This document shows, in pieces, positions 1 to 64,000 of a DNA stretch of 64,000 nucleotides. This stretch comes from Paenibacillus sabinae T27. GTDB taxonomy: Bacteria > Bacillota > Bacilli > Paenibacillales > Paenibacillaceae. The notes under the pieces are model-generated. The model saw only the letters and a list, made by a program, of their open reading frames with translations. It did not search any database and was not told where the DNA came from. Positions within the stretch are counted from its first letter, which is position 1. Each line of letters begins with the position of its first letter. The position numbers and the translations under genes were made by a program. The stretch is taken from positions 2,282,001 through 2,346,000 of the forward strand of contig NZ_CP004078.1 of assembly GCF_000612505.1 (NCBI RefSeq), given 5' to 3'.

Positions 1-1
1 G

Positions 2-637
2 AGCGGGGAGAGCCCGGAAACTGCGGCTTTGACGGAAGCGCTGGGCCGCCGCTGTCATGCGGTCGCCTGCGATCTGGCGGAGCTGAAGACGGGAGAAGAG
101 CTCGCAGCGGCGATTGAGGAGCAGTTCGGTCCGGTGGACATTCTGGTCAACAATGCGGGGATACAGCGCCGCCATCCGGCGGAGCAATTTCCAATCGAAG
201 ACTGGGATCTGGTGATGCAGGTTCAGCTTCGCTCGGTGTTCATGCTCTGCCAGGCGTTCGGCAAACGGATGCTGGAAAGAGGCTCCGGCAAAATCATCAA
301 TATCGCCTCGCTGCTGTCTTTCTCCGGCGGCTTGACCGTGCCAGCCTATGCGGCGGCGAAGGGAGGGATCGCCCAGCTGACCAAGGCACTGGCCAATGAA
401 TGGTCCTCGCGGGGAGTGAATGTCAATGCCATTGCGCCCGGGTATATGGCGACGGATATGAATACGGCCTTGATTAACGATTCGGTCCGCAGCGGGCAGA
501 TCATGGACCGGATTCCGTCCAAACGCTGGGGTTCGCCGGAGGATATGGGCGGGACCGCCGTCTTTCTTGCTTCCGAGGCCGCGCGTTATATTCACGGACA
601 GATCATCTGTGTGGATGGAGGTTGGATGGCAAGATAG
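2..637 (+). CDS. SDR-family oxidoreductase, KduD/gluconate-dehydrogenase-like (5'-partial)
   Basis: The reading frame is open from the first bases of the window, so the N-terminus with the first part of the Rossmann fold lies outside. What remains shows classical short-chain dehydrogenase signatures: the NNAG motif (VDILVNNAGIQ), the catalytic Ser in the NIASLLSFSG stretch, the Tyr-x-x-x-Lys pair in YAAAKGG, the PGYMATDM turn, and a C-terminal CVDGGW typical of the KduD (2-dehydro-3-deoxy-D-gluconate 5-dehydrogenase) and gluconate 5-dehydrogenase branch. Cytosolic NAD(P)H-dependent interconversion of a keto sugar acid is the likely role. The next two genes on the same strand also handle sugar acids. 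The exact substrate cannot be read from sequence. Confidence 0.85.
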   Translation, partial: SGESPETAALTEALGRRCHAVACDLAELKTGEELAAAIEEQFGPVDILVNNAGIQRRHPAEQFPIEDWDLVMQVQLRSVFMLCQAFGKRMLERGSGKIINIASLLSFSGGLTVPAYAAAKGGIAQLTKALANEWSSRGVNVNAIAPGYMATDMNTALINDSVRSGQIMDRIPSKRWGSPEDMGGTAVFLASEAARYIHGQIICVDGGWMAR

Positions 638-700
638 CTTGCGGACAGTCTTTGATCAATTTGATATTTTGCAATATATAGGATGAACTTGCAAAATGGC

Positions 701-929
701 ATCAGGGTAAGGAGTAACGAAGGGGAATTTTGGAACTGTAGGAGCGATAGCGATCGCCCGAAAGCTTTCCGGAGGAAAGCTCGCTTCGAAAGCATAGGCT
801 GTCACCGGATTTCATCCGCGAATAGTGGTTTTAATTAAGAAATCTGGGGACAACAGCGGCCGGAAGTCCAAACATTCCTCGTAGTTACGACTGATATCTG
901 ATGTAAACAATTCAAGTTCAGCTTATATA
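701..929 (+). repeat. Conserved structured intergenic element, copy A (possible ncRNA)
   Basis: This fills most of the 333-bp gap between the SDR gene and the next dehydrogenase, and is nearly repeated at 13580-13769. The first 58 bases differ from the other copy at two positions (701-758 against 13580-13637), and 841-903 differs from 13681-13743 at four. Copy A can form GGAAT+TTTGGA (724-734) with TCCAAA+ATTCC (867-878, one bulged C), a GCGAT/ATCGC hairpin inside 743-757, a GGAC/GTCC stem, and TCGTA/TACGA near 879-890. It carries an extra segment of about 39 bases (around 759-800) containing GCTTTCC-GGA-GGAAAGC. No convincing ORF is present. A structured RNA or a small repeat family is inferred. 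Confidence 0.75.
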
Positions 930-970
930 ATTGTTAAAAAATTTAATAAACCAATAGGAGTGGATCATTC

Positions 971-1948
971 ATGTCCAAAGCACGTGTCTATGTTACATAT
1001 CCGCTGGGGGACGATATTCTCGCACTGCTTCGCGAACAATGTGAAGTGGTGATGAACCCTGAGGAGCGGAGCCTGAGCCCGGAAGAGCTGATTGAAAATG
1101 CCCGGGGCTTCGACGCCGTTCTGACCGTGTCGGCAGGAGTCAATGAGGAAGTGGCCCGTGCGCTTGCTTCGAGCTGCAAAATTTTCGCCAACTACGGCGT
1201 CGGCTACAACAACATTGATGTCGAAGCCGCATCAAAACACGGCATTTATGTCAGCAACACGCCGGATGTTCTGACGGATGCAACGGCGGATTTTGCCTTT
1301 GCCCTGCTGCTGTCCGCCGCGCGCCGGGTAGTCGAATGCGATTCGTATGTACGGGCCGGCAAGAAGAACTGGGGCCCCATGAATCTGATCGGAGCCCAGG
1401 TCAGCGGCAAGACGATCGGGATACTCGGCGGAGGGCGGATCGGCAAGGCTGTGGCGAAGCGCGCCCAAGGCTTCAATATGCGGATACTGTACAATGATCA
1501 GCGGCCGAATCCCGATTTTGAGGCCGAGACGGGTGGGATATTCACGGATAAGAATACGCTGCTGAGCGAATCGGATTTCGTATCCGTTCATGTGCCGCTG
1601 CTGCCTTCCACCCACCATCTGATCGGGGCAGAAGAGCTTGAACTCATGAAGACGAGCGCGATCCTGATCAACGATTCGCGGGGTCCCATCATCGACGAGC
1701 AGGCGCTGGTGGCCGCGCTTCAAGGCGGCGTCATTGCCGGAGCGGGCCTCGACGTGTTCGAGTCCGAGCCGGAGCTTGCGCCGGGACTGGCTGAGCTTCC
1801 GAATGTGGTACTGGCCCCCCATGTGGGCAGCTCCACAACCGAAGCCAGGGTAGCCATGGGCGAGCTGTGCGCCCGGAACATCTTTGCAGTGCTTGACGGC
1901 GGGGCGCCGGTCACCTGCGTCAATCCAGAAGTTGGCGTGAAGGCCTAA
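971..1948 (+). CDS. D-isomer 2-hydroxyacid dehydrogenase (GhrB/2-ketogluconate reductase-like)
   Basis: A 325-residue member of the D-2-hydroxyacid dehydrogenase family. The substrate-binding part (about 1-100 and 290-325) flanks an NAD(P) domain with the GGGRIGK dinucleotide loop (residues 153-159). The catalytic triad is present: Arg237 in NDSRGP, Glu266 in DVFESEP and His284 in APHVGSS. Length and the NYGVGYNNID motif fit the glyoxylate/hydroxypyruvate/2-ketogluconate reductase branch. The ATG follows AGGAG at a good distance. With a KduD-like enzyme before it and 6-phosphogluconate dehydrogenase after it, reduction of 2-ketogluconate to gluconate is a reasonable inference, but glyoxylate reductase activity cannot be excluded. 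Copy A of the repeated element ends about 40 bp upstream of the start. Confidence 0.85.
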   Translation: MSKARVYVTYPLGDDILALLREQCEVVMNPEERSLSPEELIENARGFDAVLTVSAGVNEEVARALASSCKIFANYGVGYNNIDVEAASKHGIYVSNTPDVLTDATADFAFALLLSAARRVVECDSYVRAGKKNWGPMNLIGAQVSGKTIGILGGGRIGKAVAKRAQGFNMRILYNDQRPNPDFEAETGGIFTDKNTLLSESDFVSVHVPLLPSTHHLIGAEELELMKTSAILINDSRGPIIDEQALVAALQGGVIAGAGLDVFESEPELAPGLAELPNVVLAPHVGSSTTEARVAMGELCARNIFAVLDGGAPVTCVNPEVGVKA

Positions 1949-1971
1949 GCAGGCACTCGCCTTGCATTGAC

Positions 1972-2006
1972 GAAGTCTTTCCGGGGCAGCGCTCCGGGAA
2001 GACTTC
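1972..2006 (+). other. 13-bp stem-loop between the dehydrogenase and gnd
   Basis: GAAGTCTTTCCGG at 1972-1984 pairs with CCGGGAAGACTTC at 1994-2006 over 13 bp with a single T-G wobble and a 9-base loop. No T-run follows, so it is a poor intrinsic terminator. It may be a partial terminator, an RNA-processing site or a 3'-end stabiliser between the two genes. Confidence 0.6.
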
Positions 2007-2051
2007 CGTTATGTCGAATTCGATACTAATAAACAGGGGGCTGGAGATCGA

Positions 2052-3452
2052 ATGAGCAAGCAGCAAGTAGGAGTTGTCGGATTGGCCGTCATGGGCAAGA
2101 ATCTTGCCTTGAATATAGCCGGGCACGGTTATTCCGTAGCCGTATACAACCGGTCGAAGGAGAAGACAGACCTTTTGCTGGCAGAGGCCGGGGAGAAGGA
2201 CATCAGGGGCGCATACACCCTACAGGATTTGGCGGAGACGCTGGAGCGGCCCCGGAAGATTCTGCTGATGGTAAAAGCCGGGCAGCCCGTGGACGAGGCT
2301 ATTGCTCAACTGCTGCCTTATCTGGAACCCGGGGATGTGCTGGTTGACGGCGGCAACTCCTTTTACAAGGACACGATCCGCAGAAGCCGCGAGCTGGAAG
2401 ATCGGGGCATTTATTTTGTCGGCACAGGGATATCCGGCGGGGAAGAAGGCGCGCTTAAGGGACCGTCCATTATGCCCGGCGGCAATTATGAAGCTTACCA
2501 GCTCATTGCGCCTATACTGAACGACATCTCGGCGAAGGTCGAGGGCGAACCCTGCTGCACGTACACAGGCGGCGACGGGGCCGGACATTTTGTCAAAATG
2601 GTTCACAATGGGATCGAATATGCCGACATGCAGTTAATCGGAGAAGCTTATGTGCTGATGCAGCGGCTGCTGGGTCTGTCTCCGGCCGACATCCGGCAGG
2701 CGTTCACCGAGTGGAATGAAGGAGAGCTGAATAGCTACCTGATTGAGATTACGGCAGATATCTTCGGGAAGACCGACCCGGACACGGGGCAATATCTGGT
2801 GGATGTAATTCTCGATTCCGCCGGGCAGAAGGGCACGGGCAAATGGACCAGCCAGAATGCGCTGGATATAGGGACCCCTGTCCCGACCATTACGGCCGCG
2901 GTGTTCGAGCGTTATCTATCCGCTTTGAAAGAAGAGCGCGTCACAGCGAGCAAAGCTTTCAGCGATCCAGCTCCGAGAGAAGCCGAAATTCCCGCCGGTT
3001 TCATCGAGTCGATCCGCAGAGCTCTATACGTCAGCAAAATCTGCGCTTATGCCCAGGGCTTCAGCCTGCTTGCGAAAGCGTCGAAGGAATATAACTGGAA
3101 TCTGGACCTTGGCAGTATTGCCATGATATTCCGGGGCGGCTGCATTATCCGGGCGCAGTTTCTGAATAAAATCAAGCAGGCTTACGACCATAATCCTGAT
3201 TTAACCAATCTGCTATTGGATGATTATTTTCAGCACATTATCGGCCAGTACCAGCAGGATTGGCGGGATACGGTAATGGCAGCCGTCGGGCAGGGAATTT
3301 CGGTTCCGGCTTTCGCTAGCGCTATCTCCTATTTTGACAGCTACCGGACGGAGCGGCTGCCGGCAAATCTGCTTCAGGCCCAGCGGGATTACTTCGGCGC
3401 GCATACGTATGAGCGAACAGACAAAGAAGGCATTTTCCATACCGAATGGTAA
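2052..3452 (+). CDS. gndA: 6-phosphogluconate dehydrogenase, decarboxylating
   Basis: 466 residues, the normal length of the family. It oxidatively decarboxylates 6-phosphogluconate to ribulose 5-phosphate, the third step of the oxidative pentose phosphate pathway, in the cytosol. The N-terminal Rossmann domain has [12 protein letters not shown] and VYNRS, consistent with NADP use. The signatures [17 protein letters not shown] (substrate loop), [15 protein letters not shown] (catalytic Lys and His-Asn) and KGTGKWT are all visible, and the C-terminus has the [12 protein letters not shown] tail. The start follows a GGGGGCTGGAG ribosome site. A terminator follows at once, so it is probably last in its transcription unit. 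Placement after a ketogluconate-reductase-like gene suggests feeding of gluconate into the pentose phosphate pathway. Confidence 0.97.
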
Positions 3453-3472
3453 AATAATCATGATTAAGTAAA

Positions 3473-3497
3473 GTCATCCCTACCGGGGATGGCTTTT
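3473..3497 (+). terminator. Intrinsic terminator after gndA
   Basis: GTCATCCC and GGGGATGGC form a stem with a TACC loop, followed by TTTTT. Confidence 0.85.
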
Positions 3498-3602
3498 TGC
3501 TGCGGTCTATGGGTCAGCGCGGTCAACACATTTTCCACATAACCTCGTTTTATAATGAATTTACTCTATTTCATATTATAATAATGACGGGAGAGATGAT
3601 GG

Positions 3603-3830
3603 ATGAATTGGTCTTCGCTGCTGACGCTGATCTGTCCGCTGATGATGGTGGTTATGATGCTCGGGATGAAGGGAGCGCACGGACACGGACATGGCAAAAA
3701 GAGTTCTCATTCACACGGCGTTTCCTCAGCGGATTCCGGCATTCGGCTGGAGCTGGACGAACTGAAAGCGCAGAATGAGCAATTGAAGCGGGAGCTTGAT
3801 ACTTTAAAAGCGTACCAAAAGGCGGAATAG
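3603..3830 (+). CDS. Small His-rich membrane protein (DUF2933-like)
   Basis: 75 residues. Residues 1-22 form one hydrophobic Met-rich segment, followed by a His/Gly stretch (HGHGHGKKSSHSHG) and a C-terminal heptad-like helix (LELDELKAQNEQLKRELDTL) that could be a short coiled coil. The layout resembles small DUF2933-type membrane proteins often found with copper-handling genes, but that match is from memory. The ATG is preceded by GGGAGAG, and two TATAAT-like boxes lie upstream (about 3551-3588). It sits 47 bp ahead of a two-component system that seems to share its transcript. Metal binding by the His cluster is inference. Confidence 0.75.
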   Translation: MNWSSLLTLICPLMMVVMMLGMKGAHGHGHGKKSSHSHGVSSADSGIRLELDELKAQNEQLKRELDTLKAYQKAE

Positions 3831-3876
3831 CATAATAATTGCGGCATAGGCAACCGGGAAAAAGAAGGTGACGATC

Positions 3877-4584
3877 ATGGCGCGGCTCCGTGCGCTTGTT
3901 GTGGACGATGAATGGAATATGCGAAATCTGCTGCGAATTTATTTGATGAAGGAAGGCTTTTGGGTAAGCGAAGCCTCGACGGGACGGGAGGCGCTTTCGC
4001 TTATTGGCAGCGAGCCGTTCGATATCATGCTGCTGGACGTGATGATGCCCGACATGGATGGCTGGCAGGTATGTGAGGCTGTCAGGGACAAGAGCAGCGT
4101 GCCGATTCTCATGCTGACCGCCCGTTCCGAAACGAAGGACAAGATCCGGGGGCTGGAGACCGGGGCAGACGATTATCTGACGAAGCCGTTCGAGCCTGAG
4201 GAATTGGTGGCCCGGATGCATTCGCTGATCCGCAGGGCGAACCTGGCGCAGTATGCGGCTCCGAAGGAGCGGGTGCTGGAGTTCCCCGGGCTGGTCATCC
4301 GTCCGGATGCCCGCGAGGTGTCCGTCATGGACAGCGGGGTCGAGCTGACGCCGAAGGAATTCGATCTGCTGGCCGTTCTGTCCGGCAACCTGCAGCGCGC
4401 CTTCAGCCGGGATGAGCTGGTGGAGCGGCTGTGGGGACTTGATTTTGAGGGGGAAACCCGGGTTGTGGACACCCATATCAAGAATATCCGCGAAAAGCTG
4501 CAAAAAGCCGGCCTCGGCTACAATCCGGTTCAGACCGTCTGGGGAGTGGGCTATAAATTTCAGGTGCCCGGTGAAATCCAATGA
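3877..4584 (+). CDS. Response regulator, OmpR/PhoB family
   Basis: 235 residues. The receiver domain (about 5-118) has the acidic pair Asp10-Asp11, phospho-acceptor Asp54 (MLLDVMMPDMDG), the switch Thr in MLTARS and Lys103 in LTKPF. The C-terminal winged helix (about 135-232) has ELTPKEFDLL, the recognition helix RVVDTHIKNIREKL and the wing GVGYKF. I chose ATG 3877 because AGAAGG at 3864-3868 is well spaced from it; an in-frame GTG at 3868 overlaps that site. The gene overlaps the kinase gene by 4 bp (ATGA), so translation is coupled. The target genes are unknown; the small membrane genes on either side are candidates. Confidence 0.93.
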   Translation: MARLRALVVDDEWNMRNLLRIYLMKEGFWVSEASTGREALSLIGSEPFDIMLLDVMMPDMDGWQVCEAVRDKSSVPILMLTARSETKDKIRGLETGADDYLTKPFEPEELVARMHSLIRRANLAQYAAPKERVLEFPGLVIRPDAREVSVMDSGVELTPKEFDLLAVLSGNLQRAFSRDELVERLWGLDFEGETRVVDTHIKNIREKLQKAGLGYNPVQTVWGVGYKFQVPGEIQ

Positions 4585-5978
4585 AGAATAATCGAATCGG
4601 ACTGAAGCTCGGCTTGATCATTTCTGGCCTCTTTCTCGTCGTGCTGCTGTTTCTGGGCGTGGCTGTCGACCGGATGTTCACCAGCTTTTATTATGCCAAT
4701 ATGCGGACAGAAACGGAGGACTTGGCTTCTCATTTTACCGTTATGGCCGAGTCTTCGGAGAATGATACGATGGGCATGATGGGGACGTTCGCCGAATTTT
4801 CGGGTGTCGGCATTTATAATGTGAGCCGGGAAGGTAACGTGATGATGCACTCGGGTGTCGAGGACCACGGGTGCATGTCTTTTGTCCGGAGTTCGGACCT
4901 GAATGCGATTTTTTCTGGGGAAAAGGTAAGCTATCTCTATAAAGATCCGGGTGGCGCGCGCCATTTCGTTTCGGTCGAACCGATCGTGAAGGATGGGCAG
5001 GTCGTCTCCGCCCTGTATATCGTGGCTTCAACCGAAAGGATGGACGAGTCGCTGGCGGGAGTACGGAAGCTGCTGATACTCTCCGGCATCGGCGCGTTCC
5101 TGCTTGCTTTGGGGAGCACATGGATTATCGCCCAGTTTCTGTCCAGGCCGCTTCTGCAGATGCAGAAGGCTACCCGGAAGATTGCCGCCGGAGAGCTGGA
5201 GACGAGAGTGGACATCGGGAACAGGGATGAGATCGGCGCGCTCGCCGGAGCGATTAACGATTTGGCGGTCGATCTGCAGCGTTACCGGGATTCGCGGCAG
5301 GAGTTTTTTGCCAATATCTCGCATGAGCTTCGGACGCCGATTACCTACCTTGAGGGGTATGCGAACGTGGTCAAAGAACGCCTGTACGAGACGGAAGAGG
5401 AAAAGGACCGGTATCTTGACATCATCTACATGGAAGCGCGTCGCATTCAGCATCTTGTGGATGATCTGTTCGAGCTGGCCAAAATGGAGGAAGGCAAGAT
5501 CAGCCTAGCGCCGGAATGGGTCGATTTGGCGGAGCTTGCGGGGCAGGCGGTCGAGAAGACGAAGCTGAAAGCCGGGGACAAAAACCTGGAGCTACAATAT
5601 ACGGTGGAAGGTAAGCCGGTACCTATGTATACGGACGGTGCCCGGATGGAGCAAATTGTGCTGAATCTGCTGGAAAATGCAATCCGGTACACCGAGCGGG
5701 GATGGGTCCGCCTCCGGTTGTCGTTTGAGCCGGGTGAGGTGAAGCTGGCCGTACAGGATACGGGAATCGGAATACCTGAGGATGAGCTCCCTTATATATT
5801 CGAGCGGTTTTACCGGGTGGAGAAGTCCAGATCCCGCAGCCATGGCGGCACAGGCCTTGGGCTGTCCATCGTTCACAAGCTGGCGGGACTGCTCGGCGGA
5901 AATATCACAGTCACCAGCAAGGTGGGGGAAGGAACCTGTTTCGAGCTTCATTTTGCGCTGCGGCAGGAGGAACGTTAA
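4581..5978 (+). CDS. Sensor histidine kinase with Met/His-rich extracytoplasmic domain
   Basis: 465 residues. Order: membrane helix 8-29, extracytoplasmic domain about 30-160, membrane helix 163-185, HAMP 186-237, HisKA dimerisation domain with His248 in ISHELRTP, then the ATPase domain with N-box LLENAIRYT, G1 DTGIGIP and G2 GGTGLGLSI. The external domain has clusters of Met, His and Cys (MGMMG at 64-68, MMH at 88-90, EDHGCM at 94-99), unusual for a generic sensor and suggestive of soft-metal sensing; this is inference. It overlaps the response-regulator gene by 4 bp and the next small gene by one base, so the group is a tight operon. Confidence 0.93.
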   Translation: MKNNRIGLKLGLIISGLFLVVLLFLGVAVDRMFTSFYYANMRTETEDLASHFTVMAESSENDTMGMMGTFAEFSGVGIYNVSREGNVMMHSGVEDHGCMSFVRSSDLNAIFSGEKVSYLYKDPGGARHFVSVEPIVKDGQVVSALYIVASTERMDESLAGVRKLLILSGIGAFLLALGSTWIIAQFLSRPLLQMQKATRKIAAGELETRVDIGNRDEIGALAGAINDLAVDLQRYRDSRQEFFANISHELRTPITYLEGYANVVKERLYETEEEKDRYLDIIYMEARRIQHLVDDLFELAKMEEGKISLAPEWVDLAELAGQAVEKTKLKAGDKNLELQYTVEGKPVPMYTDGARMEQIVLNLLENAIRYTERGWVRLRLSFEPGEVKLAVQDTGIGIPEDELPYIFERFYRVEKSRSRSHGGTGLGLSIVHKLAGLLGGNITVTSKVGEGTCFELHFALRQEER

Positions 5979-6178
5979 TGAAGAAAATCGAATGGCTGAT
6001 TGTGGTTCTTCTGATCGGTATGGGCATAATGTGCATGAGCGTATCGGCGTTCTCGTTCCGCAGCATGCCTTTGATGCATTTTGGGGAACGCATGACGCGC
6101 GTGTTTGCCTGCATCGGGATGCTGGCTGTCGTTCTGCTGCTGCTTCTCGGCTGGTTGGCGTTCAGGAAGAAGCGCTGA
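5978..6178 (+). CDS. Small two-helix membrane protein, Met-rich
   Basis: 66 residues with two hydrophobic helices (about 5-25 and 42-60) and a short basic tail (AFRKKR). The loop between them is Met/His containing (FRSMPLMHFGERM). The ATG shares a base with the kinase stop codon (TAATG) and AGGAGGAACG lies just upstream inside the kinase gene, so coupled translation is likely. I do not recognise the family. Its position as the fourth gene of the sensor cassette suggests an accessory or modulator of the kinase, or a small metal-handling protein. Confidence 0.7.
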   Translation: MKKIEWLIVVLLIGMGIMCMSVSAFSFRSMPLMHFGERMTRVFACIGMLAVVLLLLLGWLAFRKKR

Positions 6179-6329
6179 AACCAGGGCAGAATAAAAGGTT
6201 TACCCCGGCATGCCGATCGCTTATCCTTATAAAAAGAAAATGCAGCCGGTCCGGGTGGTTCGCTGGTTATTTAGTCAGCCGGCGTTCCGTCCAAGCGGCC
6301 GCTTAATCAATAGAAAGGGGGGACCGGCG

Positions 6330-7043
6330 ATGGCCTGGTCTTTTTACCCTCTGGGGGATTCGGCGGTGCTGATCGAGTTCGGCTCCGGCGTTGACGAGAA
6401 GCTTCATCAAGAAATAAGAGTCGCTGTGCGCCGGATTGAAGGCCGTCCGTTCCCCGGCTTTATCGAATGTGTTCCGGCTTTCACCACGTTGTGCGTCTAT
6501 TATGATCTAATGGGGCTTCGCCTTCCGGAGCGAAAAATGACGGCGTTTGAGCATGTTTGTTCCCTCCTGCGGGAGATGGAGAAGACAGCCGATGAGGACA
6601 AGGAGGTCCAAAGCGGGCAGGTCATCGACATTCCGGTCTGCTACGGCGGCGAATTCGGTCCCGACCTTGGGCTTGTGGCGGAGCTGAACGGGTTAAGCGG
6701 GGAGGAAGTCGTTTCGATTCATTCCGGTGAACGGTATCTGGTGTATGCCATCGGCTTTGCGCCGGGGTTCCCTTATCTCGGAGGCATGCCGGATCGCATT
6801 GCGGCCCCGCGCAAACAGACGCCAAGGCTCAGCATTCCCGCCGGTTCAGTCGGCATTGCGGGCGCCCAAACCGGCATTTATCCCATCGAGACGCCCGGAG
6901 GCTGGCAGATTATCGGCAGAACGCCGCTCGCGCTCTTTCGGCCGGAGAAGTCGCCGCCGACCCTGCTTAAGGGAGGAGACTATATCCGGTTTCGTCCGAT
7001 CGGGGAGGAAGAATACCGGAGATTGCGGGGAATGCAGCCATGA
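6330..7043 (+). CDS. pxpB: 5-oxoprolinase subunit PxpB (KipI family)
   Basis: 237 residues from ATG 6330, which has GAAAGGGGGGA just upstream; a longer in-frame reading to 6210 has no ribosome site. Family motifs include GDSAVLIEFG near the N-terminus, IPVCYGGEFGPDL, and the C-terminal GFAPGFPYLGGMP and GAQTGIYPIETPGGWQIIGRTP. With PxpC and PxpA it forms the ATP-dependent prokaryotic 5-oxoprolinase that opens pyroglutamate to glutamate. The B. subtilis homologue KipI is also known as an inhibitor of the sporulation kinase KinA. It overlaps pxpC by 4 bp, as expected for subunits made together. Confidence 0.93.
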   Translation: MAWSFYPLGDSAVLIEFGSGVDEKLHQEIRVAVRRIEGRPFPGFIECVPAFTTLCVYYDLMGLRLPERKMTAFEHVCSLLREMEKTADEDKEVQSGQVIDIPVCYGGEFGPDLGLVAELNGLSGEEVVSIHSGERYLVYAIGFAPGFPYLGGMPDRIAAPRKQTPRLSIPAGSVGIAGAQTGIYPIETPGGWQIIGRTPLALFRPEKSPPTLLKGGDYIRFRPIGEEEYRRLRGMQP

Positions 7044-8095
7044 GCATCTATATACATAAACCGGGTCCGCTAACGACGATCCAGGATCTTGGGAGAACGG
7101 GCTATGGAAAATACGGCGTAATCGTCTCCGGAGCCATGGACCGGTTTGCCCATCGCGCGGCGAATTGGCTTGTAGGGAACAATGGCGGCGCGGCGGCGCT
7201 GGAGATTACGCTCTCGGGCTTTGCCGCCGAGTTCCGGCAGAATCACTGGATTGCGATAACGGGGGGCGATATGGCTCCCGTTATCGACGGCAGCCCGGTG
7301 CCAATGTGGCGTCCCGTATTCGTTCGAAAAGGCAGCAGGCTTGTGCTCAAACGGCCGGTCTCCGGCTGTCGGGCGCATGTGGCGGTCTCCGGTGGATTGG
7401 ATGTCCCCGAGGTCATGGGCAGCCGCAGTACGTACCTGCGTGCAGGAATCGGCGGATTTGGAGGGAGGCCACTGAAAGCGGGGGATGAGCTGGCTGTAGG
7501 CCCTGCTTCGCTGCGGGACCCTTATCCAGTTCCGGCTTCGCTGGAGAGCAGGCTATGCAAGGCGCCGACGATTTCAGGGGCGGCTGGGGAAGACGGCCCC
7601 TTCTATGCGGTCCACTGGACCATTCCCTGGTCGCTGCTTCCGGCTTACAGCCGGAAGCCGGTGATCCGGGTGATCCGCGGCCGTCAGTGGGATGACTTTA
7701 CCCAAGCCAGCCGCCGGGCTTTTTTGGAATCCGCCTTCCTTGTAACACCCCAATCGGACCGGATGGGCTACCGCTTGTCCGGGCCGTCCCTTGAGCTGGA
7801 ATCGCCGCGCGAATATTTGTCCGAGGCCGTGGCGGTCGGGACGGTTCAGATTCCGGCAGACGGCCAGCCGATTGTGCTGATGGCCGACCGGCAGTCGCTC
7901 GGCGGCTATCCGAAGATCGCGCAGGTCATCAGCGCGGACCTTCCGGTGTTGGCCCAGACCGTGCCGGGAGGAAATGTCTCGTTTCGGGAGGTCACGCCGG
8001 AGGAGGCGGAATCCCTGTACCTGCGCGGAGAACGAAAGCTGAAACGGCTGGAAATGATGATCCGGCTGAAGCTGAAGGAGGGTTATCATGCTTGA
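7040..8095 (+). CDS. pxpC: 5-oxoprolinase subunit PxpC (KipA, biotin-carboxylase-like family)
   Basis: 351 residues. The start region ([18 protein letters not shown]) is the hallmark of the KipA/urea-amidolyase C-terminal family. Other motifs are [69 protein letters not shown] and [17 protein letters not shown]. It works with PxpB and PxpA in ATP-dependent hydrolysis of 5-oxoproline. It overlaps pxpB by 4 bp and pxpA by 8 bp, a tight operon in the order B-C-A. No truncation is seen. Confidence 0.93.
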
Positions 8096-8846
8096 GGTGG
8101 ATTTGAACTGCGATATGGGAGAGAGCTTTGGCGCTTATATCATTGGCGCTGACGAAGCATTGCTTGCGGCCGTCACATCGGCGAATATTGCCTGCGGGTT
8201 CCATGCGGGCGATCCCGGTGTCATGCGCAAGGCGGTCCGGGCGGCGATCGCCGCTGGCGTGAGCGTCGGAGCGCATCCGGGCCTGCCGGATCTTACGGGC
8301 TTCGGGAGAAGGAATATGGACATTTCTCCCGAAGAGGCGTTCGATCTCGTGACGTACCAGATCGGCGCCTTGGACGCCTTCGTCCGGCAGGAGGATGGCC
8401 GGCTTCATCACGTGAAGCCGCACGGCGCTCTGTATAATATGGCCGCGGCTTCGCGTCCGCTTGCCGATGCCATCGCCGCCGCCGTGTCCCGGTTCGATCC
8501 GTCCCTGGTGCTGTACGGCCTGTCGGGAAGCGAGCTGCTCGCCGCCGGCCGCAAGGCAGGACTCACCACGGCAAGCGAAGTGTTCGCCGACCGGACGTAT
8601 CAGCGGGACGGGTCGCTGACGCCGCGCCGTCAGCCGGGAGCCGTGATCACGGACATGGAACAATCGATCCGTCAGGTGATCCGCATGGTCAAGGAAGGGA
8701 ATGTCCTGTCTTTGGACGGAGCAGAAGTCCCGCTTAAAGCGGATACCGTCTGCATCCACGGCGACGGGGCGGGCGCGGCCGCATTTGCCGCCGAGCTGGG
8801 CCGCCGGCTGAAAGCGGAGGGGATTGAGGTGAAGGCGAAGCGGTAG
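8088..8846 (+). CDS. pxpA: 5-oxoprolinase subunit PxpA (LamB/YcsF family)
   Basis: 252 residues, normal for LamB/YcsF proteins. The N-terminal [14 protein letters not shown], then [28 protein letters not shown], the [11 protein letters not shown] block, [17 protein letters not shown] and CIHGDGAGA are the family signatures. It is the third subunit of the ATP-dependent 5-oxoprolinase. A GAAGGAGGG site stands before ATG 8088. The gene ends only a few bases from the convergent spermidine-synthase-like gene, with no terminator visible in the gap. Confidence 0.94.
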
Positions 8847-8849
8847 CTT

Positions 8850-9587
8850 TTAGTCCGTCAGGATATGCCCCGGAGGGAGCACCGTCCCGGTAAAGCCCGC
8901 CATCTGGCGGGCTTTGAAGCCGATCGGCCTGCCGCTGCCGGCGAGAATCATATTTTTCAGGCTGGAGGCGCCTTTTTCGGGGAGAATGAACGCTTCCGTA
9001 TGTGGGAATACCGAAGTGAGTGTTGTGTGAACCGCCTGGATCAGCCGGTCATTCCCGCTTTTTCCCGTCAGGTTCATCAGCATTATCCCGCCAGGATTCA
9101 GCTTCGTCCGGACGAGGCTGAAGAACTCCTGCGAGATCAAATGTCCGGGCGTGCCCTTGTCGCTGAATGCGTCCAGAACGATATAATCGAAGACCCCGTC
9201 CCCCTCTTGTTCAAGCGTGTGGCGTCCGTCGCCGATCCTCACCGAATCCCCGCTGTATCCGAAATACGTTCTGCTGATTTCCGCGATCTCCTGGCCGATC
9301 TCCGCGGTGATGATTTTTTTGCCGGATAAGTGGCCGGAAATCGTCCCGACCCCATGCCCGATGATGAATACGTCCTCGAACGCCGGGTTGTTCCACTCCA
9401 TCAAATGAAGGATCGCTCTCGGATACTCGAACAGGATCCGCTCCGGGCGATTAAGGTCCACCGCTCCCTGAACCGCCTCCTCCGAAAATTGCAGCAGCCG
9501 GAAACGCCCTTTCTCGCCATACCATTCATCCGTTTCGTATACCTCAATATCATGCCCGTCTCCGCGCGTCTTATAAAGCAGCTCCAA
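8850..9587 (-). CDS. Spermidine-synthase-like methyltransferase-fold protein
   Basis: About 245 residues if the TTG at 9587 is used; AAGGGGACGGGAAGA lies just upstream of it on the minus strand. The frame stays open to 9755 (301 residues) but that extension does not look like the family. The fold is the aminopropyltransferase/SAM type: DVFIIGHGVGTISGHL (nucleotide loop), ITAEIGQEI (acidic residue after strand 2), GDGRHTL, and FDYIVLDAFSDKGTP matching the catalytic DxxD/DAF region. No predicted membrane part. Many standalone homologues are only annotated as spermidine-synthase-like, so true polyamine synthesis is not assured. It converges on pxpA. Confidence 0.8.
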   Translation of the reverse strand: MELLYKTRGDGHDIEVYETDEWYGEKGRFRLLQFSEEAVQGAVDLNRPERILFEYPRAILHLMEWNNPAFEDVFIIGHGVGTISGHLSGKKIITAEIGQEIAEISRTYFGYSGDSVRIGDGRHTLEQEGDGVFDYIVLDAFSDKGTPGHLISQEFFSLVRTKLNPGGIMLMNLTGKSGNDRLIQAVHTTLTSVFPHTEAFILPEKGASSLKNMILAGSGRPIGFKARQMAGFTGTVLPPGHILTD

Positions 9588-9787
9588 TCTTCCCGTCCCC
9601 TTGCCGTTCTTTTTCTTTATGATAAGGGATAACGGCCGTGAATCAAAGTGCCTTACGGGTGCCGGTATCAAGCCGCATAACAGGAATGTCCGTCTCCAGA
9701 GAACAATTAGCATGTTTGTAAAAGGCATCATCGGGTAACTATAACTATGTGGCAAATAAGTAAAACCTTAAGAAGGAGGAGATAAGC

Positions 9788-9961
9788 ATGGCCGATCAAA
9801 TCCAAAACGAAGCGGAAATCCGCAACCGGGAAAATAAAGCTGGGGACTCGCTCGCCGAGATCAAGAAGATGGAAAACGGGGTAGATATCGAACCCGAAGC
9901 GGACGAGTGGGAAGCCAAACCGGCTCCAACCGCCCATCCCGACCCTGTGCCGAAAAAATAA
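9788..9961 (+). CDS. Small hydrophilic acidic protein, unknown function
   Basis: 57 residues beginning MADQIQNEAEIRNREN, rich in Glu, Asp, Asn and Lys, with a Pro-rich end (KPAPTAHPDPVPKK). There is no membrane segment or Cys. The ribosome site AAGAAGGAGGAGA is very strong and a terminator follows at about 10024-10060, so this reads as a real monocistronic gene. I do not recognise the family. Charge and lack of hydrophobic core suggest disorder. Confidence 0.7.
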   Translation: MADQIQNEAEIRNRENKAGDSLAEIKKMENGVDIEPEADEWEAKPAPTAHPDPVPKK

Positions 9962-10023
9962 GGCCCGTCATTAGAATATAAGTTAAGGCATAGCGAGCAG
10001 CTAAAATTTTCTAAAATTTTAAG

Positions 10024-10060
10024 AAAAACAGGCTTTCCTTTGGGACAGCCTGTTTTTTTG
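10024..10060 (+). terminator. Intrinsic terminator after the small gene
   Basis: CAGGCT (from 10029) pairs with AGCCTG before seven T residues; flanking A-run gives extra A-T pairs. Confidence 0.85.
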
Positions 10061-10171
10061 TGCCCGCGCGTCTTGTATACTGGAAGTAAATACCGGCTTT
10101 ATAAATCTGTTGCTTAAGCGGCGCACTTTCTTGATCTGAAACCCATTTTACCTTTAGGGAGGAAAATGCAA

Positions 10172-10357
10172 ATGCGTGATCGGAATCGAAACGCCCGTTA
10201 CCGGCAGAATCGGCAGGACGCTCCTCACGGAGCCGCTCTTGAGAAGAAGTACGGTCCATATTCCGGGGTCCGCAGCGATATGAAGCTGGAAACTCTTCGA
10301 AAGCTGCAAGACGGCCCGCTCCAATCGCCGGCGATTAAAGAGCAGTCTCCCAATTAA
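10172..10357 (+). CDS. Small basic hydrophilic protein, unknown function
   Basis: 61 residues from ATG 10172, chosen over the in-frame ATG 10166 because AGGGAGG (about 10156-10162) is too close to the latter. The first third is Arg/Asn/Gln rich (RDRNRNARYRQNRQ), followed by a Lys/Tyr/Gly segment and a short helix. There are no Cys and no hydrophobic stretch. It has its own ribosome site and a terminator 30 bp downstream. Function is unknown; the composition would fit a nucleic-acid-binding or spore-associated small protein, but that is only a guess. Confidence 0.65.
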   Translation: MRDRNRNARYRQNRQDAPHGAALEKKYGPYSGVRSDMKLETLRKLQDGPLQSPAIKEQSPN

Positions 10358-10388
10358 CGATTACGGTGGCAGCAGGCCGTATATCCGG

Positions 10389-10418
10389 GCATAACCTTTA
10401 GGGTTATGCTTTTTTTTG
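10389..10418 (+). terminator. Intrinsic terminator
   Basis: GCATAACC and GGTTATGC form an 8-bp stem followed by a run of eight T. Confidence 0.9.
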
Positions 10419-10523
10419 CTATCGGCTCCAGCTTGTGCGATTTTGGAATTCCGGTTGTCGTCTCTTCGCGGATTGTGATATATTTATCGACAAATTCTGC
10501 AGGCGGAGAGGAAGTCGGACAGC

Positions 10524-12326
10524 ATGAGCCTTATCAATCGGTTCCATTCCATGGGGTTAAGGACAAAATTAATGCTTCTGCTGCTGATCATCACCGTTTT
10601 GCCCCTCGGATTGCTTGGGATGTTCTCGTACCGCAAGGCTTCCACGGAAATTCAGATCAAAGCTTACGAAATTATTTTGGAGAACCTGTCTCAGGTCAAT
10701 CACAGCTTGACCGACTTTGTCCAGGATATTGAGCAATTGTCGATGTACATCTACAGTAACGAAGATATACAGGAGATATTGTCCAAACCGTCATCCCGGA
10801 GCGTGGCTGAGAAGTATGAGGACGAGCAGACGGTGAACGGCATTTTGAAGAGCTTTCTCGGCTTTAAATCCTGGGACATCGAGCTGTATGTGATCGGCGT
10901 GAACGGAGAACGTTATTTTACAGGCGATTTTTTGCCGCCCGCTTACCGGGATTACCAGCCGAACTGGGGATTATTCCGCAAGACAAGAATCGCGGGCGGC
11001 GGCCCTGCCTGGGATACCCATTACTCCCTGAAGAAAATCGAGGATTACGGAGCTGTGTTAAGCTCGGGAAGGCTCCTGAAATCGATAAAAACCGGGGAGA
11101 CGCTCGGCTATTTCATCGTGGATATTAAGGAGTCCGCGCTGGCGGACAAGTATCAGAAGGCTCACCAGTATCCAGGCGGCGAGGTGTATTTGCTGGATGC
11201 GAACGGATATGTCATCTCCAGCAGTCCCTCTAAGCAGCAGGTCGGAACGCGCCTGAATAAAAGCTATATGGCTGAAGTGCTGAACGGCACCAAGGGCTAT
11301 TTTTCCACAGTGGACGAAGGGTCTGACAAAATGATTATATACGACTCCTCCGATTCCTCCGGCTTCAAAATGGTGAGTGTCGTCCCGATCGGCGTATTGA
11401 CGAAAGAGAGTCACAGCATCCGCAATTTGACGATATTTATCGTCATCTCATGCATACTGATCAGCTATTGCATTGCTTATTTGCTGTCCGATTACATGAC
11501 GCGCCCATTACGCAAGCTTCGCTTGTTGATGAACGAGGTGGAGAAGGGCCGGATGGACGTTACCTTTCCTTCAAAATATGGCGACGAGGTCGGACATCTG
11601 GGACGCAGCTTTAATACGATGCTCCGGCAGATCAACCGGTTAATCCGCGAAGGCTATGAGAAGCAGATTCAGGTGCAGGAGGCGGAAATCAAGGCGATTC
11701 AGGCGCAGTTTACGCCCCACTTTTTGTATAATGCGCTCGATTCGATTAACTGGATGGCGCGATTACACGGAATGGATGCGATCAGCAAAGTGGCTTTATC
11801 GCTGGGCAATCTGCTGCGGTTCAGCATCCGACGCGGCAATCCGGTCATTCCGATCCGTGAGGACATGAAGCAGATCCGCAATTATCTGACGATTGTTCAG
11901 CTTAGATACCGCGACAAAATCAACATCGAGCTTGATATTGACGAGGGCATTCTTGATCTCTACACTCCGAAGCTGCTGCTGCAGCCCCTGGTTGAGAATG
12001 CGGTGGGGCACGGGCTGGAGATGAAGGAGGGCCAGGGAACATTGCGGATTTGGGCAGGTGCCGTAGACCGGGATGTAGAGTTCATCGTCGAGGACGATGG
12101 CGTCGGGATGAACGGGGACAAACTGGCGAAGCTGTGGGAGCAGGAGGGAGATAGCGGACCGTCCGCAAAGACACGGATTGGCCTGCACAATTTGAAGAAA
12201 CGGCTGGAGCTGCATTTTGGGACGGCATATCAGCTGGAGGTGGAGAGTGAAGCGGGCAAAGGAACGAAGGTGACGATTCGGATTCCTTGCATTACTGATC
12301 CGAAGGAGGTTGAACGGGTTGTATAA
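10524..12326 (+). CDS. Sensor histidine kinase, YesM/LytS-type (HPK7)
   Basis: 600 residues. Membrane helix about 15-35, a large extracellular sensor (about 36-300, Cache-like), second helix about 303-325, HAMP about 326-380, then the His_kinase domain with the phospho-accepting His near residue 398 in FTPHFLYNALDSINW, and an ATPase domain with LVENAVGHG, DDGVGM and GIGLHNLKKRL. YesM-type kinases pair with AraC-type response regulators and usually control an adjacent ABC uptake system. The start has GGCGGAGAGG upstream. It overlaps the regulator gene by 8 bp. The ligand is unknown; the transporter genes that follow are the obvious candidates for regulation. Confidence 0.93.
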   Translation: MSLINRFHSMGLRTKLMLLLLIITVLPLGLLGMFSYRKASTEIQIKAYEIILENLSQVNHSLTDFVQDIEQLSMYIYSNEDIQEILSKPSSRSVAEKYEDEQTVNGILKSFLGFKSWDIELYVIGVNGERYFTGDFLPPAYRDYQPNWGLFRKTRIAGGGPAWDTHYSLKKIEDYGAVLSSGRLLKSIKTGETLGYFIVDIKESALADKYQKAHQYPGGEVYLLDANGYVISSSPSKQQVGTRLNKSYMAEVLNGTKGYFSTVDEGSDKMIIYDSSDSSGFKMVSVVPIGVLTKESHSIRNLTIFIVISCILISYCIAYLLSDYMTRPLRKLRLLMNEVEKGRMDVTFPSKYGDEVGHLGRSFNTMLRQINRLIREGYEKQIQVQEAEIKAIQAQFTPHFLYNALDSINWMARLHGMDAISKVALSLGNLLRFSIRRGNPVIPIREDMKQIRNYLTIVQLRYRDKINIELDIDEGILDLYTPKLLLQPLVENAVGHGLEMKEGQGTLRIWAGAVDRDVEFIVEDDGVGMNGDKLAKLWEQEGDSGPSAKTRIGLHNLKKRLELHFGTAYQLEVESEAGKGTKVTIRIPCITDPKEVERVV

Positions 12327-13560
12327 AGTGTTGATTACAGACGATGAGTGGCTCATCAGGGAGGGACTGAAGCAGACGATTGACTGGCAGGCTCTCGATT
12401 GCGAGATTGTGGCCGAGGCTTTGAACGGAGAGCAATCGCTGCAGGCGGTTAAAGAGCATAAACCGGATATTTTGCTGACTGATATTCGGATGCCGAGTAT
12501 GGATGGAATGCAGCTTGCGGAAGAAGCGCAGCGGATTCACCCTAGTATTCGCATTATATTTTTAACGGGATTTGATGACTTTACCTATGCACAGCAGGCA
12601 GTGAAGCTTAAAGCAGCTGATTATGTATTGAAGCCGACCAATCCGGATGAATTAGTGGAGGTCTTTGAGAAGGTCTGCGGGGATATCAAGGCCAGCAGGG
12701 ACAATGAAACGGTCGAACGGGAGCTTAGAGAATGGGTGTCCGCCGGGTATACCCTTGTGCTGGAGAAGCTTCTTCATGACCAATTATTAGGGATTTCCGA
12801 TCCGAAATCCGCCAGGATGTTAACGGAGATCATCGATAACCGGCGGCTGTGTGAAGAAGGGTTCCGCATTGCACTGATTCAGTATGAGGATCATACCTGC
12901 TGGCACGAGCAGCTCAAGGATGAACTGCATGACCGATTATGGGATATACTCATAGGGCCTCCTGTGACGCTGGGCGGGAACCGTGCGGCGCTAATGATCG
13001 GAGCGGATTCAGGAGATCATGGTAAGCAGCTCTGGAGCCGGATTCAAGAGATTTCAGGGAACAGCCCGCTCGTTATTGGGCTAAGCCTGCCGCATCAAAG
13101 CCTTGAGAGTGTAGGGCAGGCTCACCGCGAGGCGACGGCCGCGCTTCATTTCAAGCGCCCGGGTCCGGGGCAGAAGAGCGGAGTATATGAGTTTGGCGAT
13201 ATTGAGTGCTGGGGAGAGCAGCCTGTAGCTACAGATGCCGCCAATTTCAAACAGGTAGAGGCATTCATTCAGACACGCTATGCGGAGGATCTGTCCTTGC
13301 AGCAGCTCGCCGCCCAGTTTCACATAAGTGAGGCCCATTTCAGCAGACTGTTCCGTAAAGCTACGGGGACGACCTTTATTGATTATGTGACACAGGTGAG
13401 AATGGAAAAAGCGATGGAGCTGTTAAGTTCTCCTGATTCGCGGATATATGAAGTATCGCTGGCCGTCGGCTATCAGGATTCACGCTATTTCAGCCAGTTA
13501 TTCCGCAAGGCTACAGGCAAGACCCCGACAGAATTCCGTAAAGAAAGGGAACTTATATAA
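12319..13560 (+). CDS. Response regulator with AraC-type DNA-binding domain (YesN-like)
   Basis: 413 residues from TTG 12319, giving MYKVLITDDEW; AAGGAGG at 12303-12309 is well placed for it, while the in-frame TTG at 12310 abuts the site. The receiver domain holds the DD pair, the phospho-acceptor Asp in LLTDIRMPSMDG and the Lys in VLKPTNPDE. A middle region of about 180 residues has no clear motif. The last 100 residues are the double helix-turn-helix of AraC proteins (SLQQLAAQFHISEAHFSRLFRK and YEVSLAVGYQDSRYFSQLFRK). It is co-translated with the kinase and most likely controls the transporter genes from 13991 on. Confidence 0.93.
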   Translation: MYKVLITDDEWLIREGLKQTIDWQALDCEIVAEALNGEQSLQAVKEHKPDILLTDIRMPSMDGMQLAEEAQRIHPSIRIIFLTGFDDFTYAQQAVKLKAADYVLKPTNPDELVEVFEKVCGDIKASRDNETVERELREWVSAGYTLVLEKLLHDQLLGISDPKSARMLTEIIDNRRLCEEGFRIALIQYEDHTCWHEQLKDELHDRLWDILIGPPVTLGGNRAALMIGADSGDHGKQLWSRIQEISGNSPLVIGLSLPHQSLESVGQAHREATAALHFKRPGPGQKSGVYEFGDIECWGEQPVATDAANFKQVEAFIQTRYAEDLSLQQLAAQFHISEAHFSRLFRKATGTTFIDYVTQVRMEKAMELLSSPDSRIYEVSLAVGYQDSRYFSQLFRKATGKTPTEFRKERELI

Positions 13561-13579
13561 GATGAGCTTGAAAAATGTA

Positions 13580-13769
13580 ATCAGTGTAAGGAGTAACGAA
13601 GGGGAAGTTTGGAACTGTAGGAGCGATAGCGATCGCCTTTGTCTCCGGATTGCAACCGCGAAGAGTGGATTAAATCAAGAAATCTGGAGACAACAGCGGC
13701 CGGAAGTCCAAACGTTCCTCGTAGTTGCGACTGGTATCTGATGGAAAAATCTTTAGTTCAGCTTATATA
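13580..13769 (+). repeat. Conserved structured intergenic element, copy B (possible ncRNA)
   Basis: Second copy of the element at 701-929, same orientation, lying in the 430-bp gap between the AraC-type regulator and the binding-protein gene. The long stem is GGAA-G-TTTGGA (13603-13613) with TCCAAA-C-TTCC (13707-13718, one bulged G). The small hairpin is TCGTA/TGCGA, where copy A has TACGA. Copy B lacks the roughly 39-base hairpin insert of copy A. About 50 bp after its end a strong terminator hairpin follows (13819-13866), upstream of the transporter genes. Confidence 0.75.
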
Positions 13770-13818
13770 TGTGAATGATATGACAATTATGCGTTAGATG
13801 AATGTTAATAATAAAACC

Positions 13819-13866
13819 AGTAAAATCAAGGGATCGTCCCCGAAAGGGGGCGATTTTACTGTTTTT
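13819..13866 (+). terminator. Strong intrinsic terminator / possible attenuator ahead of the transporter operon
   Basis: AGTAAAATC (13819-13827) can pair with GATTTTACT (13852-13860), and inside it ATCGTCCCC pairs with GGGGGCGAT around a GAAA tetraloop (the inner and outer pairings share bases). TTTTT follows. It stands between copy B and the binding-protein gene. Confidence 0.85.
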
Positions 13867-13990
13867 GGAGATCATTTTTTTAAACAATTACGAAATTTTG
13901 TCCCATTGAGGGAACAGTGGCCGCTAAGTATAGTGGGTATAGATTCAATCGATGAAAGAAAACATGACATCAAGCGGAGGTTGGAAAGAA

Positions 13991-15043
13991 ATGAAGAAAA
14001 GATGGCTTAAAGGTCTCGTCGCTATGGCACTCATGACACTAACGATCACGGCATGCGGGGCTAAAGAGGACACAGCCGCAACTACCGGCTCTGAAAGCGG
14101 AGGAAAGGCCGGGGGCGGGAAATTGACGGTATACTCCCCGAATGCGGCGGAAATCAACAACCCCATTATTAAAGAGTTTCAAGACCGGACAGGAATTACA
14201 GTGGACTTGATCTCCGGAGGCACGGGGGAACTGCTGAAAAGAGTGCAGGCAGAAGCGGGAAATCCGCTAGGCGATGTATTCTGGGCGGGTGGCGCAGACT
14301 CCCTGGAATCCTATAAAGAATACTTCCAGCCTTATAAGACTAAGGAATATGACAACCTGCTGCCGGCTTACGTAGATAAGAATTCCTACTGGACGCCATT
14401 CAACGCGCTCCCGATGGTTATTACTTACAACAAAGAACTGGTGTCTGAAAGTGAGCTGCCAAAATCCTGGGAGGATCTGCTTGATCCGAAGTGGAAAGGC
14501 AATATCGCTTTTGCCGATCCGTCCAAATCCGGCTCTTCCTATACCCAGCTGGTGACAATGCTGACGGCTTTCGGCAAAGAAGACGGCAAGGGCTGGGATT
14601 ACGTGAAGAAGCTGGTGGCGAATATGGATGGCAAAATCCTCTCCGGTTCAAGCCTTGTGCAGCGTGCCGTTCCGGACAAAGAATTCGCGCTCGGCATCAC
14701 CCTTGAGGATGCGGCTCTTCGTTACATTGAAGGAGGCTCGCAAATCGGCATCATTTATCCGGCAGAAGGAACCTCCGCTGTACCTGACGGCGCAGCCATT
14801 ATGAAAGGCAGCAAGAATCTCGAGCAGGCCAAGCAGTTCGTCGATTTCCTCGTAAGCAAAGACGCGCAGGAGATCGTGCAAAAGGAATTCAAGCGCCGCT
14901 CCGTGCGTAAGGATGTAGCTCCTGTAGAGGGTCTGCCTCAGACAGGCGATATCAAACTGGTCGATTATAACTTCGATTGGGCCGCGACCAATAAAGACGA
15001 AATTATTAAAAAGTTCACCCGAATCACGACTGGACAGGAATAA
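13991..15043 (+). CDS. ABC transporter substrate-binding lipoprotein, Fe3+/2-AEP/sugar-phosphate (AfuA/FbpA) type
   Basis: 350 residues from ATG 13991, 10 bp after GGAGG; the longer in-frame ATG 13952 lacks a site. A lipoprotein signal ends at Cys22 (TLTITACG). The mature protein matches the iron/2-aminoethylphosphonate-type binding proteins: KLTVYSPN, TGITVDLISGGTGELLKRVQAEAGNPLGDVFWAGG, WTPFNALPMVITYNKEL, PKSWEDLLDPKWKGNIAFADPSKSGSSY, and GIIYPAEGTSAVPDGAAI. Iron binders carry paired Tyr near the C-terminus, which I do not see clearly. Members of this family bind Fe3+, aminoethylphosphonate, phosphoglycerate or hexose phosphate, so the ligand is open. ATPase and permease genes follow. Confidence 0.9.
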   Translation: MKKRWLKGLVAMALMTLTITACGAKEDTAATTGSESGGKAGGGKLTVYSPNAAEINNPIIKEFQDRTGITVDLISGGTGELLKRVQAEAGNPLGDVFWAGGADSLESYKEYFQPYKTKEYDNLLPAYVDKNSYWTPFNALPMVITYNKELVSESELPKSWEDLLDPKWKGNIAFADPSKSGSSYTQLVTMLTAFGKEDGKGWDYVKKLVANMDGKILSGSSLVQRAVPDKEFALGITLEDAALRYIEGGSQIGIIYPAEGTSAVPDGAAIMKGSKNLEQAKQFVDFLVSKDAQEIVQKEFKRRSVRKDVAPVEGLPQTGDIKLVDYNFDWAATNKDEIIKKFTRITTGQE

Positions 15044-15061
15044 GGTATCACGTATCAAGGA

Positions 15062-15107
15062 GAAGAGCGGCGGCAGAGGGAGCATGAATCGGCTGCTGCC
15101 GCTCTTC
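15062..15107 (+). other. Long stem-loop between binding protein and ATPase genes
   Basis: GAAGAGCGGCGGCAG (15062-15076) pairs with CTGCTGCCGCTCTTC (15093-15107) with one mismatch and a 16-base loop. No T-run follows. Such intercistronic hairpins after a binding-protein gene commonly protect the upstream mRNA or reduce expression of the rest of the operon. Confidence 0.75.
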
Positions 15108-15136
15108 CCGTCATTACCGGAAGCGAGGAGATACTC

Positions 15137-16240
15137 ATGAGCAAGGTTGTTTTCGATCATGTCACAAAATACTTCGGTACGGCAAAGGCTGTTAATAATG
15201 CGCATTTTACTATAGAAGAAGGCGAGTTCTTCACCTTGCTCGGCCCCAGCGGATGCGGCAAGACGACGCTGCTTCGGACGATCGCGGGCTTCTACAGACA
15301 GGAAGAAGGCCATATTTATTTTGGCGATCAATTGATTAACGATGTACCCACTCACGAACGCAATATCGGCATGGTGTTTCAGAACTATGCGATTTTCCCC
15401 CATATGACTGTATTTGATAACGTGGCCTACGGCCTGAAGGCGAGAAAAGTTCCCAAGGACGAGATTCGGACCCGGGTGCTGGAGGCGCTCGACATGGTGG
15501 AGCTCACGCATCTTAAAGACCGCATACCGTCCAACATGAGCGGCGGGCAGCAGCAGCGGATTGCCTTGGCCCGCGCGATTGTCATCCGTCCGGCACTGCT
15601 GCTAATGGATGAACCTTTGTCGAACCTAGATGCCAAGCTGAGAGTGAAGATGCGCACGGATATCCGCAAGCTGCAAAAAGACTTGAACATCACGACCATT
15701 TACGTAACGCATGACCAGGAGGAGGCGCTGGCTGTATCCGACCGGATTGCCGTCCTGCATAATGGTACCGTCCAGCAGATTGCTTCCCCTGAGGAGATTT
15801 ATCTGTATCCGCAAAACCGTTTTGTCGCAAACTTCATGGGCACCTCGAACTTTCTGGACGGAACCTGTGAAGGAGGCGCTACGCTTAGCAATCCCGCCAA
15901 TATCAAGCTGATGGGCCTTGAAACCGAACTGCCTCTGCTAAAGCCGCATTCCGGGAAGGTGCTGTTCTCCATCCGGCCCGAACGGGTTAAACTGTCGCCT
16001 GAGCCTTCCGTGGAACATGAATATAAAGGCACGATAGACGAGGTTACTTTCCTTGGGGAGAAAGTCAGCTATACGGTAAAAATGGCGTCGGGAGAATCCA
16101 TTGAGGTTCATGACCATTCGGTGTATACGCGGGATATTTACAAACCGAAGCAGCCTGTTTATCTTGATCTGCAGCTGAGCCAGTCCGTCATTTACAATGG
16201 TAGCGGCGAGGAGGTGATCTACCGTGCTATCGAGAGCTGA
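15137..16240 (+). CDS. ABC transporter ATP-binding protein (FbpC/PotA-like)
   Basis: 367 residues. Walker A GPSGCGKTT (about 36-44), Q-loop MVFQNYAIFPHMT, signature NMSGGQQQRIALARAI, Walker B LLLMDEPLSNLD and switch His in YVTHDQEEAL are intact. The C-terminal 130 residues form the regulatory TOBE domain typical of the polyamine/iron/maltose importer ATPases (FSIRPERVKL and a second half after residue 290). It energises uptake by the permease encoded next, whose GTG start lies 17 bases before this gene's end. GCGAGGAGA precedes the ATG. Confidence 0.93.
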   Translation: MSKVVFDHVTKYFGTAKAVNNAHFTIEEGEFFTLLGPSGCGKTTLLRTIAGFYRQEEGHIYFGDQLINDVPTHERNIGMVFQNYAIFPHMTVFDNVAYGLKARKVPKDEIRTRVLEALDMVELTHLKDRIPSNMSGGQQQRIALARAIVIRPALLLMDEPLSNLDAKLRVKMRTDIRKLQKDLNITTIYVTHDQEEALAVSDRIAVLHNGTVQQIASPEEIYLYPQNRFVANFMGTSNFLDGTCEGGATLSNPANIKLMGLETELPLLKPHSGKVLFSIRPERVKLSPEPSVEHEYKGTIDEVTFLGEKVSYTVKMASGESIEVHDHSVYTRDIYKPKQPVYLDLQLSQSVIYNGSGEEVIYRAIES

Positions 16241-17915
16241 GCCTAGTCCGGGCAATGTCATCCGGCAGAGACTTCTGCTTAGAAAATGGGATTTCTGGAC
16301 CGCAGTCACGATCGTGGTCTACCTGCTGCTCTGCGTCTTCGTGGTTTACCCGCTGGTCACGTTGTTCATCAACAGCTTTATCAGCGAAGAAGGCGGCTTC
16401 ACGATCGAGAATTATATTACCTTCATTTCATTAAAATACTACCGTATGGCGCTGCTGAACAGCTTTATGGTATCCGCGCTTGCCACACTGGGGGCAATCC
16501 TGATCGGAGTACCGCTGGCCTATTTATCCACCCGGTATGCGATTAAATTCAAAGGTCTCATGCAGATTATGATTGTGATGTCTCTGCTGTCGCCTCCGTT
16601 CATTGGCGCGTATTCGTGGATCTTGCTGATGGGCAACAACGGTTTTATTACCAGATTTATTCGAGACCTCGGCATTTCGGTTCCGTCGATCTACGGAATG
16701 CACGGTATCGTGTTCGTTTTCGCGCTGCAATTTTATCCGCATATCTTCCTGTACGTCTCCGGCGCGCTGAAGACGATCGATACGTCGCTGGAGGAAGCGT
16801 CGGAAAGCCTCGGGATGACCTCCTGGCAGCGTCTTCGCACCGTGACCTTGCCCTTGATTTTTCCAACTCTGTCGGCCGGGGCGTTAATGGTATTCATGGC
16901 ATCCTTCGCGGATTTCGGCACACCGATGCTGCTGGGACAAGGCTTCAAGGTGCTCCCGATTCTCGCCTATGAGCAGTTCGTGAGCGAGATGGGCGGCAAC
17001 CCGGCGATGGCCAGTACGCTGAGCATCATCCTGATCTTGTTCTCCACGTCGGTCTTGTTCACTCAGCGATATTTCGTCGCACGCAAAAACTTTTCAATGA
17101 CGGGCATGCGCACACCGAAGCTGATTCCGCTGAAGCCACTCGCGAAGACGCTGCTGACAATTCTTGCTTTTATTCCGGCGTGTATTTCGATCCTGCCGCA
17201 GCTTACAGTCATCTTAACGTCATTTATCAAAACGAAGGGTCCTGTCTTCCAGTCAGGGTTTAGCCTCGATAGCTACAGGGAAGTGCTGTACCGGGTTCCC
17301 CGTTCGATTATTCACACGTATTCGTATTCCATTCTGTCCATCATCATTATGGTTGCGGGCGGCATGCTGATTTCGTATATCCTGGTGCGGCGCAAATCCA
17401 AGCTTACGGCGGCACTCGACGGCATTCTGATGATTCCGTATGTCATGCCTGGGACGGTGCTCGGGATCAGTCTGATTGTCGCTTTTAACAAACCGCCGGT
17501 TGTGCTAACGGGAACATGGATCATTCTTGTCATTGCCTATGTCGTGCGCAAAATTCCATACACCATACGCTCCAGCACCGCCATTCTTCATCAGCTTGAC
17601 CGCAGTGTGGAGGAAGCGTCCATCAGTCTGGGCGTTCCGCCGATGAAGACGTTCTTCAAGACAACTGGAAGGCTGATGGCGCCGGGCGTCATATCCGGAG
17701 CGATTCTGAGCTGGATTACAACGATTAACGAGCTTAGCTCGACTCTTGTGTTGTATTATGGAGCAACAGCAACGATTTCCGTTACGATCTATAGCGAGGT
17801 ATTCACCTCCAATTATGGAACGGGTGCGGCGCTTGCATCGATTCTGACGTTAAGCACGCTGATTTCCTTGCTCATTGCGAATAAGCTGTCCGGCGGAAAA
17901 GGGCTATCCGTGTAA
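16224..17915 (+). CDS. ABC transporter permease with two fused domains (FbpB/ThiP type)
   Basis: 563 residues from GTG 16224, nine bases after GAGGAGG. About twelve membrane helices fall into two homologous halves (about 20-290 and 300-560). Each half has the EAA loop contacting the ATPase: EEASESLGMTSWQRLRTVTLPL in the first and EEASISLGVPPMKTFFKTT in the second. Double-length permeases of this kind occur in Fe3+, thiamine and 2-aminoethylphosphonate importers. It overlaps the ATPase gene. Together with the lipoprotein at 13991 this makes a full importer; the substrate is not determined by the sequence. Confidence 0.93.
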   Translation: MLSRAEPSPGNVIRQRLLLRKWDFWTAVTIVVYLLLCVFVVYPLVTLFINSFISEEGGFTIENYITFISLKYYRMALLNSFMVSALATLGAILIGVPLAYLSTRYAIKFKGLMQIMIVMSLLSPPFIGAYSWILLMGNNGFITRFIRDLGISVPSIYGMHGIVFVFALQFYPHIFLYVSGALKTIDTSLEEASESLGMTSWQRLRTVTLPLIFPTLSAGALMVFMASFADFGTPMLLGQGFKVLPILAYEQFVSEMGGNPAMASTLSIILILFSTSVLFTQRYFVARKNFSMTGMRTPKLIPLKPLAKTLLTILAFIPACISILPQLTVILTSFIKTKGPVFQSGFSLDSYREVLYRVPRSIIHTYSYSILSIIIMVAGGMLISYILVRRKSKLTAALDGILMIPYVMPGTVLGISLIVAFNKPPVVLTGTWIILVIAYVVRKIPYTIRSSTAILHQLDRSVEEASISLGVPPMKTFFKTTGRLMAPGVISGAILSWITTINELSSTLVLYYGATATISVTIYSEVFTSNYGTGAALASILTLSTLISLLIANKLSGGKGLSV

Positions 17916-17941
17916 GGACCCAGTAGAAAGGGAGGATGACA

Positions 17942-19180
17942 ATGACAAAAAACAGTGTCGTATGGGCGGCTTTATTAGTCATTATTACGGTTACCGTCAT
18001 TGTATATTCCAACTATTTCACTGAGGTCAAGCGGGTCCCGGAGCAATATGACACGGAAAAAGAGAAGCTGGTCTGCTGGATCTATACGGACGGGTGGTCG
18101 GACCTGCTGGCGTCGTATCAGAAAGCCCATTCGGGTGTTGAGCTTGAAGTGAGAGTATTTCCTTCATATAAGGAACTGTATACAGAGCTTCTCGCGGCGC
18201 TGTCGATTCAGACCGCTCCGCAGATAACTGAGCTGGACAGCTCCTACGGGCTGTCTGAACTGGTCTCGATGAATGCGTTAGCACCGGTCTTCGGCAGTGC
18301 GCTTCTCCCCGGAGAGATTATGCCTGCGGCGGCCAAGCCATTCACTTATGGCGAACGGTTATGGGCGGTTCCGGCGGGAGTCTCCGTTCCGGTGATGTTC
18401 TACAATAAGAACCTGATGAAATGGACGGGTGTGGATAAAGCGATCGACTTCTCTTCTCTGGAGGAGCTTGGAAGCAAAACGAAGGCATGGAAAGCCGATC
18501 TGACGGCCCGCAATTCGGCGGGCTGGGAGCAAGCGCTGGTCATGGATGATTCGAAGCCGTTTATTCTGCTGAATTTATGGGAGCAATCCCGGCAAAGCGG
18601 CCTGCCCGGTAATCAAAGACTGGAACGCCTGCTCCGGATATGGAGCGGACTCGTCTTTGATTCGAAGGCCATGAAGCCGCTTCGCAGCCAGTTGGCGCCG
18701 AGTGATTTCATTTCCGGCAAGACGTTATTTTATATGACCCATTCAAATATGATACCTTGGCTGGACCATTACATTGCCGGAAAATTTGAGTATGACATGC
18801 TTCCGGCGCCGCTTGCGGGCGGGAATGTGTTACTGCCTCACATCAGCTCATTTGGCATCGTGGCCGGCAAGAAGGCTGGGAGTGCGGCGGAAAATGTGGT
18901 GAACTACCTCGCCTCCTCCGAAGCTCAGACCAAGGTGCTTGAGGCAACCGGGTATTTGCCGGTGCGAAATCAGACGATTGAGGCCATCACCCGAAACTAT
19001 GCCTTAAACAGAAAATATGGCGTGCTTCTTGGCGCGGTCGGCACGCTGGAGAGCCAGAAGCCATCGGCAGACGCGGGTCTGCGCTGGGAACAGATCACGC
19101 AAATCCTTAACCATCTGGAGATGGAACAGGAGGCGGATTTCGGTGCATACGCTGCGCAATTACTGCCATACATGCCCTAA
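17942..19180 (+). CDS. Membrane-anchored extracellular solute-binding protein, family 1-like
   Basis: 412 residues from ATG 17942, six bases after AGGGAGG; the in-frame ATG 17936 abuts the site. The N-terminus is a single hydrophobic helix (about 6-24) with no lipobox Cys, so it looks like a signal anchor rather than a lipoprotein. The body resembles family-1 binding proteins (YTDGWSDLLASYQKAHSGVELEVRVFPSY, ITELDSSYGLSELV, WAVPAGVSVPVMFYNKNLMKW). A second binding protein of another family in one operon is odd: it may widen substrate range or present ligand to the YesM-type kinase encoded upstream. That second idea is inference. Confidence 0.82.
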   Translation: MTKNSVVWAALLVIITVTVIVYSNYFTEVKRVPEQYDTEKEKLVCWIYTDGWSDLLASYQKAHSGVELEVRVFPSYKELYTELLAALSIQTAPQITELDSSYGLSELVSMNALAPVFGSALLPGEIMPAAAKPFTYGERLWAVPAGVSVPVMFYNKNLMKWTGVDKAIDFSSLEELGSKTKAWKADLTARNSAGWEQALVMDDSKPFILLNLWEQSRQSGLPGNQRLERLLRIWSGLVFDSKAMKPLRSQLAPSDFISGKTLFYMTHSNMIPWLDHYIAGKFEYDMLPAPLAGGNVLLPHISSFGIVAGKKAGSAAENVVNYLASSEAQTKVLEATGYLPVRNQTIEAITRNYALNRKYGVLLGAVGTLESQKPSADAGLRWEQITQILNHLEMEQEADFGAYAAQLLPYMP

Positions 19181-19246
19181 TCTTTAGGGCATTTGGATGG
19201 GCGATGCTGCCGGGATGGAATATATATTGGACAGGGGAAGGTTAAC

Positions 19247-20101
19247 ATGATTGAAATGGATTGGATTTCAGTTCAAGGCACGGGGGAGTGGAATGAGGAC
19301 GCCGTCATACTGAATGAGGAGCTGAAGCTCTATGGTGTGGTGGACGGCGCCACTTCGCTTGTGCCGTTCCGCGGGGAAGGCAATGAAACCGGCGGTCGGC
19401 TAGCTTCTCAAATCGTCAAGCAATATGCCGAAAGTGTAACCGCTGCAGAATTTAGAGGAATGGAAGCCCTTCTTCGGGATGCCAACCTCCGGCTGGGCCA
19501 GGAAATGAAACGATGCGGGATTAATCCGCAGTCGAAGGATGAATTATGGACAGCGGGCGCAGCCCTTGTTCGCATAACCGATGCCGCCGTCGAGTTCATA
19601 CAGGCCGGTGATTGCATGATCTATGCGATTTATGAGGATGGGGCGATCCGGTCGATAACCCGGGATCATGTGGCTGCGATTGATCATGAGTCGAAGCGGA
19701 TATGGGTCGATGGCATTGAGGAGGGAGTGCGCTCCAAAGATCAATTATGGGAGACGGTCAAGCCCGTAATTGCGGCTAACAAGCAGAAAATGAACACGGC
19801 CGAAGGGTATTCTGTCCTTAACGGAATGGCTGAAGCGGAGCAGTTCTTCGAATATGGAAGAATCAACCGGATCCGGCTGCAGAGCCTGCTGCTCGTATCG
19901 GACGGCCTGTTCTATCCGGAGGAGGGTGAAACCTCTGAAGAGGATGGGGTTAAATCAATGGTCCGCGAGGTCAGGCAGACAGGCCTTAGCCGTTATGCCG
20001 AGTGGCTGCTGCAATTGGAACGGGAAGACTCCGAATGCATTCGCTATCCCCGGTTTAAAGTATCGGATGACAAGACTGGGATTTATATCCGATTGAGATA
20101 A
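19247..20101 (+). CDS. PP2C-like protein phosphatase
   Basis: 284 residues from ATG 19247, after AGGGGAAGG. The PP2C metal-site motifs are recognisable in order: EDAVILNEE near residue 14, VVDGAT (the DG motif), IQAGDCMIYAIYEDG, LLLVSDGLF and the C-terminal SDDKTGIYIRL. No membrane segment, so cytosolic. It would remove phosphate from Ser/Thr of proteins, or, in this family, from small substrates. It follows the transporter genes closely and ends before two hairpins, so it looks like the last gene of the operon. Linkage of a PP2C enzyme to an AfuA/FbpA-type importer is unusual; it might dephosphorylate the imported compound or a regulator. Confidence 0.8.
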   Translation: MIEMDWISVQGTGEWNEDAVILNEELKLYGVVDGATSLVPFRGEGNETGGRLASQIVKQYAESVTAAEFRGMEALLRDANLRLGQEMKRCGINPQSKDELWTAGAALVRITDAAVEFIQAGDCMIYAIYEDGAIRSITRDHVAAIDHESKRIWVDGIEEGVRSKDQLWETVKPVIAANKQKMNTAEGYSVLNGMAEAEQFFEYGRINRIRLQSLLLVSDGLFYPEEGETSEEDGVKSMVREVRQTGLSRYAEWLLQLEREDSECIRYPRFKVSDDKTGIYIRLR

Positions 20102-20108
20102 TTAAGGT

Positions 20109-20166
20109 TAAGGTCCGCGCAAACCACATGCGGCCTTTAAAGCCCTGCTAATGCAGGGCTGATTTT
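20109..20166 (+). terminator. Tandem hairpins ending the transporter operon
   Basis: First hairpin AAGG-CCGC/GCGG-CCTT (20111-20138), second AGCCCTGC-TAAT-GCAGGGCT (20141-20160) followed by GATTTTA. The second is a probable, if T-poor, terminator. Confidence 0.7.
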
Positions 20167-20258
20167 ATGCGCATATTCCTGTCTCCAGAATGGCATAATA
20201 TGCCCGATTTGCAAGAAAAAATCGGATATTCCATTCTGACAGTGAAGGCGGGAAGTTA

Positions 20259-20843
20259 ATGATATCGGGATTGTTTTCTTGGGGCCGGGAGGCGGCGCAT
20301 AGTCTGCCCGGGGAATACTTTTTTTATTTTATTGTCTATTCGATATTGGGCTGGCTTATCGAGGGATTGTATAACCGGTACAGCAACGGGACATTCCGCA
20401 AGGAGGGCCTGATGAAAGGGCCGTATAAACCGATGTACGGCTTCACTCCTCTGCTTCTGCTGGCCTTGGGCGGCACGACCATGCCGCTGCCGCTGTTTCT
20501 GGCCGCGGCATTTATCGTACCGTCGGCTGTGGAATATGCCACCGGGGCTTTGCTGAAGCTTCTGTTCCGCCGCCGGTGGTGGGATTACACGGGCCAGGAG
20601 TTTCAACTCGGCGGACATATCTGTCTGCTGTTTTCACTGTACTGGTGGGGATTAGCCGTTGTATGCCTCGTTGCCGTTCATCCGCTGATGATTCATCTGT
20701 ACTCGCTGACGGTGGATGTCTGGAGCGTGCTCCTTCCCTTGGTATCTCTCGGCTTTGCCGCCGATCTTGCCCTGACTTTCCTCATTCGCCGCAGGGAAGC
20801 GGGGGTGATGGAGTTTGGCAATGAGGCCGGCGATGTATTGTAA
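20259..20843 (+). CDS. CmpB-like multi-pass membrane protein (putative ABC-transporter type IV family)
   Basis: 194 residues with five or so membrane helices. The motifs YSILGWLIEGLYNRYSNGTFRKEGLMKGPYKPMYGF, EYATGALLKLLFRRRWWDYTGQEFQLGGHICLLFSLYWW match the widespread Firmicute family named putative ABC-transporter type IV (ABC_trans_CmpB). Actual function is not established, and no ATPase partner is nearby. The ribosome site is weak (GGCGGGAAG). It sits alone between two terminators, so it seems monocistronic. Confidence 0.8.
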   Translation: MISGLFSWGREAAHSLPGEYFFYFIVYSILGWLIEGLYNRYSNGTFRKEGLMKGPYKPMYGFTPLLLLALGGTTMPLPLFLAAAFIVPSAVEYATGALLKLLFRRRWWDYTGQEFQLGGHICLLFSLYWWGLAVVCLVAVHPLMIHLYSLTVDVWSVLLPLVSLGFAADLALTFLIRRREAGVMEFGNEAGDVL

Positions 20844-20876
20844 CGTCCGGGCTTAAAGAGTCGTTGTTTACACAAG

Positions 20877-20920
20877 AAAATGACAGGCGGTCTCCTCATG
20901 AGGCTGCCTGTCATTTTTTT
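20877..20920 (+). terminator. Intrinsic terminator, likely bidirectional
   Basis: AAAATGACAGGC and GCCTGTCATTTT make a long stem, flanked by A-run and T-run. Confidence 0.9.
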
Positions 20921-21032
20921 GCCGAAGACTTGAAGTGGGCGATGTGCTAGAATGGGATGGATGAAATACCCAGTCTTGGGAATGCTCCGCATGCAGCCTT
21001 AGGGCAGGGCGGAGCTTGGGGAGGAAACTGGA

Positions 21033-21827
21033 ATGGCCGGAAGTCTGCTTGTCGTCTTTCTTCTTACAATGGTTATACATACCGCCGAAACACTGTCGTA
21101 TTCCGTCCGGTACGCCGGGGTCAGACTGAACAAAATCGCGATCGCGCTGTCCCTGACCGGCATTATTGTGCTCGTCTCTCGAACGGCAAATCTGATTCAG
21201 GCTCCGCTGACTGCCAAATTTGTGGATGTCGCGAGAAACGATTCAAGCTTTCATCTGGAGAATTATTTAAGGATTATCCTGCTGGGCGGCTCGCTCGGAA
21301 CGTTGATTGCCATCGGACTGTTCCCCACTTTTATCGGGTTGTTCGGACGCATCATTGCCAAGCTGGAAATCCAGGGTTCTATCCCGAAGCTGCTGGCCAG
21401 CGTCACGATCGGACAATTGAAAAATACCCGGAAGTATGTCAGACGGCCGAAAATCGGGCTGTACTATTTCCGATACCTGGATGTTCCGAAACGGCTGATC
21501 GTGCTGAATATTTTCGTTACGGCTTTCTATACGGTGGGCGTGATGTCGTCGCTGTATGCGGCCCATCTCGTGCCGCAGTTCAGCACGACCGCCTCCCAGG
21601 CTTCGGGGATCATTAACGGGATGGCGACGATACTGCTGACAATCTTCATTGACCCGCAGCTCGGGCTGATCACTGACAAGGCGACGGCCAGCCCGGAGCA
21701 CCGCAGCCAGCTTGGCAAGGTATATGTGCTGCTCATGGGCTCCCGGTTTCTGGGCACGCTGCTAGGCCAGTTCGTTCTTTATCCCGCTGCCCTTTTGATT
21801 ACCTTGATCGTCCGGCTGATGGTGTAG
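21033..21827 (+). CDS. amj: Lipid II flippase Amj (YdaH family)
   Basis: 264 residues, entirely membrane protein with six or seven helices. Family marks include TMVIHTAETLSYSVRYAGVRLNKIAIALSLTGIIVLVSRTANL at the start, AKLEIQGSIPKLLASVTIGQLK, GVMSSLYAAHL, ASGIINGMATILLTIFIDPQLGLITDKA and a C-terminal GKVYVLLMGSRFLGTLLGQ. In B. subtilis Amj is an alternative to MurJ that flips lipid-linked peptidoglycan precursor and is raised under envelope stress by SigM. GGGGAGGAAAC precedes the ATG. I do not see a clear ECF-type promoter. Confidence 0.92.
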   Translation: MAGSLLVVFLLTMVIHTAETLSYSVRYAGVRLNKIAIALSLTGIIVLVSRTANLIQAPLTAKFVDVARNDSSFHLENYLRIILLGGSLGTLIAIGLFPTFIGLFGRIIAKLEIQGSIPKLLASVTIGQLKNTRKYVRRPKIGLYYFRYLDVPKRLIVLNIFVTAFYTVGVMSSLYAAHLVPQFSTTASQASGIINGMATILLTIFIDPQLGLITDKATASPEHRSQLGKVYVLLMGSRFLGTLLGQFVLYPAALLITLIVRLMV

Positions 21828-21860
21828 GGAGACGAATATGCAAGATAAGGAGAGGTTGCA

Positions 21861-22721
21861 TTGAATGATTCCAAGAACCGGGACTCGGAAGCCGTGGCTT
21901 TTGTCACTGGGGCTTCCAGCGGCTTCGGGCTGCTGACGGCCGTAAAGCTGGCGGAGCTTGGCTGCACGGTCATAGCAACGATGCGCGAGCCGTCGAGGAA
22001 GGAAGAGCTGGAGCGGCGGGCGGAGCATTCCGGCATCCTGGGCCGCGTGCGGGTGATGCGCATGGATGTGACCGATCCCGCCGGGATCGAAGAGACGGTG
22101 AAGGCGGTGCTGGCCGATTACGGCAGAATCGACGTGCTGGTCAATAACGCGGGCTATGCGGCAGGCGGCTTTGTGGAAGAGGTGCCGCTGGAAGCGTGGC
22201 GGCAGCAGCTCGAAACGAACTTTTTCGGCCTGGTCGCGGTGACGAAGGCGGTGCTTCCGCGGATGAGGGAGCGGAGGACGGGGCTTATCGTCAACATCGG
22301 CAGCGTCAGCGGCCGGGCCGCTTTCCCGGGCTTTGGGCCTTACGCGGCTTCCAAATTCGCGGTTGAGGGCTTCAGTGAGTGTCTGCGGCATGAAATGTCG
22401 CCGTTTGGAGTGAAGGTCGTTCTGCTGGAGCCGGGAGCGTATCGTACGCCCATCTGGAACAAGGGGCTGTCGCAGATCGCTTCCGCCGGGGACTCGCCTT
22501 ACCGGGCGCGTCTGGATGCCGTGCTGAAGTATTCGCGCAAGGCTGCGGTTACGGCCCCCGATCCGCAGGAGGTTGCCGACCTGATTGGCCGCATTGTCCG
22601 GCTGCGGTCACCCCGACTGCGCTATGTGCTAGGTAGAGGCTCGCGACTGCTGATCGGAGGTAGGGCGCTGCTGCCGTGGAGCTGGTTCGAGCGGATCGTC
22701 GCCCGGGCGCTCCGATCATGA
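21861..22721 (+). CDS. SDR-family oxidoreductase
   Basis: 286 residues from TTG 21861, after GGAGAGG. Classical short-chain dehydrogenase: TGASSGFG cofactor loop (about residues 16-23), VLVNNAGYA, the catalytic Ser in NIGSVSGRA, YAASK (Tyr and Lys), and EPGAYRTP. The length, with a C-terminal extension of about 60 residues ending in a basic helix (RGSRLLIGGRALLPWSWFERIV), resembles the 17-beta-hydroxysteroid-dehydrogenase-like and retinol-dehydrogenase-like bacterial SDRs. Substrate unknown. It starts 33 bp after amj and may be read with it. Confidence 0.85.
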   Translation: MNDSKNRDSEAVAFVTGASSGFGLLTAVKLAELGCTVIATMREPSRKEELERRAEHSGILGRVRVMRMDVTDPAGIEETVKAVLADYGRIDVLVNNAGYAAGGFVEEVPLEAWRQQLETNFFGLVAVTKAVLPRMRERRTGLIVNIGSVSGRAAFPGFGPYAASKFAVEGFSECLRHEMSPFGVKVVLLEPGAYRTPIWNKGLSQIASAGDSPYRARLDAVLKYSRKAAVTAPDPQEVADLIGRIVRLRSPRLRYVLGRGSRLLIGGRALLPWSWFERIVARALRS

Positions 22722-22791
22722 CGAGGTTTGAATTTTGCCGTCCGGTAGTCTATTGTAGAGTTAGGTACATAACAGCGATTGGAGGCAACCG

Positions 22792-23193
22792 ATGCCTGAG
22801 TTTATGGAGTTCCAGCTTTGTTTCGACGAAGCGGGACGCGAAATTGAAATTCTCGATGTTACCCGCATCGGCGAGAACGAATACCGGATCGAAGAGACGC
22901 CTGTGTTCAGACCGGACTTGTCCCTGGGAGACATCATCAAAGTGAAAGAAGAACGCGGCGTCTATTACTACGTGGAAACGGTGCGTAAATCGGACTACGT
23001 GAAAATGGTCAGGCTGCTCAGCCGGGAAGCCGCACAGTCTCCAGTGCTTGCATCATTTAGGAAGCAGGTGCTGAAATGCGGCGGGAAATGGGAGACCGTA
23101 TTTGGCGGGGTCCTCATCATTCACGTTCCGAAGGTAGCGGAGCAGTCCTTGAAGGCTGAACTTGATAAGATTACCCGTGCTTACGGTATTTAA
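22792..23193 (+). CDS. DUF4265-like protein
   Basis: 133 residues, soluble, no signal. The pattern ENEYRIEETPVFRPDLSLGDIIKVKEERGVYYYVETVRKSDYVKMVRLL followed by a short alpha/beta tail (LKCGGKWETVFGGVLIIHVPK) resembles my memory of DUF4265 proteins, whose function is unknown. A GGAGG site precedes the ATG with the usual spacing. It lies 15 bp ahead of the signal peptidase gene, so the two are probably co-transcribed, but no functional tie is evident. Confidence 0.72.
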   Translation: MPEFMEFQLCFDEAGREIEILDVTRIGENEYRIEETPVFRPDLSLGDIIKVKEERGVYYYVETVRKSDYVKMVRLLSREAAQSPVLASFRKQVLKCGGKWETVFGGVLIIHVPKVAEQSLKAELDKITRAYGI

Positions 23194-23208
23194 CGGAGGT
23201 TATTAAAA

Positions 23209-23721
23209 GTGAACAAGCTCACCAAGCTGGTTAAAGATTGGGTACCGACCCTGCTGATTGCTATTGTCCTTTCTTTGCTAATTCGCAGTTATGTCGCCGA
23301 AGCGATGAGAGTTCCGACGGAATCGATGGACCCGACCATTCAGGTAGGAGACAGGGTGATTGTGGAAAAAATGTTGTGGGCCACCTCGCTGAAGCATGGA
23401 GACATCGTCGTGTTCCATCCTCCCATCAAAGGCGAGACCAAGCTGTATGTCAAAAGGCTGATTGGGCTTCCCGGAGATGTCGTTCAGATCAAGGACGGGG
23501 CGCTGTACCGCAACGGGGACAAGGTGGACGAACCGTATTTGAGCGTAAAAATGGATTACGCCTTCGGACCGGTAACGGTTCCGGAAGATCACTATTTTTT
23601 CCTCGGAGACAACCGGAATATCAGCTTCGACGCGCATATGTGGGACACCCCTTTTGTCGCGAAGGATAAGCTGATCGGCAAAGTCGTGCTGGAGATTCCC
23701 GTTCACAAGCTCCGGCGTTGA
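23209..23721 (+). CDS. Signal peptidase I
   Basis: 170 residues from GTG 23209, twelve or so bases after GGAGG. Type I signal peptidase of the Gram-positive Sip class: N-terminal membrane anchor about 12-28, catalytic Ser39 in PTESMDPTI, catalytic Lys82 in YVKRLIGLPGD, and the box E motif HYFFLGDNRNISFDAH. It cleaves signal peptides of secreted pre-proteins on the outer face of the membrane. Many Paenibacillus carry several paralogues, so I leave out a gene symbol. The T-box leader of trpS begins shortly after its stop codon. Confidence 0.95.
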   Translation: MNKLTKLVKDWVPTLLIAIVLSLLIRSYVAEAMRVPTESMDPTIQVGDRVIVEKMLWATSLKHGDIVVFHPPIKGETKLYVKRLIGLPGDVVQIKDGALYRNGDKVDEPYLSVKMDYAFGPVTVPEDHYFFLGDNRNISFDAHMWDTPFVAKDKLIGKVVLEIPVHKLRR

Positions 23722-23738
23722 CCTGTGGAAGGAATACA

Positions 23739-23767
23739 TTTACAATTAATTTAAGGAATTGCAAAAT
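23739..23767 (+). promoter_or_regulatory. Probable SigA promoter of the trpS T-box transcript
   Basis: TTTACA (23739-23744) and CAAAAT (23762-23767) are separated by 17 bases; transcription would start just upstream of the T-box stem I. Confidence 0.55.
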
Positions 23768-23769
23768 AA

Positions 23770-24077
23770 GAATCAACGAAGACGAAGGGTAAGTAGACGT
23801 ATGCCAGGAATTTCAGAGAGCCGGCGGTGGCTGCGAGCCGGTGTTCCGCATACGATCGAATGGCCTTCCGAGTTGCTGTCCCGAGCCCGGCCCGCCGGTC
23901 GTAGGGATAGGCCGGGGTTCCCGCCGTTATCAGAGGGAACGGTATCGATGAGGCGTGAACCGCCGATTCCGCACCGTCTAACGAGGACCGCCGATTTCGC
24001 GCAGCTATGCCGGATAGAACGGTCAACTTAAGGTGGCACAACGAGCAGTCTCGTCCTTATAAGGACGGGGCTTTTTT
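23770..24077 (+). promoter_or_regulatory. T-box leader (tRNA-Trp) with terminator, controlling trpS
   Basis: The leader shows the T-box order: stem I base with AAGTAGACGTATG, distal loop region AGAGAGCCGGCGGTGGCTGCG, specifier in GAATGGCC where TGG (Trp) is at 23861-23863, later stems, then the conserved T-box AAGGTGGCACAACG at 24030-24043 and a terminator (CTCGTCC/GGACGGG, then seven T, to 24077). Uncharged tRNA-Trp pairs with the specifier and with the T-box, switching the terminator to an antiterminator. The gene downstream is trpS, which agrees with the Trp specifier. This fills most of the gap from 23722 to 24137. Confidence 0.93.
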
Positions 24078-24137
24078 TGTTGGTCAAAGGCTGCAGAGCC
24101 GATTCTTCACTTTACGGGAAGATTTTGAAAGGGGGTG

Positions 24138-24281
24138 ATGGCCTTGGATGGCGGCTGGTGGCGATGGTTAAGGTTGACAATATACCGAATAAGGAGAATG
24201 AACAATGAATCAAGAGAGAGTATTAACCGCGGACCGCGTGACCGGAAAGCTGCATCTGGGCCATTACGCGGGAACCCTTAA
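24138..24281 (+). CDS. Candidate Trp-rich leader ORF overlapping trpS
   Basis: A 47-codon frame after the T-box terminator. It starts at ATG 24138, or more likely TTG 24144, which is eight bases from AAAGGGGG. The early part reads MALDGGWWRWLRL, with Trp codons at 24156-24158, 24159-24161 and 24165-24167, and no further Trp. The frame runs past the trpS start (24205) and stops at 24281 inside trpS in another frame. B. subtilis rtpA (anti-TRAP) is known to combine a T-box with a leader peptide containing three Trp codons; this could be a similar second level of control. It may also be chance; no conservation data are available to me. Confidence 0.5.
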   Translation: MALDGGWWRWLRLTIYRIRRMNNESRESINRGPRDRKAASGPLRGNP

Positions 24282-25212
24282 GAACCGGGTAGAGCTTCAG
24301 CACCGGTACGACACCTTTATTATGCTGGCCGATGTTCAGGCGCTGACCACCCATTTTCATCAGCCCGGGCTGATCCGGACGCATCTGCGGGAGATCGCCC
24401 TGGATTATTTGGCGGCAGGGATCGATCCCGAGCGGGCGACCATCTTCGTCCAGTCAATGATTCCGGAAATCGCCGAGCTGACCCAGTTCTATTCCATGTT
24501 CGTTACCGTGAACAGTCTGCGCCATAACCCGACCATAAAATCGGAAGCGCAGAGCGGCGGCGGAGATGAGATGTACTACGGATTTCTTGGTTATCCCGTC
24601 AGTCAGGCGGCGGATATTACGTTCTGCAAGGCGACGATTATTCCGGTGGGCGAAGATCAGCTGCCGCTTATCGAATTAGCCCGCAAAGTAGTCCGCCGCT
24701 TTAACGAACTGTACCGGCCCGTGCTGACCCTGCCCCGGGCGCTTGTCGGCGATACGCCTCGGCTGGTGGGTACGGACGGCAGCGCCAAGATGAGCAAGAG
24801 CCTTGGTAACGCGATTCACCTCGATTCCTCCCGGGAGGAGCTGGAGCTGAAGATGCGCAAGGCGGTGACCGACCCCTCGCGCGTCCGCAAGGGTGATCCG
24901 GGGCATCCCGAAATCTGCCCGGTTTATGCGTATCACCGCTGCTTCCGTCCGGAAGGGGCGGAGGAAATCGGCGAGGAATGCCGCAAGGGCGCGATCGGCT
25001 GCGCGGAGTGCAAACGGCGAGCCGTGGAAACCATCTCGGAGCTGCTTGAGCCGATGGCAGAGCGCAGGTCGTATTATGCGGCCCGGCCCCGCGAAGTGGA
25101 CGATCTGCTGATGAGCGGCACGTCCCAGGCCCGCGCCATTGCGCGTGAGACCATGCTGGAGGTGCGGGAGGCGATGGGACTGGACTATTTTGCAGGATTC
25201 AGCGGGGAATAG
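24205..25212 (+). CDS. trpS: Tryptophanyl-tRNA synthetase
   Basis: 335 residues, the usual length for class Ic bacterial TrpRS. It charges tRNA-Trp with tryptophan in the cytosol. The HIGH-type motif is in KLHLGHYAG (about residues 12-20) and KMSKS in GSAKMSKSLGN (about 191-201). YGFLGYPVSQAADI and PVGEDQLPLIELAR are Trp-site and adenosine-site signatures. ATG 24205 follows AAGGAGAA. The N-terminal 25 codons overlap the Trp-rich ORF in a different frame. Expression is expected to rise when tRNA-Trp is uncharged, through the upstream T-box. Confidence 0.97.
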   Translation: MNQERVLTADRVTGKLHLGHYAGTLKNRVELQHRYDTFIMLADVQALTTHFHQPGLIRTHLREIALDYLAAGIDPERATIFVQSMIPEIAELTQFYSMFVTVNSLRHNPTIKSEAQSGGGDEMYYGFLGYPVSQAADITFCKATIIPVGEDQLPLIELARKVVRRFNELYRPVLTLPRALVGDTPRLVGTDGSAKMSKSLGNAIHLDSSREELELKMRKAVTDPSRVRKGDPGHPEICPVYAYHRCFRPEGAEEIGEECRKGAIGCAECKRRAVETISELLEPMAERRSYYAARPREVDDLLMSGTSQARAIARETMLEVREAMGLDYFAGFSGE

Positions 25213-25248
25213 GCTGCCCAATATTCTAATTTTTGTCCTAAATTTTGG

Positions 25249-25277
25249 TTGACCTCATGAAGGTAGTGTAGTATCTT
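25249..25277 (+). promoter_or_regulatory. Probable SigA promoter of the EamA exporter leader
   Basis: TTGACC (25249-25254) and TATCTT (25272-25277) with a 17-base spacer. The transcript would begin near 25284 and pass through the leader ORF and terminator. Confidence 0.6.
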
Positions 25278-25295
25278 GGTAGACGTTCCGTATTG

Positions 25296-25334
25296 ATGAG
25301 AACAATAGAAGAGCGGATGCATCCTGTCTCTTAA
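25296..25334 (+). CDS. Candidate 12-residue leader peptide of the EamA exporter
   Basis: ATG 25296 opens a frame coding MRTIEERMHPVS, ending with TAA at 25332-25334. The stop codon falls in the five-base loop of the terminator hairpin that follows, so a ribosome finishing the peptide would cover the 5' arm. This geometry is typical of translation-coupled attenuators. Weak point: no good ribosome site is visible before the ATG, and the predicted transcript start is only about 12 bases upstream. Confidence 0.5.
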   Translation: MRTIEERMHPVS

Positions 25335-25352
25335 CGAGGCAGGATTTTTTTT
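25321..25352 (+). terminator. Terminator/attenuator in front of the EamA gene
   Basis: ATCCTGTCTC (25321-25330) pairs with GAGGCAGGAT (25336-25345) over 10 bp with one wobble, loop TTAAC, then eight T. It lies between the promoter and the ribosome site of the exporter gene. Confidence 0.88.
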
Positions 25353-25372
25353 ATTAGAAGGAGATTAAATAG

Positions 25373-26332
25373 ATGAAAATGACAAAATCCACCGCCAATG
25401 TCCTGCTGCTGTTCATTTCCATGCTTTGGGGCTCGGGGTTCGTGGTAACCAAAATCGCGTTGGACGCCAACGCATCTGTAGGATTTATTAATTTTTTTCG
25501 GGGCTTTCTCTTTGCCCTGCTTGTGCTTATCTTCTTTAATACCAAGATATTTAATATGACCTTCAAGGATTTTAAAATAGGCTTGATTGCCGGATTGCTC
25601 AATTTTGGCGGGTTCCTTACCCAAACGATTGGCGTCAAGTATACCACTCCATCGAATAACGCGTTTATTTCGGCCACATATGTTGTCTTGATTCCTTTCA
25701 TAGCCTGGGCTTTCTACCGAAAACCGCTTAGGGTCAAAAGCTTCATTTCTATCTCGTTATGCATGCTTGGTATGGGAATACTGACAGGGATATGGAACAA
25801 AGCGTTTACGGTAAATATCGGCGACTTCTACTCTTTGGTGTGCGCGGTGTTTTATGCCGGCTCGATTGTTTATCTCGGTTATGGAGCAAGACAGACGGAT
25901 GTGAGTATTGTAGCTTTTATGCTGGCCGCGGTGCAGGGAGCCGGCGGATTGATTTTTTTCCTGTTTGCGGAGACGGAGCGGATTGCCGATATCGATTGGT
26001 CGGCCGCCCTCATCCCATTGCTGTATGTGGGAATCCTGTGTTCCTTTGTCGCGCAGACGATTCAAATCGCAGCCCAAAAGCATACCTCGGCGACATCCGC
26101 CGGACTGATTATGATGCTTGAAGGCGTATTTGGGAGCGTCTTTTCCATCGCTTTCGGATTCGAACGGTTGACTGACGATTTGTTTTATGGCGGACTGCTT
26201 ATTATGGCTTCTCTTTTAATGATGGAACTCGATTTTCAGCAGCTTCGGGTCAAGCTGGTCAAGCGCAGAAGGCTGGATCGCGATGCCGAAGCTCGGAAAC
26301 TGGATTACTTTACCGGGACTTCCCGGGAATAA
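25373..26332 (+). CDS. EamA/DMT-family transporter
   Basis: 319 residues with ten membrane helices in two EamA repeats (about 5-140 and 150-290). The first helix ISMLWGSGFVVTKIALD and the later YTTPSNNAFISATYVVLIPF, AAQKHTSATSAGLIMMLEGVFGSVFSIAFGFERLT are typical of drug/metabolite exporters. It moves an amino acid, metabolite or drug, usually outward; the substrate cannot be told. AGAAGGAGA precedes ATG 25373. The terminator directly ahead of the ribosome site means expression needs readthrough, perhaps signalled by translation of the short leader. A terminator follows (26359-26396). Confidence 0.9.
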   Translation: MKMTKSTANVLLLFISMLWGSGFVVTKIALDANASVGFINFFRGFLFALLVLIFFNTKIFNMTFKDFKIGLIAGLLNFGGFLTQTIGVKYTTPSNNAFISATYVVLIPFIAWAFYRKPLRVKSFISISLCMLGMGILTGIWNKAFTVNIGDFYSLVCAVFYAGSIVYLGYGARQTDVSIVAFMLAAVQGAGGLIFFLFAETERIADIDWSAALIPLLYVGILCSFVAQTIQIAAQKHTSATSAGLIMMLEGVFGSVFSIAFGFERLTDDLFYGGLLIMASLLMMELDFQQLRVKLVKRRRLDRDAEARKLDYFTGTSRE

Positions 26333-26358
26333 CAAAACTCCATTTGGTAAAAAATATA

Positions 26359-26396
26359 AAGCGGCTGCGCCATGTTCGGCGCGGCCGCTTATTTTG
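26359..26396 (+). terminator. Intrinsic terminator after the EamA gene
   Basis: AAGCGGC-GCGCC and GGCGC-GCCGCTT form a 12-bp stem with opposed bulges, then ATTTTG. Confidence 0.8.
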
Positions 26397-26519
26397 TCTG
26401 TGGTTCGAACTAAAAACATTCACCGGACTGCAACATTTGCCGACAGGTATACGTTTACAGGATTGGAAAAAGAAAATAATGGAATGAATCCCTATCCACT
26501 TCAGAAGGAGCGACAGACT

Positions 26520-27893
26520 ATGACCACATCTCTGACTCGCAAGCTGACGGCAGGTGTTCTCGCAGGAACGCTATTGTTATCCGGAATTGTTGTCGGCACC
26601 CCCGGCCGCGTATCGGCCAAAGCCTTGGAACCGGGGCATGGCACCCTGATCGCCGCCGCTTCCAAAACCTTCACGTACAAGAACGCTGTGTTCACGCTTC
26701 GTCTGCCTAACGATTGGAAGAACCGGCTTCAATTCACAGAGAAAGACAAACAAACCCTGGTCTATTATGTTCCGCAAAACCGGTCGCTGCCCCAGGAAGT
26801 GCTGTTCACCATCGAGGCGATCGACAGCGCCAAATGGGCTGACTATAAGGAAAGCGGGGTCTATACCGTGCTCGGCAGCCTGAACGGCATTGTGTACGCG
26901 CTGCACAAGTCCGGGGAAACGCCTTATGCCAAAAAACCGAACAGTCCGGATTACCGGATGGCTCGTAAAATATTGGCCAACCTGAAGCACGGGCTGTCCT
27001 TCTCGTTGAACCGGACGACGCAGACGGCCCCGGTGTTGGCGATCGTGCTGACCGACGCGAGACAGGCGGCTGAGCTGTATGCCTTTGGCCTGCAGCGGCG
27101 CAGCGCCTCTATACAGTATGCCGCCTTCTCCGAGGCGCTCAAAAAGACGATGTATCCCGTGTTCAAAGAGCTGAACTGGGTTACCGGCGTCTCCAGTCCC
27201 TGGATCACGAAATGGGAAGTGACCAAGGACACGCCTATCGGCAACAGCAAGGAGCAGATCGAGCTGAGACTGGATATGGCGACTTCAGCCGGTACCGAGC
27301 CGTCGGTTATGCTCACGCTTTCTCTTGAAAAAGAGAACGGAAGCTGGGTGATCGCGGCGCTGGCCTCCGATCGTGAACTGCCGAGAAGCGGCGTTCCGGT
27401 TAATAAGGACGGCGTTCCCGCATTCGGCCCTGCCGATGCCGCAGGCCTGGCAGCCAAGGCAGCCGCCCATTATTGGCATATCCAAAGCGGCGGCAAAGCG
27501 ACGAAGGAAGGAGAGATCAAGGAATTCTCCATTCCGGGCAAAGGCGAGCATTACCGCTGGCTTGGCGAAGATCTATCCACCAAAGAGAAGCTGTTCTCCT
27601 ATCTGAAGGAGGTCTACACGCCGGAGAAAGTTCAGCAATACTGGAACAGCCAGACGCAAAGCGGCAGCCTTGCGGAAGTGGGCGGACGCCTCGCCCAGCC
27701 GAATGCCGACGGAGGCAGTCTGCGGGATTGGTCCAAGGCAAAAGCAAGCCTGCTTGCTGATGGAGCGGAGGCGAAGACGTTCCGTTTTGACGTACCGCAA
27801 GGCGATACCGAGCATGTCATCGTCGATGCACCATTCCGGTTTGTGAAAGGCACGGGCTGGAGACTGGATTCGGAAGTCGGCATCATTAAATAA
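26520..27893 (+). CDS. Secreted protein with C-terminal IseA-like domain
   Basis: 457 residues from ATG 26520, nine bases after AGAAGGAG; upstream in-frame starts have no site. A signal peptide covers about 1-34 (cleavage after VSA). The N-terminal part (about 45-155, FTYKNAVFTLRLPNDW) is a beta-rich domain I do not recognise. A middle part (about 160-290) contains a DUF-like ASDRELPRSG stretch. The last 145 residues match IseA, an inhibitor of cell-wall DL-endopeptidases: AAHYWHIQSGGKA, GEHYRWLGEDLSTKEKLFSYLKEVYT, and PNADGGSLRDWSKAK. It probably restrains autolysins outside the cell. IseA of B. subtilis is about 180 residues, so this is a larger multidomain version. Confidence 0.75.
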   Translation: MTTSLTRKLTAGVLAGTLLLSGIVVGTPGRVSAKALEPGHGTLIAAASKTFTYKNAVFTLRLPNDWKNRLQFTEKDKQTLVYYVPQNRSLPQEVLFTIEAIDSAKWADYKESGVYTVLGSLNGIVYALHKSGETPYAKKPNSPDYRMARKILANLKHGLSFSLNRTTQTAPVLAIVLTDARQAAELYAFGLQRRSASIQYAAFSEALKKTMYPVFKELNWVTGVSSPWITKWEVTKDTPIGNSKEQIELRLDMATSAGTEPSVMLTLSLEKENGSWVIAALASDRELPRSGVPVNKDGVPAFGPADAAGLAAKAAAHYWHIQSGGKATKEGEIKEFSIPGKGEHYRWLGEDLSTKEKLFSYLKEVYTPEKVQQYWNSQTQSGSLAEVGGRLAQPNADGGSLRDWSKAKASLLADGAEAKTFRFDVPQGDTEHVIVDAPFRFVKGTGWRLDSEVGIIK

Positions 27894-27933
27894 AAAGGCT
27901 GATCTCCAAGAGTCCGCATTAAATAGGAAGAAC

Positions 27934-27984
27934 AAAAAAATGACCTCGACCTCCACGCTATTGTGGAGATGAGGTCATTTTTGC
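27934..27984. terminator. Bidirectional terminator between convergent genes
   Basis: ATGACCTC...CTCCAC pairs with GTGGAG...GAGGTCAT, with an A-run on the left and TTTTT on the right; it can serve both the secreted-protein gene and the minus-strand reductase. Confidence 0.88.
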
Positions 27985-28032
27985 TCTTAATTGCTGCCTT
28001 AATTCAGTTTGCCCGGCAGTTCCGCCGTCCGC

Positions 28033-29031
28033 TTAGGACAGTTTCACCAGCACCCGGCCGCGCGTGTTCGATTTCAAGATGTCGGCAAGCGCCTGCGGCA
28101 GTTCCGCCAGCGTGACCTCACGGCCGACAAGAGTTTCCAGATCCGCTGGCTTCAGATCGTTCGCCATCCGGCCCCATACCTTGAGCCGTAGCTCGGCCGG
28201 GCAGAAGACGGAGTCGATGCCGAGCAGATTCACGCCGCGCAGAATGAACGGCAGCACCGTTGTCGGCACTTTCGTCCCGCCTGTAAGTCCGCTGACGGCG
28301 ACCGAGCCGCGGTACGCGATTTTGCTGAGAATCGCCGCAAGCTGATTCCCGCCCACCGGATCGACGGCGGCCTGCCAGAGCTGCTTGTCCAGCGGCCGCT
28401 GCTTGGCTTCAGGGTCGTAGATCTCGCTTCTCGAGATCACCTCGGCTGCGCCGAGCCCTTTCAGGTAATCGCTCTCCAAGGTGCGGCCTGTACCGGCGAC
28501 AACGTGATAGCCGCGCGCAGCCAGCATCGCGACGGCCGCGCCGCCGACGCCTCCGGCCGCGCCCGTGACGAGCACTTTTCCCTGATCCGGCGATACGCCG
28601 TTGTCTTCAAGCGCTTGAATGGACATGGCTGCCGTAAAGCCCGCCGTGCCGTAAATCATCGCTTCTCTCAGGGACAGGCCGTCCGGCAGCGGAACGACCC
28701 AGTCCGCAGGGACGCGGGCATACTCGCTGTAACCGCCGAAATGAGACACGCCGAATCCGTATCCGGTAACGAGTACCGGCTGGCCTGGCTTATAGCGTTC
28801 ATCCTCGGACGATTCCACCACGCCGGACAAATCGATGCCGGGCACAAAAGGATACGATTTGACGATATTGCCGTCAGGAATCGAGGCCAGACCGTCTTTG
28901 TAATTCACGCTGGAATAAGCAACCTTGATGATCACTTCACCTGCGGGCAGATCGTCTAATGAAACCGGTTTGACAGCGACGCTGAACGGCTCCGTGTTGT
29001 CTACAAACAGGGCTTGAAAGGATGAGGACAT
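28033..29031 (-). CDS. YhdH/YhfP-family quinone oxidoreductase (acrylyl-CoA reductase-like)
   Basis: 332 residues of the medium-chain zinc-independent dehydrogenase family. Motifs: YSSVNYKDGLA near residue 40, PFVPGIDLSGVV, GYGFGVSHFGGYSEYARV, GTAGFTAAMSIQALE, the NADPH loop VTGAAGGVGGAAVAML, and SRSE replaced by VISRSEIYD typical of YhdH/YhfP. It reduces activated double bonds (acryloyl-CoA or quinone/alkenal type substrates) with NADPH in the cytosol. AAAGGAG precedes the start. A divergent TetR-family gene lies upstream with a perfect palindrome between them, so repression by that protein, relieved by electrophilic compounds, is likely. Confidence 0.92.
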   Translation of the reverse strand: MSSSFQALFVDNTEPFSVAVKPVSLDDLPAGEVIIKVAYSSVNYKDGLASIPDGNIVKSYPFVPGIDLSGVVESSEDERYKPGQPVLVTGYGFGVSHFGGYSEYARVPADWVVPLPDGLSLREAMIYGTAGFTAAMSIQALEDNGVSPDQGKVLVTGAAGGVGGAAVAMLAARGYHVVAGTGRTLESDYLKGLGAAEVISRSEIYDPEAKQRPLDKQLWQAAVDPVGGNQLAAILSKIAYRGSVAVSGLTGGTKVPTTVLPFILRGVNLLGIDSVFCPAELRLKVWGRMANDLKPADLETLVGREVTLAELPQALADILKSNTRGRVLVKLS

Positions 29032-29122
29032 AATGATACGCTCCTTTTAATGAGTATGTAAAGCATTAATGAATGATTAAAGCCGGTTGGTTGGGTCAAA
29101 TGCTGTCGTTATATTTTTATTC

Positions 29123-29132
29123 TGACCGGTCA
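29123..29132. promoter_or_regulatory. Palindromic operator candidate for the TetR regulator
   Basis: TGACCGGTCA is a perfect 10-bp palindrome in the divergent region between the YhfP-type gene and the TetR gene. The GACCGGTC core is common in TetR-family operators. Confidence 0.65.
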
Positions 29133-29202
29133 ACTTTTTTATGTCAATGATTTCTTATACCTTTTTTTCAATTACAATATCTTCTTTACAGGCAGGTGCT
29201 CT

Positions 29203-29817
29203 ATGGTCCGTTACAAAAAATCCGAAGAAAAACGCAAACAGATTCTGTACGCTGCCTTTCAGGCCATCGCCGAACAAGGGTATGATGCCGTAACGCTCCA
29301 GACGATAGCGGATAGCGCAAAGGTCAGCAAAGGCGTCGTCCATTATTATTTTGATAACAAAGAGGCCGTGCTTGTGGAACTGCTGGGGTGGCTGACAGGG
29401 AAAATTTATGAAAAAGAAACCGCGGCGGTAAACGGACAATCCCGGGCAGTGGACAAAATGGCCGCGTATATCGATTCCGTCTTTGTGTCACCGGAGAAGA
29501 ACCGGGATTTCTACCGGGTGTATCTTGACTTTCTGGCGAGAGCCAGCCGCAGTGCCTCCTACCGGGAAATCAACAGCCGCTTCTATGACAACTGCGCGCG
29601 AATCAGCGCGGAAATTGTGGAGCTTGGCCAGCGCGAGGGCATGTTCGATCCCCGGCTGTCGGTGCAGGAGACCGCCCCGGTTATCCGGTCGATCATTGAC
29701 GGCTGTCTGATCCAGTGGCTGATGACCGGCCAGGACGAGCTTCATGCCGTGTACCGGGATGCCTGTCGGCAGTCGGTGATGAAGCTGCTCGCACCGGAGA
29801 CGGTGAAAAAGTCATAG
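29203..29817 (+). CDS. TetR/AcrR-family transcriptional regulator
   Basis: 204 residues. The N-terminal helix-turn-helix is clear: KRKQILYAAFQAIAEQGYDAVTLQTIADSAKVSKGVVHYYFDNKEAVL (about 10-57). The rest is an all-helical ligand-binding domain with no recognisable subfamily tag; its C-terminus (APVIRSIIDGCLIQWLMTG) resembles the BetI/TetR_C group. It is divergent from the YhfP-type reductase and probably binds the TGACCGGTCA palindrome at 29123-29132, controlling that gene and itself. The ribosome site (AGGCAGG) is moderate. Confidence 0.92.
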   Translation: MVRYKKSEEKRKQILYAAFQAIAEQGYDAVTLQTIADSAKVSKGVVHYYFDNKEAVLVELLGWLTGKIYEKETAAVNGQSRAVDKMAAYIDSVFVSPEKNRDFYRVYLDFLARASRSASYREINSRFYDNCARISAEIVELGQREGMFDPRLSVQETAPVIRSIIDGCLIQWLMTGQDELHAVYRDACRQSVMKLLAPETVKKS

Positions 29818-29874
29818 GCGGCGGGTAAATAAAATGTTAAATTATTGAAATCTGCTCTCCAGGAGGGGATTTCA

Positions 29875-30375
29875 ATGTTAACTATCAGGCGGCTCGGAAA
29901 GGTCGGTGCTATATACGCCGTATTACTGATGGCAGGCTGCAGTCTGATCAGCGGCGGCAAGGACCTAACGTATGATAAGGAGCAAATGTATAATAATAAC
30001 GCTGCTATCGTTCAGGAAGGCGACCAATATAGCTATTTCTTGCGGAAAGGTTCAACGACTTCCCGGATAGCGGATATTGAATTTAAAGGCTTTTCGGGTA
30101 CGGATACCATATGGATTCTGAATGTGAAGAAAAAAGCCGACATCCGGATCGATTATTCCCTGACCGTCGGCAAAGGGGAATTCAAGGTTGTGCTTGTAAC
30201 CCCAAGCGAGCAGGCGTCAACTATTGCAGAGGGAAGCGGCAACGGAGTCAGTATGGTGACTCTGGACAAAGGCAAAAATCGTATTAAATTCGTCGGCAAG
30301 CATACGGCGGGTAAGGTAGAGATGCATCTTCAGGCCGGGGACGCAGTCAACATAACGAAGGTATCGGACGAGTAG
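29875..30375 (+). CDS. Small lipoprotein, unknown function
   Basis: 166 residues from ATG 29875, just after AGGAGGGGA. Signal peptide with lipobox LMAGC, Cys22. The mature part is beta-rich (YSYFLRKGSTTSRIADIEFKG, DTIWILNVKKKADIRIDYSLTVGKGEFKVVLVTP) and ends in GKVEMHLQAG, which looks like a small beta-sandwich. No known family comes to mind. The stop lies nine bases before the end of the convergent SgrR-like fragment. It should be anchored on the outer face of the membrane. Confidence 0.75.
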   Translation: MLTIRRLGKVGAIYAVLLMAGCSLISGGKDLTYDKEQMYNNNAAIVQEGDQYSYFLRKGSTTSRIADIEFKGFSGTDTIWILNVKKKADIRIDYSLTVGKGEFKVVLVTPSEQASTIAEGSGNGVSMVTLDKGKNRIKFVGKHTAGKVEMHLQAGDAVNITKVSDE

Positions 30376-30383
30376 CCTCTAAT

Positions 30384-31955
30384 TCAGACGGGCTGCGGAA
30401 ACCAGACATGCCGCAGATCGATCCAGCCCTGGCTGTTGAACCGGACTCCCCGGACGGATGGCAGATAGGCCGTTTCCACCGGCTTTTCGTACAAAATATG
30501 CAGCTCACGCTCCCGAATCAGCCGGCCCTCGATCCGGCTGAACGCCTCGGCCCGTGCGGCATGACCGGGCTCGCGCGCGATCAGATGCAGTTCGGCTTCG
30601 ATCTCCGCCCGGGCCAGCGGCGTGACGTGCTCCGCAAGCGTCTGATACAGATCGAAGAGCCTGAGCTGCTCGTCCCGGTCGCGGACGAGCGCGAACAGGA
30701 TGAGGTCGGCTTCCATCCGCACCGGCCCTTTGAATTCTTCCGGCGGTACGGAGATGATAGCCGCCGAAATGCCGCGCTGCGCCAGTCTCGCGGCGACGAG
30801 CCTGGCGTCCGCCGCGTACTGCGGAATCGTGGCAATCCGCAAGGACAGCCCGGACAGTGAGCCGGCTGCTCCGAAGGCGGCGGGACGGCAAGTACCGGTG
30901 GGAGAGGGAACGCCGGAGTCGCCGGGAACGCCGGAAACCCTTGGGTTGCTGTCGGGAACGTCGAAAGCACCGGGATTGCCCGTGGTACCATCCGAGCCAG
31001 AACCGCCGATATCGCCGGGGGCACCAACTGTGCCGGGTACGCCCGGGACAGCATCCGTGCCTGAATCGCCGGATGAGCCCGGAATACCAATCGTGCCAGA
31101 AATCCCAGGATTGCTGGAAATCCCGGGATTACCAGTGATACCGCCCGGGTCATGAGGGCCGGAACCATTCTCCGGCTCGTCCAGCCTTCCCAGACAAGAC
31201 ATCACGTCCGCCCTGACGGCGGGATCGCTTAGCGGTCCCGCTTTTTTGGTGTTGCAGGTAAGAAATTTGCGGACGGAGGTCTCGGTGTGAATCCGGCTTA
31301 ACGAAGCGGATTCTTCCGGACGGGGATTCTGGATGATGTGAAAAGGGAATTCCGCATCGGCCACATCCGGCTCCGCATCCCACGGAACATGCAAAATCTC
31401 CACCCGGTCCAGCTGCGCCCTTCCCTGAAAATAATGCGGGAACGCCTCCAGCACGTAAAACCCATCATTCCATTCCGCAACTTTGAACGGGCCGGTTCCG
31501 ACCGGCTTCGTGACGAAGCGCCCCTCCAGGCTGCGCTCCGGCTCCCGCGGAACGACGGCCGCCCGGCTCGTACACAAAAACGAAAGAAACAGCTCGTTCG
31601 GCGTTTTAAGCCGGATGCTTACCGTCAGCCTGTTCAGGGCCTTCACCTCAACCATATCCCGCAAAATAAAGCTGTACAGCCTGCCCCGGGGCATCCGGAT
31701 CAAGCGGGAGAAGGAGTGGACGACATCGTCCGCATCAAGGATCGCGCCGTTATGCAGCAGCACTTCCTTGCGGAGGTGGAAGGTCCAGCTTGTCCGTGTT
31801 CCGTCGGTCTCCCAGGCATGGGCCAGACCGGGAACAATCTCTTCGCCGCCGGCCCCTGTGCGGACAAGCCCGTCATATACGTGGCTGGGAACAAAGGATT
31901 CAGCCAGCAAATTCATGTTCTGTAGGGAGAAGATGACTCGGTGGTATTTTTTGCC
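30384..31955 (-). pseudogene. SgrR-like transporter-type regulator, 5'-truncated, with collagen-like insert
   Basis: The frame codes for the solute-binding-protein domain (SBP_bac_5 type) of SgrR-like regulators: SHVYDGLVRTGAGGEEIVPGLAHAWE, WTFHLRKEVLLHNGAILDADDVVHSF, GTGPFKVAEWN, and a C-terminal HLIAREPGHAARAEAFSRIEGRLIRERELHILYEKP. The family normally has about 110 residues of winged helix-turn-helix first; here that part is missing, the open frame ends at an in-frame TAA (31956-31958), and the transposon left end begins there. The first available ATG is 31916. Between the two halves (about 30915-31160) lie some 19 Gly-X-Y triplets such as GTIGIPGSSGDSG. Without its DNA-binding part it cannot work as a regulator. 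Confidence 0.8.
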
Positions 31956-32013
31956 TTAAATCGAACATATGTGCTATAATGGAAATATCCTACACGAAAG
32001 GAGGCTCTGTGGC

Positions 32014-33102
32014 ATGTTGGTACATAAAGCTTACAAATATCGTATCTATCCCAACCCGGAACAACGGCAACTCATCCATCAAATGTTTGGCTGTTGCCGC
32101 TTTGTCTTCAATCATTTCTTAGTCAAATGGAACAAAACCTATGCAGCAACCGGCAAAGGGTTGTCCTATAACACCTGTGCCACACAGCTTCCTGCACTCA
32201 AACAGCAATTTGAATGGTTGAAATCGGTAGATAGCATTGCTTTGCAATCGGCGGTGCGGAACGTGGCAGACAGCTTTGAACGTTTCTTCAAGAAACAAAA
32301 TCAGTCTCCACGCTTCAAAAGCCGCAAGCATCCTGTGCAAAGCTACACCACCAAATACACCAATGACAACATTGCTATTGATGGAAACCGACTTAAACTT
32401 CCGAAGCTTAGCTGGATTCGTTTTGCCAACTCCAGAGCGTGTGAAGGTCGCATTCTTTCGGCTACCCTGCGGCGAAATGCGGCAGGCAAGTATTTTGTAT
32501 CCATCCTCTGTGAAGTGGAAATAAAACCTCTGCCGCAGACCGATAAGGAGATCGGCATTGACCTTGGACTCAAGGAATTAGCGGTCTGCTCTGATGGGTT
32601 GCGGGTTGCCAATCCCAAAGTATTTCGCAAATATGAACAAAAACTTGCATTTTGGCAACGCCGCATGGCTCGTCGTAACCAAGGGGGCTCCAATTGGCAG
32701 AAAGCCAAACAGAAGGTTGCCCGGATCCATGAAAAGATCGTCAATGGCCGCCATGATTTTTTGCATCAACTCACCACGAAGCTGATTCGTGAAAACCAAA
32801 CGATCAGCATCGAAAATCTGAGAGTGGCGAACATGCTCAAAAATCACCGTCTGGCCAAATCCATCGCCGATGCGTCCTGGAGTGAATTTGCCCGTCAGCT
32901 TTCGTATAAAGCGGAATGGTATGGACGTACGGTGAAGGTGGCCGACACGTTCGCCCCAACGAGCCAAAGGTGTCATATATGTGGCTATATCCATTCCGAA
33001 GTAAAGAAATTGTCTGTGCGGCGATGGACATGTCCATCGTGCCATACCCATCATGATCGAGATGAAAATGCCGCACAGAACATCAAAAGCCTTGCTGTTT
33101 AA
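32014..33102 (+). CDS. tnpB: TnpB RNA-guided endonuclease (IS605 OrfB family)
   Basis: 362 residues from ATG 32014, nine bases after AAGGAGG. The N-terminal OrfB_IS605 region starts [17 protein letters not shown]. The RuvC-type catalytic residues are intact: Asp183 (GIDLGLKE), Glu267 (SIENLR) and Asp350 ([11 protein letters not shown]). The zinc ribbon has Cys320, Cys323, Cys340 and Cys343. TnpB proteins use an RNA from the right end of the element to cut DNA next to a target-adjacent motif, which favours retention of the element. No frameshift or stop is seen, so it is probably functional. Confidence 0.94.
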
Positions 33103-33319
33103 ACGTCAACCCCTTCTTTCCTAGATATTTTGCTAAGGTAAAAATCTTAAAGCTGTGGGAAGATCGGTACAGATTTTCCTTTGGAAAACTGCGGGAACCG
33201 CAGGGATCGCTTGGTATACGATTTTTCGTGAGAAAATATCGATATGAATTCCCCTCAGTAGAAGGGATTACCCAAGAATCCCCCACTTCAAGTGTTAGCT
33301 AAGTGAGGGAGTGTTCAAC
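33103..33319 (+). ncRNA. Probable omega-RNA / right-end region of the TnpB element
   Basis: The 217 bases after the tnpB stop contain no credible gene but several hairpins: GATCGG...CGATC type pairings near 33160-33240, GGGAACCGCAGGGATCG, and the terminal CCC-CACTT/AAGTG-GGG stem ending about 33309. In studied elements the right end is transcribed with tnpB as the guide scaffold, and the guide is the sequence just outside. By that rule the guide here would begin near 33320. This is by analogy, not direct evidence. Confidence 0.6.
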
Positions 33320-33321
33320 TT

Positions 33322-33344
33322 CTTATTTTATCATCTAAAATAAG
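33322..33344. promoter_or_regulatory. 9-bp inverted repeat upstream of the DUF4173 gene
   Basis: CTTATTTTA and TAAAATAAG are perfect arms around a TCATC spacer, 31 bp before the ATG at 33375. Position and form suit an operator, or a remnant control site of the disrupted neighbour. Confidence 0.5.
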
Positions 33345-33374
33345 GTACAGTAAGTAAAAAATGGAGGGATTACC

Positions 33375-34883
33375 ATGAACGAAGAAGCTGCATCCATCCA
33401 GGCGCGTTCCCTGGCGTTGCCGGCCGCCGCTTTTGCGCTGGGCGTCATTCATCAGTATCTGTTCCTGGGGAACCGCTATGGCGTCTCGTATCCGCTGTTC
33501 ACTGTTCTTTTTTATGCTTATATGCTGGGCTTTGCCAAAGATAAAATCCGCAAGCCCAGGGCGGGGGGATATGCGGGTCTGGCCTTTATCTTTCTGCTTT
33601 CTATGACCTTCGGCCTGTTCGGCAATGAATTTTTTTACCACTTGAACATGGCAGTTATTCCTGTGCTGATCTTCCTGCATTTGGCCTATGTGCTCGGGGA
33701 CGGAAGGCCTGCCTATGACCAGTTCTCCTTAGTCTTCGGGGCGCTCGACCATCTGATTCCGCAGAGCCTGCGGCAGTGGCCCCGTGTCGTTGACATCTTC
33801 AGGAGAGAATCAGGACATCCGGAGGATGGAGGGAACAGGCACGTTCTCGGCAAAGTGCTGATCGGCCTCTGCCTTTCCTTCCCGCTGCTGCTGGTCGTCC
33901 TGCTGCTGCTGTCATCGGCCGACGGCGTGTTTCACAGTGTGCTGTCGGAAATACCTGTATGGCTGAGCAACGTTTCGTTTGTGGAAGGCTTAACCCGGAC
34001 GCTGTGGGCGTTGGTCCTGGGAATGTTCTTTTTCGGGCTTCTGCGGGGATTTCTGTTTCCGTTTCAAGATGAGGGGGTTCCAGGAGTCATGGCACAGCCA
34101 GAGCAGCCGGACAAGGCCGAATGGCCGGATATGCGGGTCGATTCGATCATTGCCGCCACCGTGTTGACTGCGGTTAACACTGTATATGTGCTGTTTGTCT
34201 GTGTGCAATTCTCGTATCTGTTCGGTTCATGGCAGGGGGTGCTGCCGTCGGGTGAGACTTATGCTGAATATGCGAGGAGAGGATTTTTTGAGCTGATTAT
34301 GGTAGCGGGTATCAATTTTATCATCCTGCTCGGGCTGCTCCTGCTGGGGACGAAAGGGACGGAGAGGCTGAACAAGGCGATTCGCGGACTGCTGTATCTA
34401 CTGACGGGCTGCTCGGCGGTGATGCTGTACTCCGCTTATTCGCGGCTGGCTTTATACGAAGAGGCTTACGGCTATACGACCATCCGGTTCCTCGTTCACG
34501 GCTTCATGATTTTTCTGGGGCTGCTGCTGGCGGTGACGGCGCTGCGCATCGGCTTGCCGCGGTTTCCGCTGGCCAAATGCTATATTCTGCTGACTGCTGC
34601 GGCTTATCTCGTTATGAACTTTATCGGCATGGATGCCATGATCGCTGGAAAAAATATCGAGCGCTACGAAGCCACCGGCAAGATCGACGCGGCTTATCTT
34701 CTCACTCTGTCGGACGACGCGGTGCCGCGACTGATCGAGTTCAGCCGTCAGAATAACGGAATGCTGGACAGCGGATTGCGGAATAAGCGCTCGGATTTAG
34801 CGGCTGCTGCGGGCAAGTGGCCTTCCTTTAATCTTTCGCGCCACCGGGCGCTAACGGAGCTGGGGCGGTATTTGGAGAAGTAG
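33375..34883 (+). CDS. DUF4173/DUF4153-like multi-pass membrane protein
   Basis: 502 residues with about eleven membrane helices up to residue 440 and a soluble C-terminal tail of about 60 residues. Features seen in DUF4173 proteins are the N-terminal hydrophobic block, the central cytoplasmic linker (QPEQPDKAEWPDMRVDSIIAATVLTAVNTVYVLFVCVQFSYLFG), YAEYARRGFFELIMVAGINFIILL and the last segment AGKNIERYEATGKIDAAYLLTLSDDAVPRLIEF. Function unknown. GGAGGG precedes the ATG. It begins 55 bp after the transposon end. Confidence 0.85.
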   Translation: MNEEAASIQARSLALPAAAFALGVIHQYLFLGNRYGVSYPLFTVLFYAYMLGFAKDKIRKPRAGGYAGLAFIFLLSMTFGLFGNEFFYHLNMAVIPVLIFLHLAYVLGDGRPAYDQFSLVFGALDHLIPQSLRQWPRVVDIFRRESGHPEDGGNRHVLGKVLIGLCLSFPLLLVVLLLLSSADGVFHSVLSEIPVWLSNVSFVEGLTRTLWALVLGMFFFGLLRGFLFPFQDEGVPGVMAQPEQPDKAEWPDMRVDSIIAATVLTAVNTVYVLFVCVQFSYLFGSWQGVLPSGETYAEYARRGFFELIMVAGINFIILLGLLLLGTKGTERLNKAIRGLLYLLTGCSAVMLYSAYSRLALYEEAYGYTTIRFLVHGFMIFLGLLLAVTALRIGLPRFPLAKCYILLTAAAYLVMNFIGMDAMIAGKNIERYEATGKIDAAYLLTLSDDAVPRLIEFSRQNNGMLDSGLRNKRSDLAAAAGKWPSFNLSRHRALTELGRYLEK

Positions 34884-35021
34884 AGACGAAAGTATATAAC
34901 TCTGCAGTGCCCTTTTTTTTACACGAATGTATGATTGATGCGTAATTATGTAGCTGTTAGTATTACCTCACTTACATAAGTATCGACTGGTTAAGATTAC
35001 GATGTAAGGGGAGCAGAGAGG

Positions 35022-36167
35022 ATGGAGAAAAAATACGATCATTCGTTGGACGCGATGAAAGGCTTTAGCTGTTTGCTGATGATGATGGCTCATACCGGGC
35101 TTGTTTTTTCCGGCAGCAGCCGCTCGCTTCAGATCATCGGTGAATTGGCTCCTATTCTATTTTTCGCCGTGTCCGGCATCACTTCAATCTTCCAGAGCAA
35201 AAAATCCGTTCTGCCGCTGATTGCCTACTATTTCGTCTTCGCCGTCATTGGACTATCCTATAACGCTTTGTGGAGGCCCTATATTTGGTCCGATCCCGTT
35301 TCGGATGTGCCGCAGATCGTGGCGATGAGCGTGCTTGCCATTATTTTGTTAGAAAAATATTTCAGACCCGGCCGCTACGTGTATCTGATATTAGGCGTCT
35401 TCCTGTTCGTCCTGCACTTTGGGTTTACGGCAAAAGTACCTTCTTTTCCGGGTAAGCAATTTTTCATACCGGAGGGGGATTACACCTATTTTACCTTCGT
35501 CCCTTGGTTTTCGATATTTTTGCTTGGCGTGTTCGCCTACCGAAGCCGAAGGTTGGTGAATCTAATCTGCGGTATAGCTGCGGCATGCGGTCTGGCGGCG
35601 GCTTATGCTCTTACCCCGAGGGAGACGGAATTTCTGATAAAATACAACATGTCGCCAGGCTACTTTTTCCTTTCCCTGGTGCTGCTGTTTATGTCGTTCG
35701 CCCTGTTCAGGCTGATCCGGCAGTATTCGTTGAAGAACCCGCTGCTATTTCTCGGCAAACATTCGTTTCTGTTCTTGTACGTTCATGTGTTCCTGATCTT
35801 CATACTCACTTATTTCAAACTGTATTCGATCAACGTCTATATGGTTTGGGCCGGGGTTCTGCTGGTCAGCTATATCGGAATGAACGCTGTTTTATGGATC
35901 AACCGGTATGTTGAAGCGTTATTCAAATACAGGCTGGTCTGGCTCGGGCTGATGCTGCTCATCCTGCTGGTGCCTGCGGCCACCGATTCATATGGACTTA
36001 TTGTGACGTCGGAGGCTGTTCTTGGAATGGCTTTTGCTTGCAATTATAAAAAGCTGTCCCAGGTGATCTTTTCAATGTTTACATTAGTTCCAAAAAGCAC
36101 AAATTTGCAGCCGGACACAGCCGAGCTTTCCAGGCCGATTCGTTCCTTGAAGGATACGGGAAATTGA
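35022..36167 (+). CDS. Acyltransferase-like membrane protein
   Basis: 381 residues with about ten membrane helices. The N-terminal SLDAMKGFSCLLMMMAHTG, with an Asp near a Lys-Gly and a later His in the first helix, resembles integral-membrane acyltransferases and the heparan-alpha-glucosaminide N-acetyltransferase-like (DUF1624) group. The last 35 residues (KSTNLQPDTAELSRPIRSL) are polar and lie in the cytoplasm. Typical work would be moving an acyl group onto a sugar or envelope polymer. GGGGAGCAGAGAGG precedes the ATG. A terminator follows at 36207-36240. Confidence 0.7.
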   Translation: MEKKYDHSLDAMKGFSCLLMMMAHTGLVFSGSSRSLQIIGELAPILFFAVSGITSIFQSKKSVLPLIAYYFVFAVIGLSYNALWRPYIWSDPVSDVPQIVAMSVLAIILLEKYFRPGRYVYLILGVFLFVLHFGFTAKVPSFPGKQFFIPEGDYTYFTFVPWFSIFLLGVFAYRSRRLVNLICGIAAACGLAAAYALTPRETEFLIKYNMSPGYFFLSLVLLFMSFALFRLIRQYSLKNPLLFLGKHSFLFLYVHVFLIFILTYFKLYSINVYMVWAGVLLVSYIGMNAVLWINRYVEALFKYRLVWLGLMLLILLVPAATDSYGLIVTSEAVLGMAFACNYKKLSQVIFSMFTLVPKSTNLQPDTAELSRPIRSLKDTGN

Positions 36168-36206
36168 ACTTGGTGAAAAAAGCAGCCAAGCTTGTCTTAT
36201 AAATAG

Positions 36207-36240
36207 CGGACCTTCGGGGAAACCCGAGGGTCCGTTTTTT
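36207..36240 (+). terminator. Intrinsic terminator
   Basis: CGGACCTTCGGG pairs with CCCGAGGGTCCG around a GAAA tetraloop, with six T after it. Confidence 0.93.
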
Positions 36241-36332
36241 GCTTCGGCTGAAGTTAACCAGTCGCGGGGGCATTCGACATCGTTTTCCGGACACGGTACA
36301 ATGTTTCCGTGTAGGAATGAAGGAGGTCTGTT

Positions 36333-37253
36333 ATGCCGAAGAAAGTAGTCAACCATATTACGGAACTGATCGGAGACACCCCGGTTGTCCGGCTGAACCG
36401 CCTGAGCGGACCGGATGCTGCTGAGCTGTATGTCAAGCTGGAGAAGTTCAATCCGAGCGGAAGCGTCAAAGACCGGGCCGCGTACAATCTGATTCTGCAG
36501 GCGGAGAAGGACGGGCTGCTGAAACCGGGCGGCACCATCATCGAGCCGACGAGCGGCAATACGGGAATTGGTCTGGCGATGAACGCGGCGTCCAAGGGGT
36601 ACCAGGCGATTATGGTTATGCCGGACAATATGACCAAGGAGCGGATCAATCTGCTGAAAGCGTACGGAGCGGAAGTAGTGCTCACGCCCGCCGCCGAGCG
36701 GATGCCGGGAGCCATCGCCAAGGCGCTCGAGCTTGGAAAAGAAATTGAAGGAAGCTTCATCCCGCAGCAGTTCGAGAACAAGGCGAACCCCGACATTCAC
36801 CGGACAACGACCGCGATTGAGATTCTGTCGCAAATGGAGGGGAAGCTGGATGCGTTTGTGGCGACCTCGGGAACCGGCGGCACCATTACCGGCACGGGGG
36901 AGGCGCTGCGGGCGCATCTGCCCGGGGTGCGCATTCTGGTGGTTGAGCCGAAGGGATCGCCTGTATTGTCCGGCGGAGAACCGGGGCCGCACAAGCTGGT
37001 GGGGACAAGTCCGGGTTTCGTGCCCTCCATTTTGAATACGGATGTGTATGACGAGATTGTACAGGTCTCCGATGAGGATGCCCTGAATACCGTCCGGGCG
37101 ATGGCGGCCCAGGAGGGCATTCTGATCGGCCCGTCCGGCGGGGCGGCAGTGTGGGCTGCCATGAGAGAGGCTGAAAGACTGGGCAGCGGCAAGCGGGTGC
37201 TCTGCATTGCGCCCGATTCGGGTGAGCGTTACTTAAGCATGGGGATTTTCTAG
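36333..37253 (+). CDS. cysK: Cysteine synthase A (O-acetylserine sulfhydrylase)
   Basis: 306 residues, normal for the family. It makes cysteine from O-acetylserine and sulfide in the cytosol. The PLP-binding Lys46 is in NPSGSVKDRAA. EPTSGNTGIGLAM is the substrate loop, TSGTGGTITGTGEAL binds the cofactor phosphate, and GPSGGAAVWAA has the Ser contacting the pyridine ring. GAAGGAGG precedes the ATG; TTCGAC and TACAAT about 18 bases apart lie upstream (36264-36300) as a possible promoter. No T-box or S-box is seen. A terminator follows. Confidence 0.96.
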   Translation: MPKKVVNHITELIGDTPVVRLNRLSGPDAAELYVKLEKFNPSGSVKDRAAYNLILQAEKDGLLKPGGTIIEPTSGNTGIGLAMNAASKGYQAIMVMPDNMTKERINLLKAYGAEVVLTPAAERMPGAIAKALELGKEIEGSFIPQQFENKANPDIHRTTTAIEILSQMEGKLDAFVATSGTGGTITGTGEALRAHLPGVRILVVEPKGSPVLSGGEPGPHKLVGTSPGFVPSILNTDVYDEIVQVSDEDALNTVRAMAAQEGILIGPSGGAAVWAAMREAERLGSGKRVLCIAPDSGERYLSMGIF

Positions 37254-37327
37254 CGGACGATTGCATGAATAACGGGCGGGACTGCGAATTTGCGCGGGAC
37301 ACCGCCTGGACGCAATAGCGAGGTACG

Positions 37328-37359
37328 GAAGCCGCTCTTCTTTGAATAGCGGCTTCTTT
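37328..37359 (+). terminator. Intrinsic terminator after cysK
   Basis: GAAGCCGCT pairs with AGCGGCTTC (9 bp) followed by TTTG; T-run is short. Confidence 0.75.
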
Positions 37360-37370
37360 GTCATGGAGCC

Positions 37371-38135
37371 TCATCCCAACACCTTTGAGGGTGGTTTTTT
37401 TTTCGACAATGACAATGCCTTTCTTGGACAGCGATGGATGCAACGGTAGCATTTTTCGCATCGTTTTGACATGAAGACGGGATAATTCCTTGCATCTTTT
37501 TCAAGTGCGGCGGCAGGGCAGTTTCGGATACACTTTCCACAGCCGGTACATCGATCCTTATGGAGATAAATAGGAAATGTCAAATGCTGTCCCAGCCATT
37601 TATTCGGATAGTTCAGAATGCTATAAAGCTTGAAGCGGGGCATATTTAATTGGCAACCGCCGGTTGTCATTTTTGAAAGGAACTCTTGGCAGTCCGCATC
37701 AATTTTATTATCAAGACCTTTTTCATGGTAAAACCATAGTTTCATAAAAGGGGCCAATAATATTCCATCTATTGCCGCGCAGCGGTATGCTCTGTGTGTT
37801 ACCGGGATGATATTTTTCTTTACACAGTATTTGGAAAAGATTCTCAATGTATTTGCGGAATATAATCCGCAGGTCGTAAAGATATAGTCCGGTACAGGCT
37901 TTGCAAGAATGCCGAGGCTCTCCATAAAGCGCAGTATGCGAGTGGACGGATGAGTATGAACGGTAGGAAAACCGAAAACAAAGCCATCGTAATGATTTAA
38001 ATCGAGGTTCCCCGCGATCTGTTCTACCGAATAAACCTCAAGATGAAAATCTCGGTTTAGATTTTCATAAATTCGCTCAGCCACAAATTTCGTGTTCCCG
38101 ACACCAGAATGATACAGAATCAAAATTTTCTTCAC
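37371..38135 (-). CDS. EFR1-family ferrodoxin (flavodoxin-like plus two 4Fe-4S clusters)
   Basis: 254 residues from a GTG start after GGAGGACAAT. The N-terminal flavodoxin-like domain starts KKILILYHSGVGNTKFVAERI, the FMN phosphate loop, with YDGFVFGFPTVHTHPS further on. Two ferredoxin motifs follow near residue 195-240: CTGCGKCIRNCP and CEKCYRCIHRCP. Such EFR1 proteins are thought to transfer electrons; partners are unknown. The gene is visibly richer in A+T than its neighbours and lies alone between terminators on the opposite strand from cysK, which suggests lateral gain. Confidence 0.9.
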   Translation of the reverse strand: MKKILILYHSGVGNTKFVAERIYENLNRDFHLEVYSVEQIAGNLDLNHYDGFVFGFPTVHTHPSTRILRFMESLGILAKPVPDYIFTTCGLYSANTLRIFSKYCVKKNIIPVTHRAYRCAAIDGILLAPFMKLWFYHEKGLDNKIDADCQEFLSKMTTGGCQLNMPRFKLYSILNYPNKWLGQHLTFPIYLHKDRCTGCGKCIRNCPAAALEKDARNYPVFMSKRCEKCYRCIHRCPRKALSLSKKKPPSKVLG

Positions 38136-38167
38136 ATTGTCCTCCGGCGATTCTAAAAATGTTATGT

Positions 38168-38207
38168 AAAAAGCCGTCCCTGAGTCTTACCAAGACACCG
38201 GGACGGC
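38168..38207 (-). terminator. Intrinsic terminator after nadE
   Basis: Read on the minus strand, GCCGTCCC and GGGACGGC form an 8-bp stem followed by CTTTTTAC. Confidence 0.85.
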
Positions 38208-38251
38208 ACATTTACGCTAATAAAAGAGGGGGAACGCGCGTGGTTCCCGTT

Positions 38252-40201
38252 CTACAGCTCTTCCACTTCCCGCAGCCAGAGGGCTGCGGAAGCGTCGCTT
38301 GGCATGCGCCAGTCTCCTCGCGGGGACAGGCTGACGGTGCCTACCTTCGGGCCATCGGGCAGGCACGAGCGTTTGAACTGCTGGGAGAAGAAGCGGCTGT
38401 AGAACACGCGCATCCACTGAACCAGCTGCTCTCTTGTGAAGCGATCGCCGAAAGCGTGCTCCGCGAGATACAGAATTTTGGCGGGCGGAGCGCCCGTTCT
38501 GAGCATGTAATACAGGTAGAAATCATGTACATCGTATGGGCCCAGAATGTCTTCCGTGAGCTGGGCGATCTCGCCATCCGGTGAAGGAGGCAGCAGCTCC
38601 GGACTGATTCCCGTGTCGATAATATCGTACAGGAACCTGGCGGCCGTTTCGTCCGCCTCGTGGTCCGCGTACCACTGGACGACATATTTGATCAGCGTCT
38701 TCGGAATCCCCGAATTGACACCGTACATGGACATGTGGTCGCCGTTATAGGTGCACCAGCCGAGAGCCAGCTCGGACAGGTCGCCGGTGCCGATGACGAT
38801 GCCGCCGTTCTTGTTGGCGAGATCCATCAGAATCTGCGTCCGCTCTCTGGCCTGAACGTTCTCGTAGGTTAAATCGTGGACGTCCTTGTCATGCCCGATA
38901 TCCTCGAAATGCTGCAGACAGGCGTCCTTGATATCGACGACCTTCATCGAAGCCCCCAGGGCCTTGATCAGGCCGACGGCATTATCGTACGTCCGGTTCG
39001 TCGTTCCGAAGCCGGGCATCGTGACGGCGAGCACGTCGCTCGCCGGGCGTCCAAGCAGCTGCATCGCTCTTACGGCAACAAGCAGCGCGAGCGTGGAATC
39101 GAGCCCGCCTGAGATGCCGATGACCGCCTGCTTCGTGCCGATGTGGCGGATGCGCTTCATCAGGCCGGAGGTCTGAATCGCCAGAATTTCCTGGCAGCGT
39201 TCGTCCCGCTGCAGCGGATTGCCTGGAACAAAGGGATTGGTGACCACTTTGCGGGCCAGCTCCCGGGGCGAATCGCTCTGCGGGGCGGGGTTGCTGAACG
39301 CAATCTCGCGGTAATCGGCGCCGCCCCGGCCGCCGCGGAAGGTTCCCATAATGATCCGCGAATAATGGATCTTCGGAATGTCGATGTCGGCGACGGTTAT
39401 CCGGCTCTCATGGATGAACCGTTCGGATTCCGCCAGCATCTGCCCATTCTCGGCGATGAGGGAATGGCCGCCGAAGACGACGTCCGTCGACGATTCGCCG
39501 GTATTGCTGCCGGCATAGACATATCCCGCCACGCAGGAAGCGGATTGGCTGCTGACAAGCTGCCGGCGGTAATCCGCCTTGCCGACAAGCTCGTTGCTGG
39601 CGGACGGGTTGAACAGCAGCACCGCCCCCGCCTGGGCCAGCCGACTGCTCGGAGGAACGGGAACCCACAGATCCTCGCAGATTTCCACGCCGAAGACCAG
39701 GTTGGAATTCTCTTCGGAGACAAAGAGGAGATCGCTGCCAATCGGGACCACGGCTCCCCCGATGCGCAGCTCTGAAGTCTCGAGCTCCTCGGCTCCGGCG
39801 AACCACCGGGGCTCGTAAAACTCGCTGTAGCCGGGAATGCAGGTCTTCGGTACAATCCCGAGAATGTTTCCGCTTTGTATAACGGCGGCGCAGTTGTAGA
39901 GCCGTCCTCTGATCTCGATGGGAAGGCCGGCAATTACGACCATGCCAAGGCCTGCTGTCTTGCGGGCGATGGCAAGCAGCGCCTCCAGCGCGGAGTCAAG
40001 CAGCCGGCGCTGCATGAATAAGTCCGCGCACGTGTAGCCGGTGATGCTGAGCTCCGGCAGTACCAGGTATTCAACCTGCTGCTTGTCCGCCTGTTCAATA
40101 ATTTCCATAATTTTATCAGCATTAAATGCGCAGTCGGCAACCCGCAGCTCGGGGGAAGCGGCCGCGACTCTTGCGAATCCGAAATTCTGCAATGGTTTCA
40201 C
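38252..40201 (-). CDS. nadE: Glutamine-dependent NAD+ synthase
   Basis: 649 residues from GTG 40201. The N-terminal nitrilase-like amidase domain (about 1-290) contains the Glu in LPELSITGY, a Lys in GIVPKTCIPGYSEFYE and the Cys in GVEICEDLW. The C-terminal ATP-pyrophosphatase domain (about 330-640) has the P-loop GISGGLDSTLAL, and TGDLSELALGWCTYNGDHMSMYGVN. It converts nicotinic acid adenine dinucleotide to NAD+ with glutamine as ammonia source. Two-domain form explains the length. It is alone on the minus strand, with a terminator 45 bp beyond the stop. Confidence 0.96.
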   Translation of the reverse strand: MKPLQNFGFARVAAASPELRVADCAFNADKIMEIIEQADKQQVEYLVLPELSITGYTCADLFMQRRLLDSALEALLAIARKTAGLGMVVIAGLPIEIRGRLYNCAAVIQSGNILGIVPKTCIPGYSEFYEPRWFAGAEELETSELRIGGAVVPIGSDLLFVSEENSNLVFGVEICEDLWVPVPPSSRLAQAGAVLLFNPSASNELVGKADYRRQLVSSQSASCVAGYVYAGSNTGESSTDVVFGGHSLIAENGQMLAESERFIHESRITVADIDIPKIHYSRIIMGTFRGGRGGADYREIAFSNPAPQSDSPRELARKVVTNPFVPGNPLQRDERCQEILAIQTSGLMKRIRHIGTKQAVIGISGGLDSTLALLVAVRAMQLLGRPASDVLAVTMPGFGTTNRTYDNAVGLIKALGASMKVVDIKDACLQHFEDIGHDKDVHDLTYENVQARERTQILMDLANKNGGIVIGTGDLSELALGWCTYNGDHMSMYGVNSGIPKTLIKYVVQWYADHEADETAARFLYDIIDTGISPELLPPSPDGEIAQLTEDILGPYDVHDFYLYYMLRTGAPPAKILYLAEHAFGDRFTREQLVQWMRVFYSRFFSQQFKRSCLPDGPKVGTVSLSPRGDWRMPSDASAALWLREVEEL

Positions 40202-40315
40202 CTATCCTCTGTATGAATATTATTTCGCTTTCATTAATTTAGCACAGTTCCAGCCTTTTCTAAACCAGTTGGTCCCCAAGACGCTGGACCGTAACAAGGG
40301 GAGCTTCCCCTATTG

Positions 40316-40750
40316 TTACCCCGCGAGCAGTACGACTGCAATAAACACCAGCTGGAGCAGGGTGCGGACAGGAAGCCCGGGAACCGGACTCCCGGCAATG
40401 GTCAGCTTCTTGCGGGCCGCATGCACATTGGCCGGAAACATGATGATCAGCAGCGCAGCCAGACACCAGGACGCCGTCCGCGATGTGGCGGGAAAGAGCA
40501 GGCCCACAGCGCCGGCTATCTCAAGCAGGCCGGTGAGGGTCACGATAAGCCCGGGTTGCCTAAAAGAGGGGGGCACCATGCGGATCAAGTCGGCTCTGCG
40601 TTTTCCCCAGTGGGCGGAAGCGGTAAGCAGCAGCATGACGGCTGCGGCCGCTTGCAGCGACGGCTGCCAGCCGTCGAAAGGGGTGAGGCCAAACAGTCCA
40701 AGCACGCGGAACAGTACGAAAGAAACAATAAGGGCGATGAAAGGCGCCAT
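40316..40750 (-). CDS. DoxX-like membrane protein
   Basis: 144 residues from ATG 40750, after AGGAGGAAT; an in-frame ATG at 40789 gives a longer but unsupported start. Four hydrophobic helices with the DoxX-type pattern VFLL-replaced ALIVSFVLFRVLGLFG, AVMLLLTASAHWGKRR, GLIVTLTGLLEIAGAVGLL and AALLIIMFPANVHAA. The His-Trp in the second helix and Asn-Val-His in the fourth are typical of the group. Function of DoxX-like proteins is mostly unknown. It follows a LysR gene by about 40 bp on the same strand and could be its target. A 14-bp hairpin overlaps the stop codon (40291-40318). Confidence 0.8.
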   Translation of the reverse strand: MAPFIALIVSFVLFRVLGLFGLTPFDGWQPSLQAAAAVMLLLTASAHWGKRRADLIRMVPPSFRQPGLIVTLTGLLEIAGAVGLLFPATSRTASWCLAALLIIMFPANVHAARKKLTIAGSPVPGLPVRTLLQLVFIAVVLLAG

Positions 40751-40789
40751 GGGTATTCCTCCTGTCGAAATGGAATGGATGCTTAACAT

Positions 40790-41665
40790 TCAGCTGTCTC
40801 CTTGACCGAAGTTCTCGAAAAACTTGGTCGCCAGAGTTGACGCATATTTTCCCTTCATCATAATAGCCGCAATGCGCGTGTGCAACGAGTCGCTGTTGAT
40901 TTCTTTATAGACCAGGTTGCCGCTGCTTACCAGTCCGAAAGCGGATTTCGGCACGATGCCGATGCCAAGACCCGCATTGGCCCACAGCAGCGTGGTCCGG
41001 GCGTCGTCGTTCATGCAGAAGAGCTGCGGCTCGAAGCCGTGCCCCAGGCAGGCCTCTGTGATAAGCTGCTCGAACCGCCGGTAGATGATCAGGGGCTTGT
41101 CTTTGAGCTCTCCCAGATCAACCGAAGGCTGACCGGGGCAAAAGTCCAGCTCCCGGCTCATGACAGCGATCATCGGTTCGGAATCGGCATAGCGGCATTC
41201 GAGGTTGGCCGGATTGAACGGCGTGCGGACAATGCCGAGCTCCACGATTCCCCTGGCCAGCAGGTCAATGATTTTGAATGTGTTGCCCTCATGAATTTCA
41301 AATTTGACTCCTTCATAGGTCCTGTGGAACTCGCACAGCCGATTCTGCAGCAGGGCAGACCCCGAGGAGGAGACGGTTCCGATGGACAGCGTCCCCGTTA
41401 GTCCCTTGACATAATCACCGATTTCCCTTGCCGTAGCATCGGCCAAATCGAGAATTTGCTGCGCCCGGTTTCTCAGGATCACCCCTGCGTCCGTGAGCTG
41501 GATGCTGCGCGGTCCCCGCTCCACCAGCTTGACCCCAAGCTCTTCCTCCAGCTGCTTTAACTGCTGACTAAGCGGCGGCTGGGCCATTTGCAGCTTTCGC
41601 GCCGCCGATGTAATCTGGCCTTCCTCCGCAATCGTCAGAAAATATTTAAGCTGTCTGATGTCCAT
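40790..41665 (-). CDS. LysR-family transcriptional regulator
   Basis: 291 residues from ATG 41665, with GGAG eight bases upstream; an upstream in-frame ATG at 41719 lacks a site. The helix-turn-helix is standard (MDIRQLKYFLTIAEEGQITSAARKLQMAQPPLSQQLKQLEEELG). The rest is the periplasmic-binding-like effector domain (GTLSIGTVSSSGSALL, EGNTFKIIDLLARGIVELGIVRTP, NAGLGIGIVPKSA). The sequence is of the CbbR/CynR-like type; the effector is unknown. The divergent ABC exporter genes (41818 on) and the DoxX-like gene downstream are possible targets. Confidence 0.93.
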   Translation of the reverse strand: MDIRQLKYFLTIAEEGQITSAARKLQMAQPPLSQQLKQLEEELGVKLVERGPRSIQLTDAGVILRNRAQQILDLADATAREIGDYVKGLTGTLSIGTVSSSGSALLQNRLCEFHRTYEGVKFEIHEGNTFKIIDLLARGIVELGIVRTPFNPANLECRYADSEPMIAVMSRELDFCPGQPSVDLGELKDKPLIIYRRFEQLITEACLGHGFEPQLFCMNDDARTTLLWANAGLGIGIVPKSAFGLVSSGNLVYKEINSDSLHTRIAAIMMKGKYASTLATKFFENFGQGDS

Positions 41666-41817
41666 TATGCATCTCCGCCTTATTGATATGTTAATCGTAT
41701 CGGAGAGATACGAATCCAATATTATTAATATGGGAATAGGTATGCCATAATCATAACTGGCTTTTATTGTTTGTGAAATATATTACGTATACTTTCTCGA
41801 ATGGGTGTGACCAAGCA

Positions 41818-43614
41818 ATGAACAAGATTGCCGTATTTCTGAAGCCTTACCGGAAACAGCTGATTATCGGCCCGATTTTCAAGCTGCTGGAGGCGATTCT
41901 TGAGCTCCTGCTGCCGACCATAGTCGCACTGATGGTGAACAGGGGCATCGGACCGCATAACGCCGCATATGTGTACCGGATGGGGGGACTTATGCTGCTG
42001 ATGTCCATCCTGGGCTTCGCCTGCTCCATGGTGTGCCAGTATTCAGCCGCCCGGGCGTCCCAGGGCTTCGGCACCAGGCTGCGCAACGCGATGTTCCGGC
42101 ATATTTCCTCGCTGTCCTATGCGGAGCTTGACCGGTTCGGTACGCCTTCGCTTATTAACCGGATGACGAATGATGTGAACCAGCTTCAGCTGGCCGTTGC
42201 CATGCTGATCCGGCTTGTCATCCGGGCGCCGTTTATCGCCATTGGAGCGATTATCATGGCCATGATTCTCGATTTGCGCTTGTCGCTTGTGCTGCTGGCG
42301 GCTGCTCCGGTCTTCGCCGTCTTACTGTACTGGATCATTTCGCGTTCGTCGCCGCTGTACCGCAAGTATCAGCAGAAGCTCGACGGCATCGCCCAGGTGC
42401 TGAGCGAGAATCTGTCCGGCATCCGGGTCATCCGGGCTTTCGCCAAACGGGGCGCTGAACGGGAACGCTTCGGCGCCGCTGCGGACGAAGTGACGGCGAT
42501 GGCGCTGAGCGTCGGCCGGATCTCCGCTCTGCTCAGCCCGTTGACCACTCTGGTGGTCAATGCGGCCATCCTTGCGATTCTTTGGGCCGGAGGCATTCAC
42601 ATTAATGAGGGCCGGCTCTCGCAGGGAGAGATCATCGCTTTTATCAACTATGTTACGCAAATATTGCTGGCGCTGATCGTGACCTCCAATCTGGTAATTA
42701 TATTCACCAAAGCCAACTCGTCGTTGGCCCGGGTAAACGAGGTGCTGACCGTAACCAGTTCCGTGACGGAGCCGGAGCATCCGGCGGTCTCACTTCAGGC
42801 TGCCAGAGCGGATGTCCTACCTGCCGCACAAACGGAACGGAACGCTTCTTCCGCATCTGCCGACCGTGTTCCCGCCATTGAGTTCGACCATGTCTCCTTT
42901 GGCTACAGCCGTGCCGGAGAGCTGGCGCTGGATGATATTTCAGTGACCATTGAACGGGGGGAGACGGTGGGGCTGATCGGCGGCACCGGCTCGGGTAAAT
43001 CGACCTTTGTCAATCTGATTTCCCGCTTCTATGACACTTTCTCGGGCGAAGTGCGAGTCGATGGTGTGAACGTCAAGGACTACCCGCTTCTCGGGCTCAG
43101 ACAATCCATTGGCATCGTCCCGCAAAAGGCTGTGCTCTTTACCGGAACCATCGCCGAGAACATCCGTTGGGGGAAGCCTGAAGCTTCCGAGGATGAGGTC
43201 CGCGAGGCAGCGGCTGTCGCGCAGGCGGAGGAGTTCATTTCCAGGCTGCCCGAAGGCCTGGATACGGCGGTTTCGCGCGGCGGACTTAACCTGTCCGGCG
43301 GGCAGAAGCAGCGGCTGACCATCGCGCGGGCGGTGATCGGACGTCCGGACATTCTTATTCTGGACGATTCCTCCAGTGCGCTGGATTTCGCCACCGACGC
43401 GGCGCTCCGCCGGGCTCTGAATGAGACCCGGGCCGGAATGACGACGCTTGTCGTCTCCCAGCGGGTCGCCACCGTGCGGCAGGCCGACAAAATTATCGTG
43501 TTCGAAGACGGGCGGATTGCCGGGATCGGCCGCCATGAAGAATTGCTTCGCAGCTGCGAGGTATACCGTGAAATTTGCAGCTCCCAGCTGACAGGAGAGG
43601 AGACGGCTGTATGA
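41818..43614 (+). CDS. ABC exporter half-transporter (ATPase plus permease), first of a pair
   Basis: 598 residues from ATG 41818; the frame is open to 41767 without a better start. Six membrane helices (about 15-300) are followed by an ATPase domain (about 355-590) with Walker A GGTGSGKST, Q-loop GIVPQKAVLFTGT, signature LNLSGGQKQRLTIARAVI, Walker B ILILDDSSSALD and switch region LVVSQRVATVR. The switch His is replaced by Gln, and Walker B has Asp after Asp (DDSS) rather than Glu. This is the degenerate ATP-site arrangement known in heterodimeric exporters such as BmrC/BmrD. It overlaps the second gene by 4 bp. Confidence 0.93.
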   Translation: MNKIAVFLKPYRKQLIIGPIFKLLEAILELLLPTIVALMVNRGIGPHNAAYVYRMGGLMLLMSILGFACSMVCQYSAARASQGFGTRLRNAMFRHISSLSYAELDRFGTPSLINRMTNDVNQLQLAVAMLIRLVIRAPFIAIGAIIMAMILDLRLSLVLLAAAPVFAVLLYWIISRSSPLYRKYQQKLDGIAQVLSENLSGIRVIRAFAKRGAERERFGAAADEVTAMALSVGRISALLSPLTTLVVNAAILAILWAGGIHINEGRLSQGEIIAFINYVTQILLALIVTSNLVIIFTKANSSLARVNEVLTVTSSVTEPEHPAVSLQAARADVLPAAQTERNASSASADRVPAIEFDHVSFGYSRAGELALDDISVTIERGETVGLIGGTGSGKSTFVNLISRFYDTFSGEVRVDGVNVKDYPLLGLRQSIGIVPQKAVLFTGTIAENIRWGKPEASEDEVREAAAVAQAEEFISRLPEGLDTAVSRGGLNLSGGQKQRLTIARAVIGRPDILILDDSSSALDFATDAALRRALNETRAGMTTLVVSQRVATVRQADKIIVFEDGRIAGIGRHEELLRSCEVYREICSSQLTGEETAV

Positions 43615-45350
43615 ACGGCAACAACGTTTGGAAAAGACTGATCATCTATACCGCGCAGTTCAGAAGCTCGGCCATCCTGGCGGCGTTCAGCGCCATACTC
43701 AGTGTAGCGGCCAGCCTTATCGGGCCGCTGCTGATCGCCCGGGCGATCGACCGCATGACGGGGCAGGGGAAGGTGGATTTCCCTGCGCTCCTGAAATTGC
43801 TCCTGGTTTTGGCGGCTGTATATATCGCCGGAAGCTTATGCGGCTGGCTGCTGACCTATCTTACGAACCGGATCGCTTACGGCACGGTCAACAATATGCG
43901 CACCGAGCTGTTCGACAAGCTGAACGTTCTGCCGCTGAGGTTCCATGACAATCATCCGCAGGGCGATCTGATCAGCCGGTTCGTGAACGATATGGATGCT
44001 GTATCGGACGGTCTGCTTCAGGGCTACCAGACGCTGCTCACCGGGGTGGTGACCATCGCCGGCAGCATAGGATTGATGCTGTACATCAGTCCGCTCATGA
44101 CCGGAGTCGTGCTGCTGTCCGCGCCCGCATCGTATTATATGGCGCGGTTTATTACGACGCGCTCGCAGCAGCTCTTCCGCGACCAGGCCAAAATTCTCGG
44201 CGGTCTCAATGGCTATGTGGAAGAAATGGTCGGCGGGCAAAAAATCGTTCAAGCCTTTCATCAAGAAAACGCCGCCTTTGAACGGTTCTCCGGGCTGAAC
44301 GGGGAGCTGTACCAGACCGGAGTCAAATCCCAATTCTACGGTTCCCTATCCGGGCCGACGACCCGGCTCGTCAACAATATCACATTCTCCGTGATTGCGA
44401 TTATCGGCAGTATCGTCATTATCGCAGGCCGGCTTAGCGTGGGGGACTTGTCCGGCTTTCTGATCTACTCCAATTTGTTCGCCAAGCCGTTTAACGAAAT
44501 CACCGGCGTCATTACACAGCTTCAGTCAGCGACCGCTTCGGCGCAGCGCATCTTTGCCATACTTGACCTTGAGCCCGAAACCCCGGATGCTCCAGATGCT
44601 TTTGTGCCTGAGCCCGGCCAGGGGACGGTTGTATTCGACAAAGTCAAGTTTGCTTATCATCCCGAGCGCCCCTTGATAACGGACTTTAGCCTGGAAGTCA
44701 AACCGGGTACCCGGGTCGCCATTGTCGGACAGACGGGAGCAGGCAAAACAACGCTGGTTAACCTGCTGATGCGCTTTTATGATGTGGATGGCGGAGCGAT
44801 CCGAATCGGCGGCGTGGACATCAGGGAGATGACACGAGACAGCCTGCGCCGGAATTTCGGCATGGTGCTGCAGGATACGTGGCTGCTAAGCGGAACCATC
44901 CGGGATAATATCGCCTACGGCAAGCCGGGCGCGACGGACGATGAGGTCATCGCCGCCGCCAAGGCCGTAAGCGCGCACAGCTTCATCAAACGGCTGCCGG
45001 AAGGCTACCATACCGTGATCAGCGGCTCCGGCGACAATCTGTCCCAGGGACAGAAGCAGCTGCTGACGATTGCGCGCGTGCTGCTGGCCGATCCGCCGAT
45101 GCTCATTCTTGACGAGGCCACCAGCAGCATTGACACCCGGACCGAAATCCGCATCCAGCGGGCGTTCCTAAAAATGATGGAGGGACGCACCAGCTTTGTC
45201 ATCGCCCACCGCCTGTCCACCATCCGTGAATCGGACCTCATTCTGTTCATGAAGGACGGCGACATTGTGGAAAGCGGAACCCACAACCAGCTGCTGCTCC
45301 GAAAAGGATACTACGCCCGTCTGTACAACAGCCAATTTGCAGCAGTTTAA
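43611..45350 (+). CDS. ABC exporter half-transporter (ATPase plus permease), second of a pair
   Basis: 579 residues from ATG 43611, after AGGAGAGGAG. Six membrane helices (about 15-305), then the ATPase domain with Walker A GQTGAGKTT, Q-loop GMVLQDTWLLSGT, signature DNLSQGQKQLLTIARVLL, Walker B MLILDEATSSID and switch His in VIAHRLSTIRESD. Here the catalytic Glu and His are intact but the signature has LSQGQ, so with the first subunit it would give one full and one degenerate ATP site. It should export a drug or lipid-like compound. A terminator follows at 45429-45457. Confidence 0.93.
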   Translation: MNGNNVWKRLIIYTAQFRSSAILAAFSAILSVAASLIGPLLIARAIDRMTGQGKVDFPALLKLLLVLAAVYIAGSLCGWLLTYLTNRIAYGTVNNMRTELFDKLNVLPLRFHDNHPQGDLISRFVNDMDAVSDGLLQGYQTLLTGVVTIAGSIGLMLYISPLMTGVVLLSAPASYYMARFITTRSQQLFRDQAKILGGLNGYVEEMVGGQKIVQAFHQENAAFERFSGLNGELYQTGVKSQFYGSLSGPTTRLVNNITFSVIAIIGSIVIIAGRLSVGDLSGFLIYSNLFAKPFNEITGVITQLQSATASAQRIFAILDLEPETPDAPDAFVPEPGQGTVVFDKVKFAYHPERPLITDFSLEVKPGTRVAIVGQTGAGKTTLVNLLMRFYDVDGGAIRIGGVDIREMTRDSLRRNFGMVLQDTWLLSGTIRDNIAYGKPGATDDEVIAAAKAVSAHSFIKRLPEGYHTVISGSGDNLSQGQKQLLTIARVLLADPPMLILDEATSSIDTRTEIRIQRAFLKMMEGRTSFVIAHRLSTIRESDLILFMKDGDIVESGTHNQLLLRKGYYARLYNSQFAAV

Positions 45351-45428
45351 CCGGAGGTTCAGCCCATTTTCATGCACCTTTAAGCGTCCGGCTGTATAGT
45401 ATAAACATGACCCCCAAAGATGACACTT

Positions 45429-45457
45429 GGCCCCGCCGAATGGCGGGGTTCTTTTTG
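45429..45457 (+). terminator. Intrinsic terminator after the ABC exporter
   Basis: CCCCGCC-GAAT-GGCGGGG with a short flanking pair, followed by TTCTTTTT. Confidence 0.9.
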
Positions 45458-45527
45458 GTTTTATTGGATAAAAAAATGCCCTCCGGCTTGCCGAGCAAGC
45501 CATGAGAGCAGTTTTTTCAAATTATTT

Positions 45528-46163
45528 TTACAGAAAATCAACGAACTCGCCCACCGGCTTGCGGTAGCCGCGCGGTCTGATCTTGCGCTGGTTGTCTTTG
45601 CCGATCGTGATCAGCATGACGGGAACCAGATGGTCCGGAAGGGAGAGCGTCTGTTTGACAGCCTCCGGGTCGAAGCCGATCATCGGGCATGTATCCCAGC
45701 CCTTGTCTTTGGCGATCAGCATGAACTGCATGGCCGACAGGGATGCGTTGCGGATCGCCTCGTCGCGTTGGAAAGATTCTTTGCCTATGTAAGCTTGATT
45801 GATCGCCCCAATCATTCCGTCATATTCCTCCTGCGACATCGCTCCCAGCATTTTGAGACCACCATAAATTTCCGGGGCCTGCTCGTAAGCGCGCATATCG
45901 CCCAGAACGGCAATGACGGCCGAGGCGGTATGGATTTTGTATTGTCCGTAGGCGTTCTCGCGAATCTTTTCCTTAAGTTCCGGGTCTGCGATTACCTTGT
46001 AACGGGCGTGCTGCAGATTGAAAGCCGAAGGGGCGAGTCTGGCGAGGGAGAAGATTTCTTCCAGATCGCTCTGCGGAATCTTGATACCTTCCACAAAATT
46101 CATAGCTGATCTGCGGGCTTGGACCACGTCTGCAAAAGAATTCGTCGATACGGGTGTGCTCAT
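45528..46163 (-). CDS. NAD(P)H nitroreductase-family protein
   Basis: 211 residues from ATG 46163, eight bases after GGAGG. FMN-dependent nitroreductase fold: VQARRSAMNFVEGIKIP (phosphate-binding Arg), LARLAPSAFNLQHARYKVI, SLSAMQFMLIAKDKGWDTCPMIGFD, and IRPRGYRKPVGEFVDFL at the end. It resembles YodC/MhqN-type enzymes, which reduce nitro- or quinone-like compounds and are induced by electrophiles. AT-rich upstream DNA (46179-46260) has TTACTAATAGTTAC, which might be an operator of an HxlR/MarR-type repressor; that is tentative. Confidence 0.9.
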   Translation of the reverse strand: MSTPVSTNSFADVVQARRSAMNFVEGIKIPQSDLEEIFSLARLAPSAFNLQHARYKVIADPELKEKIRENAYGQYKIHTASAVIAVLGDMRAYEQAPEIYGGLKMLGAMSQEEYDGMIGAINQAYIGKESFQRDEAIRNASLSAMQFMLIAKDKGWDTCPMIGFDPEAVKQTLSLPDHLVPVMLITIGKDNQRKIRPRGYRKPVGEFVDFL

Positions 46164-46364
46164 GGGTAATGCCTCCATCCTATAATCAAAAAATAAATTG
46201 GTTTAATAAACTAACAAACTTACTAATAGTTACTTAATAAACATATCACAGCTTTTGATATCCGTCAATGAGGTCGTACACACCTTCAACAAAGCTCCCG
46301 CTTTTTGGGATTGCCAATATTTCCAAACCGTAATAGAGTCTATTATAAAGGAGGATTTCCAAAG

Positions 46365-46991
46365 ATGCTTTTTAAAGAAAATGACGTGATTCTGTTCCAG
46401 GGAGACAGTATTACGGACGTTGGCCGCGACCGTTTCGACGCTTATTCGCTGGGAAACGGGTATCCCTTGATGGTAGCCGGGCGGCTTGGCCTGCTGTATC
46501 CTGAGAAAAACCTTACCTTCTACAACCGGGGCATCGGCGGCGACCGCGCGGCCGATCTTGTGCGGCGCTGGGACAGGGACTGCCTCGCGCTGAAGCCGAC
46601 CTGGGTATCGATCTATGTCGGCATCAACGAAAGCTGGTGCCGGTATGACAGCGGCGATGAGACAACGGCGGAAACGTTCGAAGCGCAGTACCGGAATCTG
46701 CTCGACCGCACGCGGGAGGCTTTGGATGCGAAGCTGATCCTGGTCGAGCCGTTCGTCCTGCCGGTTCGGGGGCTGAACCGCGACTGGCGGGAAGATCTGG
46801 ACCCGAAAATCGCGGTTGTGCGGAAGCTGGCCCGAGAATACGGAGCGCTGCTCGTCCCGCTCGACGGCCTGTTCGCCGCCGCTTCGGTGAAGGCCGATCC
46901 GGCTTACTGGGCCGAAGACGGCGTTCATCCTACTCCCGCGGGTCATGCGCTCATTACCGAAGCCTGGCTGAAAGCGGCCGGTGTGAACTGA
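46365..46991 (+). CDS. SGNH/GDSL-family esterase
   Basis: 208 residues from ATG 46365, with AAGGAGG ten bases upstream. GDSL-hydrolase blocks are intact: block I FQGDSITDVGRDR (catalytic Ser), block II NRGIGGDRAADL (Gly), block III YVGINESWCRY (Asn) and block V EDGVHPTPAGH (Asp and His). No signal peptide, so intracellular. Likely removes acetyl groups from carbohydrate or a similar ester; such standalone GDSL enzymes often act on acetylated oligosaccharides. A hairpin with T-run follows (47052-47097). Confidence 0.93.
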   Translation: MLFKENDVILFQGDSITDVGRDRFDAYSLGNGYPLMVAGRLGLLYPEKNLTFYNRGIGGDRAADLVRRWDRDCLALKPTWVSIYVGINESWCRYDSGDETTAETFEAQYRNLLDRTREALDAKLILVEPFVLPVRGLNRDWREDLDPKIAVVRKLAREYGALLVPLDGLFAAASVKADPAYWAEDGVHPTPAGHALITEAWLKAAGVN

Positions 46992-47051
46992 ATATTTTTG
47001 AAGCCTCGCTGTGTTCCTGAAGCGGAACATAAGGCGATTGCAAGCGTGGAG

Positions 47052-47097
47052 AGGATGTTCCAGGGCTGTTTAAGCCGGGCATCCTTTCTTTTTTTTG
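47052..47097 (+). terminator. Intrinsic terminator after the GDSL gene
   Basis: AGGATG...GGCT pairs with AGCC...CATCCT, with internal bulges, before TTCTTTTTTTT. Confidence 0.75.
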
Positions 47098-47146
47098 TCC
47101 GTACAGCGGGGAGACCTCCTGATTTCTCCAGTTTCGGTTTTGCTGT

Positions 47147-47152
47147 TATAAT
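47147..47152 (+). promoter_or_regulatory. Extended -10 element of the phosphoesterase gene
   Basis: TGTTATAAT: consensus TATAAT preceded by TGN. Transcription would start near 47160, leaving almost no leader before the GTG at 47164 but a good one for a start at 47185. Confidence 0.6.
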
Positions 47153-47163
47153 ATAGAGAACGC

Positions 47164-47925
47164 GTGTTTTGGGAGGCGATCTACCTGAGCTGCACCATAG
47201 CGGTAATTTCGGACATACATAGCAATACGCCAGCGCTGGAGGCGGTCTTACGGGAAATTGACCGGAGCGGCGCCGATTGGATCGTCAATCTGGGAGACAG
47301 TTTATTCGGTCCGGTAGATCCGACGGGAACGGCGCGGCTGCTTCGGCAGCGTGGAAATCTTGTGAACATCATGGGCAACTGCGATGAAATTCTTTTGGAG
47401 AAAGACTGCGAATCGCCGACGTACCGCCATGTCAAGCCGCTGCTTGATGCCGATACGGAAGCGTGGATTGCGGGGCATTTAGCCGTGTGGCGCCATGAGG
47501 ATCTGCTGTTCTGCCACGGAACGCCTGATCACAATAGACGGTACCTGCTTGAAGAAGTAACCGAAGACGGCGTTTTTTACAAAAAAACGGAAACGTTGCA
47601 GGCGGAGCTGCACACTATAGAGGAGCGCGGCATTTTCTGCGGACACAGCCATGTGTTTCATACCGTCACGCTGCCGGACGGCAAGTTTCTGGTCAACCCG
47701 GGAAGCGTCGGTCTTCCGGCTTATGAGGACGATCTTCCTTTTCCCCATGTTATGGAATCGGGCACGCCATATGCGAGCTTTTGCATGGTCCGCAAGAAGG
47801 AAGGAACGGGCTGGAGCGTGGAGCATAAGCTGATCCCATACGATTGGAATGCGGCGGCGGAGATCGCGGAGCGCAGCGGAAGACCCGATTATGCGGTTGC
47901 CATTCGCACCGGCAGAGCGCGGTAA
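47164..47925 (+). CDS. Metallophosphoesterase, YfcE/ApaH-like calcineurin family
   Basis: 253 residues if GTG 47164 is used. GGGAGG at 47171-47176 lies inside that reading, which suggests the true start is the CTG at 47185 (eight bases on), giving 246 residues beginning MSCTIAVISDIHSN. Metal-site motifs: SDIHSN, LGDSLFGP, MGNCDE, FCHGTPDH, CGHSHVFH, and VNPGSVGLPAYEDD. It hydrolyses a phosphoester with two metal ions in the cytosol; substrates of this family (DUF2437-free, YfcE-like) vary. Map follows on the same strand with a separate ribosome site. Confidence 0.88.
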   Translation: MFWEAIYLSCTIAVISDIHSNTPALEAVLREIDRSGADWIVNLGDSLFGPVDPTGTARLLRQRGNLVNIMGNCDEILLEKDCESPTYRHVKPLLDADTEAWIAGHLAVWRHEDLLFCHGTPDHNRRYLLEEVTEDGVFYKKTETLQAELHTIEERGIFCGHSHVFHTVTLPDGKFLVNPGSVGLPAYEDDLPFPHVMESGTPYASFCMVRKKEGTGWSVEHKLIPYDWNAAAEIAERSGRPDYAVAIRTGRAR

Positions 47926-47979
47926 TTTGCGGCGGACATATTATTTTTACCGATATTAAATGAGAGAGGATGGGCGTCG

Positions 47980-48726
47980 ATGACAAGCGATACGGAACAA
48001 GATCTGGAAGGACTGAAGGCGGCGGGAAAGGTCGTCGGGTTCACCATCGCGGAGATGAGGAAGAGCGTAAAACCCGGCATGACCACCTTGCAGCTCGACA
48101 AAATAGGGGCGGAAATTCTGAAGCGCTTCGGCGCGAAATCGGCTCCGAGAGAGGTGTATGATTTTCCGGGGGACACCTGCATCAGCATTAATGAGGAAGT
48201 GGCGCACGGCATTCCGGGTTCCAAAGTGATTCGTCCCGGTGACCTGATCAACATCGATGTGTCGGCCGAGCTGAACGGGTATTTCAGCGATGCCGCCGTG
48301 TCCTTCCAACTGCCCCCGTACAACCAGAAGCTGCTGCGCCTGTGCACCAGCGCCGAGGAAACGATGATGAGCGTAATCTCCCATTTGCGAGCGGGGATGC
48401 GGGTCAACGAAATCGGCAGAGTGATGGAGCTGGAGGCCCGAAAACGCGGCTACAAGGTTGTGCGGAATCTGTGCAGCCACGGTATCGGCAAAACGCTGCA
48501 TGATAAGCCTCATGAAATCCTGCCGTATTTCAGTCCCCGGGAGACAACGGTGCTGAAACCGAACCAGGTTATCACGATTGAACCGTTCCTGACGACCGGC
48601 GCGGAATTCGTGGACCAGGAGGCGGACGGCTGGACGCTGACCGTTCCGGATAACAGCCGGGTTGCGCAGTTCGAGCATACGATTATCGTAACGAAGGGGC
48701 GGCCTATTATTTTGACGGGGGCCTGA
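47980..48726 (+). CDS. map: Methionine aminopeptidase
   Basis: 248 residues, type I. Removes the initiator Met from new proteins. The five metal ligands are present: Asp in LINIDVSAELNG, Asp in YFSDAAVSF, His in CSHGIGKTLHD, Glu in TIEPFL and Glu in QFEHTIIV. The start ATG is preceded by GAGAGGATG; a second in-frame possibility is not needed. This copy lies outside the ribosomal-protein operon where the main map gene usually sits, so it may be a paralogue, as in B. subtilis (map and mapB). Confidence 0.94.
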   Translation: MTSDTEQDLEGLKAAGKVVGFTIAEMRKSVKPGMTTLQLDKIGAEILKRFGAKSAPREVYDFPGDTCISINEEVAHGIPGSKVIRPGDLINIDVSAELNGYFSDAAVSFQLPPYNQKLLRLCTSAEETMMSVISHLRAGMRVNEIGRVMELEARKRGYKVVRNLCSHGIGKTLHDKPHEILPYFSPRETTVLKPNQVITIEPFLTTGAEFVDQEADGWTLTVPDNSRVAQFEHTIIVTKGRPIILTGA

Positions 48727-48778
48727 AAATCTCCCGAAAGCCAGCCTGAGCCGAAAAGGGCCGCAGCTACTGGTTCTT

Positions 48779-49231
48779 CTAATCCAGATAAGCGACGACA
48801 TCATTGAGCTGTTCCAAAGCCTGCGGCGGTATTTTTAGCGTCGAACCGGGCTCTCCCGTGCCTCCATATATGAAGGGATAACGGAAGAGCCTCCGGTCCA
48901 CGATGCAGGGCAGGGGGAGCTTTAGTGATACGCTGCCTACTTCCTGTCCCGTAAGCTTTAGAACCTGCTTGGGGCTTGCCATTTTTAAAGAGCCCAGTCC
49001 GAGCAGAGCCGCGGGCTCGTCCAGATTGACGCGCCCCCGGTCGCCGGACACGATCAGGGCGTAGAATTGATCGTCGGCTCTCAGCACCAAAGCCGGGGCG
49101 GTCTGCCCGATTTCGATTCCGAAATAGGCCGCGCCTTCCTGAGCCGTCTTGATGGGTCCTTCATGCTTAATGATTTCATATTGGATACCTTTTTCCTGCA
49201 GCACCTGTTCCAATGGCTTCAATTGATTCAT
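48779..49231 (-). CDS. YbaK/EbsC-family aminoacyl-tRNA deacylase-like protein
   Basis: 150 residues from ATG 49231 after GGGAGG; an upstream in-frame ATG at 49276 has no site. The YbaK/ProX fold is recognisable: LQEKGIQYEIIKHEGPIKTAQEGAAYFGIEIGQTAPALVLRADDQFYALIVSGDRGRVNL, ASPKQVLKLTGQEVGSVSLKLPLPCIVDRRLF and YGGTGEPGSTLKIPPQAL. The catalytic Lys expected in this family (near SGDRGRV, often GxxK) is Arg or shifted here, so activity is uncertain. It would clear mischarged tRNA, for example Ala/Cys-tRNA-Pro. Confidence 0.82.
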   Translation of the reverse strand: MNQLKPLEQVLQEKGIQYEIIKHEGPIKTAQEGAAYFGIEIGQTAPALVLRADDQFYALIVSGDRGRVNLDEPAALLGLGSLKMASPKQVLKLTGQEVGSVSLKLPLPCIVDRRLFRYPFIYGGTGEPGSTLKIPPQALEQLNDVVAYLD

Positions 49232-49329
49232 GAGCGCCTCCCGTAACGTTTCTCTATTCTGGAAAGTATTTTCCATATTATAACATATACGAATGAGACA
49301 GGTTGGGTATATCCTGTGAAGGAGGAAGT

Positions 49330-50172
49330 ATGAACGGACAAGCGTACGCCGCGCTGGCGGAGCTGGAGCGGTGGATGAACGGCGGCGAAGCGGCTCCCGA
49401 TCGGCTCGGGGACGAGATGTCGGCGGACAGCCAGCTCCCGGGGCCGCGGGCCAATCTTGAACTGGCGGAGAAATTCGCCCGGCACTTTGCTGTCCCGGAG
49501 CTGGCCGGAGGACTGTGGGAGCTGCTGGTTGAATGGGCGGAGATTTCGGTCGAAGCGGCGGGTACGGGCAATCCCCGGGAGTTTTTGCCTTTTTGCGCGG
49601 TCCAGGCGATGGGCGCGCATTACGGATATGCGGACGCTGAACGCAGAGAGAGGATTGCGGACGCGTTCAAGCGGGCGATGAACGATTCCCGCTGGCGGAT
49701 GCGCGAGGCGGCCGCGATGGGGCTGCAAAGCGTCGGCGAGCAGGATTTCGGGCTGCTCCGCGCTCTGCTTGAAGCGTGGAAGAGGGGGGCGAATGAGCTG
49801 GAGCAGCGATCTTTTGTCGCTGCTCTGGCCCATCCTCCGCTGCTGAAAGCGAAGGACAACGCGCGGTACGCGCTCTCGCTGGCGGGCGAAATCATGGAAG
49901 AGCTTGCGGCCCGGCCGGTACGGGAACCGGAGCCGCTTCGCGTACTGTCCAAAGGCCTCGAATATGCCTTAAGCGTCTTCGCGGCAGCCGAGCCGGAGGA
50001 AGGATCCGCCCTGCTTGAACGCTTCGCCGGCATGTCCGATCCGCGAATTGTCCGGATCGTAAAAGCCAATCTCGGCAAATCCCGGCTGACCCGTAAATAC
50101 GGGCCGCAGACCCAGGCCATCCTCGCCGTGATTGACAAGAACAGTAAAGGTAACTATGATAGTTCCAATTAA
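49330..50172 (+). CDS. HEAT-repeat-like protein, unknown function
   Basis: 280 residues from ATG 49330, five bases after AGGAGG. It is nearly all helical, with paired amphipathic helices such as DAFKRAMNDSRWRMREAAAMGLQSVGEQDFGLLRALLEAWKRGANELEQRSFVAALAHPPLLK that read like HEAT or ARM repeats. No membrane segment or catalytic motif. Such proteins often act as scaffolds or regulate partners, and some ARM-fold DNA alkylation repair proteins look similar, but no key residues for that are evident. The stop lies 41 bp before an Rrf2 gene, whose operator overlaps this gene's 3' end. Confidence 0.7.
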   Translation: MNGQAYAALAELERWMNGGEAAPDRLGDEMSADSQLPGPRANLELAEKFARHFAVPELAGGLWELLVEWAEISVEAAGTGNPREFLPFCAVQAMGAHYGYADAERRERIADAFKRAMNDSRWRMREAAAMGLQSVGEQDFGLLRALLEAWKRGANELEQRSFVAALAHPPLLKAKDNARYALSLAGEIMEELAARPVREPEPLRVLSKGLEYALSVFAAAEPEEGSALLERFAGMSDPRIVRIVKANLGKSRLTRKYGPQTQAILAVIDKNSKGNYDSSN

Positions 50173-50187
50173 TAAGGTCTTATTAAT
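50168..50187. promoter_or_regulatory. Perfect 20-bp palindrome, operator candidate for the Rrf2 regulator
   Basis: ATTAATAAGGTCTTATTAAT has 9-bp perfect arms around GT. It is 26 bp upstream of the Rrf2 start, and an adjacent AACTAT-G-ATAGTT repeat (50152-50164) lies just before it. Size and position suit autoregulation. Confidence 0.7.
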
Positions 50188-50213
50188 ACCGGACGGCAAA
50201 AGGAGAGCACCCT

Positions 50214-50633
50214 ATGAACATCAGCACCCGATTGGCGGTTGCCATCCATATCCTGACCCTGCTTGAGGTTAACAAAGAGGGTAAGAATACTTCCGAATGG
50301 ATCGCCGGAAGCGTTGGCACGAACCCGGTGGTGATCCGCCGGATCACGAGCATGCTCGGCAAAGCGGGTCTCATCGAGGTTCGGCCGGGGATCGCCGGAG
50401 CCAAGCTGGCCCGGCCGGCCGGAGAGATTACGCTGCTCGACATTTATCTGGCGGTTGACGCCGTTGGCAAAGACTCCCTGTTCGCGGTTCACGATCATCC
50501 GAATCCGTCCTGCCCCGTCGGCCAGAACATCGCCGGGGCCATCATTCCGGTCTTTTCAGTAGCCCAGCAGGCGATGGAAGACGCGCTGCGCGGAGTCACG
50601 CTGGCCCAGATCTCGTCGCAAATTCCGGGTTGA
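50214..50633 (+). CDS. Rrf2-family transcriptional regulator (YwnA-like)
   Basis: 139 residues. A winged helix-turn-helix at the N-terminus: MNISTRLAVAIHILTLLE, TSEWIAGSVGTNPVVIRRITSMLGKAGLIEVRPGIAGAKLAR. The C-terminal part has one Cys (NPSCPVG) in place of the three-Cys cluster of iron-sulfur Rrf2 proteins such as IscR and NsrR, so a redox or ligand mode without an iron-sulfur cluster is more likely. This is the YwnA/CymR-like type. AAAAGGAGAG precedes the ATG. A perfect palindrome upstream suggests self-control. The convergent MBL gene may be a target. Confidence 0.92.
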   Translation: MNISTRLAVAIHILTLLEVNKEGKNTSEWIAGSVGTNPVVIRRITSMLGKAGLIEVRPGIAGAKLARPAGEITLLDIYLAVDAVGKDSLFAVHDHPNPSCPVGQNIAGAIIPVFSVAQQAMEDALRGVTLAQISSQIPG

Positions 50634-50722
50634 CGGCAGGCGTACTTCCGGTGCTGCCCGGCGGGGTTACGGAGCGGAAGTGCGGCTGCTGTCCGCTTGA
50701 CCGAAGTTCAACAGCGGACAGC

Positions 50723-51478
50723 TTACTGCGCCCCATCCGCCAGTTCGGCAATGCGTCGGCCCGCATCTCCGCGGTATAGTCCGCCATGATAGCAGATGAC
50801 GTTCTCAACGGCATAGTCTGCATATTTGCGCAGACTGGACAGCGCGGTAGCCATATCCGGCGTTACCCGGGGATCAGGGCCATGCAGTTCGCCGTTCTTC
50901 ACTGTCAGGCTGTCGGCGGCGATCAGCGTCCGGCTGGCGGGATGGTACAGACTGACATGCCCCGGGCTGTGGCCGGGGGTCTCAATGACGATGACGCCGC
51001 CTGCGACCGGCAGCTCCTGGCTGTCTTCGATTACGGCGTCCACTTTTGCCTTGGGAGGATGGGCGAGAAGGTGCAGAAAGGCCCGCCGCCACTCCTCCGG
51101 CACATGAGGCGGGAGCATGGCTTCGGCAGCGGCAATCGCTTCCGGCGTATGCTTGAGCAGCATCCGCTCCCCTTCGATATAAGGCTGCTCGATGGGATGA
51201 GCCAGTACCTTGATTGTTCCATTCGCCTCGTCCAGCATGGAAGGGAGTCCGCCGATATGGTCGATGTCCTGGTGGGTGAGAACGACGGTGTCGAGTGTGC
51301 TCCATGCGACTCCGGCTAGTTCGAACGCTTTCTTGATTTTATCGAGCAGTCCGGGGTAGCCCGTGTCGACCAGTACCGCATGATCTTCATCCCACAGCAG
51401 GGCTGGATACAGTGTATCTGTTCCTCCCATTACTTCGGCTGTAATCTCCAGCATTTCAATTCCTTGGGCGATTTGCAT
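50723..51478 (-). CDS. MBL-fold metallo-hydrolase (YflN-like)
   Basis: 251 residues. Metallo-beta-lactamase fold with metal site THQDIDHIGG: the usual HxHxDH motif has Asp in place of the second His (HQDIDH), a variant also known in some YflN-type proteins. ETPGHSPGHVSLYHP, the Asp in ADSLTV, and CYHGG supply the later ligands. The substrate is unknown (lactone, thioester or similar). AGGAGGAAT precedes the ATG. The promoter is a perfect SigA consensus (51558-51586, minus strand) with dyad symmetry, so strong expression under a repressor is likely. Confidence 0.9.
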   Translation of the reverse strand: MQIAQGIEMLEITAEVMGGTDTLYPALLWDEDHAVLVDTGYPGLLDKIKKAFELAGVAWSTLDTVVLTHQDIDHIGGLPSMLDEANGTIKVLAHPIEQPYIEGERMLLKHTPEAIAAAEAMLPPHVPEEWRRAFLHLLAHPPKAKVDAVIEDSQELPVAGGVIVIETPGHSPGHVSLYHPASRTLIAADSLTVKNGELHGPDPRVTPDMATALSSLRKYADYAVENVICYHGGLYRGDAGRRIAELADGAQ

Positions 51479-51557
51479 GGTATTCCTCCTAGACGGAAAA
51501 TGAGTGCAGAGACTATCTTAGTCCAAGAGGGGATTTTAATCAATATGCAAATTTATT

Positions 51558-51586
51558 ATTATACCATAAATAACTTTTTTTGTCAA
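51558..51586 (-). promoter_or_regulatory. Perfect-consensus SigA promoter for the MBL gene
   Basis: On the minus strand TTGACA (51586-51581) and TATAAT (51563-51558) stand exactly 17 bases apart. ATTTAT/ATAAAT arms (51551-51571 on the plus strand) overlap the -10 region and may be an operator. Confidence 0.85.
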
Positions 51587-51743
51587 GTGATAATAAAATG
51601 AGTATGCAGCTGAATATCGACGAATCGTAGAACATAATGGGTTTTGTATTGGAATAAAGAATGTTATCCGCTTTTTTCTGCTTCTTCATGAAGATTTACG
51701 ATTACGATAAAATGATGCAAACCTAAATTGGGGGGATGGTTCT

Positions 51744-53765
51744 ATGGAGACGTTTATCGCCGTGCTTGTCCTTCTTGGTCTGATCGGTCTATCCAAAATT
51801 GTCAACCGGTTCATTCCCTTCGTTCCCGTACCGCTTATTCAAATCGGTTTCGGGGTTGTCACCGCCGCCTTTCCTTGGGGGATTCACTTGGCGCTGGAAC
51901 CGGAGCTGTTCTTTGTCCTGTTTATCGCTCCGCTTCTGTTCAACGACGGAAGGCGTACCCCGCGGGCCGAGCTGTGGAATCTGCGGGCACCGATTCTGCT
52001 GCTGGCGCTCGGCCTGGTGTTTGCGACGGTACTGGTGGCGGGTTACACCATCCACTGGATGATTCCGACGATCCCGCTCGCGGCGGCGTTCGCACTCGCG
52101 GCGATTCTGTCGCCGACGGACGCGGTCGCAGTAAGCGCTCTGGCCGGCCGGGCAGGCCGGGTGCAGCTGCCGAAGAGCGTCCACCGCGTACTTGAAGGCG
52201 AGTCGTTGATGAATGACGCTTCCGGCCTCGTTGCGTTTAAGTTTGCGGTAGCGGCTGCAGTCACCGGCGTATTCTCTCTATCCCAAGCGATTGGCAGCTT
52301 TATTCTCATTGCTGCCGGAGGACTTCTTGCCGGAGCTGTGCTGTCGTTCCTGCTGATTCGTCTTAGCGTCTTTATCCGGCGCTTTGGGATGGAGGATGTC
52401 ACCGTACATGTCCTCCTGCAGATTCTGACGCCATTCCTGATCTACCTTGTCAGCGAAGAGCTGGGCGTGTCGGGCATTCTGGCGGTAGTGGCGGGGGGCA
52501 TTGTTCATGCTATTGAAAAAGACCGGACCGATTCCCCCCAATACAAGCTTCAGCTTGTCTCGGCAAGCATATGGTCGGTGCTGCTGTTTATTTTGAACGG
52601 CATGGTCTTCCTTATTCTCGGTATTTCGATTCCGGATGTTGTATCGGTCATCTACCGGGATACGGCGGTCGACAACCTGACTGTGATTCTGTATGTGCTG
52701 GCTATCACGGCTCTGCTGATTGCACTTCGTTTCGTCTGGGTGTGGTTGATCTGCCTGAGGAGCGCGCGCTTTAAGAACGGGGGCAAGCCTTCGATGAAGT
52801 CGCGGATTATTACCTCTATTTCGGGCGTGCGAGGTGCGGTTACTCTGGCCGGCGCTTTCTCTATTCCGCTTGTGCTGGACGACGGATCGCCGTTCCCGGA
52901 GCGGGACCTGATTATCTTTTTGGCGGCGGGTGTTATACTGTCTTCCCTGATCATTGCCAGCGTCCTGCTTCCGCTTATCGCCCGCAGGGAGGAGGACAGT
53001 CGTGAAGAATCGGAGCAGGCGGCCAAGTCGCAAATTGTGGAGAACTGCAAGGCGATAGTCCGTGGCGGGACGGCAGAGAAGAATCGTGTCGACGCTGTTC
53101 CAGCTGTTCCGGGACTCCCGGGTACGTTCCCGGCGCTGCAGGAAATACAGAACAAGCTGATGATTACAAGTCCGGATGACAAATATGGCAAGGAGTGCGC
53201 ACTCAAAGCGCGGTTGACCGGGCTGCAGGCTGAGCGGCGGGAGCTGAGCGGGCTTATTGAAGGCGGGTCCATCTCTTCCGAGGCGGGGCAAGCGATGATG
53301 GAGCTGCTGGATCACAAGGAAGCGCTGCTGACGAGAGGACTCGATTCACAGCTCAGACTGTCGCTAGAGAAACTGGGCCGGATGTTCTCCGGAATATTCT
53401 CGAAGCCGCTGCAAGAAACCGGCCGTTCCCGCCCTCTTCCGGTCGGAGGCATCCGGGAAGCCAAGATCGGGATGTGCCGCGCCGCGATCGGCGCCATCCA
53501 GGAAGAGATGAACGAGGATAACCGGGAAGGTTACGGAAGCGTGGCAAAGCGTTACGGCTTGCTGATAGACCGTCTGAAGCACGACCAGGGCGGAAATGGA
53601 GCGGAGCATGAGGAAGGCCGCCAGCTGGAATTGAAGCTCGAAGCCATTCAGGAGCAGCGCGATACGGTGCAGAGGATGTTTGAGGACGGGACGCTGGGCC
53701 GCCAGGCCACCGCCGAGCTCCGCTGGTTTGTTGATGAACTGGAGTTGGCCATTTGGGAGGATTAA
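51744..53765 (+). CDS. Na+/H+ antiporter, CPA1/NhaP-type
   Basis: 673 residues with about twelve membrane helices to residue 415 and a long soluble C-terminus. Ion-path motifs: AAFALAAILSPTDAVAVSALA (the ND/TD-type pair), RVLEGESLMNDASGLVAFKFA and SGVRGAVTLAGAFSIPL. These are typical of bacterial Na+(K+)/H+ exchangers of the NhaP/NhaK type. The tail (about 420-673) is helical and charged, with repeated Leu-Glu-Lys stretches, likely regulatory. B. subtilis NhaK has about the same length. GGGGGGATGG precedes ATG 51744. The GNAT gene begins two bases after it. Confidence 0.93.
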   Translation: METFIAVLVLLGLIGLSKIVNRFIPFVPVPLIQIGFGVVTAAFPWGIHLALEPELFFVLFIAPLLFNDGRRTPRAELWNLRAPILLLALGLVFATVLVAGYTIHWMIPTIPLAAAFALAAILSPTDAVAVSALAGRAGRVQLPKSVHRVLEGESLMNDASGLVAFKFAVAAAVTGVFSLSQAIGSFILIAAGGLLAGAVLSFLLIRLSVFIRRFGMEDVTVHVLLQILTPFLIYLVSEELGVSGILAVVAGGIVHAIEKDRTDSPQYKLQLVSASIWSVLLFILNGMVFLILGISIPDVVSVIYRDTAVDNLTVILYVLAITALLIALRFVWVWLICLRSARFKNGGKPSMKSRIITSISGVRGAVTLAGAFSIPLVLDDGSPFPERDLIIFLAAGVILSSLIIASVLLPLIARREEDSREESEQAAKSQIVENCKAIVRGGTAEKNRVDAVPAVPGLPGTFPALQEIQNKLMITSPDDKYGKECALKARLTGLQAERRELSGLIEGGSISSEAGQAMMELLDHKEALLTRGLDSQLRLSLEKLGRMFSGIFSKPLQETGRSRPLPVGGIREAKIGMCRAAIGAIQEEMNEDNREGYGSVAKRYGLLIDRLKHDQGGNGAEHEEGRQLELKLEAIQEQRDTVQRMFEDGTLGRQATAELRWFVDELELAIWED

Positions 53766-53767
53766 AG

Positions 53768-54274
53768 ATGAACTGCGAAGAGCTGTCTTTCGCCGAAATC
53801 GGGGAAGAGCATTTGGCTGAGGCGACAGATATATATAATTATTATGTGCTGAATACGACCGTGTCGTTTCACACCAAGCAGCTGACTATACAGGAAATGA
53901 GACGGAACATGCTGACCGACGACCCCCGGTTTAAATCCTATGCGGTCATGCAGGACGAGGAAATGCAGGGCTATGTTTTGATAGCAAGACACAAGAGCAA
54001 GCAGGCTTATGACGTAACGGGTGAAATCAGCGTATACCTGAAGCCGGAGTGTACGGGGAAAAAATTCGGAAGGCCGGCATTGGCCTTTATCGAGCGGATG
54101 GCCGCGGAACAAGGATTTCATACGCTGGTGGCCACGGTATGCTCGGAGAATGGCCCGAGCCGGTCCTTTTTCGAGAGCAGCGGTTATGAGCAGAGTGCCT
54201 ATTACAGGGAAATCGGCCGTAAATTCGGCCGGTGGCTGGATATCGTTGTGTATCAAAAAAGAGTCGGAGCATAG
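53768..54274 (+). CDS. GNAT-family N-acetyltransferase
   Basis: 168 residues from ATG 53768 with GGGAGG nine bases before. The GNAT fold resembles phosphinothricin-acetyltransferase-like enzymes: ATDIYNYYVLNTTVSFHTKQLT, MQGYVLIARHKSK, TGEISVYLKPECTGKKFGRPAL (acetyl-CoA loop, here K-K-F-G-R rather than R-x-x-G-x-G/A), and VCSENGPSRSFFESSGYEQ. It transfers acetyl from acetyl-CoA to a small amine. The stop of the antiporter is just upstream, so both are probably read together. A long bidirectional hairpin follows. Confidence 0.9.
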   Translation: MNCEELSFAEIGEEHLAEATDIYNYYVLNTTVSFHTKQLTIQEMRRNMLTDDPRFKSYAVMQDEEMQGYVLIARHKSKQAYDVTGEISVYLKPECTGKKFGRPALAFIERMAAEQGFHTLVATVCSENGPSRSFFESSGYEQSAYYREIGRKFGRWLDIVVYQKRVGA

Positions 54275-54310
54275 CGGGATTCGGAACATCTTCGCTCCTA
54301 TATAATCGCC

Positions 54311-54360
54311 AATAAGGCCGTCCTGCCCGGATCAATAATCCAGGGCAGGGCGGCCTTATT
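54311..54360. terminator. Bidirectional terminator
   Basis: AATAAGGCCG and CGGCCTTATT, with CTGCCC/GGGCAG inside, form a long stem between the acetyltransferase (+) and the minus-strand exporter genes. Confidence 0.85.
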
Positions 54361-54429
54361 GTTCCCCCAGCGCTGCGCCCGGGGGTGAGCTTATTTGGGA
54401 GGGGGTATGATCTCCCCTTGAAACGGCAG

Positions 54430-54852
54430 TTATTTTCGGCCGCGGCGGAACATCTGTCCCAGCACCTCGCTGAGTACAAGCCCGGTGGCGATGGCCCCTG
54501 AGAGCAGGAAAGCCTGCACGGCGGCCTCCAGCGCGGTGTTATAATCGTCTTCAATGAACCGGCGCATGGCATCGTAGGCGAGGCCGCCCGGTACGAGCGG
54601 TATGATGCCGCCAACGCTGAAGATGATAACAGGCGTTTTAAACGATCTGGCAAAAATTTGGCTGACCGCCCCGACGACGACCGTGGCAAAGAAGGTAGCC
54701 ACGACGGATTTCCACTCGGGATCGAGCAGCAGAAATACCATCCAGCCCAGCATTCCGGCCAGTCCGCATTGAAACAGCATGCGTTTGGGCGTGTTAAAGA
54801 GGATGCAGAACGTGGCGGAGGCGATAAAGCTTGTGATAAGCTGCACAATCAT
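54430..54852 (-). CDS. Threonine/serine exporter, small subunit (ThrE_2/DUF3815, YjjB-like)
   Basis: 140 residues from ATG 54852 after GAGGAG. Four or five membrane helices; signature LFNTPKRMLFQCGLAGMLGW, FFATVVVGAVSQIFARSFKTPVIIFSVGGIIPLVPGGLAYDAMRRFIEDDYNTA. It is the short partner of split ThrE-type exporters. The larger subunit is encoded just upstream on the same strand, 22 bp away, which supports joint function in export of Ser/Thr or related compounds. The IIPLVPG motif is repeated in both subunits. Confidence 0.88.
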   Translation of the reverse strand: MIVQLITSFIASATFCILFNTPKRMLFQCGLAGMLGWMVFLLLDPEWKSVVATFFATVVVGAVSQIFARSFKTPVIIFSVGGIIPLVPGGLAYDAMRRFIEDDYNTALEAAVQAFLLSGAIATGLVLSEVLGQMFRRGRK

Positions 54853-54874
54853 GATATTACTCCTCTTTGTAAGG

Positions 54875-55636
54875 CTATGAAACGAAGGACAGTACAAGTC
54901 CGATACCTGTTCCGATGGCAAAAGCGGTCAGGAACGCTTCCGCTCCCTTGGACAGCCCCGATATCAGATGACCGGCCATCAGGTCTCTGACGGCATTGGT
55001 AATCAGCAGTCCCGGCACGAGCGGCATAACGGAGCCGATGATGATCTTGTCCGTTTCCTTGCCGATGCCGGCCTGGACGAACAGGTAGGCCAGCAGGCCG
55101 ATCAGAAAAGACGCCGTAAGCTCGGCAAAAAATTTAATCTGGACCAGCCTTTGCAAATAAGTCGCTGAGGCGTAGCCAAGCCCCGACACTAGGAGTGCGG
55201 GCAGGGCGTCCTGGAAGCCGCCCTTGAACATCATGGTGAAGCAGCCGCCCGCCATGGCGGCGGCCATGATCTGGAGCCAGACCGGGTAGGCATGGGCCGC
55301 ATCGTCCACCTGGGCCAGCCGCTCCCGTGCCTGCGCCGAGGTGATCTGCCGCTGGCTGAGGCGGCGCGAGATGTCATTGACCTCCGCGACCTTTTGCAGG
55401 TCGGTCGTACGCTCGGCGATACGGAACAGCTTGGGCTGCTCGGTCCGGCTGGTCGTAAAGAGGATCACTGTCGGCGTCACATAGCTGTGCGCCCCCGGAA
55501 ATCCGAGGGAGGCGGCCATGCGCGTCATCGTATCCTCCACGCGGTAAGTCTCCGCGCCATTTTGGAGCATGATTTTTCCGGCCAGAAGGCACAGATCTAT
55601 AATTTCATAGGTTGTCCCGGATTCAGCGTTGTTCAA
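54875..55636 (-). CDS. Threonine/serine exporter, large subunit (ThrE/DUF1212, YjjP-like)
   Basis: About 253 residues if TTG 55636 is used; AAGGGGAGG lies twelve bases upstream. The frame is open to 55702. The N-terminal cytoplasmic part (YEIIDLCLLAGKIMLQNGAETYRVEDTMTRMAASLGF, PTVILFTT) is the DUF1212 hydrolase-like domain. Five membrane helices follow (about 115-253) with IIGSVMPLVPGLLITNAVRDLMAGHLISGLSKGAEAFLTAFAIGTGIG. With the small subunit it should form a proton-driven exporter of small amino acids. Confidence 0.9.
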   Translation of the reverse strand: MNNAESGTTYEIIDLCLLAGKIMLQNGAETYRVEDTMTRMAASLGFPGAHSYVTPTVILFTTSRTEQPKLFRIAERTTDLQKVAEVNDISRRLSQRQITSAQARERLAQVDDAAHAYPVWLQIMAAAMAGGCFTMMFKGGFQDALPALLVSGLGYASATYLQRLVQIKFFAELTASFLIGLLAYLFVQAGIGKETDKIIIGSVMPLVPGLLITNAVRDLMAGHLISGLSKGAEAFLTAFAIGTGIGLVLSFVS

Positions 55637-55736
55637 AACCTGGTTGATCCTCCCCTTGAATGTTATATATCCGATTGTGCCTGCAACGGACCAAAAGATC
55701 AAGTTCCAATTCTTTATTTCATCTATCCGTGGCGAA

Positions 55737-57074
55737 TCAGGCTTGAGTGGACCGCATTTTCCGGTTAAATCTTAGCGTCAAATAAACGGCGCGAATAATC
55801 AAATCAATGGCGATGGATAACCAGACCCCGGCAATGCCCATGTCGAAATAAAGGCACAGCACATATACGCCGACCACGCGGATCAACCACATTCCGATAG
55901 CTGTGCTGTACATGGGACTCTTCGTATCCCCAGCTCCTTGAAGGGCTCCGGCGATAACCAGTCCGACGGCCAGGAACGGCTGGGCGAACGCATCGATACG
56001 CAGCGCGGTGGTCACCATCCCGATAACGGCGGCATCCTGGGTGAACCAGCCGGCGGCAACTGGGGAGAACACAAACATCAAGATCCCCACAGCGGTCATA
56101 AACGCCACGGCAATCCACATGGTTAACAGCCCGTATTGGCGGGCATCCTCTTTTTTGTCCGCTCCCAGGTTCTGGCCTACAAGCGTGGTCGCCGCGACGG
56201 CCAGGCCGTACCCCGGCATATAAGAGAAGATCTCTATATTTCCGGCAAGAATATGGGCTGCGTAAACATCCGTACCTATTCGCACAATGAGGCCAAAATA
56301 AAGCACCTGCCCAAAACGCATGATCAGCCTCTCGGCTGCCGCCGGGGCGGAAAGCTTCAGCAAGGGCAGCGTGTATTCGCTTGAGCCCCTTTTTCGAATG
56401 GAAAAAGAGAGCTTCGATCTGCGGATATGGATAAACAGCGCAATGGCTCCAATCACCCGAACCGCAGAGGTCGCCCAAGCGGCTCCCGCGATCCCCCAGC
56501 CTGACCAGCCGAACAGACCAAAAATGAGAACGTAATCCAGTGCGATATGGACCATATTCATCCAAATGCCGACCTTCATGGGGGTTTTCGTATCGCCGGC
56601 CGCGCGCAAAATGCTTCCGAATACCGTCATCAGGGACAAGAAAACAGAGGGGACGGCCACGATCCGGAAATAGACCGCACTATCCGCCAATACTTCCGGC
56701 TCCGCTCCCATCAGCCGCAGCAAAGGCTCGGCAAATAACAACGTAATGATGCCGAAGGCCAGGCCCAGCAGCGCCGAAATCCACGCCGATTGCCGGGCAA
56801 TGGCTTTGGCCTTGCCGATCTCCCCGGCGCCGACGCTCCGTGCTATCAGTGAGGAAGTCCCCACTCCCATAGCCATAAAAATAGCGATATAAACGGCCAT
56901 AATGGCATTGGTGACCCCGACGGCGGCGACTTCATTCAGACCGATCCGGGATACAAAGAGGGTGTCGACAAAGCCGACAATAGTCTGCAAAAAATTTTCA
57001 ATCATAGACGGTATGGCCAGAGCCAGGATCACTTTGATCTTTCGGCTCCGGTCGCTGCGGGCGGCTGCTAACAT
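55737..57074 (-). CDS. MATE-family efflux transporter
   Basis: 445 residues from ATG 57074 after GGAGG; upstream in-frame ATGs reach 57185 without a site. Twelve membrane helices in two halves. MATE signatures: LALAIPSMIENFLQTIVGFVDTLFVSRIGLNEVAAVGVTNAI near the start, SLIARSVGAGEIGKAK, RAAGDTKTPMKVGIWMN, and QGAGDTKSPMYSTAIGMW in the second half. It exports drugs or organic cations, driven by Na+ or H+. No neighbour suggests a specific substrate. Confidence 0.93.
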   Translation of the reverse strand: MLAAARSDRSRKIKVILALAIPSMIENFLQTIVGFVDTLFVSRIGLNEVAAVGVTNAIMAVYIAIFMAMGVGTSSLIARSVGAGEIGKAKAIARQSAWISALLGLAFGIITLLFAEPLLRLMGAEPEVLADSAVYFRIVAVPSVFLSLMTVFGSILRAAGDTKTPMKVGIWMNMVHIALDYVLIFGLFGWSGWGIAGAAWATSAVRVIGAIALFIHIRRSKLSFSIRKRGSSEYTLPLLKLSAPAAAERLIMRFGQVLYFGLIVRIGTDVYAAHILAGNIEIFSYMPGYGLAVAATTLVGQNLGADKKEDARQYGLLTMWIAVAFMTAVGILMFVFSPVAAGWFTQDAAVIGMVTTALRIDAFAQPFLAVGLVIAGALQGAGDTKSPMYSTAIGMWLIRVVGVYVLCLYFDMGIAGVWLSIAIDLIIRAVYLTLRFNRKMRSTQA

Positions 57075-57254
57075 GAGGAACCTCCGTAATTTATGTGAAT
57101 GTACTTGATAACCTTCTGCGCGTTTCCGATGCTCACGGTCATTGTATCCCCCCGGGAGGGATGTGTCAAAATAAAGGCAACGCAAACGGCAGCCCTGGGC
57201 AGAGCTGCTTCAAGGAGGAAGCGTGACTGGCGGTTTCCGGCAATCTTTCCCCAC

Positions 57255-57746
57255 TTAAGTTTCCTTGTTCCGTTCTTTGAGCGATTCTTTCAGCAGCGTA
57301 GTCAGCTCCGACGTATACCTGGTCAGCCTGAGGCTGATCTCCGACCGCATCACATCGCGGGTCATGCCAAACCGCTCCTTGTATCCCCGGCAATAAAAAT
57401 AATGATATACGACCAAATCGGACTGTTCCTCCGTCAGAATCCGGATATTTCGCTGTTTAAGCTCCCGGCGCAGTCTGTACAAATCTTTCATGATTTGCTC
57501 CAGAATGTATTGGCCGGCGGCGAGATACAGGCGTTTGAGGATATTGGTGGAGTACTCGATTTCGGCTATGCTTTTTTGCACCATTGTTTCCATATACGGA
57601 AGCAGGATGCAGTCCCGGAGCATTGTGCGTTCCTCGGCGGTAATGATCTTGCCCGGGTGGGGAAGATGCTGCTGTTCATACTGCTCGACATGCTCTGTCA
57701 GCAGCATTTTGGATTTCCAGCGTTCGTTGTCGTCCAGCTTGCTCAT
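57255..57746 (-). CDS. Conserved-looking small protein co-encoded with UvrX-type polymerase
   Basis: 163 residues, highly charged and helical, no membrane part, no recognisable motif. Typical stretches are HVEQYEQQHLPHPGKIITAEERTMLRDCILLPYMETMVQKS and LRRELKQRNIRILTEEQSDLVVYHYFYCRGY. It overlaps the polymerase gene by 4 bp (ATGA), so translation is coupled and a work partnership is likely. B. subtilis UvrX-type genes are followed by YolD-like proteins; this one does not look like YolD to me. Under SOS control through the shared promoter at about 59100. Confidence 0.75.
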   Translation of the reverse strand: MSKLDDNERWKSKMLLTEHVEQYEQQHLPHPGKIITAEERTMLRDCILLPYMETMVQKSIAEIEYSTNILKRLYLAAGQYILEQIMKDLYRLRRELKQRNIRILTEEQSDLVVYHYFYCRGYKERFGMTRDVMRSEISLRLTRYTSELTTLLKESLKERNKET

Positions 57747-58996
57747 TTATAATGCCCCCCAATCTGTTCGGCTCTTTCCCGCGCGACGCCGGCTTCCATC
57801 AGAGAGGAGGCGCGCATAATGGCATCGCTCCCGTACCGGTCCTTGATTCCGTCGATGGCCCGTTCCCGGTCGTAAGCAAGGCAGCGGTTATCAAAAAAGG
57901 TAAGCTGCATAATGCTGTCGTCCGTCAGCTGGGACAGGGAGACGCTCAGGTGGCTGACAGGCAGCCCGCTCCAGTGCTTCTTGAACAGGGAATGGGCGGC
58001 GGCGGCCACTTCATGGGTCAGGGCGGTCGGCTCGGGCAGCGTCATCTGCCGGCTAAAGTGGGAGGAGCGTTCGCCGTCCGTTTCCGCTGCGGAGACGGAC
58101 ACAACCGAGCCCATGTAATGATGATATCTTGTGCGCCGGCACACCTCAATCACCAGCTCAAGCAGGACAATTTCGATGTCTTTAAGCCTGTGATACAGCC
58201 TCCAGCGGAGCGCCTTGCCATGGTTCACCGATTTTAATTGATGCCGTATTCCGGCGGCCACGGGGCTTGGATCGATCCCCCGAGCCGTCTGCCAGTAGTA
58301 CTCGGCCTGAATATCGCTCTGTTTTCCCATTTCCCGCCGCATCCGCTGCTTGAACTCATAGAGCTCCATACGCGCGATATCTCCGATGCAGGCCAGGCCC
58401 ATCCGGGTAAAATGGCGGGTCATCGCCGATGCCACCATGAACATTTGATGCACGGGGAGCTTCCATAACGTCGACTCCAGCCTCTCGAACGAGAGCTCAA
58501 ATATGCCTTCCTGCATCTTCTTGGCATAGTTGTCGGTCGCCATTTTGGCCAGAACCTTGGTAGGGCCGATGCCGACCCTCGTATGTACTCCGGTTGATAA
58601 ATAGACATGGTTTTGAATCATTTGGGCCATTTCATAGGGAGATCCGAAATAAGCTAGCGAGCCCGAAACGTCCAAAAATTGCTCATCGATGCTGTAAGGC
58701 TCCACAAGATCGGTATAGGACTCAAAGATTTCGGTGATCAGGAGCGAGACTTGAATATAGGTCCGCATTCTGGGACGGATGACCACCAACTCCGGGCATT
58801 TGGCCAGCGCCTCTCCGACCCGGGACGCCGTCGTCACGCCGCGGGATTTGGCGATTGGGCATGCCGCCAGCACGATGCCGTTCAGCCTTTCGGGGTCTCC
58901 TACAGCAACGGGCTTATCGCGATATTCGGGATGAGCCGACTTCTCTATCGATGCGTAGAAGGACTGTCCGTCAATTAAAAAAATGTGTCTCAACAT
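57743..58996 (-). CDS. Y-family DNA polymerase (UvrX/YqjW-like)
   Basis: 417 residues from ATG 58996 after GGAGGG; upstream in-frame ATG 59029 is unsupported. Y-family catalytic features: FLIDGQSFYASIEKS (first Asp), and YSIDEQFLDVS (Asp-Glu pair). GIGPTKVLAKMATDNYAKK lies in the palm/thumb, and the C-terminal half is the little-finger DNA-binding domain. It copies past damaged bases at the cost of errors. It leads a two-gene unit controlled by a promoter with a LexA box in its spacer (59115-59128). Confidence 0.93.
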   Translation of the reverse strand: MLRHIFLIDGQSFYASIEKSAHPEYRDKPVAVGDPERLNGIVLAACPIAKSRGVTTASRVGEALAKCPELVVIRPRMRTYIQVSLLITEIFESYTDLVEPYSIDEQFLDVSGSLAYFGSPYEMAQMIQNHVYLSTGVHTRVGIGPTKVLAKMATDNYAKKMQEGIFELSFERLESTLWKLPVHQMFMVASAMTRHFTRMGLACIGDIARMELYEFKQRMRREMGKQSDIQAEYYWQTARGIDPSPVAAGIRHQLKSVNHGKALRWRLYHRLKDIEIVLLELVIEVCRRTRYHHYMGSVVSVSAAETDGERSSHFSRQMTLPEPTALTHEVAAAAHSLFKKHWSGLPVSHLSVSLSQLTDDSIMQLTFFDNRCLAYDRERAIDGIKDRYGSDAIMRASSLMEAGVARERAEQIGGHYK

Positions 58997-59114
58997 GGGT
59001 GAACCCTCCATCAAAAAACTTGTAATCACACCGGCGCTTCCGGGAAGCGTCTCCTATGTACCTGGGCAGGGGTCTTTCTGAACGGAAAAAGAGGACTATG
59101 CTCTAATTATATTG

Positions 59115-59128
59115 CGAACATATGATCG
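59115..59128. promoter_or_regulatory. LexA/DinR box 1 (in the polymerase promoter)
   Basis: CGAACATATGATCG, one base off the Bacillus consensus CGAAC-N4-GTTCG. On the minus strand it lies between TATACA and TATAAT spaced 17 bases, so LexA would block the UvrX-type operon. Confidence 0.8.
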
Positions 59129-59165
59129 TGTATATACATATTATTTTCCAAAGGGTCTTGAATTG

Positions 59166-59179
59166 CGAACAAATGTTTG
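59166..59179. promoter_or_regulatory. LexA/DinR box 2 (in the small-gene promoter)
   Basis: CGAACAAATGTTTG matches CGAAC-N4-GTTY. It fills the 17-base spacer between TTGAAT (59158-59163) and GATAAT (59181-59186) on the plus strand. Confidence 0.85.
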
Positions 59180-59201
59180 CGATAATGGTGCTAATAAAAA
59201 G

Positions 59202-59215
59202 CGAACGCTTGTTCT
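59202..59215. promoter_or_regulatory. LexA/DinR box 3 (downstream of the small-gene promoter)
   Basis: CGAACGCTTGTTCT, a further match 13 bp before ATG 59228, overlapping the start of the ribosome site. Confidence 0.8.
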
Positions 59216-59227
59216 TGGAGGTGCGCC

Positions 59228-59428
59228 ATGCCGAAGAAATATATAGGCCATACCGTCGAAATTGTCTATCTGGACCGAAGCGGACGCTTGTCACAGCGGC
59301 GGATTACGGTCAACGATATCCGAGGAGGTCTGGTCCGGGCCTCGTGTCTGACAACGGGAAGTCCGCGAACGTTCCGGCTCGACCGCATTTTGGCCTGGAA
59401 GCCGGCGGGAAGCATGCGGGCGTCTTAA
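59228..59428 (+). CDS. Small SOS-controlled protein, WYL-like segment
   Basis: 66 residues (YIGHTVEIVYLDRSGRLSQRR, then TVNDIRGGLVRASCLTTGSPRTFRLDRILAW). The pattern of a beta-barrel fragment with R-T-F-R-L-D-R-I-L resembles the last part of WYL domains, which bind nucleotides or small ligands in some DNA-damage regulators; this is a weak similarity seen by eye. GGAGG precedes the ATG. The promoter has LexA box 2 in its spacer and box 3 after it, so the gene should be induced by DNA damage together with the divergent polymerase operon. Confidence 0.75.
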   Translation: MPKKYIGHTVEIVYLDRSGRLSQRRITVNDIRGGLVRASCLTTGSPRTFRLDRILAWKPAGSMRAS

Positions 59429-59503
59429 AGAGGAAGGTGAGTGAGCGGAGGGTAGTGGATGGACAGATATCGTCCTGTTGTAACCTTGCGGCCCCATGCC
59501 AAG

Positions 59504-59539
59504 AGGCTGTGTTCATCGGCATTGCGATGAACACAGCCT
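59504..59539. other. Perfect 14-bp inverted repeat without T-run
   Basis: AGGCTGTGTTCATC and GATGAACACAGCCT are perfect complements around an 8-base loop, between the small SOS gene and the convergent AraC-type regulator gene. No poly-T on either side; it may be a weak bidirectional terminator or small repeat. Confidence 0.7.
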
Positions 59540-59567
59540 AAGGACAGCAGACGAAGGGGACGGGGGC

Positions 59568-61199
59568 TTAGAGGATGGAGCGCTCTTTATGGTTCAGATA
59601 TTTTTCCTGATACTCGCCCGGAGGCATATGGTGAAATTGTTTAAACACATGAGAAAAATGTTTAACGCTGACGTAACCGACCTTCTCCGAAACGTCGTAT
59701 ACTTTCATGGCCGGGCTGGCCTTGAGCAGCTTTGCCGCCTGCTCCATCCGGACCCGGGTCAGGAATTTGATATACGGCTCCTGCATCGTTTTGTGAAAGA
59801 TGCTGCTTAAATAGCCCGGAGAAATTCCTATCTTTTCGGCGAGGAGGGCAAGGCTTAACGGCTCCGCGTAGTGGGAGTAGATATAAGTTCTGACCCGGCT
59901 GACGATGTCCTGTTCATTCTCGTGGACAGGCTCTTCCGGGCCGCCTCTGGTCAGGCAATGAAAGATTTCCTGAAACAGCCCGAGCACAGCTTGTATGGAG
60001 AGTCCGGACGGATTGCCGGGCATCTGCCGTAGATGCTGGTAGGCGCTTTCCGCGAATCCGCCCTGACGTTCCAAAGGTCCGTTCGCAAGCTGTCTTAGCA
60101 GGTGAAGTCCGAACTTCAAGACATGAACGGAGCCAATATGCGGCAGACTTTCAAAATAACGCTTCACCGCCATCAAAAAGGCGGCCTCATTCCGATCCGG
60201 GACGGCCAATTGCACGGTGGCCATCGTCTGCTCAAGCATGGAGAGACACTGAGGGAGAACGCCGCCGTTTCGTTCATTGAACAGAAGAGGCTCTTCCGAG
60301 AATAGGCAGCGGCCATGAGTTTCAATGGCTTTGGCATGGGAGTACTGCAGATGAAACAGCTCGGATTCCAAGGTTCCGAGGGCGCCGGAGACGGTAATTC
60401 CGGTATTGGCCAGCATGGCTGAAGCGACTTTATCATAGAGTAAGCGGCACTTATGCTCAATATCGTTCTTGTCTTCGCCCGTCACCAGCACGCAGGTGTG
60501 CTGATCTTCGTCCAGGAAGACGAACCCGAAGCCGCATGCTTCGGACAGCTCGCCCGTCATTTGATGAAGAATAAAACGGAAGACGGGGAAGTCGCTGTAA
60601 GGCATCCCTTTTTGGGCAAGCCGGTCTTCATCGAGATCCAGCACCATAATAAGGCCTTCGGTTTCAATCAGCTGCACCTTCAGGCGGAAGACAAGGGGAT
60701 AGAGGGCCTTAATCTCCACGCGGTTTTCGCTTACAAGGGCCTTCAGGAATTGTCTGACGACCTGCGCCTGGCTTTCCTTGGAGACCTTCCCCATAGCCCG
60801 GGCGGCAAGCTCGTCATGGAATTTGCGGTCCAGCTGTGCGGTGACCTGCGTCAGGGCTTCGGCCAATTCATCTTGAACTACGGGCTTCAGCAAGTAGTTC
60901 TGCACCCCGAAGCGGAGAGCATCCCGGGCAAGCGAGAATTCATCAAAGCCGGACAGAATCAGAATAATGGGCGGATTATCCGATCGGGCCAGCCGTCCGC
61001 ACAGCTCGAGTCCGTCAACAACCGGCATTTTAATATCGGTGATGACCAGATGAACCCGTATGCTCTGCAGCATTTCCCAGGCTTCCTGCCCGTCCATGGC
61101 TTCTCCCGCAACCTCCCAATCGGGATGATTCGAGGTGATATGCAATTTCAAATATTCGCGCACGAGCGGTTCATCATCGACAATCAGCACTTTATACAT
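59568..61199 (-). CDS. Response regulator with AraC-type DNA-binding domain (YesN-like)
   Basis: 543 residues from ATG 61199, eight bases after GGAAGGAG. Receiver domain: KVLIVDDEPLVREYL, acceptor Asp in LVITDIKMPVVDGLEL, Lys in YLLKPVVQDE. A long middle domain (about 140-430) without motif, then the two helix-turn-helix motifs of AraC proteins (LSLALLAEKIGISPGYLSSIFHK and YDVSEKVGYVSVKHFSHVFKQ). Its start overlaps the kinase gene by 8 bp, the same overlap as in the pair at 10524-13560. It likely controls the sugar-binding-protein operon starting at 63224. Confidence 0.93.
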   Translation of the reverse strand: MYKVLIVDDEPLVREYLKLHITSNHPDWEVAGEAMDGQEAWEMLQSIRVHLVITDIKMPVVDGLELCGRLARSDNPPIILILSGFDEFSLARDALRFGVQNYLLKPVVQDELAEALTQVTAQLDRKFHDELAARAMGKVSKESQAQVVRQFLKALVSENRVEIKALYPLVFRLKVQLIETEGLIMVLDLDEDRLAQKGMPYSDFPVFRFILHQMTGELSEACGFGFVFLDEDQHTCVLVTGEDKNDIEHKCRLLYDKVASAMLANTGITVSGALGTLESELFHLQYSHAKAIETHGRCLFSEEPLLFNERNGGVLPQCLSMLEQTMATVQLAVPDRNEAAFLMAVKRYFESLPHIGSVHVLKFGLHLLRQLANGPLERQGGFAESAYQHLRQMPGNPSGLSIQAVLGLFQEIFHCLTRGGPEEPVHENEQDIVSRVRTYIYSHYAEPLSLALLAEKIGISPGYLSSIFHKTMQEPYIKFLTRVRMEQAAKLLKASPAMKVYDVSEKVGYVSVKHFSHVFKQFHHMPPGEYQEKYLNHKERSIL

Positions 61200-63039
61200 C
61201 CGCGACGCTCCTTCCAAATCCGGCTTCCGGCAATCGTACATATACGGCGGTTCCCTGTCCCTGCACGCTGTCGACTTGAAGTCCATACCCGGAACCGTAT
61301 TTTAGCTTGATCCGTTTATTCACGTTTAGCAGACCGATGCCGGTTCCTGCCCGGATGCCGTCCGCGTCCGAATCTCCGGCAGCTGGATGATCCGGCCGGG
61401 CCCGCTCGAGCTTGTCACGGAGCTTCTGCAGCGTTTCAGCGCTCATTCCCTGCCCGCTGTCCCGGATCGTGAACAATACCTCGCCGCGCGCGGTCTTTTC
61501 GCCCGAAATCCGAATACTGGTCTTTTCCCGTTTGGCTTCGCAGCCGTGAATCACTGCGTTCTCGGCAATCGGCTGAAACAGCAGGGCGGGGATGGGCATG
61601 TCATACAAGGCGGGGTCGACCTGCAGCTCGTACTCCAGTCTGCCTTCGTAGCGGCTGCTTTGGATGCTTAAGAAAGCTTTAAGGAGATCCAGTTCCTTCT
61701 GCAGCGGAATGTCCTTATCCATCCGGGTCATGCCGCGAAGCATGCTGCTTAGTTTATGGAGATGGTCGATGGCCTTGTCCTGCTTCCCGGTCTGCATCTG
61801 CATCGATATCATATTCAGCGTATTGAACAGAAAATGGGGGCGGATCTGATTGTACAGAGCCTGTACCTGGGCTTCTTTCTGGAGCAGCTCCGTTTCGTAT
61901 ACCTGCTTCACGAGCTGCGTATTTTCCTCCAGCATTTCGTTGACTCTGGCGACCAGGCCGTTAAAGGAGGTGCCGAGATATCCGATCTCATCATTCCGGT
62001 GCGCGGGAAAAGAGACCTGCAAATTCCCCTGCTCCACCTCCCGCATCAATTTCACGATATTCAGCAGTGGAGCCAGGAAACGGCGGACAAAGAAATACAT
62101 CAGGACAAACGCGAGCAGCGAGCAGGCCATTGCGATGAAGAAGCCGAAGTTCCTCGTTTCCGTCGCTTTTTGATTCAGTTCCTTGACGGAGCTTACGGCG
62201 ACGATTGTCCAGTTGGAACGCGGGAGCTGCGTCGAATTGAGCAGGTAGGAGGTGCCGTTCTGATCAATCATCATCGTCGGTTTCCCGCCCGCTTTGACTT
62301 GATTGAACAAGGATACAGCGTTTAGCCGATCCGTACTCCGGTAGATCACGTTGCGGTTGTTGTCCAGAATAAACAAGCCTCCGCCCGAGCCCATATCGAC
62401 CTTGTTGCAAATGACGGCGATGCCGTTATAGTTGGCATCCACCTTGATGGCCCCGAGTATTTTCTCCGTATCCCGGGTGCTCCGAAGCTGCTTCACGATG
62501 GAAAATACTTTGGGACCGCCGTTTTTCACCATCTGCTGCGTATGCGTAGGCACAAAGATGGAGTCCTGCGTATTCATCGCCTGTTTATACCAATCGAATT
62601 CCTGAAACCGGCTGTCGTAGTCCACGCTGATGGGCATGCGTCCGACCGTATAAATTTCATCCGTCAAAATAAAGACCCGGTTAATATCTTTCCGTGGATA
62701 AATCATCATCTCTTCGAGATAATTGTCAATGAAGCGGCGTTTTTTCAGCTGGGCCAGCTGGGAATCCTGCACATCTTCCTCGAGAGTCTGCATCACGCCA
62801 TCGTTCATATAGGGCGACAGGGTAAGGCGGAACAGATCATCCAGATAGGTGTCGATATTATAGGAGACCTGGGCGATAATTTGCTGTACCTGCTCGGAGG
62901 ATTGCTGTTCAAAGTCCATCGTGTACTTGGAGTAGGACAGGATAGAGGCTAGAAAGACCGAGCCCAGAATGAACAATACGGAGAAAAAGAGCAGTTTTTT
63001 CTTGATACTCCAATATCTGTAGCGCTTCCATTTGTACAT
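61192..63039 (-). CDS. Sensor histidine kinase, YesM-type
   Basis: 615 residues from ATG 63039 after GGGGGGAG. Membrane helix about 18-38, extracellular Cache-like sensor about 39-300 (SPYMNDGVMQTLEEDVQDSQ, TDEIYTVGRMPISVDYDSRFQEFDWYKQAM, VDANYNGIAVICNKVDMGSGGGLFILD), second helix about 304-326, HAMP, His_kinase domain with the acceptor His in IRPHFLFNTLNMIS, and ATPase with IAENAVIHG, DSGQGM and GIGLLNVNKRIKLKYG. Pairs with the AraC-type regulator. Divergent from a sugar-type binding-protein gene, so it probably senses a carbohydrate. Confidence 0.93.
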   Translation of the reverse strand: MYKWKRYRYWSIKKKLLFFSVLFILGSVFLASILSYSKYTMDFEQQSSEQVQQIIAQVSYNIDTYLDDLFRLTLSPYMNDGVMQTLEEDVQDSQLAQLKKRRFIDNYLEEMMIYPRKDINRVFILTDEIYTVGRMPISVDYDSRFQEFDWYKQAMNTQDSIFVPTHTQQMVKNGGPKVFSIVKQLRSTRDTEKILGAIKVDANYNGIAVICNKVDMGSGGGLFILDNNRNVIYRSTDRLNAVSLFNQVKAGGKPTMMIDQNGTSYLLNSTQLPRSNWTIVAVSSVKELNQKATETRNFGFFIAMACSLLAFVLMYFFVRRFLAPLLNIVKLMREVEQGNLQVSFPAHRNDEIGYLGTSFNGLVARVNEMLEENTQLVKQVYETELLQKEAQVQALYNQIRPHFLFNTLNMISMQMQTGKQDKAIDHLHKLSSMLRGMTRMDKDIPLQKELDLLKAFLSIQSSRYEGRLEYELQVDPALYDMPIPALLFQPIAENAVIHGCEAKREKTSIRISGEKTARGEVLFTIRDSGQGMSAETLQKLRDKLERARPDHPAAGDSDADGIRAGTGIGLLNVNKRIKLKYGSGYGLQVDSVQGQGTAVYVRLPEAGFGRSVADV

Positions 63040-63223
63040 ATTCACTCCCCCCAAGATCAGTGTAGCGATTTATTGTATGCGCTTCAATTCGTTTTTCGGG
63101 GATCTGCAAAAATCGCACCTTTGTGTAAAAATGCGGTGTTTTGCGGCCGGGGATTCCCCCTTATGATGAAACTGTAACAGGGAACACAATCATAGGAACA
63201 GCCAACAAAGGGAGGAGTCAATC

Positions 63224-64000
63224 ATGAGAAAAAAGAAACTGGGGCTGCTGCTTACAGGCGTGATGATGGTCGGTTTATTGGCAGGCTGCGGCGGGAAGAA
63301 CGCAGATTCGCCAAGCCCAAGCGGTACTGCTGCGGGCACGGTTCAGGAAACGGCCCCCAAAGAAACCGTGAAACTGAAGTTTTTTACCGGAAAAGTGGAG
63401 ACGGTCGACTTAATGAACACCCTGATCCAGAAGTTCAATTCGGAAAATCCGGGGATCGAGGTGGAGCAGGAATACCAAAAGGACGCAAGCAATGTCATTA
63501 AAGTGAAATTTGCTTCCGGCGACATTCCCGACATCACCACAGTGGTAGAGCAGGATTATATCGACCAGGGCAAATACCTGGATCTTTCAAATGAGCCGTT
63601 CTGGCCGAGAGTGCTGCCTGCGGTCAAAGAGCTGTCGACGGATGTAAAGAGCGGCAAACAGTATCAGGTGGCGACGAACGTGACGATGGCCGGCATTTTT
63701 TATAACAAAAAAATATTCCAGGAGCTGGGCCTGAAGGAAGCGCTGACCTGGGACGAGTTTAAGGCGAATCTGCAGGCGATCAAGGACAAAAAGCCGGATG
63801 TAACGCCGCTGTTTATCGCCGGAAGGGATTCCTGGACGCTTGGACATCTGATCGAGTTCCTGGCTCACGGGATCATCAAGCAGGATTTGGGTGTAAAAAG
63901 CGCCCGGGAAGCCTTCATCAACAATGAATCGGATAAATTGAAATTTGATCAGGAGAACGGCCCGATTGACACCTTCGCGAAACGTCTGTTGGAGCTGCAA
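63224..64000 (+). CDS. ABC transporter sugar-type substrate-binding lipoprotein (3'-partial)
   Basis: The first 259 codons of a frame still open at the window end. ATG 63224 follows GGGAGGAG. Lipoprotein signal with lipobox LLAGC, Cys22. The mature part is a family-1 solute-binding protein: VKLKFFTGKVETVDLMNTLIQKFNSENPGIEVEQEY, IPDITTVVEQDYIDQGKYLDLSN, MAGIFYNKKIFQELGLKEALTWDEFKANLQAIK and a GRDSWTLGHLIEFLAHG segment. It is the usual first gene of a carbohydrate importer, with permeases expected beyond the window. The divergent YesM/YesN pair likely regulates it. Confidence 0.9.
   Translation, partial: MRKKKLGLLLTGVMMVGLLAGCGGKNADSPSPSGTAAGTVQETAPKETVKLKFFTGKVETVDLMNTLIQKFNSENPGIEVEQEYQKDASNVIKVKFASGDIPDITTVVEQDYIDQGKYLDLSNEPFWPRVLPAVKELSTDVKSGKQYQVATNVTMAGIFYNKKIFQELGLKEALTWDEFKANLQAIKDKKPDVTPLFIAGRDSWTLGHLIEFLAHGIIKQDLGVKSAREAFINNESDKLKFDQENGPIDTFAKRLLELQ

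Follow-up and report, generated by a model that had tools for sequence, protein, structure and literature searches.

RUP of Streptococcus and the Correia elements of Neisseria are MITEs linked to IS630, and the ERIC sequences of enterobacteria are imperfect palindromes of ~130 bp. ERIC sequences are present in high copy number, as stated in the accessible text of PMC10969869, and the part of PMC8266576 available defines REP sequences as 20–50 nt long. IS630-family elements duplicate TA, according to the accessible part of PMC2170065, and the reference list of that paper includes one on IS630 and CTAG. Short DNA hairpins also matter for what follows: the accessible text of PMC4686876 describes extraordinarily stable DNA mini-hairpins, in which a GNA or GNNA loop is closed by two or more G-C pairs, and that of PMC8373063 presents GNNA/GNAB loops as the DNA counterparts of the RNA GNRA loop.

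The Paenibacillus repeat family analysed here is like the IS630-family MITEs (RUP, Correia) in being short, non-coding and intergenic, with IS terminal inverted repeats (TIRs) and a TA duplication, but its core is absent from the IS630 elements examined and is common to elements with other TIRs, and the family shows cross-species covariation and fixed loop motifs. It resembles ERIC sequences as a set of high-copy imperfect palindromes, from which it is set apart, by description rather than by sequence, in having an identified IS type as its likely mobiliser and near-invariant internal loops. With REP/REPIN sequences, the kind associated with TnpA-REP, it shares a strand-specific hairpin, conserved mismatches and many intergenic copies, but its core is ~145 nt rather than 20–50 nt and has no conserved GTAG foot. 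Lastly, the mini-hairpins d(GCGAAGC) and d(GCGNNAGC) are built like the side hairpin of the core, a GNA or GNNA loop set on two G-C pairs; those in the accessible part of PMC4686876 are short designed or isolated fragments, whereas here the motif is conserved across a family of bacterial repeats. MITEs as such are familiar elements; what is new as a variant is a core that several TIR types have in common, that covaries across species and that follows the loop code of DNA mini-hairpins.

The window (the whole 64,000-nucleotide stretch of Paenibacillus sabinae T27 that was analysed) contains two copies, confirmed at 701–929 (copy A) and 13580–13769 (copy B), with a similarity far above chance (E 3.2e-45 in a BLAST search of the genome). 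We read them as MITEs of an order-wide family, moved by IS630 and carrying a conserved core that folds as a single strand, and we give this joint reading a probability of roughly 0.8. An earlier note on this DNA had described a two-copy element, and that number is far too low: in the 5.27-Mb genome, BLAST of 701–929 finds 29 places, of which 21 are nearly full length, and a covariance model finds 28 matches.

The inverted repeat TATATAAGATGAACTT stands at both ends, with 0–3 mismatches, in 21/21 of the nearly full-length copies, so the element is longer than was reported. Copy A is 251 bp (677–927, + strand) and copy B is 212 bp (13556–13767, + strand), and the inverted repeats of both are 16 bp. 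In copy A, the left one is TATATAGGATGAACTT at 675–690 (+) and the right one, read as TATATAAGCTGAACTT on the minus strand, is at 914–929, the first and last TA being the presumed target duplication; these ends follow the TIR pattern, and their exact positions are set by analogy with copy B, for which a TA duplication was deduced. In copy B, the left one is TATATAAGATGAGCTT at 13554–13569 (+) and the right one is at 13754–13769 (−), and here the first and last TA are the target duplication. The genome has two size classes, set apart by an inserted hairpin module of ~40 bp. Copy A is the long form, with the module (a GNA-loop hairpin, CTTTCC-GGA-GGAAAG) at 759–799 (+), and copy B is the short form. 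Two single ends were also found, as were three short end pairs (45, 71 and 101 bp, both ends included), which we take to be copies with an internal deletion.

Neither copy contains a transposase gene (no frame of ≥80 aa lies within either element), and no coding content was seen, as the earlier note had held. A 97-aa frame at 13448–13741 runs across a gene end into the copy B element. The response-regulator gene upstream (12310–13560) has its stop codon in the left inverted repeat of copy B, and its protein length is unchanged by the copy, ending in ELI in the window and ELM in the relative's locus L234. Just after copy B, at 13820–13866, a hairpin (GTAAAATC...GATTTTAC) followed by a T-run is kept in 5 relatives and looks like an intrinsic terminator.

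Copy B is absent from 5/5 orthologous sites compared in relatives (L230–L234), and copy A from 6/6 (L259–L264), where the target is too diverged for a duplication to be read. Taking the element and one TA out of site B leaves AACTTATGTGAAT, the same sequence as in L234, so the TA was duplicated. In two relatives, G071 and G076, the TA of TIR-intact copies is preceded by C and followed by G in 26/55 and 9/15 cases, respectively, so that they often sit at CTAG.

The IS630 catalytic domain (PF13358) has a match in 49 of 100 genomes of the genus and 0 matches in the copies' own genome. Seven IS630 elements were delimited out of 30 fetched IS630-domain loci. Five of them (L434, L438, L440, L441 and L446; 1134–1177 bp) have class-1 ends, with CTATATAAGTTGAACTA at both ends of L434, and the ends of the other two (L451 and L442) are related to class 1. 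Because their ends are common to IS630 transposons of related genomes, the copies are MITEs probably moved by IS630, whose transposase would bind the element ends in trans, then cut and paste the element. With no IS630 catalytic-domain match in their own genome, the copies there are probably stranded. A profile search found no core in the seven delimited IS630 elements. Their transposase is split over two reading frames in L434, L438, L440, L446 and L451, which would reflect either frameshifting or decay. The earlier note had held that the element was not an insertion remnant, a view that falls in the note's own terms: TIRs, the TA duplication in copy B, empty orthologous sites and ends shared with IS630 make it a transposable repeat.

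The family extends well beyond one species. Covariance-model matches number at least 149 in G071 and 116 in G076, and across the order 109 of the 149 genomes sampled, in 22 of 38 genera, have at least one; in the first BLAST search of relatives, 25 of 40 genomes had a match, the own genome included. Among the 80 named loci listed of at least 120, 77 are from Paenibacillus, 2 from Bacillus sp. FJAT-27264 and 1 from an Acidobacteria MAG. Copies are mostly intergenic, with a predicted gene overlapped by >60 bp at only 7 of 134 copies in G071 and G076. Phage records had no match to the element, and plasmids had three partial Paenibacillus places, without an annotated feature in a table holding only protein genes. 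Literature searches for this repeat or for Paenibacillus repeats, MITEs or structured RNAs, covering few subscription papers, turned up no description of it, and the family is apparently undescribed so far.

Within the element lies the folding core, whose + strand forms a long stem with interruptions. In copy A it occupies 714–888 (+), as judged from family covariation and the helices of the predicted fold: an outer stem (714–718/884–888), a stem at 722–734/867–880 and part of P2 (805–813/839–847), along with a side mini-hairpin, GC-GATA-GC with a GNNA loop, at 744–751 (+). In copy B, the MFE fold and family covariation place the core at 13593–13728 (+), with helices at 13593–13597/13724–13728, 13601–13613/13707–13720, 13615–13616/13705–13706, 13633–13636/13696–13699 and 13639–13651/13681–13693 (the last being P2), and the side mini-hairpin GC-GATA-GC at 13623–13630 (+). 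The MFE fold of copy B has an energy of −54.7 kcal/mol, with z of −5.0 on the + strand and −1.7 on the − strand.

A covariance model across Paenibacillus genomes, the check proposed in the earlier note, was built, and covariation support is strong; the long-range stem which that note had proposed covaries genuinely throughout the family. We aligned 126 non-redundant cores by sequence alone, some of them gathered with a fixed pattern that constrains columns 44–67 and leaves loop columns 40–43 free. RNAalifold misregistered the outer stem on this gapped alignment, so column-pair statistics were used instead. All ten of the column pairs that covary most strongly are nested stem pairs; two of these ten, 26–125 and 28–123, are only 50–56% standard because the bulge shifts. 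Lower in the ranking, non-stem pairs occur as well. In 42 diverse sequences, 92.0% of cells pair, compared with 81.5% when shuffled and 31–48% when slid. Compensatory (i.e., two-sided) changes occur at 26 of 39 pairs, phylogeny ignored, and 170 cells are changed on both sides, against 42.6 when shuffled and at most 57 when slid.

The stem cells comprise 3604 standard pairs, 235 G-T, 38 A-C and 119 others. G-T cells are far above A-C cells, so the + strand is the folding strand. Conservation outside the stems, another point of the earlier note, is borne out as long conserved loops: the two symmetric GNA/GNA internal loops are near-invariant (G-A in 125/126 and A-G in 116/126; G-A in 111/126 and A-G in 122/126), as is a CT/CA loop (C-A mismatch in 126/126, T-C in 121/126). 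Our inference is that the core does its work as a single folded strand, which a factor of the host or of the transposon would recognise.

The two copies differ less neatly than the earlier note had it. Its count of two differences in the first 58 shared bases is exact (706/13585 and 728/13607). The 63-base 3′ block is indeed strongly similar, but it was said to have four differences and there are nine over the last 63 bases to 929/13769; the four meant were presumably those at 874, 887, 894 and 904. The change in the stem arms is real, yet it is not the two-sided compensation described, as the bulge moves by one position. The commonest arm form among other copies has a 5′ G and a 3′ CA, and each copy departs from it by a single base, copy A by G to T at 728 and copy B by A to G at 13714, the direction being that suggested by the majority, with both forms present among the other copies in the own genome. 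The pairing TCGTA/TACGA, described there as a second hairpin, shares bases with the 3′ arm of the outer stem found throughout the family; this outer stem reads GTAAC/GTTAC in copy A and GTAAC/GTTGC in copy B.

The interior core of ~145 nt is also found in other species between different inverted repeats. Around it are CTAGAAGT.CGGTGAA-type ends, likewise at CTAG (L162, L164, L186 and L182), CAGGCTGCCCTCAAAA-type ends (L117, L127, L153 and others), GAGGCCACTGAAAAACG-type ends (L148, L170 and L202) and AATGAGTGCTTAACTC ends (L122). At 125 of the 185 core hits examined, there is no clear inverted repeat (score <10). Comparison of the ends suggests that several transposon types may have taken up the core. 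At L175, the core has CAGGSTGTTGAAAAA-type ends with a 7-bp direct repeat, AGATGTT, to either side, which suggests a mobiliser other than IS630. The right flank of L162 has two successive CTAGAAGTACGGTGAA-type ends in tandem on one side of the core.

A further, tentative proposal builds on this variety of ends. The core may be a self-standing folded ssDNA module, with GNA/GNNA mini-hairpins and GNA/GNA internal loops, that has spread order-wide by acquiring varied transposon ends time and again (IS630-type CTATATAAG and CTAGAAGT, as well as CAGGCTG, GAGGCCACTG and ATGAGTGCTT types) and acts on the lagging-strand template; we regard this as possible, at rather less than even odds. Our main reading, too, takes folded DNA exposed on that template as slightly the likelier form; the core would then be a cis-acting site that helps the transposon ends around it, of whatever type, to spread or to be tolerated.

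The hairpin module of copy A (759–799) recurs elsewhere in the cores of other species (L094, L108, L112, L120, L197 and L204), reversed in L094 and L120, and a hairpin related to it stands alone at L028. The inserted module may be a nested repeat with its own mobility.

The side hairpin is informative on whether the core folds as DNA or as RNA. It consists of two G-C pairs and a GNNA, GNAB or GNA loop. In the 126-row set, four-base loops are GNNA in 69 of 77 cases (62 with a pyrimidine third base) and GNAB in 6, three-base loops are GNA in 39 of 42, and 7 of the 126 rows are not of the two-G-C-pair form. Copies found independently of the fixed pattern gave 144 scored loops: 91 GNNA (81 with a pyrimidine third base), 44 GNAB, 7 GNA and 2 others, so the code (GC-GNNA/GNAB/GNA-GC) is obeyed in 142/144. 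These loops are mostly from G071 and G076 and were found by a profile seeded with the earlier set; the loop expression demands two G-C pairs, and the 11 of 155 distinct copies that it did not match were left out. Split by length, four-base loops are GNNA or GNAB in 135/137, with only 10 GNRA, and three-base loops are GNA in 7/7. Where the module tail is present, the centre of the inserted-module hairpin is GNA in 26 of 28 cases, and in 58 other cases of the same module stem the centre is GNA in 15, TNC (the opposite strand of GNA) in 40 and something else in 3.

This GNA/GNNA/GNAB loop code favours folded DNA. An RNA-binding protein that reads the G and the A in the loop could give the same code, and RNA folding agrees with the covariation structure no less well than DNA folding does, which counts against the DNA form. 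We consider the core slightly more likely to act as DNA than as RNA, with neither form reaching even odds and the rest undecided. The earlier note had called the element RNA-like, and this stands as far as a selected structure is concerned; its RNA nature is unproven, and the side-hairpin loops point at least as much to folded DNA.

The strongest rival to our main reading is that the core is a structured RNA, transcribed in mRNAs or alone and perhaps serving as a processing, stability or protein-binding element, which IS630 ends merely disperse. In its favour are a one-strand fold that tolerates G-U, with one pair at which G-U is the commonest combination (75/126), and copy B itself, which when folded as RNA gives the structure seen in the covariation. 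Gene orientation also fits: at 134 sites in G071 and G076, both neighbouring genes are co-oriented with the element at 87, opposed at 15 and mixed at 32, and among the 87 co-oriented cores, 40 stop 24–74 nt short of a predicted start codon. Among 98 named loci, tandem co-orientation is 42/66, but without class-1 ends (89 loci) it is a weak 36/60, so the orientation bias is not universal. The side-hairpin loops likewise speak against RNA, as they avoid GNRA (10/137) and use GNYA, GAAT, GAAC and GNA, which are stable DNA loops. Nor was any Rfam family found, in agreement with the earlier note: the window had no match at the gathering threshold, and six loci searched at E ≤ 5 had only one match on the element, a microRNA model in L082 that stayed below its threshold (20.8 of 76 bits). 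We regard a structured RNA as plausible, though closer to one chance in three than to an even one.

Replication offers another view of orientation. The + strand is co-directional with the fork at 131 of 165 places (74/86 in G071, 35/49 in G076 and 22/30 in the own genome), which puts the folding strand on the lagging-strand template. These are 86 listed of at least 149 copies in G071, 49 of 116 in G076 and 30 own places, i.e., 28 of the 29 BLAST places (L028, which matches only the module, is omitted) plus 2 model matches. The replication terminus was assumed to lie opposite dnaA, genes were called by codon score, and one G071 copy at a contig end was omitted from the gene-orientation test, leaving its 134 sites. 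Where fork and genes disagree at tandem-gene sites, 4 copies follow the fork and 3 the genes (n = 7), and mixed sites follow the fork in 20/32. TIR-intact and degraded copies are alike overall (55/70 vs 53/64 follow the fork), with only 7/15 of TIR-intact G076 copies doing so. Convergent gaps exceed divergent ones by 25 to 7 among the 98 named loci. Strong orientation looks like a subfamily trait. Simple fork-only and gene-only rules were both rejected, as neither fits all the data, and because genes and fork run the same way, effects of transcription and replication are inseparable here.

An ordinary palindromic MITE, with an interior that is a functionless relic and a palindrome kept by youth and gene conversion, would account for the defined TIRs, the TA duplication, the absence of a gene and the mostly intergenic placement. 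It would not account for compensation across species at two-thirds of the pairs (26/39), for near-invariant internal loops and a loop code, for the strand asymmetry of the fold or for the same core between unlike TIRs, and we consider it unlikely. More improbable still is a REP/REPIN-like element that is moved as ssDNA by a Y1 (HUH) transposase and gained its IS630-like ends later, since the strand-specific hairpin with conserved mismatches, DNA-like loops and fork-biased orientation that it would explain come without a conserved GTAG-type foot (consensus columns 7–10 are not conserved) and with a TA duplication and TIRs as in IS630, and the own genome's two Y1_Tnp frames are 147 aa, the size of IS200 transposases. 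A dedicated gene partner beside the core was also considered and rejected: of the frame clusters that recur next to the core, ten annotated representatives included no transposase and were ABC-transporter, solute-binding, oxidoreductase (i.e., transport or metabolic) or phage-type proteins, or had no Pfam match.

IS630-moved MITEs with a conserved folded-strand core therefore remain our preferred reading. The family is a structure-conserved, sequence-variable module with at least 149 copies in one genome, a presence in 22 of 38 genera and a likely mobilising IS family. The question of why MITEs in bacteria have conserved folds at all could readily be studied with it. Should the fold act as DNA, this would be a natural, widespread use of super-stable GNA/GNNA mini-hairpins; should it act as RNA, the family would be a large one of structured RNAs that Rfam lacks. 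For those annotating Paenibacillus genomes, note that the family may confuse the calling of repeats, terminators and ncRNAs.

Some copies have unusual surroundings. At L082, positions 585–1885 are a tandem array that contains cores, with units of ~405 bp, 3.2 copies and 92% matches. In contigs of a virus collection (L210–L228, 5–35 kb) and in genome loci L083 and L106, the core lies near the same phage-type genes (holin, Gp48-like), and several of these have extra short direct repeats beside the core.
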